This document shows positions 1 to 64,000 of a stretch of 64,000 nt of DNA, in pieces; the stretch's first letter is position 1; each line of letters opens with the position of its first letter. The DNA is taken from assembly GCA_001574975.1 (NCBI GenBank), contig KQ965837.1, positions 62,001 through 126,000 on the forward strand, given 5' to 3'. Below the pieces are notes generated by a model that was not told the origin of the DNA, searched no databases, and saw only the letters and a list, made by a program, of their open reading frames with translations. The stretch is from Gonapodya prolifera JEL478 (lineage: Eukaryota; Monoblepharomycota; Monoblepharidomycetes; Monoblepharidales; Gonapodyaceae). Position numbers and translations under genes: made by a program.

Positions 1-822
1 TTGCTTCGGTCACATAATTACAAGTGAGAACTATAGTAACACTCACGCATCACCAATGTCGAAAAATTTCCTTTGATTTAGCAGTTGCAACCTGACAGAT
101 AGATCATTTCATGTCCTGAATGCATTACGAGTAGTCCATAACACCAGAAATAGAATCTGACCATGGGATTGCGGCAATCTGGGGCGTCCGCCAATTAAGT
201 GATCTCTGTTAGCACTCTACTTCCAGCTCCTTGCCATTGCATCAATGTTTGTAGAAGAATGTTTGTTGGGTTGGTGCCACCCTCTCCTTTTTGAATGTTG
301 GCCGCCGCCCTCTCGTGATCTCTTTGGTGCCTCGAGACTCACAAAGTCTAAATCGGAGGGGACCTTCCTACAGGTTCATTCACTGTAAGAAAACACTTTT
401 AGCACTACAAAAAATGGATATTGTGCTTCATGTACTGGAAGTTCCCGCCAAGAAGAATTCGCATCAGACTAAAGATTTGAACAAAATCGATAAATTCACA
501 AAAGAGCGATACACTTTAATCTGTCCTTCTACAGTCTAAATTATCTCCATTGTAGTTTTATTACTGTTGTTGTGGGTGCTGATTCAATTGGTTACCTCGC
601 CTTCAACACCCTGCCCTCTAAAGCTGCTATCCTTTCACTTCGCAACCATACCAACCACAACGCATCACCGATGAAGCTATACCCACGGTCGCGACGACGT
701 GTTTTGGGTGAGCGGACGGCCCGGAAGCGATTCCCCCCCCCTTCTTTCGACCTCAGCTGACCGGCCTCCCCGCCATCCCGTCCCTCGCAGAGCACCCCCG
801 TCTTGCACGACTATCAACCATA
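1..822. other. Left-edge intergenic stretch
   Basis: No gene is supported here. Short open frames in several phases lack recognisable domains and do not connect to the downstream exon chain. The last 250 bp before the first gene are C-rich and pyrimidine-rich and probably hold the promoter and 5' leader of the transmembrane-SH3 gene starting at 823. I see no clear TATA box. Confidence 0.5.
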
Positions 823-3800
823 ATGAAGCGCAGCGTTTTGGTCGGACTGGTGTTGGGCTGGATTGGTGTCGCGGGATGTGGTGCGGCCAAGGCTTTCACC
901 CCCCTGGAACAGGAACAGGAACAGGTCGGGATGAACTCGGTGCAGCGTCTTGGTTGGGCATTAGAGCGATCGCTGGTGGAGGGACGAGAGGGACGGATGG
1001 TCCGGAGAGCGCCTCCCAGCAATGGTGCTGTTCTTCTGCTACTTGTCCCCAGCGGTGTCGATCTCACCCACGTTTTCCGTCTCTCCCGCGGACCCGGCGA
1101 CATCTGTCGACGCTTGCCACATGCTGTAGCTACGTCGGTGTGCCCGTCCGACTTGACCTTGTGCGCGACAGGGTGTGCGAGACTGAGTACGGATATCTAT
1201 CATTGCGGGTGAGTGTTCACGCCATAGTCAGACCGACTGGGTTTGAGGTGGAGGGGAGGCACTGTCGCGGAAGCCGAAGCACGGACATCTCACTGTCCAT
1301 TGGGCGGGAGGGTTGCAGGACGAGACAATTCCCATACATTTCACACATGTAATTCACATCCCGCACGAGGAATGCTTCCCCCGTATTGTCAATGCACCAC
1401 CTCACCCCAAAACGTCGTTTCTAACCCCACCCGCCTCCCCAGATCATGCGACAACGTCTGCTCCTCGGGCGTCGCCCAAGCCACCGACTACTGCATATCC
1501 GGCCGCTGCGAGTTCGCCTGCGACCCGGGACGGTCCGCCATCTCGTGCCCGGACCGGTTCATGTGCCTCGGCCCCAACGACGGGTGCCCCTCGACCGACA
1601 CCAACGGAACATCGAAAATCACCGCGCCACCACCCCTCAACTCCACCCGCGCAGCCGTCAACTCACCCAACGGCACCGTGTTCGCACTGGTGCTCCTCCG
1701 CGACCCGACGCGGTCGCTTGTGTGCAACCCGGACGGGTGCAACGCGCCCCAACTACCGACGCCGCAGACATACTTTATGAACACGTGCAGCGACTCCGCA
1801 TGCAGCGCATCGCAGATCCGGTTCTCGAGCTCCCCCACGCTGTGTCTTGCTGCTTCCGATGATGGGGATCTTGAGGCCGAAGGGTGCATCAACGATGGGA
1901 CCACCCCTGGGGCGATGGATAACCTCACGCAGGAGAGGCGCAAGAGGCAGATTTGGAAGATGGAGGTGGATACGTTGGGGTATAGCGGGACGGTGATTTA
2001 TAGTATTGCGTTTAAAGGGTCCGACGCGTCGTGCGTGGGTCAGAATTTGACTGTGAGTGGAGCAGTGGTTTTCATCCTGCAAGTCAAGAATCCTCATTCA
2101 AAATGCTCCTACAAAATCCGCATCTCCCTTACAACGAACTTGACGTTTTATCAGGCCGCCCCGGACCACATCGATATCGGAAGCTGTCACAAAAACACTG
2201 CCCTCTGGTTCACAATCTCCCCTGCGGACAAGAACTTCTTCGCGAACATCGTGGGGCCTGCCCCCCCCCCACCGGCTGACCCCGTGTTGGCCTCTAAGGC
2301 GGACACGGTTCCTACGCGACCCGATACACCTATCATCGCCATCGCGAGCAGCGCAGGCGCTGTCGTGGCGGTGGCGGGTGCGGCGCTCGGATACTTGTAC
2401 TGGGCAAGAACCAAAAAGCGTCGCAGTAAGGACGATGACGACGATAGCTTCGAAAACACGTTCGACGATATGGCGGGAATTGTGGCGAAGAAAACAGTGT
2501 CGGAGCGGCGCAGTGTGGAGAGTTCGAGAACCGCACATTCCAGGCGGTCGGAACTGTCTCGACGGGATTCTGCGAGGATGTCCCGTGGTATCGTCAGCGA
2601 CGCGCTCAGTTCGCCAGCGCTGTCGAGGACGTTCCAAAACCTGTCCCATTCGCCAACCAATCCTCGGCATCTCGTCACAAACCTCGATACCCCCACCTCC
2701 ACTGCTCCACGCACAGGCTTCAACAGCCCCCGGATCTCGCTTTCGGCAACACCGCGACTCCAGAGTCTCATTCGATCACGAGGGTCCCAGTTGGGATCAG
2801 GCGCCGTTGGAAGCGGCGCGATTCAACGACCTCTTCGAGCACTGAGCGAGGCCATTCTGAGTGTTCCAGAGGATGCGGAAGAGGGTGCTCCCGTAGTGAG
2901 TGGACTGGATACGGTTCAACTACCACGACGTGAGGTCCAAGAACCCGATGGGGGGATCGTCGGAAACATCAACCCTGTGAGTCATGTCAGTCTCAGTTTC
3001 ACAGTGTTTGTGATTGCTTACATTGCGGCGGTAGTTCTATCTGGCCCTTGGTGGACATCCCCTGTCTTCTGAGCCGGTGGTCGTCAACCGCATTCTCGTA
3101 GCGATTTCGGACTTTGCAGCCACGCTTACGGATGAATTGGATATGGTCGAAGGGTCGGCGTATCTCGTCGAGTTGCTCTGGGCTGATGGGGTAAGTGTTT
3201 ATAGAACCATAAACCCAGTGTTTTGTGGTATTGAGTGACATCATTCGGTTGATAAATTTGTCCCCTTTCCGTTTCCGTGGCGCTTAGTGGTCATATGGTA
3301 AGTAAAGATCATTGTATGAGCGCATTGACTATTCTAACTCAGCAATGTCGTACCCAGCTCGAAATATTACAACCGGTGCCTCTGGCTATGTGCCAATCGT
3401 CGGACTCACGAGTGGCCCTGACCCAAGTGCGCTCCCCGACGTTGGTGGACCTCATGGTATGGAAGTGGATGTCGGTGGACCTCGAGGGATGGAGCAGCGC
3501 TTGTCGACACGGAGGCTGACCGAGGGCCAAATGCGATCTTCATGGCGGGGAGGGCCAAGTGAAGTGAGAGCGGATGTCGAGCCAACGCGATTGGATTTCA
3601 CAGGACGACCATCGACCTCTGCTGGATTTCCATCTGGGGCTCGTGAAGATGGCGTTGGGGCGCAACCAGACGATGTACCACATCCAAGGACGGGCTCGGG
3701 CTCGCAGCGAATGAGATGGGAGAGTGCATCAAGATCGTCCCGGCGATCTTCTGCAATGCATGTCGCGACGGAGTCGATTCATGATAGGGAGCCTCGCCTG

Positions 3801-4600
3801 TCAGGTCCTGTCGAATCAACCCACCACCGCATAAATTCTATTGATGTCAGCTCTCCGAAAGCCTCCGGTCATGTAAGACAAAATGACTCGAGCTCTTCTT
3901 TCACTTCTCGAACGGCTGGCAGCAGCTCTTCGTCATCTGGTCCTGGTCGACCATCGCCGCACAATCGAAGCGGATCGTCTGCGGGAATGGCCGATCCAAA
4001 TGCCTCCAACAACAATACCCCTTCTTCTATTCACGAGGTTATGCACATCTTTACACAGTTGGAGACTGAGTCTACGTCTGGGAGCACACGAGTTGCGCGG
4101 TCGGGATCTGACCAAGTTCTTGGAGAGTCCAGGGAGCGAGGTCCTGCACACCGGAGCAGCTCTGTTGGTCCCGAGAGAAGATCAAGTCGCTCGCCACGAA
4201 GTGAGGGAGAGTTTTCTCCGAATGGAGGGCAAGGTGGCAGATCAGGAGCCGGGAGTCAGGGTCGCGGTTCGAGGCTTTTGAGGGCAGCGTCGAATGGGTC
4301 GACTTTTTCAATGAGATCCAGGACAACCAATCTCGACGGTGTTGAAGGTATGTGTGCTTTAGGGATTAGGCAAGTCGGTGATGCCAACCTGACTCGTGTT
4401 GCTTGCGACAGTGAACCTGGAGACTTTGGATCAACTACTTGTCGGGCGGCACATTACGCGAGAGGTGAGTAATTTTCCTTGTAATTCTGTCTTTTGGTTT
4501 CAATTTCAAAAGTTGACCGTTTGGTCCGGCTTAGGCGTACCTCGTTCTTCGGAGTCGACTTGCGAATGGAAGCAGAATGGTGGCAGTGCCATCGGTGTAA
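823..4600 (+). CDS. Transmembrane SH3 receptor-like protein, copy 1
   Basis: I do not recognise a named family. The exon chain inferred by aligning with the two downstream paralogues is 823-865, 1130-1208, 1443-2064, 2155-2976, 3035-3190, 3288-3297, 3358-4347, 4412-4464 and 4535-4600. It closes in frame to 946 codons. Order of parts: signal peptide (MKRSVLVGLVLGWIG), a Cys-rich ectodomain with repeated CxxxC patterns, one membrane helix near residues 307-329 followed by a KKRR stop-transfer, a Ser/Arg-rich cytosolic segment, an SH3 domain near 535-600 (TDELDMVEGSAY, then LLWADGW and GASGYVP), a second Ser-rich region, and a C-terminal motif VGRHITRE followed by AYLVLR. Introns 866-1129 and 2065-2154 are multiples of three without stops, so they could be retained. 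The first has a weak gtgtcg donor and is placed by homology. A signalling receptor or scaffold role is inference from the architecture. Confidence 0.82.
3288..3297 (+). other. 10-nt microexon of SH3 domain, copy 1
   Basis: Ten bases (TGGTCATATG) lie between tag and gtaagt. They supply W-S-Y plus the first base of the next codon, completing the conserved second Trp of the SH3 fold. The preceding exon ends in phase 0 and the next exon starts with two bases of a codon, so skipping these 10 bases would shift the frame. Confidence 0.85.
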
Positions 4601-4864
4601 TTATTCCGTAATTTAAGAAACCATCAGGTTTCCATTTCTTGTTACGCATCAAATTGTCAATTTGAGTTGTTGCCAACCATAAGCTTATTCTGGCGTCTCA
4701 AATTGGTTTGAAATGGAAAGGGGATTGTCCGGAACTGTCACCTGTTCATTAGGTAGGTATATTTGTTTTGTGTGGCGTCCGGAATCTGGCCTCGGTCGGT
4801 GAGTTGATCGCGAGGAACCCCCTTAAACGAAAACAGTTCTCCGTCATTTTCGTCCCATGTCACG

Positions 4865-7800
4865 ATGCGGACGTGGAGATACTATTTCTCGTTGATTAGT
4901 GTTTTTGGTGAGAAATCGCCTGAGACCGGTGGCGTGGCGACGTGCGAGCCCTGGAACTTCGTTTGCTCACGGGATTCCCATCGTCTCCCCAGTGTTCGTA
5001 GCAATCGCATCTGTCGTACTTTCCAGTCATTTTACGCACGCCCTACGTATGTTCGATTTTGTGGTCGCCGCTGGTATTGAAAAACCTCATTGCATCCTGG
5101 AATTGTATCACGTCCAGCGCAAATTTTGGACCATCACCTGCTACCCTCAAAAGAATTATTCTATCATAAATTCAAAAGGCAGAACGGAGGGTCGACTGCT
5201 GGTACCGTACTGTTGCCATGGTTAAAGAAAACTTCCGACACCGAGTACTCCACCCCTCAGGAGGCTGTTCCGATGGTTTCTCCCTCTGCGAGGCTAGCTG
5301 CTCAAACCTGCTGACCAATGCCACGAACTGCGGGTGTGTGGCTTTCTCTCTAGCTGCCTGTCATGATTTTTAACGGCCTCGGGCAACCGGTTCCGACAAT
5401 TTTTTAGAAAATGCGGCAATGCGTGTGCTCTGGTCAATGGGGGTGTGTCGTCTTGCCAATCAGGCCAGTGCGGAGCGAACTGCTCTGACGGCAAAGCTTC
5501 GTTGTACTGCGCTGGGGCTATGCTGTGTGCAACTGGTGCACCGAACTGCTCCTCTGCTGGTATACAAGGAACCATATCAGTTGTTGCTGGAGACATTCCG
5601 ACAGGATCACGTGGTCCTCCAGTTCCAAACGGATACGATGTGACCGGGGCTTCTTATCTGAGTACCATGGATTCTGCATCAGTTTCGAGCATAACTCTTC
5701 CTGCCTTTTCAATATCTCTATCACTTGATACGACCATGTTCCTTCGCTGCAACGCCACCACGTGCACTGTGGAGAACAACCGTACAAGTACTCCAACCTC
5801 ATTCCTTCTGGCGTGCCCACAAAATGCTATCTGTAACAAAAGCTATTATCACATACGCGATACGGAAACATCGCTGTGCCTGGGTACCACTGCAGGAGGA
5901 AAATTTGCTCAGCTCACTGAGTGTCGAGTTTTCAACCCTCAGACGGTCTATACCCCTCCTATAGTGACACAGATATGGAATTTGAGAGTTGACACAACTG
6001 GAGCTACCTTGACAATCGCGATGGATCCCGCGTTCAACTGCCTCCAGCCTTCCGTTGACTCGAACGGGAACCCCAATCTTGCTGTGGGTTTTCACAGTTC
6101 TAGAGATGAAAACGATCCCTTTCTTACCACATTTTGCATTTAAACAGCCAGGTGCAATTTTTTCTATGGGGAACTGCAGTCGAACAGCTGCCGTACTAAA
6201 TACTGTCATGTGAGTCTTTTGCATCAAAGCAAGCTTCGTAACCCTTTTGACTTGATCCCCTTATTTAAATCATCATTCAAGGGCACTGGCCACAATCCCA
6301 GGCCGAACCTCAAATGCAAATCCCACAAGCACTTCAAGTGCCTCTGACTCGAAACCAGGATCACCTGGCCCTGTGATTGGAGGAGCTGTTGCTGGTGCCC
6401 TTGGTGCTGTCTCTCTTCTCTCCTCTGCTTTCTACCTAATCTATCGCAGAAGAAAGTTGAGAAGCACAAAAAAGGCGAACCTATTGGTAGTTCCAAGTCT
6501 TGGCCCAAAGGAGGACTCTGCTCGCGATCCTGGATCATATTTGGGCGGTGATGCTGGATCTCTGGGCACAGATGAGGATATTAAGGTTCCCAAACTTCCG
6601 AAGAGTATTCTTTCAGAAATACCTAGCTCCCTCATCAGTGCTGGAGTATCCGCTGGCGTGGATGAAGAAGGTGGTGCTCGTTCAATATCAATTGGAACTG
6701 CTACTGAGGACCTGTCCCAAAGGCTGCACAGAAACCGCGCAACTCCGAGTATAATTCGGAGTGAAACAGACGGATCCATCACGGAAGGCTCTCGCACTGG
6801 TTTGGACTTTGGAACTGGGCGTGGGGGATCGGTACGTCAAGTGAAATCCTCCCTTTCCAGCGGACGCTATACTGCGCAGACATCAGAATCCAGGAAAGAT
6901 GGATCAAAACTAAGATCTTTTGATCGACCTCCCATGGGATCTACTGCTTCACTGTCCCAGAGCTCACGTTCCCGAATTGTTGACGCCACGTCAATCAGTC
7001 TTCCATCTGTCCACACGACTGAAATTCGATCTGAATCAGATGCGGTGATGTCGTTCTTAGGTCGCCCTGCCCTCAGCGAGCTTCTTCCGGGTCACGACTC
7101 CGAGCGTCTTGCCGAATTTAGAGAGGAATTGATGGAACTGCAGCAAAATATCGACCAAAGCACTGACATGAATACCAAGAGCCCTACGCAGTCCAAGCAG
7201 AGTGGAATTAAACCAGCTCTCTCACTCAGCCCTGGAGTGTCCCAAATTGTCACTAGCGATGAGAACGCTGATGCAGTCAGTCATTTCACGGCAGCTCCTT
7301 CTCTTCTAGAACACATTAATCCTGTGAGTTTATATGGGGGTGTTCCGCCAAGGACAATATTTATTCCATGCAGAGATTTCTAACTTGGTCATTTGTCCGT
7401 GCAGTTTTACCTTTCGCTCGGAGGCTCTCCTCTATCGCACGAACCGGTGGAAGTCAACCGCGTACTTGTGGCATCCTCAGACTACGTTCCAACGCTTACG
7501 GATGAGCTGGAGCTGGTGGAGGGGTCCGCGTATTATGTTGATTTGTTGTGGGCTGACGGAGTGAGTTTCATCGACATTTGCTTTCCACCAACAACTCGAC
7601 ATTCACGTGAAATTTTGTTTTTACAAGTGGTGCTACGGTACGTGGACTAAACAATGAGGTTTTTGTTGCCCGCCGTCAATAAAGTTCCAAACTAGGCCGT
7701 AATCTGAGCACTGGCATCGGTGGATACGCCCCAATCAAAGCTCTCCAAGCCCCAGCTGCGTCATTTGATCGCGAAGACAACAGTCTCCCCCAGTTCACAC

Positions 7801-8371
7801 CACCGTTACCACCGTCACTTTTGCCACCCGCGCCAAGTGCGCCGTTATCTGATGGTACTTCTGGTTTCCCCGATCCTCCCGCCAGTCCGCCGCAAGGTCT
7901 GGATGTTAATTTGAAGCCACCTTTAGCACCAACCTCTCCACCGACAAGTGCCACTGAGGCAAGTCGAGGCCACGCCAGCCCACTTCAGCTTCCGGAGCGC
8001 GGTCCAAGCAGACGTAGTAGCTCAGCGCGACCTGTTTCGTTGTTGTCCCGCGGTGATGCACCAGGATATGTTGGGACACCTGTGAACTCTGCGGAACAGA
8101 TTGTACCGCAAAATCTACAAAGCCTTGCAAGTACGTGTCTTTCACAAATGATAGTGTGAAAACCAATCCACTCATGCGATGATTCCTTATACTAATAGTA
8201 CCTAGGGATACTCTTGATCAGTTGCTGGTTGGTCGGCACATCACAAGAGAGGTGGGGAATCGCATGCTTTCGCTTTAAGAACTTCCTTCATGCATCCTCG
8301 GCTTAAATTAGGCTTACGTTCTTCTTCGAGCTGTATCGGAACAACCAGCATCAACGTCGAATGTGATCTAA
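4865..8371 (+). CDS. Transmembrane SH3 receptor-like protein, copy 2
   Basis: Tandem paralogue starting 264 bp after copy 1. Exons: 4865-4907, 5261-5333, 5408-6083, 6148-6209, 6282-7323, 7405-7560, 7628-7637, 7696-8130, 8199-8251 and 8312-8371. Together they give 869 residues in one frame. A short first exon encodes the signal peptide, the second a small Cys cluster (LCEASC), and the third most of the Cys-rich ectodomain. A membrane helix lies near residues 315-340 with a YRRRK stop-transfer. The cytosolic part has a FLGRPA motif, then an SH3 domain near 645-708 (TDELELVEGSAYYVDLLW, then STGIGGYAP). A proline-rich tail (PPLPPSLLPPAPS) could bind SH3 domains. The protein ends with VGRHITRE and AYVLLR. 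Exon phases match copies 1 and 3, which supports the model. No named family is recognised, and receptor or scaffold function is inferred. Confidence 0.85.
7628..7637 (+). other. 10-nt microexon of SH3 domain, copy 2
   Basis: Ten bases (TGGTGCTACG) between acaag and gtacgt, coding W-C-Y plus one base. Position, phase and length are identical to the microexons of copies 1 and 3. Confidence 0.85.
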
Positions 8372-8555
8372 CGATGAAGAAAAACAACCTTAAAATTATC
8401 AAGAAAATGGAATTTTCTCGTAGACAAGTCCTGAAATCTTCATGAGTTAAAGAGAGAGATGTCACTGGTTGCTTCCGAATTTCCGTTTTGGAGTAATTTC
8501 GTTGCGGTTTGTTGGGGAGCCCAGACCTGCCGAGACCGTCCCTGACTATCTCTTC

Positions 8556-11500
8556 ATGCGATGCCCCGGATATCTGCCGGTAGTCCTGCTTCTTTTACTT
8601 TTTGGTACGTGCTTTGCGACTCCTCTTTGGGGTGGGGCCTTCTGTCACGACTGTCGTCCACGCCCGCCTGCTCTCCCATCCGAAATGGCCGCAAACGTGA
8701 AACACCGAAGCTCGTAACGCTCCCATTTCGGTTGCCGTGAAGACTGGACCGTGGAAACATACCATCGAAGGCGCCAGTAAGTAGGAGTTATTAAGGGAAT
8801 CTGGAACACCTACTCACTCTCCGCATAGGCGTTCGCAGCTCTTTCGAACCGAGGGCTAACCGGTTAAGTCTGCAGTCCCCCTTGGTGCGGCGTCAGGACA
8901 GCAGAGAAACGATGGGTACGTGGAGCGAATGGAATATCATCGACGTGGTTCGAAACAGTAGAAATCTCTTCCAGGGAGTTGCTCTAATGGGCTTACTCTA
9001 TGCGGTAACACGTGTGTCGATTTGCTTACAAATGCGACCAGCTGTGGGTGAGTTATGAAGTTTCGAAAGTTCCCGGATAGATGGAGACACCGTCTGAAAC
9101 AATGGACGCCTTGGAATAAGGGCGTGCGACCATTTGTGCCCATCTATCGATTTTGGCAGCGCATTTTGTAGCTCTGGTCGGTGTACTGCTCGTTGCTCCG
9201 ACGCCCAACCGCCAGTATTCTGTGCTGGCACCCTGGTCTGTGCTTCCTCCGGCATTCCCAGCTGCTCAGGCACTATAGACAGTCCCATTGCTGTAACTGC
9301 AGGAGCCGGTGGCGGTGGCGGTCCCCCCGGTGGAGGCCCGGGCGGAGGCCCGCCAGGAGTTGATACGTCTGGCGCCTCGTACCTTGATATAATGCCCAAT
9401 GGGACTTCCACCATCCCGAACCAGACGGACACATCCTTCGCTATCTCGTCGCTGGTCTATCCTTCGCTTTCTTTGGCATGCAATGGCACGCAACCATGCT
9501 CCCTTGTCGCCCATGCGTCGACCATCCCCACGATGTTTCAACTTGCTTGTCCATTAAATGCGAGCTGCACAAAAGGCTTCTTTCAACTTCGCCGAATGAA
9601 TTCTAGCCAATGTCTTTCATCCGGTAGTCAAGGTAGCGCTGTTCAACTCACACAGTGTAGAGCCTTCAACCCTCAGGCGGCTGTGGGGACGGGTTCACCA
9701 ATCTTCACTCAGCTATGGAATTTTCAGCTTGATGAGCAAGGAGCAAGCACTACTGTTATAATGGATCCCCCCCAGAACTGTCTGCAGCCAACTGCCAATA
9801 CAAATGGAGATCCTGTTTTTGTTGTGAGTGTTCTATGGACTTAGGAAATTCCAAAACGAAACAAGCAACTCAGATAAAAATGGCAGCCGAATTCAAAAAT
9901 TGTAATGGGAAATTGTGGTCGAAGTGCAGCTGTATGGTCTACGGGGTGAGTTGATCGTGCTTAGAACATTCCAGATGCTTCACTGTTCTTGCGACGAAGT
10001 TCCTCATATCCTTGCTCCACCTCAGGCCGCTAAATTTTACTGCTCAGGCGCCCCCTCCCTTGTTATCGTTGTCGTCTTCAATTCCTACCGGGACCACAGG
10101 GGTTCAGTCGGCCAACAGCTCCGCAACCAACGCAGCTCAAGCAAACCAACCGTCTCCTTACCTCGTTGGTGGAGCTGTCGCGGGTGGGGTGTGCGTTGTT
10201 GGCCTCTTAATTGCAGCAGTTGCCATTTATGTTTTGAAGCGGAGGCGTCGGAAGCTGAAATCCGGTCAAGGGGCTTCGCATCATCTCGAACGCCCAGAGT
10301 CACAAGAGGATCTCATAAATGGAAATGGTGGTTTAGGGTCACGTCATCAAGGCTCTGCAAAGTTCAGACCTCGTGACGTGCACTTGGAATCAAACGCCAT
10401 CGTGGACAACTTACCCAATGATGCGAACACAAATTCATCATTTTTTAAGCAACGGTCACCGCATTCTGCTCTCACAGACTCCGCAGTTCTCGCACCAGAA
10501 CCTGCTCGAGTTGCTGGGACCAGTGATCCGGGCAACAGCCTTTCATCTCCACGTAACTCTTCCTTAAGGAGTTCTACGAATTCTGGAATCATATTACCAG
10601 CAACCTTGTTCAGAGGGCCTGATAGCATCACATCATCACCTCTCACTGAATCAGACTCTTCGATGGACCCTCATGTTGCCATGGAGCTTCGAGAACTTGC
10701 ACCCTCGAATGATTCTGGACGTTTGTCAAGCTCCCCTTACACGGCGAGTGAGCGCCGCACAACAAAAACGCTCGACTCACATTCCACGAATGTCGCGCGT
10801 CATATGGAGGTGGAGCTACTGATGAAGACGTTACCCTCTCTGGCTCTTTCGCATGCTCCGACTGCAGGACCGATGTCCTTGAATCCTTATTCTTCCTCCT
10901 ACACAACATCAAGCAGGCTTGAGTCAGCTGCCCTCTCTTTCTTGGGCAGACCAGCACCAAGCGACCTCAGATCGGAATTTTCTGGTACAATGCATTCAGA
11001 GGTGAACTCTTTGGTTAAAAGCGGAATTGCGGGGACGAGTCGTCGTGAATCACAAATGATGAGTCCGCGAGAAGATACGAGTCAAACAGACCAGACAGTG
11101 TGGCAAAGCGGGCCAACCACCCCAGACTACTCACCCATCCGAGGCGGACATGATGATATGGAAGTGCAGAGCCAATTTGCAGGGGCGCCGTCGATACTGC
11201 AGAACATCAACCCGGTGAGTGAATGTGTCACAACGTAGATCTTCTCCATCGGTAAATAATGCGTTCCCATTGTTCAGTTCTACCTCTCGCTTGGAGGCAG
11301 ACCACTTTCCAATGAGCCCGTGGAGGTCAATCGCGTACTTGTAGCATCTGCGGACTTCGCACCGACACTCACTGACGAGCTTGAATTGGTACAAGGCTCC
11401 GCATATTATATTGATTTGCTTTGGGCAGATGGGGTAAGCTGCCGACGTTCAATCGTTGCGGATGTTCAGTTTTACTTATGCCACTTAAAACTTTCACGAC

Positions 11501-12290
11501 ATATCAATGATGGTAGTGGTTCTATGGTGAGTGTCGTGGAACGTGATCGATCTATGTACTGTATTGATAAATGAATTGCTTCCGTTTTAAGGTCGAAACC
11601 TGAGCACTGGAAGTGCAGGCTACGCTCCCGCAGTCGCTCTTCAAGCAGCAGCTGCTTCCTTTGTCCAGGAGCGGGGCGATCTTCCACGATTCAGTCTTCC
11701 TATTCCTGATCGAGACTTACCCGAACGCTCGACAACCCAACCACCCCTGAGTCCAAGGAGTGCGCTGACTGAAGGCCTCTCCGTCCCGGTTCCTCCTTCC
11801 GACATGCCTCCCCCTGTTGGTGATATGCCTCCCCCAATCTCCCCCGTGTCACCGGTCATTGGTGGAGGAACTAGCTTACTTCCATCCGAGATTCCCGAGC
11901 GAGGTCCTAGCAAACTCCCTCGGTATGGTGCGGCATCAATTTTATCACATACCAGAGTTCAGACAAGTACCAGCGGTATGAAGGACCTCAAGTTTGGAGG
12001 GGTCTCATCCACGGATCTTCAAGGAGTGTCCAGTAAGCTTAATTGCAATCGAGCATCAAGGCTGCATGTTGATTGACATCTATTTATTTTTTTTGTAGTC
12101 CCAAAGGATACTCTGGATCAACTACTTGTCGGTCGTCACATAACTCGCGAGGTTTGGACACTCCTTACGTTGGAGACAACCTTTCGTGTTCTGATTTCTG
12201 TGTTTTAATGACTGTCAGGCTTACGTACTCCTTCGCGCAGTTACGGAGCGCTCAGGTTCCTTCTCTAATAGGTCTGGATCCTTTTCGTGA
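8556..12290 (+). CDS. Transmembrane SH3 receptor-like protein, copy 3
   Basis: Third tandem member, 184 bp after copy 2. Exons: 8556-8604, 8975-9047, 9121-9823, 9887-9945, 10026-11214, 11278-11433, 11517-11526, 11592-12032, 12099-12151 and 12219-12290. They close to 934 residues. The signal peptide contains PVVLLLLLF. The ectodomain keeps the Cys spacing of its paralogues and uniquely carries a Gly/Pro linker (GGGGGPPGGGPGGGPPG). A membrane helix lies near 339-365 with a KRRRRK stop-transfer. The cytosolic region is very Ser-rich and has the shared FLGRPA motif. The SH3 domain near 704-768 includes TDELELVQGSAYYIDLLW. It is followed by a PPPVGDMPPPISP stretch, PERGPSK and the conserved VGRHITRE / AYVLLR tail. 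The SH3 exon (156 nt) and the microexon (10 nt) have exactly the lengths found in the other copies. Confidence 0.85.
11517..11526 (+). other. 10-nt microexon of SH3 domain, copy 3
   Basis: Ten bases (TGGTTCTATG) between gtag and gtgagt, coding W-F-Y plus one base. This is the third instance of the same microexon. Confidence 0.85.
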
Positions 12291-12723
12291 CCATCGTGTA
12301 TCCACTCAACTTTAAATTTGAGACTTCGACATACCAAGTTATGCATTTTGGAGCATAAGTGACAAGTGAAACGCACCACGCAAAATCGGTCTTGAACATA
12401 CTTTAGGACAACATTACTGTAATTTGTAAACTCTACCTCATTTCAAAGAGTTCATGAGTTCATGGAAAGCGTCACGACATATCGAATTTTAAGCTGCTAT
12501 TGTCTTTTACGAGACTACAAGGCGCCAGTTCCTGCTGGTGTAGCGCTATTCCCAAAGCGTCCCAAAGCCCTGGAGGACGTTGCAAGGACCAGAAGAAAGT
12601 GTTACGAGAAGCCAAAGAACCAGAAGTCAGCAGTCATTACAAACCTGTAAAAGAGTGGAGGTGCCGGCTGGTGGCATTAATGAGTGAGGTGGTTCCATGA
12701 CGTCCAGTTTAAGCTGATCTGTA
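12291..12723. other. Convergent intergenic stretch
   Basis: Lies between the 3' end of the third SH3 gene and the 3' end of the next minus-strand gene. I see no coding signal except a possible very short last exon of the minus gene: an acceptor ending near 12645 would add V-C-N-D-C and a stop. Confidence 0.4.
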
Positions 12724-13887
12724 TCAGATTACGAGTTGGAAAAAGCTCACCTGTATGTCCACCACAATATGCTCCAAAATCTTTCCCTCCCCATCAAACT
12801 TGTACACTGATAATCCCTCGTAGGTTGCGTGTACAACCGCATCCGGATTTATAGCCCCAACGACGATTGAATGTCGAGGTGTACCTTCCAAAATCCACCG
12901 AGCGAGAATGTAAATATCCTCGACTTCGCCTTCGCTAGCTGCAGCCGAAGGGGCTTTGTCTCCGCCTGTGCCCCCAACCATTCCCATTTCCTGCATCGCC
13001 CGCAGCTCCTCCCCACGGACCTGCTGCAGCTTCACCACGTCGTACGTCGGGTTGGCGTACCACAGCTTTACTACGGCTCGAAACGTTTCCACGAACGCCT
13101 TGTACGCGGCGTGACCGCTGATTGTGAGGCGGGAGTGGACGGGCTCTCGAAGCCGAACGTTCTGGGCGTAAATTGTCGTGTCGCTAAGTCCCTCGGCAAG
13201 AAAGTTGTGGAGGTCGTCGCGAAGCACGCAAATGGCACGCCCGATGTTGAGAATACGGTCTGGTGGTGGTTTGGAGGCTCCATTTGGGGTTGGGCCCGGA
13301 GTTGTTGCATCCTCTGGGCCGTTCCGGGCAGGTGTCCGGTCGAAAAGAAGTTTACCTGCTATAAAGTCACCTGCCAAAAGCTGTGCCGGGATTGGAGTCT
13401 CGGATTCTTTTGATGCGGATTGGGTGGATGAAACGTCGAGGGGTGGAGAGTCGAAGGAGATGCCGGTTTGGTGGCGACTAATACTCTGATACTGGCTTTG
13501 GGAAGGATCTGAAATGTTTTTCGAGTGCGCATGGAGCTCCCATGGCAGAAAGCCGGAAGGTTGAACGTTTGGTGAACGGTGCTCCACGTCGTCCGTCCGC
13601 GATGCACTGATAGGTTTTCCACCTCTGTGTGAAATCAGAGGCAGTTTGAGTATCGCATTACTCGCGCTTGACACAATCCTGGGCGTGATTCCTCCAAAAT
13701 GGGTCTGTATGCTCGACGATGCCGATTGGTGAGTTGAATATTTCTCCACACGAGTCATTCTCTTTCCAGCGACGCTACTATCCTCTGACATCGCGCACGG
13801 GCGCATATTTCCGTGTCGAAATTCTGAGCTGGCCCTCGAGAGCCCGTGAAGTGACGTGGGGAAACCTTTGATCGTGCTTCGGGACAT
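12724..13887 (-). CDS. SnoaL-like / DUF2358-type protein
   Basis: Single open frame of 387 codons. The first 200 residues are Ser/Pro-rich and low in complexity, so the true start could be internal or further upstream. The C-terminal half looks like the NTF2/SnoaL-like DUF2358 family of plants and fungi: ICVLRDDLHNFL, then a short strand-rich segment with LREPVHS, then ARWILEGTPR and finally YKFDGEGKILEHIVVDI. Those proteins have a small cone-shaped fold and no agreed reaction. The last residues are uncertain. The frame runs through a gtgagc right after the EHIVVDIQ segment, which may be a real donor leading to a tiny last exon near 12640. It is convergent with the SH3 gene cluster. Confidence 0.62.
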   Translation of the reverse strand: MSRSTIKGFPTSLHGLSRASSEFRHGNMRPCAMSEDSSVAGKRMTRVEKYSTHQSASSSIQTHFGGITPRIVSSASNAILKLPLISHRGGKPISASRTDDVEHRSPNVQPSGFLPWELHAHSKNISDPSQSQYQSISRHQTGISFDSPPLDVSSTQSASKESETPIPAQLLAGDFIAGKLLFDRTPARNGPEDATTPGPTPNGASKPPPDRILNIGRAICVLRDDLHNFLAEGLSDTTIYAQNVRLREPVHSRLTISGHAAYKAFVETFRAVVKLWYANPTYDVVKLQQVRGEELRAMQEMGMVGGTGGDKAPSAAASEGEVEDIYILARWILEGTPRHSIVVGAINPDAVVHATYEGLSVYKFDGEGKILEHIVVDIQVSFFQLVI

Positions 13888-15702
13888 TTTCGTGGAGCTT
13901 TGGGAGGATGGGCGTCAAAATGAAAGCCAAAGTGATCATCCAAAAGTTTGCAGGAGCGACCCGCGTCGTTTGATGCCCGCGATTTCCGCGTGTCTTGGTC
14001 AAGAAGGAAAGGACCGAACCTGACCAACACGTCACGGCGACAAAAGGATTCCACCGAAAATCAATTCGCAGAACTCGGTTGGCATTCATGTAATAGCAGT
14101 TCCGGATATCTGTAATAATCTTCTGTGTGTCTCTGACTCCATGAAAATCTGGTTCTCGCGTCCACCCACTTTGTCACCAGAATCTTTGAATTTTGGTAGT
14201 AAAGAGTTCGACCTTGTGGGTCCTCTCCGCGCAGAATTAGTCGCCGGAATTTTGGCAACAGCCCTCCAGAGAGCAAGAATCGAGTTTAAGTTGTAAGTAG
14301 CTTCCGACCATGGCACTTATGAGGAAGGCTGACAAACGGAAACGAGATTCGGCTTTCGAGGTGGGATGAATCCATTGGGTGGACTGCCAGATGAATTTCA
14401 AACACCAGCCTTTATGTTGTGACAGCAGTGGAGTAACGTTCCATGCAGGCATCAACCCGACAAATATGTCATTGTTAGATAACAGCAACGAGCGGGCGAC
14501 CAATACAGCCAGCGCTTGGGACCAGGAATTCCAAACTTAAACACTCTCGTCAATGGATATTCTTGCCGTCTGCCCACACCGTGCTGTACTCCAGAACCAC
14601 CAACTCACTACATTATCTGGCATTCAGCCATTTAGAAGAAAAACGACAATCGAACGCAAGAATTCGATCAACGCTTTCGTATCCAATTCGTGAATATTGA
14701 TCGATACCATCACAGAAAACATTATTATGAGGGTTTTGATGCGAAATTGATTTGAGAAAGCAACGCGATGCACCAAAAAGGTTCCGGGCGACACAAGCGG
14801 AAGCAAAAAAAAAAAAGTAAAGCGCAAAAGAGTCTCATACTCAGCACTCTCGAAATCACCCGAAGGACCGGTGCATGGCAACGACGTATCAAGCGGTGGG
14901 AACTCACCAGAGACTCCCGAGGCTCCCTTAACCGTGGGACGACCACGCCGCCAATTTAAACCTCCCCGACCCCAGAACGTGCAAATCGGTCGGCCGCAGT
15001 TCACTTCTCCACACTTGGCTCCGCAGACAAATACACTGGCACCAAGTGCCACCTCAATTCCATTTCTCCCAAGTTTCGCCCTCAATCCTGCCTTCAACTC
15101 ACACTTGGAATGCGGCAGCGCACTGAAGGAATATACCGTGCTGGTCTCTCTTGGGCATGAATCGTCAGAAACTCCCTGGAGATACATACTCGACTTGTCA
15201 CCCATCGGACGATCGTTCGAAGCATTCCGCGTCTTAGTGGATATTTGAAACCAGTAAATATCGTGGCGGTTACCTGGAGTGGTAAAAATTTCAAACAGGG
15301 TGTCGATTGGGTGTCTGTCTTCGTTGCCGGAGGGGCTGCCTTGTGGACCTGGTCTATGTTGCGATGAATCAACCGTGACCTACACAGTTATGAGCTTGAG
15401 TCATTCGTTTTCAAAACTCCTCTGTGCTACAATGGGCTCTTTTTGCTGCGTGGATTATGGTAGTGTCGAAATCTCACCAAGTGCGAGTAAACACCGACTT
15501 TTGAATCTCCTTGATGGCACACCGAACCGATTCAGGAGCGCAAGGGTGATGACACGTTTCAGATCCGACATGCTTTTTCTTCTGAAAGCGTAACATGCCA
15601 AGAAATGCAATCTCTTATTGCTGCCTCGCATGGTTATACACAAACACACCGCCCGACACCTCGTTAAGAATAAACGCTTCTTCTCACACACCGACACGAC
15701 GT
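13888..15702. other. Unassigned 1.8-kb stretch
   Basis: No firm gene. The minus strand carries hydrophobic open fragments just upstream of 13887 that might be 5' exons of the SnoaL-like gene, but I could not join them. A 125-codon plus-strand frame at 14871-15248 is Ser/Pro-rich like real exons of this genome, yet it overlaps a longer minus frame (14624-15205) and neither shows a domain. The 3' region of SDH1 starts at the right end. Confidence 0.35.
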
Positions 15703-15705
15703 TTA
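15703..15705 (-). other. Stop-codon-only terminal exon of SDH1
   Basis: The canonical Sdh1 end (KRVY) is followed directly by gtgagt. The first good acceptor (cttccag) lies directly before TAA, so the last exon holds just the stop codon as far as coding goes. The intron is 15706-15767. Confidence 0.7.
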
Positions 15706-18296
15706 CTGGAAGACGCAAAACAACGATGAGTAAGAGAGGGAAAGAAGGATCGAAGGCCCAAACTCACGTAAACCCTCTTAACAGGAGCAACGGTCTGGCA
15801 CTCGTTCGCGTCGAGAGTGTCCATGGTTACACCACGGTACCCGACCTTGGTCTTGTAGGTGTTCTCGTCCCTCCATGTGAGAGTGTGCTTCATCCAGTTG
15901 GCGTCACTGATAACGGAGAATACGTTTAGAGAATATGAAACTGGGCCAGACATCACGGGAAATGAGCTCACTCTCGGTCCTTGAAGTCCTCACGTGCGTG
16001 GGCACCACGAGACTCCTTGCGGGCCTCAGCGGAGTAGAGGGTTTGGACGGCATTGGTCATGAGGTTCTGGAGCTCCAGAGTCTCGATCAGGTCGGTGTTC
16101 CTGTAATATCAATGCATGATTCACTTCTCGTTCCCAGCTGCGGCGCCGGCCTTCAACCAAGCTTGCCCCGACTCACCACACAAGCGACCTGTCGGTGACC
16201 TTGACATCCTTGAAGGTCTCGGCAACCTGGTCGATTTTCTTGACACCCTCCTCGAGTGTCGACTGTGTCCGGAAAACGGCTGCGTCTGACTGCATGGTCT
16301 TCTGCATAGCGAGACGGACGTCGGCTGTGGGGAGAGCACCCTTGGCGTACCGAAGCTTGTCAAGGTTAGCGATGGACTCCTGCCCGGCGTTTGGTGGCAG
16401 AGCGGGGAGGGTAGTGCCTTGATTTCAAACAAAGTTAGCTCGGCATTGAAGTAGTCATTTCCACATCCGTCAAAGAACACCCACCAGGCTTCAAAGTCTC
16501 GGCAACGTGGTGTGCGACCGCACGACCGAACACAACAATGTCGAGGAGCGAGTTGGCTCCAAGACGGTTGGCGCCGTGGACGGACACGCAAGCCGCCTCT
16601 CCGGCGGCGTAGAGGCCAGGCACGACCTCGTCCTTGCCGTCGGCGGTCTGGCGGATGACCTCACCAGTGTACTTGGTGGGGATACCACCCATGTTGTAGT
16701 GGACAGTGGGAAGCACAGGGATGGGCTCCTTGGTCACGTCGACACCTACGTCAGAAATAATGGGTTAATCAATACGCCAAGTGACCGGGAACCAAAACAC
16801 GACGCACCAGCAAAGATGGCGGCGGTCTCAGAGATACCGGGGAGACGCTCCTTCAGAACCTCTGCCGGGAGATGGCTGAGTTGGAGGTAGATGTGGTCCT
16901 TCTCAGGTCCAACACCGCGACCCTCCCTGATTTCGACGGTCATAGATCGGGACACAACGTCACGGGAGGCCAAGTCCTTGGCGGTGGGAGCATAACGCTC
17001 CATGAACCGCTCTCCGTTGGAGTTGAGGAGGTACCCCCCCTCACCACGGGATCCCTCAGTGATAAGACATCCGGATCCGTAGATACCAGTCGGGTGGAAC
17101 TGAACGAACTCGAGGTCTTGGAGCGGGAGGCCAGCGCGGGCGACCATGGCGTTACCGTCACCAGTGCAGGTGTGGGCAGAGGTGCACGAGAAGTAAGCGC
17201 GTCCGTATCCTCCAGTAGCGAGGACGGTCTTGTGGGCGCGGAAGCGGTGGAGGGTTCCGTCCTCCATGCACATGGCGATAACACCACGGCAGACACCTGG
17301 GAACACAGACGATCCGTTAGATTAACTGCAACAGGACGAAGAGAAATTGGATCTCGCACCGTCCTTGTCCATGATTAAGTCAAGGGCGAAGTACTCAACG
17401 AAGTAGGTCGCGTTGTACTTGAGGGACTGGCCGTACAGAGTGTGGAGAAGAGCGTGACCAGTTCGGTCCGCAACGGCAGCGCAGCGGTAAGCCTGACCAC
17501 CCTTTCCAAACTTGAGACTCTGACCACCAAAGGCACGCTGGTAGATCTTTCCTTCCTCCGTGCGGGAGAACGGCACACCGTAGTTCTCCAGCTCGATGAC
17601 CGAGTGGGGTGCCTCACGACACATGTAGTGAATGGCGTCCTGGTCGCCCAGCCAGTCAGATCCCTTCACGGTGTCGTACATGTGCCACCGCCAGTCATCC
17701 TCGGTCATATTTCCGAGGGCGGCGTTGATTCCTCCCTGAGCGGCGACGGTGTGGGATCGGGTGGGGAAGAGCTTGGTGATGCACGCAGTGTTGAATCCAG
17801 CCTCAGCAAGACCCATGGTGGCACGAAGACCGGCACCTCCAGCACCGACAACAAGGGCGTCGTAAGAGTGGTCGATGATGGTGTAGGCAGAGGAAGGAGC
17901 ATCCTGTGAACGTGGATCATAAGTGGTTAGATATGCTCACCAGGAACCATCAGGAAGGTAAAGTGTGACGCAGGACATGCAGAATTTTCTCCTAGAGTGT
18001 ATCACTAGTGTCGTCTGGACAGTTGGAGGAACGTACTTTGGCAACTTCGGCGTATCGTGGTCCAGATCCAATAACGCGACGAACTGCGGATGTGGACGAG
18101 AAGTTGCGGGAAGCAACACTCAGTGGAGAAGCCCAGGTGCTAGGCGCTGAGTGGAGGGGGTCAGGTACCGGTACGCGAGGGAAACGATGGGGAGATGGAG
18201 CGTCGCACGGTGAGCTTCCGAAAACGGATCGGAGCGCAGAACTGGGCAGAGCCGTCGAATCGCCCGCGTCAACAGGTCCTCCTACATACCTCGCAT
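15703..18296 (-). CDS. SDH1: Succinate dehydrogenase flavoprotein subunit, mitochondrial
   Basis: Catalytic FAD subunit of complex II; it oxidises succinate to fumarate and feeds electrons to the iron-sulphur subunit in the mitochondrial inner membrane. Exons on the minus strand: 18290-18296, 18037-18146, 17360-17903, 16808-17296, 16485-16745, 16177-16417, 15972-16100, 15768-15906 and 15703-15705. They close to 640 residues, the usual length. A presequence ([13 protein letters not shown]) precedes the Rossmann segment [11 protein letters not shown]. The FAD-linking region [16 protein letters not shown], the [12 protein letters not shown] loop, [11 protein letters not shown], and [20 protein letters not shown] are all present. 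The start was chosen because the 7-nt first exon joins the presequence in frame. The final exon is only TAA, created by removing a 62-bp intron after the last Tyr. Retaining that intron would add about 27 residues. Confidence 0.95.
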
Positions 18297-18811
18297 GGCT
18301 TTGAAGCCCTATGAGATGAGTCGGAAGCCATTTGGGAGCGGCAGGTGGGGAGAAACCAAAAGCGTCACTTCACATGCCACGCAATCGGAAGCGCACGGCA
18401 GTGTCTGGACGCTTCAACGTACCATCTTGGAAGCAGCGGTCCTCAGCATCGTTGCAAGTCAGCGGGGTCGGCTGGTGGAATCGGCAGTTTGGGGGAAAAG
18501 TGCAGCCAAGGTTCCGAGGGAAAGAACCGGTCAAAACCGAATCGAGGCGGGGACAGACCGATAAATGAGCGATGGAAATTCGATGGTCGTCGTCCGGCGT
18601 GCGTCCCGTGACTCCTCACCTGTCCGCGTGAAGTGCTGGCACGTCTTGAGCGAACACAAATTTTTCGAAGGTGCACGGGCTGAGTGCCTCTTGACCACAA
18701 CTCGATACCGATGCAAACCGGTATCTTACATCTATTGTGTTTATAGTTACTGTCTAGCGAAGAAAACATTTCTCTATCCACGCTGGTTGCAGTACTCCCC
18801 CATAGTTGATA
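18297..18811. other. SDH1 upstream / MFS downstream intergenic stretch
   Basis: Both neighbours are on the minus strand, so this interval holds the SDH1 promoter side and the MFS gene 3' end. Overlapping plus-strand frames of 60-110 codons show no domain and are not called. Confidence 0.45.
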
Positions 18812-20923
18812 TTACCCTGAATTCTTCGGAAGAATCTTCACGCTCTCCCGCGCTCTCCACCAAAACTGTACCGTCGCCATGAGCATCATCCCCGCGCAGC
18901 CCCACATGGCTGCCTCGGACGAGTACGCCTCGGCTATCAAGGCACAACCTGCCGAACCTGCCATGAACCCGAAGTCTCCCGCTGTGCGAAGCAGGGCCAA
19001 TGCTTGCGGGCGAGTGTAGCTGTTGGTGATGTCGGAGATGTAGGCGGTGGGTGACGTGGCGTTGAGTGTGGTGCCAACAGCCCAGATGAGAACCAGACCG
19101 TAGAAGTGTGCTAGGTCGGTCGCGAAGGGTAGAATGAGGGCCGAAAGGGACAGAATAAGTCCTGCGGGTACGATCGTCACCCTTCTGCCATACTTGTCGG
19201 CAATAATGGCTGCGGGATGTGCACCTAAGACAAAACATATCGCCCGGTTGAAACATGGTTTTCGCTTTGGCCAAAGAAAATCAACTTACCCAGTACATTA
19301 ACGAGGGACATTGCTGCAAACGCCCCACCAAGCTGGCCAGCCGATAACCCCATGACATTCGTCGCAAGAAGTGGCATCAGAGTGAAGATACAACCACTCG
19401 CTGTGATCCATAACGTCATGTGATATATCAGCACTGCGCGAACGTTGGGGTCACGGAGCAAAGGGAGCCACTGCGAAGTGAGGGATCGTTTCACCGGACC
19501 AGCTGCAGGCGTTGCCGACCCTTGCTGAGAGGCCAACCCTGCTGCTGCCAGATTTTCAGCTGCCATTTCTCTCAGAACTTTGCCGGGAGGGAGAGTTCGT
19601 GGCTTCGTCTCGGGAAGGTTGAAGTAGTTGTTGACGGACGCCCCCACGATGGCAAAAGCGACAACGAAGAATGGGACCGAAAGGGAGAAAGACTCGGCGA
19701 GGAATCCACCTAGAGCAGGACCCATGACGGCTGAGTCATGAGATTGAGGTGAGTTTAGCAAATGTTGTCCAAAAGCTGAGTTATCCCCACTTATAAACCT
19801 CACCTCCAGCGGACCACCCCGCTGAACTCGGCGCCAGTGTCCTCGCCCTATTCCCTCTCTTCGAAATATCAGCCAAGTACAGCTGCGCGCCCGTAATCTG
19901 TGCGCTCCCTCCCACTCCCAACGCGGCCCTGCTGGCCAGCAAATCTGTTGATGTCCTCGCGAGCCCATTGTACGCCATCGCCGCCGCTGTCACAAGGGGA
20001 CCTCCGACAAGAAGGGGTCGGCGTCCGTACGTTGCGCCGATTTGGGCCGCGGGGAGGTTTGTGAGGAGACGAAAGAGGAATGTGGAGGACAGGATGAGGC
20101 CATATTGGGAGGTCGAGATGTGGAGTTGTTGCGCGAAGAGCGGCATGACGGGTTGGATGACGCCGATGGCGACGCCCACTGGGGAGGGTGAGAGGGTTCA
20201 GGATTGGGAGGTTTGAGATAAAATTACGTTGGATTAGATTCTGGAGGACGAGTTGATGAAGAAGTAAGAGGACCCACTCAATAGCGACGAAAGCGCCACA
20301 GACCACACGCGAGGGTCTACACTGTTGTCTTCCTCCTTTGCGGCCTCTGCCTCTGACCCAGGAGCCCCGGCGACAGTTGATACTGAGGAGGAAGTCCCTG
20401 CTGCCACTGGAAACGGAGCGACTGGGGCAGAAAGCGTCGCGAAAGACGGCGGAGCTCCCTGAAAGGGAGATGACGAGAGTGTCCTCGTGATGTTTGAGAT
20501 TTTGGCTTCCGTTTTGGTGGGAACAGTTGGACGAGTCAGGGTCTCTTCGAAAGTCTGCTGAGTAGCTTCCTCCGAGGCAGCAGTCGATGCTGACACGTCA
20601 CTGCGCTCAACCCGGTGTTCCGAAGCGTGTCCGGAAAGGTTTACGGGTCGCTCGGTGTGGAACCATCGACCTGTCACGTGCCCGGACACCTCCAGGCCAT
20701 CACCCCACCATCCCACGCTCCTGGAACCATTCCTGTCGATACCGCTGTGAAAGGCCGCCGTGAGGTTCTTGGTACGAGGCCTCCTTTCCGACACGATGCT
20801 CCATCGGACGCAAAGGCCGGAAGGGGTGGGGATCAGGACCGAGGTGGTGAGTGCGGTCCATTGACGAAGGGCGATGCTCAACTCTGCTGGGAGAGTCCGT
20901 GTGAGGTGCTGATTGATGGGCAT
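18812..20923 (-). CDS. Major facilitator superfamily transporter (DHA1-like)
   Basis: Four exons (20278-20923, 19804-20178, 19290-19730, 18812-19224) close to 624 residues. An unusually long N-terminal part of about 210 residues, rich in Ser, Thr and Ala, precedes the transporter. The first transmembrane helix begins at GVAIGVIQPVMPLFAQQL. The loop with motif A follows (NLPAAQIGATYGRRPLL), as does a second motif-A-like loop halfway through (AAIIADKYGRRVTIVPAG). About twelve hydrophobic helices can be traced, with the central loop near residues 415-450. Drug:H+ antiporter-like proteins share this pattern, but the substrate cannot be read from sequence. The long N-terminus could be a regulatory tail, or the true start could be internal. 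It is divergent from the glycerol-3-phosphate dehydrogenase gene. Confidence 0.82.
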
Positions 20924-21582
20924 TGGAAAACTTCCGGGGCCAAAGCCTGACGTGCTTTAGAGGAGTTCTATCCCATCGTAAGGTTGTAAAAGCTAAAAAC
21001 GTTACAGATTTCGAGGGAAGAAGTAATGCGATGTCGATTATTTGGGGGAAACTATCAGCGATACCAGGTGAGCCAGGTGCCAGAACTGCTTCCACCCACT
21101 CAGGGCTGATAATGACCCTCTCACCATGCCTTGTTCTTGCATAGTAAACCGGTGTACTCTATCTGACTACGTAGCAGAGTTCACAAGTGTGAAGTGGCCA
21201 AATGGTGTTGAGACGACCACGGGGCTGGTTGCAATGGTACTGAAGCCCAGGTGAACTATCCGTGCTTTTAAGATAAGTCAAAATCCATGTCATTCTTGCG
21301 TAGCTGCAATAATGCAGTGATACTTGGAGTCTTCATCACATGTCGCGCCAGGTCCAGGCCAAGACCTGCTTTCTTGATTTCGAACGACTTGTGCCTTGTA
21401 AATTATGCCTACCCAGTGAACTTATACGACAAATGAGGCAGTGCACAAGTACATAGATCGAAAATGTCTACTGTACTTGTGCTGGTAATGTTGTTGAACG
21501 GTTCCAGAACTGATGTTTACTTAGCATTTACATAAACGGTGGTGAGAGGCATTCTCCTGAAGATTCATTTCAGTTTGCCACC
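20924..21582. promoter_or_regulatory. Divergent intergenic region (MFS transporter / GpsA-type gene)
   Basis: 659 bp between two gene starts on opposite strands, so it should carry both promoters. I see no coding signal and no unambiguous TATA box or repeated element. Confidence 0.4.
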
Positions 21583-23322
21583 ATGACCGAGACCGAGCAC
21601 GTCCGAAACCGACTCCCCTTCGTCGTCGTAGAAGACGACAAAAGGACGAAGGAGAAATGCCTGGTCCTGGTGAGGAATCGGCGGTCGTTTCCTCGAGCAG
21701 TTCAACGATTTCATACGTGGCACAATATTTGCACTTGTAGGGAGTGGGTCACTTCGGGTCATGCCTCGCCGACCATCTCGCAGACCTCGGGAACGATGTG
21801 GTCATCTACGGTCGGGTGCGTGGACAGCGGATGCGGATATTTTGTGTTCGATTGTTGATATACATACATGCGGCCTACACGAATGTACAGGACCCCGAGG
21901 TTATCGATTCCATCAACAAGACGCACGTCAATGAAAAATACTTCAAAGATGTGAGGAGAGCGATCGGTCCGCTCACGAACGGCGGTCTGACAGGTTCATA
22001 TTCGAACAGTACAAACTTTCCACTCGTATCAGCGGGACAACCGAGCTTTCTGGCGAGCTCCTTCAATCGTCGAATGTTATTGTGTATTCGATCCCGACTC
22101 AGGCAATGCGGACGGTTCTTTCCGGTCTGAAGGGCCGCTTGAACCCCAACCACCTCCTCTGTTTCGCGAACAAGGTGCTGCACCCATCTTCAGAGTGTTC
22201 CGAAAATCTTACATTTTATAAAATGCTTTCCTGGTTATTGACAGGGCATCGAGTCATCGACCGGAAAGCTGCCCACGGAGATTATACTGGAGGTTCTCGG
22301 GGAACCATACGCCAGCAACGCAGTGTTTCTGAGTGGTCCGACATTTTCGGAAGAAATTGTGCTCCGCTTGCCGGTGCGTTGTATTTTGATTCCTCGGTTG
22401 GTCGAGAAAATATGCCTTACGCAACTGTCCTTGTTAACCTTGACGTTGGCACAGTCCGCTATCACGGCTGCGTCCAAGTCTCAGGAAAGAGCTCAGTGGG
22501 CTCAACGGACGTTCCACGCACCCCACTTTGTGAGCCTTTTTTCTGTTTGTCCCTTCAATGGATCAGATTATCTCATCGAAGGTGTTTGATGAAGAGAGTC
22601 TACACGAGCGCCGATACTGTCGGCGTATGCGTCGCCGGTGCCTTGAAGAATGTCATTGCAATCGCCAGTGGGCTTGCGACTGGCCGGGGTTTTCAGAACA
22701 ATACTGTGGGTCGATATGTTAGTTCTACACCCTGCCCCCGATCTGATAACAGACTTTATGATCGATTCTGCACTCAACAGCGTGCAGGCATCATCACCCG
22801 CGGCCTGGCCGAGATTTCGCGCATAGGGCTCAAACTTGGCGCTGATCCCCTCACTTTTGTAGGGCTGGCTGGGATAGGAGACCTGCTGTTGACGGCTTCG
22901 TCCGAGGTAAAGAATCGTGGCTTTCATTTTGCAGACAAAGCCTTCAGTCTCTCATAAAAACCTCCCAAACCTCCTGTTCCTGTTCCTTCTTCCGCTCCAC
23001 CACCGCCACCGCCTCACCCCAGAAATCCCGCAACTTCACCGTCGGCTTCCGGCTCGGCAAATGCGAGACCCTCCCGCACATCATCGCGACACTCGGGTCG
23101 ACCGCCGAGGGCGTCGAGACCACGCGGGCTGCATACAAGCTTGTCCAAAAACTCGACGTGGACGCGCCCATGGTCACGATCATGTACAAGTTGTTGTACG
23201 AGGACATGCCCATGGGCGAGGCGTTGAGGGCGTTAGCGACGGTGGGTGCAGAAGGGGGCGTCGAGCTTGCAGAAGTCGGCATACTGACGTGGTGTGCTTT
23301 TGGTGACGGTAGCGTGAGATGA
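21583..23322 (+). CDS. Glycerol-3-phosphate dehydrogenase, bacterial GpsA-type
   Basis: NAD(P)-dependent reduction of dihydroxyacetone phosphate to sn-glycerol 3-phosphate for glycerolipid and glycerol synthesis. Nine exons (21583-21669, 21741-21815, 21891-21950, 22010-22174, 22245-22373, 22455-22529, 22595-22705, 22781-22906, 23023-23322) all join in phase 0 and give 375 residues. The dinucleotide-binding turn is [17 protein letters not shown], followed by VVIYGRDPEV. Later come [12 protein letters not shown], the SGPTFSEEI segment, [12 protein letters not shown] with the catalytic Lys, and [15 protein letters not shown] before SRNFTVG. These details are closer to bacterial and plastid GpsA than to the usual fungal Gpd1. 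The N-terminal 29 residues are unlike the family, and the last 20 residues past the final helix are tentative because a gtgggt donor lies at LRALAT. Confidence 0.92.
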
Positions 23323-23867
23323 AGAGTGAGCTGTATGGTTGGGTACCGCCACCGCCAGGTGAAGAGTCTGCAGGGTCAGCGGGGGTCGAGACAGTGAACT
23401 GATTTGGGTTGGTGCAGACAAGGAGCTCAAACCCACTCTTTCTATTGTGATGGGATGATATGTGAAGAGGTGTATAATACCCCAAGAGTGAAATGAATTG
23501 TAATATGTCTGCTCGCAATTAGCACGGATCGTATTTCTGCGGAACCTCAGTCTTCTGCCCTATGCCCACGCTCGTGGCCCGCTTCCACAACCTTTGTTTT
23601 TACAGGCCCGTGGAGCTGCTCGGGCGGACTAGGAGTACTCGTTTCCAGAGAGAGCGGCTAATCTCACGAGCTGTAGACCTGCCAGCTGAAGTTCGTGATC
23701 GCTCCAATTCGGGACGATCTCAATTGGACCTTGACGTCTGAGCGACAGGACTATGGGAGATTAATCACAAGTACATACACAGGTTGCTCTCTCGAATGTA
23801 CCACAAAACGTGCGGGGTGGGCAATCACGGAACCTAGTAGTCCCTAAATATTCCGTCCAACGAACCT

Positions 23868-24022
23868 GTGACCTTTCTCTTGCCCTTACCGCACGCCATG
23901 AGGTGCCAGGTGGCAGGTCACAGGTACAAGCGGGAAACAATACACCTGATATTTTGCCACTTTGAGAGAGAACCTGCCCTTGCCCTTACCGCCACCCCGC
24001 CGGGTACGAGTGGGAAACAAAA
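23868..24022. repeat. Degenerate direct duplication
   Basis: Two segments share the core ttgcccttaccg followed by a spacer and then gtac(a/g)ag(c/t)gggaaacaa. Copies are at about 23878-23943 and 23978-24019, with spacers of different length. This is a short diverged tandem duplication of unknown meaning. Confidence 0.5.
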
Positions 24023-25353
24023 CAACTCCCCAGCTTTCCGCTCGTCAAAGCACAGGTGAGGGGAAAGATCGATGGCGCCGGTTGGCGGATGATCACACCG
24101 GGCTAGCGCGGTTGGCGGAACTTTAATCGGACGCGAGTGGATACATGGCATGTCTTTATCTTGGTCTTGAGTCATATTTTCTTCTCGCAAACTCGTATTG
24201 TTTTGCAGATCACGAAGCAAAAAAGAGACATTTGGTGGAAAGTCCCGTAACCCCAAGACTTGATGTCAGACCACTTCTACTTTTCTGTGCTGTGGAAAAA
24301 ATGCGTGTAAGTGAAGTGATCGACTCAAAGTAAATTTTTGCTCTAGAACGGTACTACAACAGCACTGTCAAGCGACAAGCATGATGCAGCTGCTTGACGT
24401 GCGGGTCATCGGGGGATGATCTGCTTCTCACCCGGGCTATCAACAAATATTGTGCTAACCACGACATAGAGTGCCATTACGAGTCTTAACAAAGCGCTAT
24501 GTCCTACCCAATTAAGAAACAAAGTTAATCAGTCTTGGTCTGGCGTGTTGAGCGGATGCTTCAATGTTTTTTGTGAGCAAGCATGAAGCAACTACTTCAT
24601 AACCCGAATCAAAGCAACTCGTTCCAGAAATTCGTGAGATCCAAATGTCCAGCTACACCCTTTTCCATCCTTTGTCGCAAGGAGCCCAGGAGAGGGAAAC
24701 AATACGATGGTTTTGCGGATCTGGAGGTAAGGTAATCCTAAGCTCGCCGCGCAAAAACAGCCCTCCAGAGAGAAACCCCGAGGAGCCGTGGGACCATTTG
24801 TTTGCTTGGGATTTCGAAAATGAGAGGAGGGAACGGAATAGTGGGGAAAGGGGCGGATTTGGAGGTTTGGTGGAGTGTGTGCATTCGAAGATGCAAAATG
24901 AATTTGTGAAGAGCCACTGCCATGCGATAAATATGGATCTCTGTTCCGGACTATTCCAGTTATTTGCATTTCATTGTCGCAATTTTTTTTTCGTTTCTTC
25001 TTTTGTCTGTGCGCGAGTTTCCGGGCTTGCGATGGGAGAAGAGAATTCTGGAGCAAACCAGGACTGGACGATCCCTGCGTCAAGGGAGCGCGTCACGAAA
25101 GTTCACTGACGCTTGATTGTGTTCTGCCGTCCGCCACCGTAGCAGCTCCTGCGGACAGTCGGGGCTGGGGTCCACGAGAAAGTCGGCGAACGCAGAGTGC
25201 GCGAGTCGCAGGGAACTCGGAAAGTGCCGAATGCGAGGGTTGGAAGGGACTCGTGCTGAAGCTGCGCAGGCGAGTTCGCTTCTCGCACTGGCACCCCCCC
25301 GAGGGTTAAAGGACGCCACGCGATGAAAAGACTCCGCACGCTCGCAAAAAGTG

Positions 25354-25361
25354 TATATATA
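25354..25361 (+). promoter_or_regulatory. TATA-like element before the Nrg1-like gene
   Basis: An alternating tatatata run lies about 550 bp before the predicted ATG, followed by a pyrimidine-rich leader that probably contains a 5' UTR (a gtgagt near 25884 may be a leader-intron donor). Assignment rests on position only. Confidence 0.4.
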
Positions 25362-25905
25362 TCGTGTTTTTAGTTGTACACTCTTCGATCCGATTGTTCG
25401 CTGCTCGTTCCGATGATGTGCTGATGAGACCAGCCTTTTTCTCTGGCTTTGTTTGCTTTTGCCTGCGCCTCAAAATAGCCGGTCCCTTCGGTGCCAAAAT
25501 CCACTCCATCATCGGCTTTCATCTCTCCACTTCTTCCGCCTCCAACACTTCAAATCCGCTCTCTCCATCACTCCACCCGCCCGGCCACTCTCCTCCCGAC
25601 TCCACCAAACGTTGCGCACTGTAACCGCTCGCCAGTCCTAATCCACCGCCCTCTCCCCCTCATCTCCTGCCCTCGAGGTATCCATAGGAGACTCATCGCA
25701 CTCGAGACGAATCTGCCATCTGCAGCGGCCACCTTGCTCGCCTGCCTGTCTTCACCCCCTTCGCCGGGTCACCAATAGCCTTCCGCCCCACCCGGACCTG
25801 ACCTGCAACCGCCAAGCCATCACGCAGCGAGCTACCTCCCATCGGGACTCAAGAAGCGATTCGCATCGAACCGAGTAGAACCCGTGAGTGCCGTCCCGAG
25901 ACCGG

Positions 25906-27935
25906 ATGTCGGGGCGGGGGTCGGTCGCTCGGCATGCCCGCTACGCACCAATCACCTCACTCACCCGCGACCGTTATGATTCCCCACTCCACTCACGCAG
26001 CCCACACACACTCATGCACGCCGTTCTGAACCCGAGCTCCATGCACTCCAACTACTTGACCATGGACCCGAATGCCATTGTCCATGCGCGGCAGCGGGCC
26101 GAACTCAGTCACCACCACCAACAGGCCGCCGCTCAACAGGCCGCGGCGCAACAACAACAATACAACGCCGCAAACGGATGGCGCCCACACCCGCACTTCC
26201 CGGCCACCACGAGCGCAGAGGGGCACGACAGCGACCCCCTCCTCGCGAGCCTGCGGCACGAGTACTTCCGTGGTCCTAATGGGACAGGCCCTGAGACGTC
26301 GGAGCCTCAAAAGCAAGAACCTTCGCCCTCGTACTCGTACCACACGGGGTCTCCGCTCATCGACCGCGGCGGCCAGTATGATATGCGGGGTATGGCGCCC
26401 CACATGCCCCAGATGAATGGCCACTGGGGATACCAGATGATGCCGAGTATGGATCCGGCGGCGTACGGTCAAGGTTCGTCCTCTCTACCATTCTAAATTT
26501 GCGTATGGGAACTCAACTCGTACTTACCGGTCCCGGACCATCTCTGAATTGACCAACTAGTCCCCATGCGCCAAGTCCTGCAATACGCAAGCCCCGCCGA
26601 GCTCGGGTTCCCCGTGGTACGTCTCCGTTTCCTTCCCTCCCTTTTGGGTCCGCGGAGTTGAGCACCGTGCACGAATAAGGTTTAACTTTCCCCACAATGG
26701 GTTTTAGGCACAACACTTTCAACAACAGCAGCAGGACCGCTCCATCCCCACATCAGCCCCCGGCAACGGCACCGGCGCGGTCCAGGGGCAGGGCCAGAAC
26801 CTGACGCCCTCGCGCACGCCGCCGAGCGGGGGTTCTCCTACGAGCGCTACGAATCCTAACACGACGCAGGTACGGACACGTCTCCTTTACCCCCTTAACG
26901 CTCCTTCCACATGCAACATATACTGACCCCCTGCCATTCTCTTGTACCTTTCGCAGCCCCTCTCGGTCACATCCTACGACCTCAAAACCAACCCTGCCTA
27001 CGTCGAGACATCAATGCTCCGAACCCCCCTGCGCACACCCTCCCCAAAGACGATCCCGCCCACCACGGTCATCCAGGCCCAAATCGCGAGTTTCCTCCAC
27101 AACCAGCCTCAAGTCCACCCGGGCGCTATGAACCCGCAGGCGATGCCGTACGCACAGCAGGGACAATTTATTCCGCCAACATATCTCCACCACGCACCCG
27201 GGGGGCACCAAGACGGCCCAAGTCTGCCACCGATGGTGTCTGGGCACGACTTCCAGCACGAAATGTACCCTGGCGTCGGCGCGGCGGAGCTGGCACAACC
27301 GATGATGCGCACGAGTGTTTCGATGGACAGTATTCACAGCATGGGGAACGCCTCCGCCAGCGACGTATCCCCGGACTCGCTTGTTCGGTCGGTCACACAG
27401 TCGGGATCGCGGAAGTCGAGGGGCCGCCCGGGAGTACAAGCCCAGGTTGCGAGCCGGCTGTACGAGAACTGGAGCATCGACGGTGAGGATCCCCACCTCG
27501 GCCCGCACCTGCCCGCGCAACCGCAACCGCACGCTCACCACCGCGCGCACATCGTAGGTACGGGCGAGAACCGCCGGTTCGGGTGCCAGTTCGAAGGGTG
27601 CGGCAAGGTGTTTGCGTCGTCGGGCCATTTGGCGAGGCATAGGAGGAGCCACACGGGCGAGAAACCGCATCTGTGTCCGATCCCAGATTGTGGGATGAGG
27701 TTTACGAGGATTGATAATATGAAGGTGAGAGTGTGTTGTGGTTGGGGGGTGATGGTTTGGGGGTCTGATATTGATTTCGATCTTCTTCCTTTTCTGCTAT
27801 TGCTTCTGCTTCGACTTCTACTACTACTACTCCTACTCCTCCCTCCGCTGCAATCAGACACACTGGCGCGCGCATTGCAGACGACTGGGGTACCCCGACC
27901 CAACCGGATCTCGGGCGGGCCACGGGTCTGAATAA
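25906..27935 (+). CDS. Nrg1-type C2H2 zinc-finger transcription factor
   Basis: DNA-binding nuclear regulator. Exons 25906-26473, 26561-26616, 26708-26869, 26957-27724 and 27858-27935 close to 543 residues. The N-terminal 430 residues are low in complexity, with Gln-rich runs ([19 protein letters not shown]) and many Pro, Ser and His, typical of transcription factor tails. Two C-terminal C2H2 fingers follow: [10 protein letters not shown] with [11 protein letters not shown], the linker TGEKPHL, then [16 protein letters not shown] joined across an intron to KTHWRAH. The SGHLARHxRxHTGEK pattern is the one found in yeast Nrg1/Nrg2, repressors of glucose- and filamentation-regulated genes. The orthology is not proven. 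The start is uncertain: ATG 26013 would apply if a 5' leader intron (donor near 25884) is removed. Confidence 0.85.
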
Positions 27936-28959
27936 ACTGGTGTCTCTTGTGTCGTCTTGGAGTTGGAGTGAATGTGTGGCTGTTTCGGGAGGGGGATGAA
28001 TCTTTGGTCGTGACACTACAACGACACCGCGGGTTCGGTGCCTGCATGCAGCTGTACTGCCTCAAAGCGTTTTGCGACGGACGTACCGGCGACAATCTCG
28101 TATCTTGATACCTTCCTTAGATGCTTTTCTCAATGAGAATCTCAATTTGTAAATTTGCAATTACATTACGTTGATTTGGATGTTGATATCGTTTGGCTAG
28201 GAGATCTCACACTTGTCACACTTTTACTTTGACGGTGGCGATGCAAAAGCGGCCGGTGCCGATTCGATTCACACCGCGCCTGAGATTGACTTTTCCAACG
28301 CCAAGTCGGGAGTGTGCCGCCGAGACAGCACCTGCGCGTCTGCAGAACACAATTAGCAGCGCGGCACGCCTCCAGGCGCCGAGAGGACGTGGCATTTGGC
28401 GGAAATCAGTGAGAAGGGGGCCGAGGCCGGGCCGCACGTTGCCCTGAGGGAGTTGAGGATGTCAAGGGCGGAGTTATGCCGCCAGAACACAATCACCCGC
28501 GCACACACCCGGCCAATTTCGAACAGCGGGTCAAAACGCAAAGGGACGGCCGATTCAATCTCTCGCTTTCTTTCGGTCGTTACGGGTCTGCCTGCGCGCA
28601 CGAATCCAGTCTTTGGCCTTCTCGCTATTCCGCGCATTCGGCCTGTCTCCCGTGGGGCGTCGCAAAGAGTCTTTCGGTTGCTCCGGCTTATAAATATCAA
28701 CAGGAGCCAAGCAACACTCGATCGGTGCTCCAGAGCATTGAATCGCATTGATTCATCGTCACCGTACAAACGAATCAGGGTAGGCACCTCGTTCCGAGGG
28801 TTATGCTTTATGCCTGAACTCATACAGAGACCTCGCTCGCATTGACGCTCCTCCAGGTACCCCCGCGTTTACTGTTCTCTCCTCCGTTGCCGACGCCGCA
28901 GCGAAGCTTATTCACTCCACCTCCCGCTCTTTGGGTCTCGATCTCCTCTCTCGACCCAA
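27936..28959. other. Intergenic stretch with TATA element
   Basis: No gene is supported. A cluster of overlapping frames on both strands between 28.2 and 28.85 kb shows no domain. TATAAATA at 28689-28696 with a following purine-rich leader suggests a transcription start serving the weak ORF at 28960. Confidence 0.4.
28689..28696 (+). promoter_or_regulatory. TATAAATA box
   Basis: A perfect TATAAATA lies 271 bp before the next candidate ATG on the plus strand. A gtaggc near 28778 and acag near 28827 could bound a leader intron. Confidence 0.45.
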
Positions 28960-29324
28960 TGGAAGAATTCTCCGACTTCACTCCCCTCCCACCCCGCATT
29001 CTGGGCCGAGCCACCCTCCGCAACGAGCACCCGCCCACGATCGCTTCGAAAAAAATCAAGGAGCGGTGTAAACGGATGCAGCGGGAGGAACATACCGCCT
29101 TTGCGCTTTTCGCCCTCCCGGTCCAATCACCCATTCGGATCCACATCCCCCACAATCGGGTTAGCGTATGCGACTACTCCCGCCGAGCTCGGCATGAACC
29201 TCATCACCAACGATCGAGCGGGGGTGGGGCTGCCACCTCATTCGATGGATGTTCGTTTGGATCAGCAGTACCGGGGACCCAAGTACTAGCGGGGATGAAG
29301 GGACCGGAGCTTTGGGACTCCTGA
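28960..29324 (+). CDS. Uncharacterised small ORF
   Basis: About 121 codons starting MEEFSDFTPLPPRILG, with a basic, possibly helical patch (SKKIKERCKRMQREEH). No domain is recognised. A TATA box lies 270 bp upstream. In the second half another frame (up to 29289) reads PAELGMNLITNDRAGVG and looks equally protein-like, so either an unrecognised intron or a frame break may join the two. I could not find a splice pair with matching phase. Treat as tentative. Confidence 0.35.
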
Positions 29325-29484
29325 ATTATCCACACATACATTCGTCTCTCCTCTCTCTCTTTCTGGCGCAGGCGGCCCGGCCGTTTCTTGCTTTCCCCAT
29401 AGGGTGGATCTCTTTCATTGAACACGAACACTTCAATTTCAGTACTGTGTGCATTTATTCCCTTTTAATTCTGTTTTTTTATGG

Positions 29485-29558
29485 TAGATATCAGTATTAG
29501 ATTATCAGTCCTCCACTGTATGATTTGCATTTTCGAATGCGAAACACTTTTCCAAGAA
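29485..29558. repeat. Degenerate repeat, copy 1
   Basis: Shares with the two later copies the order tagatatc..gtattaga, then tccactgtatga and, with copy 2, cgaatgcg(a/g)aacac. About 75 bp; identity was judged by eye. Confidence 0.55.
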
Positions 29559-29772
29559 TGCTCAGGACTGCGGACGCTCTTTCGTCGAACACTTCACTAT
29601 GGTATGTATGTCTAAATATCATTCTTCTGCTTCCCACTTTTGGATGTCTCGGTACAGTGTCGGAATATCACTCAACATTTTTTTTTCGTCGGTGAAGATA
29701 TGTTACACAAAGTATATTCCTTATCTGTTGGAATGGATCTTACCTATCTGTTTGCATTTCCTCTGTTTCCAG

Positions 29773-29832
29773 TTCTAGATATATCGATATTAGACCGTCC
29801 ACTGTATGAATCGCTTTTCGAATGCGGAACAC
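29773..29832. repeat. Degenerate repeat, copy 2
   Basis: Starts with ctagatata, contains tattaga and cgtccactgtatga, and ends with ttttcgaatgcggaacac. Diverged from copy 1 by substitutions and small gaps. Confidence 0.55.
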
Positions 29833-30242
29833 CTACAACAACAGTCAAGTGGCTCTTTCATCGAAAGACACGTGATCCCAAATGAAAATCGTACTCCGTA
29901 ACGAGACAGCGATAGAACGCCAGTACGCGATCAAAGAATCGTTTGCGTTGTACTTTACGCTGACATAAGATTGCACCGAATTACGATCACATTGATTCCG
30001 CGCACGTGTTCGCGTCTGATATTTCAGCCCCAAATGCGAGGTGTAGAGAAGCCTTGAGCGCTTTAAATCGGAAGTGACCTGTACATGAATTAAGCTATTG
30101 GCAAAGTGTAATTCTCGTCCGACTGTATTTGAGCCTTTCACCGGACGTCCGGTCCTTAAATTCGCCGTAACAGAAACCTCGAGCGAAACAATTTGATGTG
30201 GCAACGGTTATGAGCTTTCGCACCGTTGATGTTTACCATTTT

Positions 30243-30280
30243 TAGATATCTCGGTATTAGATTATCACTCCACTGTATAC
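30243..30280. repeat. Degenerate repeat, copy 3
   Basis: Shorter copy: tagatatctcggtattag, then attatcac and tccactgtat. The cgaatgcg(a/g)aacac half present in copies 1 and 2 is missing. Confidence 0.55.
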
Positions 30281-30513
30281 CTATATGCCATCCTTTGCCT
30301 GTTGCTCATTTCTGTATTTCAAGTTCCTTGTATCGGTACGATTATCCACCCATTGTGCTATACCTCGATGGCGCAGTATTATTGCACATTTACATACGTC
30401 CTCATCTGTTGGGATGAATTCAAAAAGGCGTCGGAGGGTCCCAGTCTGGGGTACTTTGTATCCCAGCCCGCTCAGTGCCACCTGTCAAAACGTTCACCCA
30501 TCCCTTCCACCTC

Positions 30514-31418
30514 ATGCCCCCTCTCTCCATCACACCCGTCCGCCCGCTCTCCCACGGCGACGACGACCGCCCACCCGACCCCGTGTTCCGGGTACGCTCT
30601 GCCGAGCTCCTCGTGGAGGAGCAGGCCGTGTTCGCGAGCTTCGGCAGGTTGGAGCGAGCACTGATGGCACGCAGATTGTCGGAACCGCCCCCACCGCCGG
30701 GCCCGGGATCGCGGAGGCTATTCCCGGATTGCAGGCTGGCTGGTGAGCTGCGGTTTTAGGCGTCCCGTCTGATTGTTGCGACTCCCTCGGTTGACATGTG
30801 AAATCCTAAGACGCGGCACCCCAATTCCCGACCCCCCCAGCGCACTTGCCCGGCGTCGAAGAGGAAAAATCGCCTCCTCGCGACGACGCGAATGCTGGCG
30901 AGGGGCGAATTATTCCCCCTGCCTACCATTTCCCTGCGTCAGGGCCTGCCTTCTCGGCAAAAACAGCCGACAGCACAAACCACCCGCAGTACCCCTCCAC
31001 GCCCTCTGCATCCCCTTACAACGTTTTCGAGGCCCACGTGTCGCTTGCACGCTCCGCGGACGGATTTTCTACCCTCGGCCTACCAACCCCTACCCTGTCT
31101 CCCACCCCCTATCGAGAGCAGCTTGTAAATTCGGACACGTCCGGCGCGGTCAGGCTGAATAGGAGGAGATCTTCGGTGACTTCGCTGCCCGCGGTGCCAG
31201 GGCGGCTGAGGAATTATAGACCGCTGACGCTCAACTTGCCGGACAATATGCGCGTCACGCAGTTTTTGAAGGGTGGGATAGGAAGGCGGAAGTCGATGTT
31301 GGATCGTAAGTTGCGAGTGTTTCAACGGCTGGTAGCTGCTGTTTTAACAGTTGTGTGTTCGTTTGTATTGTCACGACCGCCCTCAACAGGAGACCGCCCC
31401 CACTCTGAAACCCCATGA
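30514..31418 (+). CDS. Hypothetical Ser/Pro-rich protein
   Basis: Three exons (30514-30742, 30841-31305, 31390-31418) close in frame to 240 residues. No domain is recognised. The N-terminal third contains a short helical stretch (SAELLVEEQAVFASFGRLER), followed by a PPPPPGPG run. The middle is Ser/Pro/Thr-rich, and the C-terminal third is basic (LNRRRSSV, GGIGRRKSML). RRRSS and RRKS resemble sites for basophilic kinases such as protein kinase A, which is inference. Retention of the second intron would replace the last ten residues by a hydrophobic tail. Consistent splice phases and codon use support a real gene. Confidence 0.6.
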
Positions 31419-32402
31419 CCTTGGCGCACCACACAACTTGGAAACAATCAACTGCCTTTTGCTCTCCCGTACTGTCTTGGAGGAGAAGCGATACACCACC
31501 ACCATTACTTTCCTGAAGTTGCCAAAGACTCAGACTCATCAATTCATTCAGCCAGTGTGATCCATTAGCATACTTAAAACATCTCCTTTTTCTTTATGTA
31601 TTTCAGTTTGGTTTGCATACGAATAAAACGACGAATAAAGTGCAGAAAAGAGGGTGGGCGAGTGGTGTTTTTGGAAGTTCCAAAAACTCACTGGATACCA
31701 CCATCACAAATACCTCGCAAACACGTATCTGGCTGGTCACGGATATCTGCTCCACTCATTTCATTTGATTACGCACGTGGGGTCCCAGATGTGAGGTGGC
31801 GCAGAACCTCCCACCTGCCACCCTTCCCCCACTGTTTGGACAATCGCCCGGACCGTACCACGACAGGAGGACCCAGAAACCGCCTCGGGCGCTCTCCACT
31901 ACTGCTAAGCCGCCTCTCTCAGCCCGTGCTTGGGACCTTTCCAAACGAGTAAGGTCCACTGCTTTGCCTTCCGCCATGTTCGGTCACGAGCCATCCCCCC
32001 AGTTTCGTCTGATCGCCTCTCCCGGCTTCTTTCGCTCGTGGGCCTGCCTTTGTCGAGCAGCGAGAGACACCCCGATTGGGCCATCGACCGTCTGAGCAAA
32101 CACGACGCCCGCCCGGGACACAAAGCCCCTTGGTCGATTCCGAGACACCACACCACCATCAACCTATACTCTTGGACCAAGCTCGATCATGGCGTAGTGT
32201 GATTCGTGTGCCCTTTTACCCAGATGGACGGTGAGTGGCTCCCCTGCGACGCCGTGTCACCCTGGGCCGGGCTAACACAATGGCTGAACGTCTCGTAGTC
32301 GCTGAACTCTCTTTCCTCAACCTTCTCGAAACTTCGAAGGACAAGGATACTCTCGTAGCGAGGAATTTACGGCTGGATTACTGTTGGTGACCAACGTCGA
32401 CG
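31419..32402. other. Upstream region of the deadenylase gene
   Basis: No separate gene is called. A Pro-rich frame near 31.8 kb lacks an ATG start. An ATG directly after an acceptor at 32223 (cccag, ATGGACG, gtgagt) could begin a spliced upstream ORF in the 5' leader of the downstream gene. An in-frame TGA lies 12 bases before the chosen ATG of that gene. Confidence 0.4.
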
Positions 32403-35400
32403 ATGTCGCCGCAATTGTGGGTGTCGGAAACCGCACGGTGAGTGCGCCCGTTCAACGCCTGCTACATGATACGCACGAGACTAATTCGCGATGACAGGAC
32501 TGGTATATTCGATCTCGATAGCGTCCCAGAGTTCATACCCACGCCGCCAGCAACAATTCTTTCCCCCTCAAACGATACTGCTCGAGACTCAAAGGCGAAA
32601 CTATCGTACGCCTCAGTCGCGTCCGTCCCGTCTGACAAGAAGTCCGACGTGAAAAAGGTCAAATCATCAAAGTCAAAGACCTCCTCCTCGACGTCGACAC
32701 CCATCCGAATGGTCCGACCAGTCACGGTCAACGTCGCCTCCACGTCACCTGCGAATCTCCCCGCGCCGCTCGACTTTCCTCCCATCTTGTCGCGGGAGTC
32801 GAAATCGCTTGTGCCCGCAGTCGACGACAAGGCGCTGTCCCGCTCCGCCAAGCGCCGGCGGCGGCGCGCACGAAAGGCTAAGGAAGTGGAAGTCGTAGGT
32901 AAAGGGGATGCCGGGGCAGGTACGGGCCTCGCGATCGACCATTCTCATGGCGCTGAAGATGACGATGGCATAGCGGACGACGAGAGCGAGCACCCGAGGA
33001 GTGAACGGGGCGGTGGAGTAGAAGAGCACGACCTGGAGTTACCGGCCGCTGATGTGACCGCACTTCTCAACGCACTATCGGTGCCCTTCAGTGGCATCAC
33101 TATCACACCTCCCAATTCGGAGCCCTCGATTGTCTTCCCTCAGGCGGTGGGCAGTGACATCGGCTCAACCTTGTTACCGATACCATCCCTGGGCGCCTTA
33201 CGCGCTGGCCCACAATCTCCCGCCACCCCCATTATTGATGACTTCGAATTCGAAATCGAGCCCTACTTCGCGGACGATTCTCCCTCCAAGGGCCGCTACC
33301 AGCTTGGGAATGATACCGGATCCTCCCACTTGCCAACAACGGGGTCCATCGCCTCGCTTCGGACAGTATCGTCGTCCGCGCTCGAGAGCAATACCGATTC
33401 GGACGCCGTGCCTACCCCAGGCCGCCGTCGCAACTCCAACGTCAACGAACTTAAACCGCCTCTCGTAGCGCCATTTGGGCATCCGGCACAGCAAAGGCCC
33501 CGCGGGAATTCGTTCTCGAGAGTAACTGCTTCTTCGGATTCGAGCGCCCCGTCTTCCCCGATCGATATCTTCAGCAGCAGTCGACACCACGTGGGCGGTC
33601 ACTCGCCTCGCTCACCTCTCTTTGGCCCCCTGAATCCACACGCCCAGTATACGCCTCTCTCCTCCTCTCAGGGCTCGTACCACCCTCGCAACTCACATGG
33701 TCATTCACCCTACCTCACGGACGAGAGTGGCGGCGAGGAAACACTTGGCGGGTGGAGCGTCCCCACAGGAAGCTTCCGGGCGTCGCCACACAGCCGCTCC
33801 CTCAAACTCCATCCAGGGGCAGCCGCAGCCGCTACGCACTACGGGGGGCGGCGGCGCTCGTCGTTCGCTAATTCTGAATTGGCTGTCGACAGTGAGACAT
33901 CAGCAGGAATCGGGCCAACTCCGTTTGATTTGGCCGGTCTCGAAATTCCGCCGAATCTTCCCGTCGATATGTTCTCGCGGTCGAGTTTCTGGCCGGGCTC
34001 GTCGGGTCAGATTGTGCTTCCTATCCGGCGTTGGCGAAATGGCGGTTTGGTTGGAGGAGACAACCGCAACTTTTCTGTGGGGAGTTACAACGTGCTTTGT
34101 CCCTTGTACGCCACAACGCACAAATTTTCGGCGACGGATGAGAAGTATTTGGATTGGGCTTGGAGAAAGTGGAGAATTTTGGAGGAGATCGCGGTGTACG
34201 GACCGGACATTCTTTGCTTGCAGGTTGGTGGGAAAACGTTTTGGTCTTGCAAAGTATCCTTGCTAATTCACGTGTGGTATAACATTCGACACTATACAGG
34301 AAGTATCACCTGCTGAGTTCAATGGGTTCTTTTTCCCCCAGCTGCAATCCCTCGGATACGACGGTATTTTCCAGCCGAAGAAGAAGCAACACGCCATGGA
34401 CGGATGTGCTACTTTCTGTGAGTCTTGAGTTTTCAAATTGCACAGTCGCAAGCTTATTGATACCAAATTCTGGTCGTCCAGACAAACAAAGCAAGTTCCA
34501 ACTGCTGGTCGTGCAAGCTTTCCGGTACCACGACATATCCATCGCAGAACAAGGTGTCGCGAGCGAGAAAAGGGATACGTTTGTGAGGGATTTGGCGTTG
34601 AGGTTCAACCCTTTCGACAACGTGGCGTTGATTGCTGTGTTCCGAAACAAGTACACCAATGTGCGTGATATGTCGAGTTTCGATCCGTGGAATTTCCTGT
34701 CTGACATTTGTCCATCCGTCACAGGCTCGTTTGCGTGTCGCGAACACCCATTTTCATTGGGATCCTGCGTACCAGGACACTAAGCTCCTCCAAGCGTGTG
34801 TTCTCATGGATTGGCTGTCATTCTACCATCCGGAGCACCCCCTCATTATCTGCGGTGATCTCAATTCTCTTCCGACTGACCCTGTTGTTGATCTCATGCT
34901 CAAAGGGACGGTGCCGACTTCGTGCTTCGGGGATCGGGATTTCGGCAAGTTCACACAAGGGAGGGAAGCAGTAACGCATTCGTGTCGTCTGGACGAAGCC
35001 TACAAGACACGGGGAGATGAGAAAGATTTGCCCTTCACGAATGCCACGCCAGACTTCAGGGGTCACATTGACCATATCCTTTACACCTCCACTGATCTGC
35101 TCCTGAGAGATGTTCTGAGGGGTGTGGACTCTGATTACCTCGAATCTGTTGGGGGCCTCCCCACGGCGTTGTTCCCCTCTGACCACTTATTCCTTCTTGG
35201 ATGGTTCAGGGAGCGGAGAGAACCAACTTACCGCAGGGCGACGAACAGCCCACGGTTGGGCCCTGCAAGTGCTCTCAGTCCACGCCTGGCTGGCCAGGTT
35301 TCAAGCAGCCCCAGGGTCCCCTCGCCGATGCTGGGAAGCCCGAGGATGACGATGAGTCCGAGGATGGGGTCGATGAGGGGCGGATCATTCTTGGGGAGTA

Positions 35401-35483
35401 GTCCACCGGCGTTTGGGTTGGACGGGGGGCTCGGGGGGATGAAGTGGGACCCGGCGAGTGGAGGAAGGAGTTGGAATCGCTGA
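32403..35483 (+). CDS. Ccr4-type deadenylase (EEP nuclease)
   Basis: Endonuclease/exonuclease/phosphatase-fold enzyme that removes mRNA poly(A) tails in the Ccr4/Nocturnin/Angel superfamily. Exons 32403-32437, 32498-34223, 34300-34417, 34482-34660 and 34725-35483 give 938 residues. About 530 N-terminal residues are Ser/Pro-rich with a basic cluster (KRRRRRARKAKE) that may be a nuclear signal. The catalytic domain begins at FSVGSYNVLCPLYA. Metal and catalytic residues are visible in order: the Glu of LQEVSPAEF, MDGCATFY, ANTHFHWDP, ICGDLNSLP, HIDHILY and FPSDHLFLLG. No leucine-rich repeat segment, present in canonical yeast Ccr4, is visible. This makes it either an Angel-like relative or a lineage variant. 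The C-terminus after the domain is Ser/Pro-rich and disordered. Confidence 0.88.
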
Positions 35484-36100
35484 GCAGTCGTGTTGTTACT
35501 TTGACTGGCGAAAATGAATGCGTGGGTTGGAGGCGAGGTCGATGATTGGGAACTTTGGGGTGCAATCATGGCAAAAGCAACAAAAAAAACGGATAGGAAG
35601 ATGAGCACGGAGGTCGGATGGGTGCAATAGTGGAGTACCAGAGGACTGACTAGTGATTCGTATTCGATTACAACTTTTGCCAATTTTCTTTTTGCTTTCT
35701 GAGCACCGTCAATTGTAGTTTTATTTCGATATTCAAATGTCGAGCACTCAAGATAGATATTGTCTTGCACGCTGCCTTTTCTTCAGAAATAATGTGACAG
35801 CGAGCTAAACGTAGTTATGCTGTGGAGCGTTCCCACACATTCCGCGCATGGTGAGACGTCTATTTATCGCCTTTCCCAGTACCACAAGCTTTAGCTCCGG
35901 CTACTTGCGGTCGCTGAAATTGCAACCAAGGCTCAATTGGGCTCGTCGCCGATTCGGGACGTCACATGATTACACAAGATCAGATCTGACATCAGTATCA
36001 ATTCACAAAATTCAATTCCGTTCCTTTCCTGATTAATTCTTGAAACGGCGTTCATTTGTTTATTGAGGCTACAGCCGTCGCAGCATGATGTCCCCAACGG
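35484..36100. other. Intergenic stretch
   Basis: Holds the 3' flank of the deadenylase gene. No coding or repeat signal is seen. Confidence 0.45.
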
Positions 36101-36352
36101 GCATGCTTACTGGTTCCCACGGCGGTTGCGTTTGCCTTGGGTTGGACAAACTCCGTCGTCAACATTGCGGGAGCGGTGTCTCCATTTTTATTCCCAACAG
36201 CCGATGCGCCCGTGTTTTACAGGACAGGAGGATTTGTGGGGTGAGTCTGGAGTAGTTGATGCACCGTGCCACGAGCCGATAAATCCTTGGCACATATAAG
36301 CGCCGGCTGCTTTGCAATTTCCATCGCTGTCGCAATCACGATTTACTTGTGA
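36101..36352 (+). pseudogene. Dal5-type MFS transporter fragment
   Basis: A remnant of the last helices of an anion:cation symporter family transporter. Two blocks survive. 36101-36240 reads ...TAVAFALGWTNSVVNI and ...PVFYRTGGFVG up to a gtgagt. 36300-36352 reads AGCFAISIAVAITIYL and then a stop. Both blocks match the corresponding segments of the gene just downstream (PVFYRTGGFVG at about 37815 and AGCFAISIVGAIMVYL at about 37910). No upstream exons for the first nine helices are found, so this is a decayed partial duplicate rather than a gene. Confidence 0.7.
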
Positions 36353-36564
36353 GGGCATTAAAGGCTTCGAGGAACCTCATATTCATTCAGTCATTGATAT
36401 TTGAGACTTAAAATAATAATGTCTCAAGCAGTGCCAAGATTGTTGACTGGGAGACGGAAGTACGGCATTGTTATGGAACCCTGACACCCTCCTTCGGACA
36501 AACTACATCCCACAACATATCTTCCCCCCCCTCGTGGCAATCGGCTACCTCTTACTTTGCCATC

Positions 36565-38144
36565 ATGTCAGAGGAGAAAATACCGACGGCCTCCGCAGGC
36601 GAACAAGGCGATGAACTAGCGGCGACATCGTGGTCACGCGAGGAAGAAGCGACCCTGGTCCGCAAGCTGGATCTCAGACTGATGCCGTTTGCCATGCTCA
36701 TGCTCGTTGTCTCGTACCTCGAGTGAGTTGGGCACGCTGTGGAGTGGAGTCACTTGAATGAAACATGTTCATCTAATTTGTACGCTTCGAATGTCAAGTC
36801 GCGGAAACATATCAAGCGCACGTACCGCAAACGGTTTTGGTGCGACAGCCACTCCAGACAGTGAGATTTTGCGTCATTTTTGGAATCGGGCAGAATTTTT
36901 ATAGCTCACCCATGCTCTAGGTTTTGAGGTCCAGCTCGGCTGTAAGCATTCGCCTTTTAATGTGTCCGCGAGCTCGCAGTTGCTAGAAGACCCTAACTTC
37001 ATTGGTGCCGCACAGTGACTGGAGATGATTTTCAATTCACTGTGTCTATTTTCTACGGTACGTGTGGCCTCCCAACAGTTCAAGACTGCTTTGAATGACC
37101 ATCTGTTTCCGAATTCCCGGTAATTTTTCATCCCATCTTTCCAATCATTATTTGCAGATTGCTGGTCGGAATTGCTGTGGGTGATCATACTTTCGTCTCA
37201 TGACTACTGGAAGATCACTGAATCAATTTGCACACGCGCATGTAGGAGGCAGGTCTTCTACCTGGGCTCCTATTTTGGATTGGGTTTGTGTCAAAAGCGA
37301 ACTTCAACTCGAATCCTGATCACCCTTGCTCACCACTCAATCCCATCTCACCGACACTTAACTACTGGCGTTCTAAAATGGAACCCTTTTTCAAACACAG
37401 CTTCTGGTACCGCAAATACGAAATCGCCACACGTACAGCCCTTATCCACGGAATGCTCGCCTTCGCGAGCGCGTGGGCCGGTTTGATTGCAACTGGAAGT
37501 ACGTTTCGCGCGAGGACTTTATCTCGCTTTAACGTCCCGCGTTGATATCACCATTCAGTCGGACAGATGAATGGCGCTGGCGGTCTACCAACCTGGCGTT
37601 GGATCTTTATTGTAGGTGTACTAGGACATCTCCAGCTTGCCTTGGCTTTAACCCATCGATCCCGTACTTCAGATCGAACCCTTCCCATCGTTCCTCCTTT
37701 CGATTGCAACGCTCATCTGGCTTCCTAATTTCCCGCACACGTCACAAAAGTGGCTGGTACGTTGTCGCAAGTGCCTTATGTTTGTTGTAGTCACTTCACG
37801 TCACATCCAAACATGCTCCCGTGTTTTATAGGACGGGAGGCTTTGTAGGGTGAGTAGCAGTGATGCTTTCACTTGGTGTTTCAGCGAGCTGATCTTCTTC
37901 GGTCTTCCCAGCGCCGGTTGCTTCGCCATTTCTATTGTTGGTGCTATCATGGTCTACTTGTACGTACCTCGGCTTGCTCCACCTTTGTCTCCAACTCACT
38001 TCTCACATGCTTGCCTCTCATCGCAGCTACGACAACTATCGCCGCAAGAAAGGCTTTTACGACGCCATTGAGGCAGAAGCTAAGCGCGAGCTTGACAGGA
38101 TGAACGAGATGTTTGAGCGGGAGGCGAGGCTGGTGAAGGTGTAA
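36565..38144 (+). pseudogene. Internally deleted Dal5-type MFS transporter
   Basis: The start is typical of allantoate/nicotinate-type permeases: MSEEKIPTAS, then LDLRLMPFAMLMLVVSYL, continuing across an intron to DRGNISSAR and MTGDDFQFTVSIFY. The block that should hold helices 2-4 (about 37160-37380) has no matching sequence. The chain resumes at FWYRKYEIATRTALIHG, IGQMNGAGGLPTWRWIFIV and LPNFPHTSQKWL, then jumps directly to PVFYRTGGFVG, skipping helices 7-10. It ends with helix 12 and a charged coiled tail (KRELDRMNEMFEREAR). Several junctions keep good splice sites, suggesting recent loss. At best half a transporter could be made. Sequence loss during assembly is an alternative. Confidence 0.7.
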
Positions 38145-38306
38145 GAAACTGGCTGGAGTGAGGTCACGAGGCTAACGCGCATGATCTCGATGGGTTGAGG
38201 GACGTGCTAATAATTTGTATCGACATTTTTTGGATTGACTTCTATTCGCAAAAAATAGATAAAACCGGCCAGGCTCAACACACCCAGTCTACAAAATCTG
38301 ATCTGA

Positions 38307-38741
38307 CTATTCCAAATAGCAATAATGAACGTCGGAGAATTTGTCCGCCGCGAACGTGTAAAGGAACACAAAGTCCTTGTCGAAACTGTCATTGAAGGTC
38401 TTGTGTGGACAATCGCCAGGAAGGAACACAGCGTCTCCAGCTTTCAGTCTCCTTCCGGGCCCCGTTGACACCGATATTCCGTCGGGGTTGGTACCCGTTT
38501 CCATGAGCGCCTCCCCTTCGAGGACGTAGTACGTTTCCACGTGGGAGTGATGGTGCCTTTTGAGAGCTTTCCCGGGTGGGATCCGGCAGATTCCTTGGGT
38601 GAGGTGCGAGGTCGAAGTGTGCGGGCCGCCAAAAATGGTCTTCCAGTTCACCGGGGAGAACGAGGGAGTAGTCTCGGAGGGAATATCGGAGCATGACACG
38701 AATGTTGGAGGCGTGGCAGTGATGACGTGTGGCTTTTCCAT
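38307..38741 (-). CDS. Small cupin-domain protein
   Basis: Intronless, 144 residues, one cupin_2 barrel. The first cupin motif is visible as RHHHSHVETYYVLEGE, giving a His cluster and Glu for metal binding. The second is LPGDCPHKTFND. The reaction cannot be inferred, because stand-alone small cupins include isomerases, dioxygenases and binding proteins. The start codon lies only 83 bp from the ATG of the divergently transcribed TMC-like gene, so the two probably share a promoter region. Confidence 0.82.
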   Translation of the reverse strand: MEKPHVITATPPTFVSCSDIPSETTPSFSPVNWKTIFGGPHTSTSHLTQGICRIPPGKALKRHHHSHVETYYVLEGEALMETGTNPDGISVSTGPGRRLKAGDAVFLPGDCPHKTFNDSFDKDFVFLYTFAADKFSDVHYCYLE

Positions 38742-38824
38742 TTGACAAGGTTCAGTTGAGTTGATCGGCGAACGTCAACTGTGGTCCGCACTCCCGCGAG
38801 CTCTGCCAACTTCCAGCATCAACT
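38742..38824. promoter_or_regulatory. 83-bp divergent promoter region (cupin / TMC-like)
   Basis: The only sequence between two ATGs on opposite strands. It must contain the leaders and core promoters of both genes unless one leader overlaps the other gene. No TATA box is seen. Confidence 0.5.
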
Positions 38825-41800
38825 ATGTCGACCCCTCCGCTGCGAGCGAGCCCATCGCAGTCTGGAAACAATCTGCCATCGCGCGCTTCCCCCCTGCAGC
38901 CCACGTCTCCCTCGCACGCTCAAGTTGCTCCACTGTCTCCTACTGGTTCCTCTGCCTACACGCACACGAGATCTGTGTCAAGAGCATCGACAATATCAAA
39001 GGGAACCGTGCGGTACATCTCCCAGGCGGCGGCACTACCCGTGCTCACGGACAGTCTGCGGAGAGTCGAGACGGAGGATGAAACACCAAATCGTTCAGGT
39101 CCGGGTTCGCCCATAACCCCGCTTTCTCCCTCCATGGCCCTCGATATAACAGTTCCTGCACCACCATTGCTGCGGCAAGGTTCCTACCTCAGGAAACCGT
39201 CAGAATCACGATCTCGAAACCTGTCATCCTACAGCATCGCTTCAAACCGATCGGGAGAGCAATTCGCTTTCGCCGGAGCACAGCCACACTCTCCACACGC
39301 TCAACTCGCTGCTCCTGCCGTGCTTCCTACTGCACCCGGTCAGCCGGGCTTCCTCCTTCCCATTTACTCGCTCAATGAACCTGTGATTGAAACGTCACGA
39401 TACCTCACAGACAACGACGTCACCATCCCAGGAGTTCGATCCCAATCTATCCTTCCCGGCCCGAATGAAAGCGGCCCTGAAGTGGACGTTAGCCTGTACC
39501 CCCGCGTCGTCGAAGACCTTCCTTCCAACCGTGCTCGGAATAATACTCATCAACGAATAAAGCGGAAGAGTGGAGGCGTTGAGAATCCTAACGAATCAAA
39601 GGGCGATTCTGTGGGAGCACCACGTCCACTGTCCCTGGACGCTCTTGCGAGACGGAACCTCCGTGGAATCGGTATGAGTCTTGACGGTAACAAGATCTAC
39701 ATTGCGAGCGGATCTATTGAGCGGACGGACATGACTGGTGGAGGGGGCCGCCAGTGAGTTTGTGTTCTTGAGCTAAGCCATGAGACTTCGTCGTCGTCTC
39801 ACTCACTACTCGACCCAGGCGTGTCCGAGATCGCAAAGCCAATGAGCGAGCCGGACTCTCACGATGGGGTCTTTTCATGTACGACTTACGCAATTGGCTC
39901 GAAAAAAGACGAAAGAAACGATCCGCGATTCAAATTTGGATGTCGGAGCTCAAGCGGATCGAAGGTACGTCTTTCTCGTTCAACAATACACCCCCCTCCG
40001 TCGTCACCGAACTCCTCTCACCCTAAGGCCGCTTCGGCTCCGGCGTCTCCTCCTACTTCATCCTGCACCGCTGGTCTTTCCTCATGAACCTCTTTCTCTC
40101 ATTTCTATGGGTCGTCTTTGTGCTCTCCATCGGCATCGCCAGCATGTTTCCACACTACGAGGTCCAGGTTAACCCTCGCCACCTCAACGTCACCATTACT
40201 GGGATGACGCAGGCAAAGTGGCCCAGGATCGCACAAGGAAGGAATGGTGGCGAGGTGCTTTTGGATATTTTTACTGGTGATGTGAGGATTGAGTTCTTTA
40301 TCTCTCGGGTGTGGGAGGATACTGATGGTTGCCGTTTTCCGCGGCTGCAGAACGGTTTCAAGAACGCGTCTTTTTTCTATTATGGATACTACACGAATGA
40401 GCCCTTCGCCGCATACCGAATGGACTTGGCATACATCTTCGTTGTTTGTGCCTTCTTTATCACCAGTTTTCTTGGCATCGTTCTCACGTGAGTACTCTTC
40501 CTCTCCTCCTCTACTCATTCACCCACGTTCTCCCCGATCAATCAACTCCCACACTCCAGCATGCGCGACCACTACGTCCACAGCAATTCCCTCACTTCCA
40601 CGGTCGCTCTGGACACGGTACACCCTTTCGCGACCGTTGCATTTACAGGGTGGAACCACGGCGTGACCACTCCCACGGCCCGGCGCAACCTGTCGACTGC
40701 CATCTCGACCATCATGCGAACCCTGGTAGCCAGCGCAAATCGAGAACACGCCCGCGTCGTGCGCACGCGGAGAGATGTGGCCGTCATGTGGGTCAAGAGG
40801 GTCCTGGCGAATGTCATTTGGGTTTGGTTGATGGCGGCATCGGGCGTGTTGATTTATTCGGCCATCGTGCCTGACGGGGGTGTTATCGCGTTGATGGCAG
40901 GGAGGAATGTGCCGGAACTTCAGGTGAGAACTGCTCGTACTTTGTTACAGCGCCCGCTTTAGATAAAAGCGTACAATGTACGCGATTCTAGCAACTCACC
41001 TCGGTCATTGTCGCGGGGCTCAACGTCATCATGCCTCTCATATTCGTGTTGTTGGGTCAGTTTGAGGAGTATGACTCGCCGGGTGTTGCAATGACGTTCG
41101 GGGTATTGAGGTGGGTGGATGTCACACACGGGATATCGGTTCCGCTTCATGTCCGTCGACCGCAGATCCTTTCTCCTCAAAATGGCGAGCTTGTACGTCG
41201 TTTTGTACGCGTTTTATCAGGACTTCCAAACTCAAAGTGCATCTTACGGCTCACATCAGGTGGGCTCAAAGGATCTTGCTGCACTTCAGGAACCGAAGGG
41301 CGTTCCTATTCACGTAACTTTTCTCGGCAGTTTACCTCATGCTGGGAGAACAACGTCGGACAAAAGTTTTACCAGTACGTAGCCTGTTGATCTTTTCTCG
41401 CGAATCCTTCCCGAGCTCACTCTCGCCCCCGGTCAACCTGACGATGACAACAATATTTTCGCGCCCTCACTTTCTTCCTCCCTCGACGCGGTGCATACAG
41501 GCTATTGTGGCTGGACCTCGCGATCACGTGTGTCGCAACTATCGTTCAGGCATTCCTGATGAAGAAGATCTTTGGGCGATACGAATTCGATTTGCCGACG
41601 AACATCCTGGAGCTTGTATATAGACAAGCACTGATATGGTGAGCTTATTGATTGACGCTTGAATCTTCTCGCCCAACACTTGCAGCTCAACAACACAACT
41701 CCTTGGCTTCCAACTCAGGGTCGGCACGACATACTGCCCCATCATCGCCATCCTCTCCGTCATATCCTCCTCGTTCATCTTTTATATCAAGTACCTCGCG

Positions 41801-42463
41801 CTCATGGTGTGGGGAGACCCGCCCAAGGAGCTCTACTCGTCCTCGGGGCAGACGAACGGGTTCCTCATCTTCATGTGCCTCACCCTGTTCTTGAGCGCGT
41901 CGCCGGTGTGGTATGCGATAACCATGTGAGTGAGGGGTACTTGACCATGTGGATTTATTGATCCTCCGATGCTCACGAAGCATTTGGGGATTTCAAGGTT
42001 GCCGCCTTCCTGTGGACCCCATCTAGTCAACGCATTTGTCACTCCGTTCCAGTACACCTTGAGGATGTGAGTGTATTTTGGGTCTCTGCTCTTTGAGCGA
42101 CGATCTTTTGGAGTGGAGATACTGTCATGACAACTCATCACCACTAATTATCACAGGTGGGACGTCGTCCCCGCTTGGATTGACACCCTCCCAACAGCAC
42201 CACGTTGGGCCCTCAACTTTGCCGGATCAGCTGCCCTCACAGTGCCTATTCTGATAGTGCTCTTGTAAGTTGAAGAGGCTTCCTGCGATCAACTTCGTCA
42301 TGTTGACCGCACGAACAACTGTCAAAACTGAAGGCTTTATGCGTACTACCTTCGAGCTGTGAAGGAGAAGCAGGGGCAAAAGCTTCGCGAGCTTGAGGCC
42401 GAGGTGAAGGCAGAGAGGGAAGATAAGAAATTCCTGATGCGATTTTACAAAGTGCAGACATGA
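38825..42463 (+). CDS. TMC (transmembrane channel-like) family protein
   Basis: Homologue of the animal mechanotransduction channel family (TMC1/2, anoctamin-related fold). Twelve exons (38825-39753, 39819-39964, 40028-40487, 40560-40923, 40992-41110, 41166-41259, 41331-41374, 41501-41638, 41686-41925, 41998-42066, 42157-42264, 42334-42463) close in frame to 946 residues. The first 310 residues are Ser/Pro-rich and cytosolic. Family hallmarks follow: KRIEGRFGSGVSSYF before the first helix, AFTGWNHGVTTP in the loop, GQFEEYDSPG, and the TMC signature CWENNVGQKFYQ with LLWLDLAITCVA. Next are FGRYEFDLPTNILELVY, PPSCGPH and further helices. The tail is a short charged coiled coil. Function in fungi is not established; an ion-channel or membrane-tension role is inferred from the family. 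Confidence 0.9.
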
Positions 42464-42579
42464 TAATCGTCACAAACAAGATTACCGTTGTAGTACCGAG
42501 CAGCGAGCTCGTCGATAGTTGAAATAAGCGACAATTTGTGCTGGAAATATCAGCAAGACCACAGTTCTTGGAAGCTCCA

Positions 42580-45500
42580 ATGAGATTCAAAATGCGCGGG
42601 GAAATTCCCTTATATCTCGTCGCTATCACGGGAATATTGCTTGCTCCGTACGGGGGGATAGTTCATGCCCGGATTGCAGATGCCCAGTCTTTGGAAGAGT
42701 TGGGAAGTGGAGGTGATGAGCCTGGAATCGATGGAGGAGCCTGGCTGAACTTGACAGACGGTGAGCAATAGAAACGTTATGGTGTTTTTCGGTCTTCGTT
42801 GTCTGATCCCGCTGCGTCAGCGGGAAGCCTTGTGGATCGGGCGATTGAAATCTTGGTTGATGTTGCCGAAGAGTACGACGCCGATCCGGAGACCTACCAA
42901 CTGAAGTTTTCGTTCCAATCGAGCGCGCCCGACTCGGGGAGTGACTCTCGTGCGCCTCGGGTGTCTCCTTCTGTTGTGGATTCTTTTGCCAGCACGCTCA
43001 CTGGTCTCAACTTCGGAGCTACGGAACGACTTCCTGAACCATTCTATGTGTCGGACGCATTTTTTCTCGAGAGAGACGCGAGTTTACCTGAATTTGAAGT
43101 GGGGCCGCTTGTTCCGGACCGAGAACACGCAATGAAATTCTACCCCCTCGGTCCGGCCGAGGACGTTGCTTCGACAGACACGGCGTTCGAGAAACTACAG
43201 AAAGCGATTAAAATGCTTGAAGTTGCTGCATGGGATTTGGATTCAGAGGACGCGTCCTTTGCAATTGCCGAAATTAATCTGGTTAGTTCGCATTCTGAAA
43301 ACCGCGATATCTGCAATTTCTGAAAGCAACCTTTACGCCTTGAAGTTTGCATCTTTCTCTCACCCTCGCAACCTCACCCGCGCTCTGTCTTACTACGTAC
43401 GATGCGCACATCGATATGGAAATGCGACAGCGCAAGGGATTATCGGAAGTTTATATGCGTCTGGGATTGGCGCGCCTCGAGACCAAGGAAAGGTGAGAAC
43501 GAAGAAGCAATTAATTTAAAAACCGCCGACGCTTAGAAATAGTGTATCGCGACTCATTCTAGGCATTGCTTTACACGACTTTTGGCGCGTTAGGAGGCGA
43601 CGAAGCCTCAGAAATGGCACTCGGGTACCGATATATGGTGGGACTAGGTACACAAAAGAGCTGCCAGGAGTCTTTGTACTGGTACCGGAGAGCTGCTCAA
43701 CGAGGTGAACATGTTGTACAAATAATGGTCACGCCTGGTGACACTCCACCGCTCACTAAACTTCCACTCAGTCATATCTCTCTACCACATGCATGGACCG
43801 CTCGGTCCAATTCTTCCATCCGACGTGATACCCCTCTCGGCTCTCTACGGCGGCGTTTTCGGCCCTGGCGCATCCGGCTCTGACGCCCCTCGCGCCCCAT
43901 CCGGATCCAGCTCAATTACTGAGGCCGACATACTCCAGTTCTGGCAATACCAGGCGGAACGAGGCGATGCCGGGACGGCCGTCCAGTTGGGTCTGTGGCA
44001 CATTGATAACGGAGAGCCAGGTGACGGGCGGGACCCGGAGCAAGCGCGTGGTTGGTTCGAGCGCGCTGTGGGGGAAGAAATCGTCGAAGAGGCACGTCTG
44101 GCAAGAGTGCAAGAGGTTGAGGCGGGTGAGCCAGTGGAAGTGACTCCACCACCAGTTGGGCGAGCGGGAAGAAGGCACCCTGGAGAGCATCAAGGTGCTG
44201 CAGCGGCCGAACTTGGAGCGATGTACTTGCGGGGAAGGGGTGTGTCCCAGTCGAATGCTACAGCCCGAGTCTACTACGAGATTGCTGCCCAAGCAGACAT
44301 AGCTGTGGCGATTGAGGTCCTTGGATGCTTTTTGTGGGACGGGTCGGCGGGATACACAAGAGATCGCAAAAAGGCCCTCAGTATGTGGGCGTGGGCGGCT
44401 GAGCGAGGCGGGATCTCGGCGATGGGGAGGATGGGAGAGTGGCATTTGAGTGAGTTCCCGTTTGGCTTCGGTGAAAGTCGCTCTGCTGACCCCAGCCTGG
44501 ATACATTGCAGGTAAAGGAGAGTATCCTGGTGCTATAAAGTATCTCGCACCTGCTGCCAAAGGTGGCCACCTACCTTCGATGTACCTTTTGGGTGAAATG
44601 TACGCTGACGGACTGGGTATGGAGAAGTCATGCGATCTTGGTACCTCGGTAAGCTGCAACTGTTAATGACTGGATCGTCTTGAAAATGATTATTGTCCCA
44701 CTGCCTTACCACCAGTTTCTAAAATCAGTTGTTGAGCGACTCCACCCACTGAAGGAACCCCTTGCCGCCACCGCCCAGAACCTCTACTTACATGGCTCGC
44801 TCTCAACGTCGTACCTCTGCTACGCTCTCCTCTCTGAGCGGGGCTACGAGGCCGCGCAGGTCAACGTTGCTTGGTTGATCGACAGAGGCGCATACCCAGT
44901 CCCAGGCTCCATAGGACGGGAGCTCATTCCGAAGGGCATGTCCGAGTGGGAGGTGGCTCTGGCGTACTGGAACAGGGCGGCCAATCAGGGGAATGCGGAT
45001 GCCAGGGTCAAAGTGGGGGATTATTACCTTCGAGGGTGGGGATTGAAGCCAGCGGAAGATGGTGCAAACGAAAAGACCACAGCTGCGGAGGAGTCGAAAC
45101 AGGAGAAGACCAGTGCGAGCTCTGGTTCCACAGCTTCAAGAAACGCATTTTTGTCCCGACCACCGGGCCAACAGCTCATCTCCCACACTTCGTCCTTCGC
45201 GGCTCTCATGGACGAAGTAGCATTCCTTGTGTATGGGCGCCGCCTTTTTCTCACCTTGGACACCGAGGTGCCTGGATTTTCCAACCCGGATCCACGTCGT
45301 GCGATGATATATTACCAAATGGCGGCGGATAGCGATCGCAGCTCTGCTGGGATGTTCAATCTGGCGTGGATGTACGAGAACGGGATTGGAGTCGACCAAG
45401 TGAGTGCTCAATGGCGCCCACAGATTCTCTCGATCACGCTCATGCAAAAGTGTTACCATGCATGAAGGACTTCCATCTCGCGAAACGTTACTACGACCGC

Positions 45501-46052
45501 GCTTTGGCGATCAACCCACAATCATATTTACCTGTGAGCCTTGCGCTCACGAAGCTTTCATTGCGTCAGGTTTGGTGCCGAATCACGGGAACCTCACCTG
45601 TATCGTCCAGTAAACCGGCAAGTGGCCCAGTATCCGCTCAATTACCAAAGGATCCTCACACTGCTTCAGGATCGTCCTCCATCTCATCAGGTGACGAAGA
45701 AGGGGACTATCGGTGGTGGAAAAAGGAAGGGGCAAGAATAGAGCGACGAGTGGAGTGGGGACTGATCATGGTTCTCTCAGGCGTGCTAATGGTCCTTCTG
45801 AGAGTGAGGAGGCAGCGGCTCTTAGCACGAATGGCAGAGCGCACCCCTCCCCCTCGAGCGAACAATCTAGCGCCTCTGGCGCCAACACCAGGAGCGGTGG
45901 CAACTTCGCAAGCTCCGGTTTCAGACACGAATGTCGATGGCAGTCGCCCCAGCGCGAATGAAGGGACTTCGGCATCGAATAGTACAGGTGGAGGCGAGTC
46001 TGGTAGTGTGCGACAAGGACACACGCCTGGGCCAAGCGAAGGGGATGATTAA
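42580..46052 (+). CDS. HRD3: Hrd3/SEL1L, ER-associated degradation adaptor
   Basis: Luminal Sel1-repeat subunit of the Hrd1 ubiquitin-ligase complex that recruits misfolded proteins in the ER. An N-terminal signal peptide (GEIPLYLVAITGILLAPYG) is followed by many Sel1-type repeats: LSYYVRCAHRYGNATAQG, ALGYRYMVGLGTQKSC, AAELGAMYLRGRGVSQSN, AAQVNVAWLIDRGAYP, FNLAWMYENGIGVDQ and HLAKRYYDRALAINP. One C-terminal helix (GLIMVLSGVLMVLLRV) and a basic-to-Ser-rich tail end the protein. Exons: 42580-42760, 42821-43281, 43327-43492, 43563-43704, 43772-44449, 44512-44648, 44716-45399 and 45468-46052, about 1010 residues. The junction 43281/43327 does not keep phase. An alternative donor within 43240-43260 would restore frame but removes a good AEINL segment. 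The gene starts 116 bp after the TMC gene. Confidence 0.87.
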
Positions 46053-46202
46053 AATTTAATTTCTCGCTGTGATTGTATTCGAGTTTTTTCAAGCATATAC
46101 CTCCAATACCTGCGCTCATCGATATCTGCAGGTAACTTTCAGGTTGGTCAACTTTCCTTGTCCTGCGTGGCGAAACCTCACTCAGCGACCTCCGAGAGGA
46201 GA

Positions 46203-47822
<1,620 letters not shown>

Positions 47823-47983
47823 GCTCCCATCTGAAACCTTGCTGCATTCTGTAAAGCACGGGGGCGCCAATCATCTGTGTAAAACATACATTCCTGTCAT
47901 GACCGTTTGCAGCATTCTGTAGATTTACCTTTCCTCAAAATAATAACACCGAAAACTCATTATCTCTACCCCGAAATATTGCC

Positions 47984-49537
47984 TCACGCACAACCTTTTA
48001 TCCCAAGCCCCTTCACCAGCCAGACATCGTGGTTGTTGCAGATACAAAGCTCGTCCATATCAGGTCCTCCGAAACAGAAGTTAGCCGTCATCGTCGGGAT
48101 GTTCAGAGTGAACAGGTGTGTCGGTTCTGCTCCGGACGCACATAGTGGGGCGTACACGTCCACACCGTTGAATGTTGAGGAGTAGATCCGTCCCAGGGGA
48201 TCGTGCCGGATGCCGTCGGGGATGCCTGTGGGGTTGAAAGTCAAGTTAGTTTTGGTGACACTTGTGTGAAGCAAATAAACCAATGAAGGGCACCAGGCAC
48301 CATTTACTCACCATTCAGGGCGTCCATGAGAATCTTCGCGGTCCCCGAGATATCGCCCCACTTCCCAGAGTACTCTCCGACCGACGCCTCCACTTTGTCG
48401 ACCTCCTGGATCGCAACGGGGACCGTGAAGGCTTTGAGATGTGAGGTCGGGACATGTCCAGAACCTTAGGGTCCAAGTGGGCGGGGAGGCAGCCCCCGGA
48501 GTCCGCTACGACGAGCGTTGAGGGGGCAACAAAGGTGAGGCCGTTTGGCCTGCATGGGGCCGGGGTGGGGGTACATGTCGTAGAAACGCTGCAAGCACCG
48601 AATCTGTTGCGCTGCTGGGACAAGCTTACATGAGCATTCCTATGACGACTTTTTCAAGGGTGCCTTGTGGGTCCGAGAGGTGGAATCTGTACACAGCGGT
48701 CTCTGGTTGGGCGGGCATGAATCCGTGTCCTTCGACGCTACTGGGGTAGCATCCATCTAAAGAGTGAGATTGGACACAAAGAAAAATAACGATTGAAGTG
48801 ATGGTGAGAGGATAACGGTTGCTGCCGGCTGGCTTACAGGTCGGGTCGGTGAAGAGTACGCTCCCGTCAGGAAGCTCGATGACGTCGTTGGGAGAGTTGA
48901 ACGGCAGACCTTGGTAGTTGTCTACGAGGATTTTAGAAAGAATAGAAGCGATACCGGGCCGAATCAATTCCAATTCCAGCATCTGCAATCCACCAAGGCC
49001 ATCCCTTCGATAGATGAACATCAACCACTCACTTCTTCTCCACCGCCTCAATGTGGTCGCTCCTCTGTCCCCCTTGATTGTCGGGTACAACCTCGTAGGT
49101 CGCGGCACTGATCCTCCTCCCGGCGTGTTCGCAGCAAAGAATCACATCCCACTTTCGTTCACGCCCAAGCTTGGCGCCAGACTCGGCCGCGATGGCACTC
49201 AGACGGGGTGATGTAAACGTGCCATTTGTGAGACCGGTACCCCATCGGGCAAGACGAGTGTGTCCTGACATCAGGGGCTTGAGTGAAGGGTGGTGGGGGA
49301 AGTTTGGCGGCGAAACGTACCAGTTTTTCGGTCGACAGCCCACTGCTCCGACTTGGGAATGTCGGAGAACACGAACGCGTCTGCATGCTTGAGATAAGAG
49401 GGACCCTCCACCCACGTGTGGCCCTCGGCGACCTTCACGAAGCGGATGGACGATTGCACGTCTGCAGACGGCAGGAGGTGCGCGAGGGATGGATCCACCT
49501 GGGCGGCCGGATTGATGCTAAGATGTGGTCCCGTCAT
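47984..49537 (-). CDS. SMP-30/gluconolactonase-family lactonohydrolase
   Basis: Six-bladed beta-propeller hydrolase of sugar or other lactones, metal dependent. Exons on the minus strand: 49321-49537, 49044-49264, 48838-48982, 48630-48756, 48312-48549 and 47984-48225. Family landmarks: VEGPSYLKHADAFVFSDIP near the start, then CCEHAGRRIS, then GLPFNSPNDVIELPDG with FTDPT, MPNGLTFVAP with VADSG, and NGIPDGIRHDPLGRIYSS. Exon 48312-48549 is one base short. Its first half reads on in one frame and its second half (GSGHVPTSHLKAF onward) in the next, near 48470. The rest of the gene is intact, so this is a recent frameshift or a sequence error. The start is the Met before the conserved segment. Confidence 0.8.
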
Positions 49538-50018
49538 GTGAATTTTTGGGTTGTAGGGTCGAGTGAAGGGATGGGGGAGCGCAAAATTGAGTTTTTGGCG
49601 CTGGGTGAATTTTCGCCGATAGAGAGCAAGCCGAAGAACCCTCAACGGGCGTTTTCATCAAATGCAAAACGAATTACGCTATAACAGTTTACAAGAAATG
49701 TCTTCGTGAAATCTGGAGACTATTGGCATCGTGCGACCGTTGTTGGTTCACCACTTCACGCGACGCCTGTCGGGACACAACGATGCACGATCACTGCTTA
49801 AGCACTAAATCCCATTCTGCGGAAAGATTAGGATAGCATACGCTTTATAAACGTTCTCGGATCGGCATACATTCTTTAGCCCGACACCAACAGATAGAAT
49901 ACGAGATAACTGAAAGTAGGCTGTGATACTACTGACCCGGTTACACAAGTATAATCGAAAGTACATAATCGCGAAGCCCCAGTTGCTGGAATGCGTCAAA
50001 TGGCAACTGATTTCTGCA
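49538..50018. other. Intergenic stretch
   Basis: Between the lactonohydrolase start and the F-box gene end. No coding signal, repeat or RNA structure is seen. Confidence 0.45.
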
Positions 50019-51395
50019 CTAGTCGTTTTCCCGGTCCAACAGTCTCACGTGCATATCAGTCCCCCTCAAACGTGCTGTAAGCTCCGTTACAAAGCTTTGC
50101 CCGACCTCCCCCCGAGCACCAGACTCGACGAAATCAACACGCGTTGCTGAAATGGCGCAAAGTGCGACTGCCCAATCATCGACTAGCTGCGGGAGGATGC
50201 CAGGTACAGCTATTTCGACGTGCGTCAGGTTGGGGTAGCGTTGAGTGAGCATCACAAGGTCTCGCAGGGGAGGTGGAAGTTGACCAACATCAACGTTTCG
50301 GTTTGGAAGCTGCCCACGCTGTGTTTGTTCCGACTCTCCGTTGTTGTAAGAGCTGCACTCTGCTAAGACCGCTCGCAGAGAGCGCAGCCGGGCATGTGCT
50401 TCGGTGACTGCCCCCATCACGATTTCGTTCCCAGAACTTTGAGCATGTATTTCGGGCCAGGAGATATAATCTCCCTCCCCGTACGGGCATGCAGTAGGAA
50501 CACCACTGAGATGTCGGAGGTTGGGGAACGCAAACGGAACATCTTCATCCACAACCCGGCGAATGTCTGGCCACAAATCTGCCCGACACAAGTCCACCCA
50601 CTGCCAATGCTTCATAGCAAATCGTGGATACCAGTTCGAAATCGTCAGTGAGGTAATGCGTGATCGAACATCCAATGAGGTTGAGCCAAAGACTGTGCGA
50701 ATATTCATGGTTGGAAGTCCCCATCCATAGATGTCGAAATGTAGGGTCACGAGCTTAGGGAACACAGCAAACAGATGGTCTTCCGGTTTGAAAGCCGGAG
50801 TTGAGAAGACACGACTCGTCTTCGAGGACAGTTGAACTCGTCGAATAGCAGGTGCCTCAGTATGCTCCTCGGCCAGAATCATCAGTAGTCTGGGTGAGAC
50901 GACAAGTTTGTCGTACTCATGGAACCAATTCTGGGCTACAAGTTGAGGAATGGTCCGGAGCGCGTCGGGTGCGTTACGAGTGCTCAAAAAGCTGAGATCG
51001 AATGTGTACCGCGTGGCATTAATCCGTTGCCTTAGGTCCTCACCACTCGCAGCAAGGTCATTGAATATGACACGGCTTGCAGCGTGCGTTAGGAAGTCCC
51101 GCCCCTTCGTGATGTTTTCAAGGACGGATTCGGCGAGGTGCACTGTCACCGACACCACCGCGACAGGGTTGTTGAGCACCATCGAAGGCCAGAAAGCACT
51201 AAAAGGCACATATATTGTTGCGCCTGACGGAACCAGTACGGCGGTCAGGTGGACTGGAATGGCGCCGTTCGGGTGTGTCAGCATTCGCGATACGCGGCGC
51301 CATCGACGGCAGACGAGTGGTGTGTTGGTAAAAAGGAAGCGAGGGGGAAGCCGGGAGAGAACAAGGGACAGGACCTCGTCGGGAAGGGAAGTCAT
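50019..51395 (-). CDS. F-box protein, intact copy
   Basis: Intronless 458-codon protein. The N-terminus is an F-box (LPDEVLSLVLSRLPPRFLF, then PLVCRRWRRVSRM), the segment that binds Skp1 in SCF ubiquitin ligases. The remainder has loosely LRR-like segments (RITSLTISNWYP, FPNLRHLSGVP, RYPNLTHVEIAVPG) as in fungal F-box/LRR-like families that expand in tandem. A substrate cannot be inferred. A broken paralogue lies 167 bp upstream on the same strand and a more diverged relative lies near 57-58 kb on the other strand. Confidence 0.82.
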   Translation of the reverse strand: MTSLPDEVLSLVLSRLPPRFLFTNTPLVCRRWRRVSRMLTHPNGAIPVHLTAVLVPSGATIYVPFSAFWPSMVLNNPVAVVSVTVHLAESVLENITKGRDFLTHAASRVIFNDLAASGEDLRQRINATRYTFDLSFLSTRNAPDALRTIPQLVAQNWFHEYDKLVVSPRLLMILAEEHTEAPAIRRVQLSSKTSRVFSTPAFKPEDHLFAVFPKLVTLHFDIYGWGLPTMNIRTVFGSTSLDVRSRITSLTISNWYPRFAMKHWQWVDLCRADLWPDIRRVVDEDVPFAFPNLRHLSGVPTACPYGEGDYISWPEIHAQSSGNEIVMGAVTEAHARLRSLRAVLAECSSYNNGESEQTQRGQLPNRNVDVGQLPPPLRDLVMLTQRYPNLTHVEIAVPGILPQLVDDWAVALCAISATRVDFVESGARGEVGQSFVTELTARLRGTDMHVRLLDREND

Positions 51396-51562
51396 GGATC
51401 AAGTGTTTTTTTTTCATGGACAACCAATGTTCCCCAGGGGAAAAGGTTTCCGGTAGTGACAGTCCACATTTAATATGTGATTCATTTCAAACGTCGATCT
51501 CCATACGCTGTAAGAGCTGACAGCAGCGGGAATCCTCTGGGACGTGAAGAGAAATTGTATTG

Positions 51563-53125
51563 TCAAACTCGTCCCCCGTGATTGCTTCCACAAAACGAAG
51601 AAACAAAGCCACATCTTTGACATTGCTCGACACTAGGGCCCTTGCACACCCCTTCTACACATCCAACAACTTTCACCCCCTTCCCACTTCCCTTCATCAG
51701 TCTCACAACCTCCATCAGAAGCGTCCTATTTGCGTTCCATGCTGCATCTGACAGCACCACCAGCTCGACACCCGTTGCTGCAACGTCACACAGGGCTTCA
51801 CAACAGTCTTCCACACGATACTGGATGTGAAATTCAGGCACATCAACTTTGAGATGTGATAGGTTTGGGTATGTCTTCGCCAGTGAGACAAGGTCCCGAA
51901 GTGTTTGTGGAAGGGCGGCTTTCTCGTCAACAGGAGCTGATGCCTCTGGGTCGCTGTTTTCGACAGCTGTTGCAGGAAGTGCTGCAGGCAAAATGATCAT
52001 GTTCCAAAATCACACGCATAGTCCTCAATTGTGCGCGTGCCATATCTTGCACCCCGTGTGTTGCACTTCCTGGAAAGCTGTCAGCCAGCCCAGGAGCTTC
52101 TGCAGTGTGATTGGGCCAGGAAGGGAACTTGCTCGCACCGCACCTGTAGGCAATGGATATATTGCCAAGATGCCGGAGATTGGGAAACAAGACAGGTATG
52201 TTGTGATCAACAACTCTACCGATCCACTGCCAGGTATCTCGCCGATAACTTTCCATGTCAATCCCTTGCGAGGCCGAGATACTCCCGCGGATATGTGCAC
52301 ACCAGAAAGCAATGGTCAAAGACGTGATGCGAGATCTTGTATCTGCAGTGGTTTCCAGACCAACACAAAAGAATCTCCACAAGGACAATGGCTCGCCATC
52401 ATCGGGTGAAAAACGTCGAGATTTAGCACTGTCATGGCAGGAAACAAGGTGAATATGTTGCCTTTCGGAGGAATAGGTGGGCGAAAACGGTCATGGAAAC
52501 GGTGGATTGTCAGGCGAACCCTGCTGATTCGAGCCGAACTCGTCCCAGCTTCACAGAGAAGCTTTTGAACAGCTGGACAGACGGAAATCCCATCCTGGTC
52601 ACATAGCTACTCTCGCTGCACGAAGTCGATCACCTGGGGCATGCATATTGGTGCCTTCGGGGAGCCAGAGTCAGTTTCAGTTTCGCGCAAGTTGATGAGG
52701 TTGAGCGTGCACCGAACAGGGTTAAACCTTGCTTAGGCTGGTCCTTGTCCACCACATTTCGATTCAAGATAATGTCACCGACAGCATCTGCCAGATCACA
52801 GCGGGTCTGTCCTATTGGTGGAAGGTTGTTTCTTCCACCATCACACGCACCCATGCCATCCCGACGACGGGTTTCTCGCGCAGCGCCAATGGCCACACGT
52901 GAAAGAGAAACTTATCACCTGGCTCTAGCTCTGGAACCACAATCACTTCGAGGTGAACAGGGATCCTTTGGGGTGAGTCACCCCTCGCGCCACTCGATAC
53001 CACCGGCGAGACACGAGGGGTATGTATGTGAAGAGCGCGCGTGGTGGAAGATGAGTGAAGTCGAGGGAAAGCAGCTCGTCCGGGAGAGGAATCATTTGGA
53101 GTTGATTGATGCTGTGGACAACCAT
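51563..53125 (-). pseudogene. F-box protein pseudogene (tandem copy)
   Basis: Homologous along its length to the intact copy at 50019-51395 but split over three frames. N-terminal F-box: IPLPDELLSLDFTHLPP with PLVSRRWYRVAR. A second fragment in another frame reads VHLEVIVVPELEPGDKF. Further on come RSRITSLTIAFW with FPNLRHLGNIS, and finally LRDLVSLAKTYPNLSHLKV in a third frame. A large middle part is also shorter than in the intact copy. Several frameshifts and stops mean no full protein can be made. Introns could explain one break but not all. Confidence 0.75.
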
Positions 53126-53328
53126 TTCTATGAAGGAAAGAAGTCACTTTCCTTGACTAAAAATAAGGACTGCGTTTCTTCGTTAGCACATCAATCTAAA
53201 TTCATTACTTGTGAGCTTCCGATTAGTGAAGTAAATCTACTGCATTCATTACCGCCTCGTGCAACGCAACGGCCCGCCTCCCTCCTCCTGATGATAACCC
53301 CGGCCCCACCAACTCCGCATCCGCCCCC
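53126..53328. other. Intergenic stretch
   Basis: Short gap between the F-box pseudogene start and the 3' end of the C1/DysF gene. Nothing is recognised. Confidence 0.4.
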
Positions 53329-56300
53329 TTACGCCCAAACAACGTCCCTCACCCACCCTCTCCTCCTCGTCACCCTATCCCACCACCCGGCGTCCTTATC
53401 AACCTTAGTCCACTCCCGGTCGCAGTACACCCACCCAAGCGCATCCGCTGCCGTCCAGTACGTGTCATCCTCTCCCATTTCCTTTCCCTCCTTCGCTTCC
53501 ATCTCGCCGGCGCCGGCACCCCGCACCCGTGCTTGCCCATCCAGCCCACGCGCGACTCTCCAGCCCGCGTCGGCCCACCTTCCGCCTTCGGGTGCGGTAT
53601 GAAGGGCCTTTGGGGGGCGCGCTTGGGTGGACGTGGCGTCGGACCAGGCGGGCGGGTCGAATGGGTTGAGCGGGGATGTGGGGAGCCAGCCGAGGGCGGG
53701 CCACTGTGTGGTTGTTTTGAGTGGTCGCCGGTGTATAAGGGGAGAGGCCATGGGTTGAGGTTGAGGGTAGTGTTGGCGACGTGGTCAGGGGGGCAAGGTT
53801 GATCGTAGTTTTGGGGGAAGAGAGAGCAGGTTGTGAGACCACCACCCTGACACACTCCCATTTGTAACCCCTAATAAACCCCCGAACGGAGAGTTGATAC
53901 GCACCCACCGCTCATGCTCCACAATACACACTCTTTCCCTTCTCTCCATCTCCGCTCTCTCGTTCCCATTCCCGCCAACCTCCCCACTCGCCTCTTTCCC
54001 CTGTCCCTGTCCCCCCACGCCATCACCGCCAGCCCAACTCCCCCTCCTCACCAACGATCTGACACCGTTCCTGGCCCGCGTGCGCACGTGGAGCGCGAGA
54101 GAGAGGAAGCGAGACACGAGGAGCGAGCCGGAGGGGTGTGTGAGTGTGAATAAGAGGATGATGGTGAGGGCTTTGGGTTTGGTCGGGCGCGGGTTGTGGT
54201 GGTGGCGGGTGGCGGGTATGAGCTGCTCCGCCAGTGAGAACCAAAAAGCAACCGCAACACGTCCACCCACCAACACACACCCTCACGACCTCCCCCGGCA
54301 CCGCATACACTCCCACCAAGGTCGCGACCAAACTGAGCACTGTTCCCTGAAGCACGCGCCGGGTGACGTCGGGGCGGGACCAGTCGAGGAACTTGAGGAG
54401 GGAGCGGGCGAGGTTGTCGAGGAGGATGTGCGACGTCATGACGGTTTGGAGGAATCTGGGGGGTGGGTGGGCGGTGCGGGAGGTGAGCGATGTTACACAC
54501 GCGGTACAAAAAGATGAGACGTGCACGTGCTTCGTCCGGCTCCACTCTTTCTCAAGCATTTCCCCACCCCCTCCATTTCCCCTTCCCTTTCCCCAAACCC
54601 ACCTCAAATTTTTCTCCATATCCACACCCTCACCCCCCCTCACCGCCTCCACACCCTTCTCCACCTGCCTCGCCAATCCTGGCGGCAGGAACCCCGGTCC
54701 GCGGACCAGCGCTTCCGAAACAAGTGCGCGGGCGTGTGGTTGGACACGGGTGAGGAGGGAGGATGTGAGGCGGGTTGTGGTGGTGAGGAGGGTTGGTGTG
54801 GCGGTGGTGCTGGTGGAGCTTGGACGTGAGGGAACCGGTGTTTCGGGGTCAGGTTTTGGCTCTGTATCGCCGCCCTCGCCGTTTGCGTCACGCTGCTGCC
54901 TCTCTCGCTCCAGTTCCTGCTCCTTCTGCTTCTCGAGCCAATTGACGTGAATGATCCTTAGAACGGCGATATGTGGGAGGACGAGGAGGAGTTCTGGGCG
55001 GAGTGCTGGGTGTGTGGGACGGGGGAAGGGAAAGGGGAAGGGAAGAGTGAGTGGTGACGAACATTGACATCAATCGCCTTTAGACACTCGCACTCCGCGC
55101 AGGATCATTAGCTTCCGGCGGGAGTATGCGCTCCGCGTAGGGTCATTCTCAGGCCAGAGTTTATTCGCCTCCGGCAGGAATACGCTCCACGTGGACCATT
55201 TCGCTTTGCGATGGAAACTCGCCTCCGGCAGACAGCCTCCTTTCGCTCGGTCCTCGGTGGGCACTTCGTGCCTAGGCCTCGGACAGCTCGGTCTTCCGTG
55301 CTTCGCACTCCAGACCTCGCGGACTCACCAACAACAACCCCACCCGTCACCACCCCCCCCGTCCACGCCACATCCTCCCACGCCAGTACCCTCACCAACC
55401 CATCAAACCCATCCGCCAGCGGGCCAGCCTTTTGAGCAAATTCGAGCGAGACTCGGGGCATTGTGTGGATGAGGTCGAGAGGTGGGCCTGGTGAGAGGGA
55501 CCGAATCAGGGCGTTTATGTTGATGGTGGGCGAGGAGGTGGTGGTGAGGGAGGGAGAGGGGGAAGGAGGCGGGGTGGAAGGGATGGCAGAGGTGGAGGAC
55601 GAAGGAGGAGGTGGAGACAAGTGAGACGGAACCGACTCTGTACGTCTTGCAGGTGAGTCTGGCAGGGTGTACGCTCTCTGCGGTCTCGTCTGCGCCTGCT
55701 GCCCGCCCCTTCCATCCCCATTCTCCGCCGCCGCCGCCGCCGACACTCCCTGGACGGGCGTGCTCGCCCTGCGCCCCTGCGCTCCCGCGGGTGCCACGCC
55801 CACAACACGGGGCATGCGGGCAGTCGCGACGTCGCACGAGAGGTCGGCGATGAGGTGCTCGCATGCGTAGTGGCATGTGATGTTGCATGCTTTGCACGGC
55901 GTGGGGGCGCGTCGGGGGGAGAGTGGGCGGTGGCAGGCAGGCGGGGTCGGGGGAGAGTGGGCGGTTGCAGGCAGGCGGGGCGGGAAGGTGAAGCCCAAAG
56001 GAGCATAAGAGGCGGGAAGTGGGAAGGAAAGAAGACGCACCCTGGCACTTGAGTCCTTGCTTATGCAGCCCCCACAGCACATCCTTCAGCCCCGACAGCC
56101 CACAGTCCCACCACCAGGAGTGAGTCAGCAGTCAGCACACGCAAAGCCCCCGTCTGCGCCACAGCCACAGCCACTCACGCCGCACAGATCGCACCGCGTG
56201 GGGTGCAGAAACGTCGTGGAGTTGAGCAGGTGCCGCATCCACGGGGAGACGGGGCGGAAGAGGGGGAATGGGAGATGCTGCGGTCGCTGCGGACACGGGG

Positions 56301-56446
56301 CTGGAATGTGATTTGGCACACACCGGGAAGGTGTGGAAGAGGAGGGCGACGTAGTTCGATTCTGAGAGCAGAGCGATCTTGATGTGCCCACGTTTTGTGT
56401 CTGTGTAGACTTGCGTGGCAGTACCTGCGAGGCATTTGTGTGACAT
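53329..56446 (-). CDS. C1-domain / peroxin-23-like DysF membrane protein
   Basis: Multi-exon gene, only partly resolved. In order from the N-terminus: a short leader (LLFHTFP joined by splicing to RPQHLPFPLFRPVSP). Then a C1 (phorbol-ester/diacylglycerol-type) zinc domain spread over three exons: HLLNSTTFLHPTRCDLCG, VLWGLHKQGLKCQ and CNITCHYACEHLIADLSC. Then a long Ser/Pro linker. Then a membrane-shaping region like Pex23/Pex30 (GFDGLVRVLAWEDVAWTG; LLLVLPHIAVLRIIHVNWL; FLDWSRPDVTRRVLQGTV). Finally a DysF-type C-terminus (VCIVEHERWVRI; FDPPAWSD; RWADAGWRV; ALGWVYCDREW). Such proteins regulate peroxisome and lipid-droplet budding from the ER. The junction around 55080-55315, which holds a GC-rich repeat, and the one near 54250 could not be phased. 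The start is the Met giving an open path into the C1 domain. Confidence 0.68.
55092..55250. repeat. GC-rich imperfect repeat inside the C1/DysF gene
   Basis: Two adjacent imperfect copies, each with ctccgcg(c/t)agg(a/g)tcatt and then (c/t)tccggc(g/a)gga(g/a)ta(t/c)gc. A third partial copy (cgcctccggcag) follows. It lies between the exons for the first and second membrane segments, probably in an intron. Confidence 0.5.
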
Positions 56447-57247
56447 CCTCGCAAAATTTATAGTCACGAATTCCTTGTGTGATCAAGGCGTCGGTATAGA
56501 AGGTAGACGAACACATCAGTGTTTTTTTGTGGGGTCGTGGTAGAACCTCTTTCAGAGGCTACCGTATTCCCAAGCGGCTTTTTTTTGTTCCTCCAATGAC
56601 TGATCCACACCTCACCAGTCACCTCACTCCTGTTCCTAGTCACCGCATTCCTTTCTCATATTTTAGACGTCTTGCCCCACTACCTTGGCGCCCACTCTGC
56701 ATCATAAGCTGGTGCACTCATCAAGGGTTGGGTGCTGACCTCACGTAGGTCTTTTGGCCAACAGTCTTGAAGATGCCGTGAAGGGAAACTGGAACGTTAG
56801 CCTCTTCATGCTCAGTAAAGCACATGCGGAAAATTTGTTTTGTGGCTATGTGGTTCGTCCCCGTCGGGGCTTCGTTGTTGCCAAGGTTGAGATTGTTGCC
56901 AAAAGGATTCCTTTTTTGTGGTGATGCGGTTCGTCCCATTTGGCGCAGCTTTGTTGCCAAAGTTCAACAACGATGGGCTCCGCACCACCAGGTTTGCTCA
57001 CCACACCACACTCCTTTTCATTCTTCCCAATGCACATCTCACATTTTTTACGTCTTCTTTTTCCCTCTTGATGTGCAACTGCAGAACAAGATATGTGGGT
57101 TAGAGGTTTGCAAGCTGACGTGAGGTAGTACCACTACGTCCACAAGTGTGATGATATCCTCTCCAACTATTCGTCAGTTGTTGGACAACCCTGGGCGTCT
57201 CTCTCTCTTCGATTAATCCCAAATTCAGAGCGTTTGCAGTTCATATT
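56447..57247. other. Intergenic stretch with tandem duplication
   Basis: No gene is supported. Contains the duplicated segment annotated separately, plus a related pair of short blocks around 56735 (gacctcacgtagg) and 57115 (gacgtgaggtag), roughly inverted with respect to each other. Confidence 0.4.
56838..56972. repeat. Imperfect tandem duplication, ~80-bp unit
   Basis: Copy 1 (from about 56838) and copy 2 (from about 56918) share ttttgtgg, atg(t/c)ggttcgtccc and ttgttgccaa(g/a)gtt in the same order and spacing, with several substitutions. Confidence 0.55.
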
Positions 57248-58317
57248 GTGTGGAATAGAACAGTTTCACAGTGGTGCTCCCCAGCGAAAAGCAGGCTTGA
57301 GTACATTGCAGTGAACGCCCAAGTCCGTCTTCCGCCACGAGACTTTTATCATATCTCGGATGCATGGATTATGGAGCAACTTGGCGCAAACAAGTTTTCT
57401 TTGTACCAAACTTGGTCACTTTGTACATCGTCCTCACACATCAACCCAATTCAGCCCCGACTGGTATCAAATTGCAGATGTTTTATCTGCCAAGACGTCT
57501 AAGAGTGCGAAGATGGAGTCAGCCGCCATCACTGTCTGGGGGGCATGCCTTATGGTCATCATTGCTGTTTTCAACAACCTTCAAGTGAAACGATCTCTTC
57601 CGCACTCGAAGGAGCTTTGGTTGCTGATTATCAAAACACGTGCGATTCTGGAGTGCCTCAAAGACCTTGATTGCAAAACAATAGAGGGAATGCTTCCATG
57701 TTTCTGGAAGCTGGACATAAAAACTGCCCCTGTTGAGAGTCAAATGACTGCGCTAGTCCCAATGACGGGACCTGACTTTGACCAACTTCTGTTGAAGCTC
57801 TTTTCTGTCTTTGAGCAAGTCAGGGCATGCATTCAAGAGCTCACGATGGATCAAATATACGCTGGAACTTCTACCCGCCAGGTTCCTGTCAGCATAAATG
57901 GAATCAACCCCATCAATCCTCACTTAGAATCTCTTCAGGTTATGGACATACAACTTCCAACAAATCTTGGAGCGGACAGTCACTCCTTTCCAAATGTTTG
58001 CAAACTATCAATTTTGGTCATTGTGCTTATTGGGAATCAAGGATTTGCGCACGGGAAAGGAAGCTGGAGTATTGATATCACGACTCTTCCCCAACGTCAC
58101 ATACCTTCATATTGCTATCCGAAATGTAGAGAGTGTGTCTCCAATGGAGAAATGGATCGAGTTCCTCTGCAAACCTGGAGCAAAGAGGGTCATATTCGGA
58201 ATTTCCCCTCTTTGGCACAATGGCACGCATGCAGATGAAGAATGGGAAGGGAATGGAATGTCGCTTGTGAGGAATCTCGGCGACCAGATCGATGGAATCG
58301 TGGTGAAATTGGAATGA
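57248..58317 (+). pseudogene. Diverged F-box-family relative, probably broken
   Basis: A long frame (57360 to about 58040) contains FSPDWYQIADVLSAK and SFPNVCKLSILVIV. A second frame continues from about 58020 to 58317 with RLFPNVTYLHIAIRNVE, EKWIEFLCKPGAKRVIFG and a proper stop. The C-terminal block lines up with the intact F-box gene (RYPNLTHVEIAVPG ... ALCAISATRVDFVESG), so it belongs to the same family. No F-box is visible at the N-terminus. No splice pair joins the two frames convincingly, which suggests a frameshift. It is on the opposite strand to the other two members. Confidence 0.5.
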
Positions 58318-58445
58318 GTAGCCGATGCACAATACCGAGAGTGAACAATCGAAACAATGGTCATTGGGATCATACACAGAAGTGTTTGTAATGTATTAGA
58401 ATCGAATATGTTGTTGGTGGTAAAGAAATATTCTGCATCCGCCTC

Positions 58446-58824
58446 GATTGCCGTGCAAAGGTGGAGCGGGTGCTTCACCAGGTCCTTCACTATGACCTGG
58501 ACAGCCTGTCGTCGCCGCGAAGGGTGCCGGAGCTGCTAACCCCGCCCCGCGCGGGTACGCACTGGTTAATGCCGTGCCATCGAGACGCGGGAGCCGGATA
58601 TGATACCGGCTGCTCCGTGGAGCGCGCTCACCGTTCCCCTCGACGTGGGGCGCTCTGGATGCCCCGCTGGAACCTTTGGGTTCTGACTGGGTAACTGAGA
58701 GACGGTGCTTTCGGTGGGAAGCAACGTTCGCTATCGGACTCGTGCTCGCTTTCTTTGTTGGCATACTCGGGGTATTGGCGGTTTGGGTTTCCGTGCAGAG
58801 CGTCGCATGGTTCATTAGTTCATG
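58446..58824 (+). pseudogene. Degenerate ORF with C-terminal membrane helix
   Basis: GC-rich, protein-like sequence switching frame. One frame ends with EPLGSDWVTERRCFRWEATF, a strong membrane helix (AIGLVLAFFVGILGVLAVWV) and a stop at 58824. Earlier it is interrupted by two stops, while a neighbouring frame stays open. No family is recognised. It may be a decayed gene or an unresolved small multi-exon gene. Confidence 0.35.
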
Positions 58825-60477
58825 ACAACGAGGATACTTCGGATTCGTCGCATGTAGCTCCAGATTGAATACGACACTCTTTCTATATCTTACGCTCAAT
58901 GTTCGTCACCACTCTTGCATCAGCGTTCTTTGTCGTCTCTGGCAACTGCTGCATGTGGAGGAGGGCTGAACGAAAACCGAACGCATGAAATCTAACTTTC
59001 ACGGGGCGTATCCTTGTCCAATGGAGGTCATGAGGACTTCACTGGAATCAATCGGAGAGGAGAACTCGTCTGTGTTTCGACAAACTCCGTCCATTAGACC
59101 CAAGTTGCTCACCCTTGAACCCCTTTCTCAAGATTGTCCAGACTATTAAACTAAGTCCTCTTTTTCATAAAAGGCACCGTCACTTACATCGTCAACTCTC
59201 CATTGCTTGTGTCTGGCGGACTTGATCAGCCATCTTCACTCGGTGTGACCCAACTGTTTCTATCTAGGATGCAATCTAACGCAGAAACAACGGCGCTGAA
59301 TGTCATGACTGTGACACCGGCTGAAGATTAGTGTGGTGACGCTCCACAAGAAGACGAAGTACGGCTTCCACCTGCCCTTTACGTGTTGTGCTGCGCAACT
59401 TCTTGTTCGTCGGCAGAAATTTCCAACCATTAATCGTCCTACCGGATCACTGGAAAATGGTCCTAAGTGTCATCCTAACGAACTCTGACCCAGACTACCT
59501 CTCGCACAAGCAGCTTGTTTGAAGGATATAGTGACAAGGACGGCGATACAGTCGAACGCGAATACTTTTGCTAACGATGATTCAATTGATGTACGGCCTT
59601 CTTCCGATCTAAGCGCTGAGCACTTCTCCGCACCTTGCATTTGGGTGGGGCTGATGTCAGGCGCAAAAACGAAATATACACCGCGGAATCAACTTGATCA
59701 TGATGCTACGCTATCTATCAGCATAAAAGAGCATCGCAAACAACTCTTTCGCGTGCTTGTCTATCGCTGGTGCGGAACTCCCCTTACATGAGTTTCATAC
59801 AGATTTTCATATGGACATGGTCACGCGTCACACCCCAGGTTCATTTCCCAACACCTGACCCACACCGATCGCCGATATGTTAGACCTCTTTCACGATTAT
59901 TCAAACAGTACAAGGCCGCTCACGTGATCTTTCATTTGACCCACATTTCCAGGACGCGATGCCCGCCGTTATCAGTTGCTGTGCCACCCAAGGCTGCGGA
60001 GGCATTTCTTGAAGTCACCGACCCGGACCGGATTTTGTTTTGCACAGACTCAAGCTTTTGTCCCGTTCAAAGCTGAGTCTACACTTTCTCCCTTCCGGCA
60101 TTGTCTCGTCGACTCTCCTTCCGTCTCGCGTCCCGCAACCTTGAAATGTGAGTGGACCCTCGACTTTCTTTTCCCCGCATCCGAAGCGCAAAACGACCTT
60201 ACTGACATCTCATCTGCTTCGTAACCACTCGAATCCACCATTGGACTGTTCTTTCTGCCCTGATGGCTCGTGCTGCAACTCCAACACCCTTCAAATCGCC
60301 ATTCTGGACTCCCTTCACTGGTCAATGCTCGAAACCGCAGTACCAGTCATGGCCACCGGATGGCAAAAGTCTTTCAACGACGGCCCAGTGGGCAAGTGCG
60401 TCTTGAATCGCGTCGGGATAACGAACCGGCCTCCTTGACGACAGTAAAACAACACTTTGCAAAACAGATTCTTTAAA
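58825..60477. other. Intergenic stretch
   Basis: 1.65 kb with no supported gene. One short frame near 59187-59331 reads TVTYIVNSPLLVSGG, faintly like the first helix of the AzgA permease downstream, but this is too short to claim. The last 200 bp should hold the permease promoter. Confidence 0.4.
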
Positions 60478-62870
60478 ATGAACGAACGCAAGACGACGTT
60501 TATCACCGAGCTCCGTGCCGGTAAGTTGTCATTCTGCTCCTCCGCTTTTTGTGTCCTCTGACCCTCGGCGATCTTAGGTTTCTCCACTTTCATTACAATG
60601 GCTTACATCATTGCCGTGAATGCTTCCATCCTCACGGACTCGGGAGGTCCCTGTGTTTGCAACCAACCCGGAGGAGGAATTTGCGCCGTTCCTGGACTCG
60701 ACACAGAATACGTGAGTATTTGAGTCTTTTGCGTGTTCGTGTCGAACGAAGGGCCGGTCTCACAAGTTGGGATGATGCCAGGACCAATGCCTCTTCGACA
60801 CCCGAAAATCTCTCATCACCGCAACCGCCCTCGGCTCCATGATTGGAACCCTCCTCGTCGGTGAGTCATTGCCGCGTTCCCATACTTCCGAATACGGAGG
60901 ATGTAACCCAACCCACCTTTCCCAAGGCACCCTCGCCAACCTCCCCCTCGGCGTCGCCCCCGGCATGGGCATCAACGCCTACTTCGCCTACACCGTTGTC
61001 GGGTTCCACGGAACCGGCTCCGTCAAATGGTCAACCGCGCTCGGCGCCATCTTCCTCGAGGGCATCATCTTCTCCCTCCTCGCCGTGGTCGGCTTGCGCC
61101 AATGGCTCGCCCGCATGATCCCGCACTCCCTCAAACTGGCCATGGGTGCCGGTATTGGGTTCTTCCTCGCCTTTATTGGCGCACAGAGCTCCGAGGGTAT
61201 TGGGATCGTCACCAATGACGGCGCCACGCTTGTGACGCTTGGAGGGTGCGATCCGTCTCAGAAGGACGATTCCGGGACCTGCTTGGCTGGTGTGATGGCC
61301 GGGCCAAAGCTTTGGGTGCGTTCACTTTCACGCGTTTTCTTCGATGCTCGTGGAAACTGATTATCCTGACCACATCCAATCCCACCAAAAGGCCGGAATT
61401 GCTGGTTTCATGATCATCGGTCTTGCTCTCATGTACCGCGTCAAAGGTGCTCTCATGGTGAGAACTCCTGTTGCTCACTTGGACCCGTTCCCTGTAATTC
61501 ATCCCCTCACCTCTTTACCAGATCGGCATCCTGTTCATCTCCATCGTATCTTGGATCAAATCGCCCTCCAACCGGATCAACTACTTCACCGACGACTCCG
61601 CCGGCCAAGCGCGATTTGACTGTGAGTCCCCACCTCTTTCGCTTTTGTTCGTGACCCCGCGCCGTAACTAAACGTCTCTCCACTCGAACAGTCTTCAAGA
61701 AGGTCGTTGACGCTCCCTCGCTCGCAAAAACTGGTGGAAAGCTCACCTTTGAGTACGGAAGCGGAGATGTCTGGGTCGCTCTCATCACTTTCCTGTATGT
61801 CGACATTTTCGACACCACTGGTACTCTGTACTCGATGGCGTCGTTTGCTGGCTTGACCAACAACCGAGGTGCGTTTTCGCGTGCCATGTGGCTCCACCGA
61901 GTGTCAGCGCCCTCCTTAATCCTAACTAATCATCTCTTACTACCACAAGGCGAATTCGAAGGTGGCGACATCGCTTTCATCATGGATGGAATCTCCATCA
62001 TGCTCGGTTCCACCCTCGGCACCTCTCCCGTCACCGCCTTTGTCGAGTCCGCCTCCGGTATCGCCGAGGGGGGCCGCACGGGTCTCACCGCCTTCTTCGT
62101 GTCCTGCATGATGTTTGTCAGTCTATTCTTCGCGCCCATCTTCGCCTCCTTCCCGCCGTGGGCCACCGGACCGGCGCTCATTATTGTGGGAAGCATGATG
62201 CTCTCGTCGGGTGTTGCGAAGATCAACTGGGTGTACTACGGCGACGCGTGAGTTGGAGTTCGGGATATGACGTGTCTCTTTCCGTTCTATAATGAAGATA
62301 TTATTCAGCATCCCCGCCTTTGTTTGCATCGCAATGATGCCCCTCACCTACTCTGTCGCCTACGGCCTCATCGGTATGTAAATCGTCACCGCGTCTGTTC
62401 CAGAATCGCCACCTAACGTTCACAACCCACACTTCTTCGCAGGTGGCCTGGGCACCTACATCGTCCTCAACGGCTTCACCGCCCTTCTCAAGTTCGTCTC
62501 GGGCGGGAAAATCACCCCCGACGACTCCCTCCGTGAGATTCCTCCGTGGGAGAAGTTCAAGGGTGTGCCCATCCTTCCCACGTGGCTCCGCAAACTCACG
62601 GGAACCTACAAGGAGTCCGAAGAGAGCCTCGACGACGCTGCGGACGTCGCTAAGACTCAGTCGGAACTCGACGTTGAGAGTGCGCTGTATGGTCTTGTGA
62701 GTGATGTGTTTGGAAACTTGCAGTTGCGTCTCGATGTCTAATGATGTTCGCCTTTACGACAGAAGAAGCCCGCTGCTGAGGTGGAGCCGATTTTGCCCGC
62801 CCCGGAGAACAAGGAGGAACCTGATGCGGCAGTTGGCGCCGTCAGTCTTTCGGAGACCAAGGCGGAGTAA
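60478..62870 (+). CDS. AzgA-type purine (adenine/guanine/hypoxanthine) permease
   Basis: Plasma-membrane purine:H+ symporter of the AzgA branch of NCS2 transporters. Eleven exons (60478-60520, 60578-60711, 60782-60860, 60927-61315, 61392-61457, 61522-61621, 61692-61868, 61950-62247, 62309-62373, 62443-62696, 62763-62870) close to 570 residues, the normal fungal length. Family segments: [93 protein letters not shown] and [18 protein letters not shown], which carries the substrate-site loop. The C-terminal cytosolic tail is charged, with PPWEKFKG followed by acidic and Pro/Glu repeats. Adjacent remnants of a Dal5-type permease lie 22 kb away, with no sign of a shared cluster. Confidence 0.94.
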
Positions 62871-63224
62871 CTCAATTTTTGGAGAGCTTGATCGAAACAT
62901 ATTTCGCCGATAACGTCATAACCGTACTAATTTTGTGAGTCCCGTACTGTAGCTATAGATGGATATAGTTTCGAGTAGTGATTAATATGAGGAAATGGAC
63001 TCAATACCCTGTTATGGCCTCAAGATCGATTCTTTTTTTATATTTGATAGTATGTGACCACATGCCGAAAGTATACTAATGTGCGAATCCAAAGAACTTG
63101 ATCAAATCCCGACGAAGATTTTACGCGACCAAGCTGATCTCTTGCTCCCGTTGAACCCTCGTCCGCTCCCCCTTAATGAGCTGCAGGTACGGGGGTGACC
63201 GCCGATTTTCGCTTGCCACGCATT
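62871..63224. other. Convergent intergenic stretch
   Basis: Between the permease stop and the stop of the minus-strand gene at the right edge. AT-rich; nothing else is recognised. Confidence 0.4.
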
Positions 63225-64000
63225 TCAGTGCCGTTCCCACATCTTCACGGTCCTCACCAACGACGGCTGGTCCTCAATGCGCCGGAGAAGGTCGCGCTGC
63301 TTATCCGTTGTTGGGGCAATTGATTCGAGAAAGGGCATGAGGCTGCCGTCGTTATCTCCGATTTCGTAACAAAAAAGTGTTGGAGGATCTTTGTTCTTGC
63401 TTCCCGCTGGAGCACGACACACGATTAAGAAATCATTCGCACCGCTGTTCGTTGATCAAACACTCACATTGGCAATTCCGGCGCACATGAGGAAAAGTCG
63501 GTCCTGTGTTCTGCAACGCGCACCATGAATGCAACAACGCCACCATCTCCAGAAAATTCCGGATCTCCCAGCACCTCCTTCATTGACGTTTGCTCGCCAA
63601 TTGTCGTTCGCCCCAAAATAACCTCCGCTGCGTTGTGAGTCCCAGCGGGCGAGAAAGAGCGAGTATATTCGAGGCAGCATATCCCAGGATGGAAGCTCCC
63701 CCTCGAGTCCAGAAAATAGGGCTTTGAGTTCGTTAGGCGTCAATACCATCCGCGTCTACGTCCTTCGTGTCCGTACATCGTCGCCCACTCGTACTTCGAC
63801 GCGGCACCGAATACTTTACCGAGAAGACCGAAATCTCCTGGATAATCATCCCCAGGAATCAAACGTCCACCAGACCCTGCTCGACCAAGTTCAACGACGC
63901 GATTTGGGTCCCACCCTCGCAACCCCGCGACTTGTTCGGTGATCTTATACCTGATATGTGTCCCTTTCTCCCTGCGAATCACCTCCCTCATGCCCTCCAC
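63225..64000 (-). CDS. Hypothetical protein, partial at right edge, possibly broken
   Basis: Unrecognised. A frame entering from the right edge reads IRREKGTHIRYKITEQVAG and LIPGDDYPGDFGLLGKVFG. It meets a TGA at 63740, then stays open in the same frame for about 85 codons (TIGEQTSMKEVLGDPEFSG, VVAFMVRVAEHRTDFS) to a gtgagt near 63470. A last exon up to 63422 gives GDNDGSLMPFLESIAPTTDK and RIEDQPSLVRTVKMWERH before a stop. The single TGA inside an otherwise continuous frame suggests a recent nonsense mutation or a very short intron. A competing frame (NELKALFSGLEGELPSWDML) runs through the same middle section. The 5' end lies outside the window. Confidence 0.45.

What the first reader, a model, noticed from the sequence alone, without database searches (positions are those of the whole stretch)
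823..12290. Tandem family of secreted-ectodomain / transmembrane / SH3 proteins
Three adjacent same-strand genes share one architecture: signal peptide, Cys-rich ectodomain with conserved spacing, one membrane helix, Ser-rich tail, SH3, and a conserved C-terminal tail. Exon order and phases are the same. Fungal membrane SH3 proteins known to me (Sho1 with four helices, Fus1 with a tiny ectodomain) do not look like this. It could be an undescribed receptor or wall-sensor family expanded by tandem duplication.
Basis: partly seen in the sequence, partly recalled or inferred. Interest (0 to 1): 0.8.

Follow-up and report, generated by a model that had tools for sequence, protein, structure and literature searches.

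The report
Fungal surface receptor-like proteins ending in SH3
Three neighbouring genes of a flagellated fungus encode membrane proteins with a cysteine-rich, perhaps lectin-like outer part and an SH3 signalling part inside, and they appear to belong to a larger set in the same genome in which the outer part varies (some carry leucine-rich repeats, reported as almost absent from fungal receptors) while an SH3 part is kept inside.

Summary
g1 (823-4600), g2 (4865-8371) and g3 (8556-12290) each encode a Cys-rich ectodomain, one membrane helix, Ser-rich linker, SH3 and conserved tail; the hydrophobic leader is clear in g1 and g3, weak in g2. g2 and g3 share 11 exons and all intron phases. A homologous contig (C55) carries the same triplet; dN/dS is 0.15-0.21, in SH3 0.02-0.10. 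A fourth copy lies downstream, outside the window. The ectodomain is weakly STIG1-like and, judged through distant paralogues, ricin-B-like; paralogous tails resemble SHOCT; none reaches a Pfam cut-off. Of 85 SH3 loci examined (149 matches), 32 have a membrane helix upstream, 3 on the reverse strand. Their ectodomains differ; L041 and L075 join leucine-rich repeats, helix and SH3, and the tail accompanies several ectodomain types. Best reading: a modular receptor-like set with exchangeable ectodomains on an SH3 module that is partly Fus1-like, probably coupling surface or glycan recognition to cortical machinery. Architecture is well supported without RNA data; function is inferred. Both structure predictions failed.

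The parts
823..4600 (+). g1: coding exons 823-1208, 1443-2052, 2155-2976, 3035-3190, 3288-3297, 3358-4347, 4412-4464, 4535-4600 (1030 aa)
   Evidence: Spliced model; dN/dS 0.15 over 1028 codons against C55
1443..2331 (+). g1 Cys-rich ectodomain (STIG1-like part begins in exon 1; lectin-like part here)
   Evidence: Pfam STIG1 E 0.0033, below cut-off, residues 105-154; alignment with other ectodomains
2332..2405 (+). g1 membrane helix, followed by basic residues and Ser-rich linker
   Evidence: Hydropathy 2.21; found in locus L007
3035..3407 (+). g1 SH3 (exon, 10-nt micro-exon, start of next exon)
   Evidence: SH3_1 E 0.00041, below cut-off; dN/dS 0.02
4412..4600 (+). g1 conserved tail
   Evidence: dN 0 between C107 and C55 over 38 codons
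4865..8371 (+). g2: coding exons 4865-4907, 5179-5220, 5261-5333, 5408-6083, 6148-6209, 6282-7323, 7405-7560, 7628-7637, 7696-8130, 8199-8251, 8312-8371 (883 aa)
   Evidence: exon 1 and its donor kept on C55; leader weak
5261..6209 (+). g2 Cys-rich ectodomain: STIG1-like half by alignment with g1 (exon 3 and start of exon 4), lectin-like half with C..C..Q.W pattern
   Evidence: Alignments A1, A4, A5; no Pfam match in g2 itself; homologous L010/L011 ectodomains match Ricin_B_lectin below cut-off
6373..6444 (+). g2 membrane helix
   Evidence: Hydropathy 1.86, highest window of g2; below the 2.0 limit of the scan, which therefore missed it
7405..7745 (+). g2 SH3
   Evidence: SH3_9 E 0.0035 and SH3_1 E 0.029, both below cut-off; dN/dS 0.03
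8199..8371 (+). g2 conserved tail
8556..12290 (+). g3: coding exons 8556-8604, 8829-8915, 8975-9047, 9121-9823, 9887-9945, 10026-11214, 11278-11433, 11517-11526, 11592-12032, 12099-12151, 12219-12290 (963 aa)
8975..9945 (+). g3 Cys-rich ectodomain
   Evidence: this query matched only the C107 and C55 clusters
10159..10236 (+). g3 membrane helix
   Evidence: Hydropathy 2.58; found in locus L003
11278..11640 (+). g3 SH3
   Evidence: (below cut-off); dN/dS 0.10
12099..12290 (+). g3 conserved tail

Best explanation
The three genes encode single-pass surface proteins of a flagellated chitinous fungus. Shown: Cys-rich ectodomain, one helix, Ser-rich linker, SH3 and a short conserved tail (leader clear in g1 and g3), under purifying selection between two homologous contigs. 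Supported: they are the local tandem branch of a larger membrane-SH3 set in which the ectodomain is exchangeable (Cys-rich/lectin-like here; leucine-rich repeats and unassigned types elsewhere). Inferred: the ectodomain binds a glycan or cell-wall/surface ligand through a ricin-like fold; clustering at the membrane brings together the SH3, which lacks some of the usual aromatic proline-binding residues and is partly Fus1-like, and the tail, so that they recruit cortical partners (actin, polarity, MAP-kinase scaffold, as I recall for Fus1 and Sho1 in yeast). Tandem duplication would give several ligand specificities on one output.
For: Architecture. Selection and splice conservation. The introns between the membrane-helix exon and the SH3 exon are only 58, 81 and 63 nt, leaving no room for separate transcripts. 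Wider set: 85 SH3 loci examined, 32 with a membrane helix within 1.5 kb upstream versus 3 of 85 on the reverse strand; in several loci helix and SH3 lie in one unbroken frame (L012, L018, L023, L032, L044; L062, L065). Same tail under different ectodomains: the tail profile reaches 9 bits in 15 loci (of 57 with at least 1,000 nt after the SH3; the other 28 were cut too short to show it) and in none on the reverse strand: the g1-g4 pairs, L010/L011, L012, L018, L013/L019 and L039. Lectin-like half: Ricin_B_lectin E 0.0024 and 0.0068 in the paralogous ectodomains L011 and L010, aligned to g1-g4 with invariant L.C....C, C, C and Q.W. Tail: SHOCT E 0.0029, 0.0042, 0.051 in 3 of 6 tails (L018, L011, L013). 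Fus1-like feature: Cys after the SH3 Trp in 17 of 33 scorable loci of the membrane class versus 5 of 41 of the rest, Fisher p 0.0003; Cys at that position is reported for Fus1 in PMC5823434 (passages; the mapping of positions is mine).
Against: No domain of g1-g3 reaches a Pfam cut-off, and the tails of g2 and g3 themselves give no SHOCT match. Both structure predictions have pLDDT 33-35 and give no support for a trefoil. g2's leader is weak. Fus1 likeness is partial: the Cys after Trp is present in g2, but Ser in g1 and Phe in g3, and the second Fus1 Cys position is Ala or Gly here. R[ST][ST]S[LVIMA] motifs, modelled on what I recall as Fus1 SH3 ligands, are not enriched in the inner parts (1, 1, 0 hits; shuffle P 0.14, 0.06, 1.0). 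The tail search is largely circular: 13 of its 15 loci gave a training row or are near-copies of one; only the fourth-copy pair L005/L006 (14.4 and 11.0 bits) is independent. Only 85 of 149 SH3 matches were fetched, and for 2 of them the script scored another SH3 or start than the listed one (L037, L084). The Cys count treats homologous pairs as independent and 10 of its 41 membrane loci were assigned by hand. No ligand, partner, localisation or expression data.
Confidence: 0.55

Rival explanations
1. Fus1 family members proper: mating or cell-fusion proteins that organise actin at the fusion site, with an enlarged ectodomain.
For: Single helix, Ser-rich linker and one SH3 inside, with partial Fus1-type binding surface.
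Against: Large Cys-rich ectodomain (329-391 residues before the helix); 165-352 residues including a conserved tail after the SH3; many paralogues; Fus1 Cys54 equivalent absent. S. pombe is reported to lack Fus1 (PMC4466140, passages), so its reach across fungi is limited.
Confidence: 0.15
2. Structural wall anchors: the ectodomain holds the wall polymer and the inner part ties it to cortical actin, without signalling.
For: Cys-rich ectodomain with weak lectin resemblance, Ser-rich linker (15-17% Ser in the inner parts), SH3 domains often cytoskeletal (general knowledge).
Against: Number of copies and variety of ectodomains fit recognition better than anchorage; nothing here tests it directly.
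Confidence: 0.2
3. Pattern-recognition or self/non-self receptors of a fungus, the SH3 playing the part of kinase or TIR domains of plants and animals.
For: LRR-membrane-SH3 genes in the same genome (L041 LRR_4 E 1.1e-19, L075 E 7.5e-11), tandem copies, varied ectodomains.
Against: Ectodomain-exon dN/dS between homologous copies is low (0.06, 0.15, 0.11), no sign of arms-race evolution over this distance; no downstream pathway known.
Confidence: 0.2
4. Gene-model artefact: separate secreted Cys-rich genes and SH3 genes, or decayed copies.
For: No RNA evidence; some splice sites weak (g2 intron 2, g3 intron 10 donor GTTTGG); g2 leader weak.
Against: Short introns, matching phases, conserved GT/AG and purifying selection in two homologous sets.
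Confidence: 0.04

Closest known systems
Fus1 of budding yeast
   Same: Single-pass, Ser-rich inner linker, one SH3; a Cys after the SH3 Trp in g2, the fourth copy and many paralogues
   Different: Large Cys-rich ectodomain, conserved tail after the SH3, tandem multigene family
Sho1
   Same: Fungal plasma-membrane protein with a cytoplasmic SH3 (recalled)
   Different: Sho1 has four helices and no large ectodomain (recalled); here one helix
Wsc/Mid2 wall sensors
   Same: Secreted Cys- or Ser/Thr-rich ectodomain, one helix (recalled)
   Different: No WSC domain listed by Pfam; those sensors carry no SH3 (recalled)
LRR receptor-like proteins and kinases of plants and oomycetes
   Same: Paralogues L041, L057 and L075 have LRRs and a helix in one frame
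   Different: SH3 instead of a kinase; no LRR family was listed for g1-g3
LRR receptors of fungi listed by Soanes and Talbot 2010 (PMC2939053, passages)
   Same: Five genes in four species, one of them the chytrid Batrachochytrium dendrobatidis, with LRR and one helix
   Different: Reported with no other functional domain; not compared here, since those sequences are not held
Ricin-type beta-trefoil lectins (PF00652) and STIG1 (PF04885)
   Same: Sub-threshold matches: STIG1 in g1, ricin-B in paralogues L010/L011
   Different: Below cut-off; their union with helix and SH3 is not known to me
SHOCT short C-terminal domain (PF09851)
   Same: Sub-threshold matches in 3 of 6 tails, all of paralogues
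   Different: No match for the tail of g2 or g3 at E up to 10 and 5

Membership tests
Fus1 | one membrane helix and one cytoplasmic SH3 | tested here: met
Fus1 | very short ectodomain | tested here: not met
   391, 329 and 368 residues before the helix
Fus1 | Cys at SH3 positions 37 and 54 | tested here: inconclusive
   37: S, C, F in g1, g2, g3; 54: G, A, A (positions from PMC5823434 passages; my mapping)
Fus1 | role in mating/cell fusion | not testable with these tools
   no expression or phenotype data
Sho1 | four membrane helices | tested here: not met
   One strongly hydrophobic stretch per protein apart from the leader
WSC/Mid2 sensors | WSC domain | tested here: not met
   Pfam scan of g1-g3 to E 10 lists none (the filters drop most matches above about 0.1)
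Ricin-type beta-trefoil lectin | Pfam PF00652 above cut-off | tested here: not met
   No match listed in g1-g3; 18.5 and 17.0 bits versus cut-off 29 in L011/L010
Ricin-type beta-trefoil lectin | beta-trefoil fold | tested here: inconclusive
   Models of pLDDT 32.8 and 35.4
STIG1 | Pfam PF04885 above cut-off | tested here: not met
   18.3 bits versus 24.1 in g1, 8.2 in g3, none listed in g2
SHOCT | Pfam PF09851 above cut-off | tested here: not met
   Best 17.7 bits versus 27
LRR receptor-like proteins (paralogues only) | Pfam LRR above cut-off plus one helix | tested here: met
   L041, L057, L075 above cut-off, L031 not; helix in the same frame in all four. SH3 joined by a phase-compatible intron in L041 (2 candidates) and L075 (6 candidates, chosen by SH3 alignment); none found in L031, L052, L057

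The most novel reading that the evidence does not exclude
Flagellated fungi possess a large, modular receptor repertoire: one inner SH3 (often plus tail) output carried by many different ectodomains (lectin-like, LRR, others). It would be the fungal counterpart of plant receptor-like proteins/kinases, in the kingdom for which LRR receptors were reported as nearly absent, and g1-g4 would be its lectin-like branch, sensing foreign or self glycans.
Probability: 0.3. Interest if true: 0.85.

Novelty: new variant of a known kind. Interest (0 to 1): 0.6.

Why it matters
Soanes and Talbot (PMC2939053; abstract and passages) surveyed 101 eukaryotes, 49 of them fungi, found LRR receptors almost entirely absent from fungi (five examples in four species, one a chytrid, none with another functional domain), and suggested that fungi may have novel receptor classes. 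A family with varied ectodomains on an SH3 output, with LRR members in the same genome, is a concrete candidate for such a class and makes the question testable. It could also place Fus1-type SH3 proteins within a broader surface-protein family.

Tried and rejected
Structure prediction of the g2 ectodomain exon and of the L011 trefoil-like stretch: pLDDT 32.8 and 35.4, not used; no fold search was made on them. A search for Fus1-type ligand motifs in the inner parts: no enrichment. PDB sequence search with the g2 SH3: SH3 proteins lead the list, best E 0.00038; no Fus1 among the 60 of 79 shown. A polysaccharide-deacetylase reading of the L018 and L044 ectodomains: considered by eye, no Pfam support, dropped. 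STIG1 family search of the genome: 5 weak matches, none over cut-off; two of them (C89, C42) lie near the SH3 loci L011 and L010. A no-intron alternative for g2 exons 2-3: rejected because the C55 copy has indels there that would shift the frame. Paper searches: searches returned no paper; some searches returned papers whose listed titles and abstracts do not describe this architecture (15 of 36 shown, 25 of 166); one search was for Fus1. Passages of PMC4102429 name SH3_1 as a promiscuous domain in fungi but mention no membrane-SH3 family. Open-licence PMC only.
Full report
Check of the observation. I built spliced models by hand from splice signals and paralogue alignment. g1 823-4600, g2 4865-8371 and g3 8556-12290 translate through without internal stops. 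g2 and g3 have the same 11 exons and the same intron phases; g1 has 8 exons: its seven introns match g2/g3 introns 3, 4, 6, 7, 8, 9 and 10 in place and phase, while introns 1, 2 and 5 are missing. The alignment has 18 invariant cysteines, SH3 exons 73-87% identical in pairs and an identical tail core. Pfam places SH3_1/SH3_9 in all three and STIG1 in g1 (and, at E 4.6, g3), all below cut-off. The hydrophobic leader scores 1.94 in g1, 1.56 in g3 and only 0.73 in g2; the membrane helix 2.21, 2.58 and 1.86 in g1, g3 and g2. So a signal peptide is not shown for g2.

Genome context. The window is C107:62001-126000 of a 47.6-Mb, 207-contig genome. An SH3 query gives 149 matches, a few of them second exons of the same gene; eight loci are close, four on C107 and four on C55. 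Neighbouring non-family DNA (window 12800-13900) is also on C55, at 85% identity, so C55 is a haplotype or homeologue of this region. The SH3 of the fourth copy (C107:133323) lies 59 kb beyond g3 and 7.3 kb beyond the window; an upstream frame there is 45% identical to the g1 ectodomain over 47 residues. The g3 ectodomain query, typed without its glycine-rich stretch, matches only the C107 and C55 clusters (10 matches).

Selection. C107 against C55: whole coding regions dN/dS 0.15, 0.18, 0.21; SH3 0.02, 0.03, 0.10; main ectodomain exon 0.06, 0.15, 0.11; helix and Ser-rich exon 0.07, 0.27, 0.27; exon after the SH3 0.36, 0.16, 0.12; tail 0.00, 0.05, 0.23. GT and AG are kept at the splice sites covered; introns are usually, not always, more diverged than the exons (g3 introns 2 and 10 are exceptions). 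g2 exon 1 was not covered there and was checked separately.

The wider family. I looked at 85 of the 149 SH3 matches: 14 cut by the tool, the next 44 with E up to 9.8e-4, and 27 weaker ones (26 with frames of 250 aa or more, E 0.001-0.05, and C151:2927). A membrane helix (hydropathy 2.0 or more, three or more basic residues after) lies within 1.5 kb upstream in 32 of 85, and on the reverse strand in 3 of 85. One of the 32 (L068) looks false. The rule also misses real ones (g2 itself and its C55 partner, L037, L075), so the count is rough in both directions, and it counts homologous pairs twice. Much of the rest look like ankyrin or coiled-coil SH3 proteins (judged by eye; no Pfam run). The tail profile reaches 9 bits in 15 loci: 57 of the 85 had at least 1,000 nt after the SH3, the other 28 were cut too short to show a tail. 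None reaches 9 bits on the reverse strand. The test is largely circular, since 13 of the 15 gave a training row or are near-copies of one; L005 and L006 are independent. Loci with tail but other ectodomains are L010/L011 (ricin-like), L012 and L018 (unassigned), L013/L019 and L039 (weak LRR).

Ectodomains. L011 and L010 match Ricin_B_lectin at E 0.0024 and 0.0068, below cut-off, and align with the second half of the g1-g4 ectodomains; columns invariant in all nine rows are L112, C114, C119, C157, C172, N176, Q188, W190 and T202 of the g2 exon. Two AlphaFold runs failed (pLDDT 32.8 and 35.4), so the fold is not established. L041, L057 and L075 have LRRs above Pfam cut-off; L031 does not, and L020 was not scanned. 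In L041 and L075 the frame that holds the LRRs and helix can be joined to the SH3 by a GT-AG intron at the same SH3 position; that intron was one of 2 (L041) and 6 (L075) phase-compatible candidates and was chosen because it completes the SH3. L020 has one candidate; L031, L052 and L057 gave none with a single intron.

Inner module. SHOCT is matched, below cut-off, in 3 of 6 tails tested, all paralogues; the tails of g2 and g3 gave no hit. The residue after the SH3 Trp is Cys in 17 of 33 scorable loci that I classed as membrane type (41 loci, 8 unscorable, 10 of the 41 assigned by hand) versus 5 of 41 scorable of the others (44 loci, 3 unscorable); Fisher p 0.0003. Homologous pairs are not independent, and L075, which has a helix, was left among the others. 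Fus1 is reported to have Cys at that position and another further on (PMC5823434, passages) and a specificity profile without prolines (PMC2756588, passages). Here the second Cys is not kept, and of the window genes only g2 has the first. Fus1 ligand-like motifs are not enriched.

Mechanism. I commit to a surface sensor: ectodomain binds a glycan or wall ligand, membrane clustering concentrates SH3 and tail, and these recruit cortical or polarity partners. Shown: architecture and selection. Supported: family. Inferred: ligand type, partners, signalling.

Relation to what is known. It is not Sho1 (one helix) and not Fus1 proper (large ectodomain, extra tail, multigene), though it may work like Fus1. 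The 2010 survey of 101 eukaryotes reported LRR receptors almost entirely absent from fungi, with five examples left in four species, one a chytrid, and proposed novel receptor classes (PMC2939053, abstract and passages). No title or abstract listed by my nine architecture searches of open-licence PMC describes this architecture (lists were partial); subscription papers and preprints were not searched, and no fungal proteome other than this genome could be searched.

Noticed in passing
L041 (C77:218948-222791), L075 (C12:568573-570366), also L020, L031, L057: Leucine-rich-repeat ectodomain plus helix plus SH3 loci in a fungus; L041 has leader, two LRR blocks and helix in one frame.
   Followed up: partly
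L009, L015-L017, L026-L028, L035, L038, L042, L045, L047, L053, L059, L060 and others: A second expanded SH3 type, apparently ankyrin/coiled-coil plus SH3 without helix (by eye): 29 of the 44 loci that I classed as non-membrane have a donor-like GT exactly 6 nt after the SH3 Trp codon (my count).
   Followed up: no
C44:60902-103832: Local cluster of at least five SH3 loci of that second type on one contig (L078, L035, L038, L055, L054).
   Followed up: no
C107 versus C55: Collinear homologous stretches about 85-90% identical: diverged haplotypes, hybrid or duplicated genome; IFT46 by contrast was matched at one place only.
   Followed up: partly
C2:298125 and C2:300044; C3:658093 and C3:661609: Further neighbouring pairs of membrane-SH3 loci.
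   Followed up: no
window 12724-13914, minus strand: Neighbouring frame with DUF2358 domain (E 1.2e-13); DNA of this stretch is conserved on C55.
   Followed up: partly
window 3288-3297, 7628-7637, 11517-11526: 10-nt micro-exon inside the SH3, 100% identical between C107 and C55 in all three genes.
   Followed up: partly
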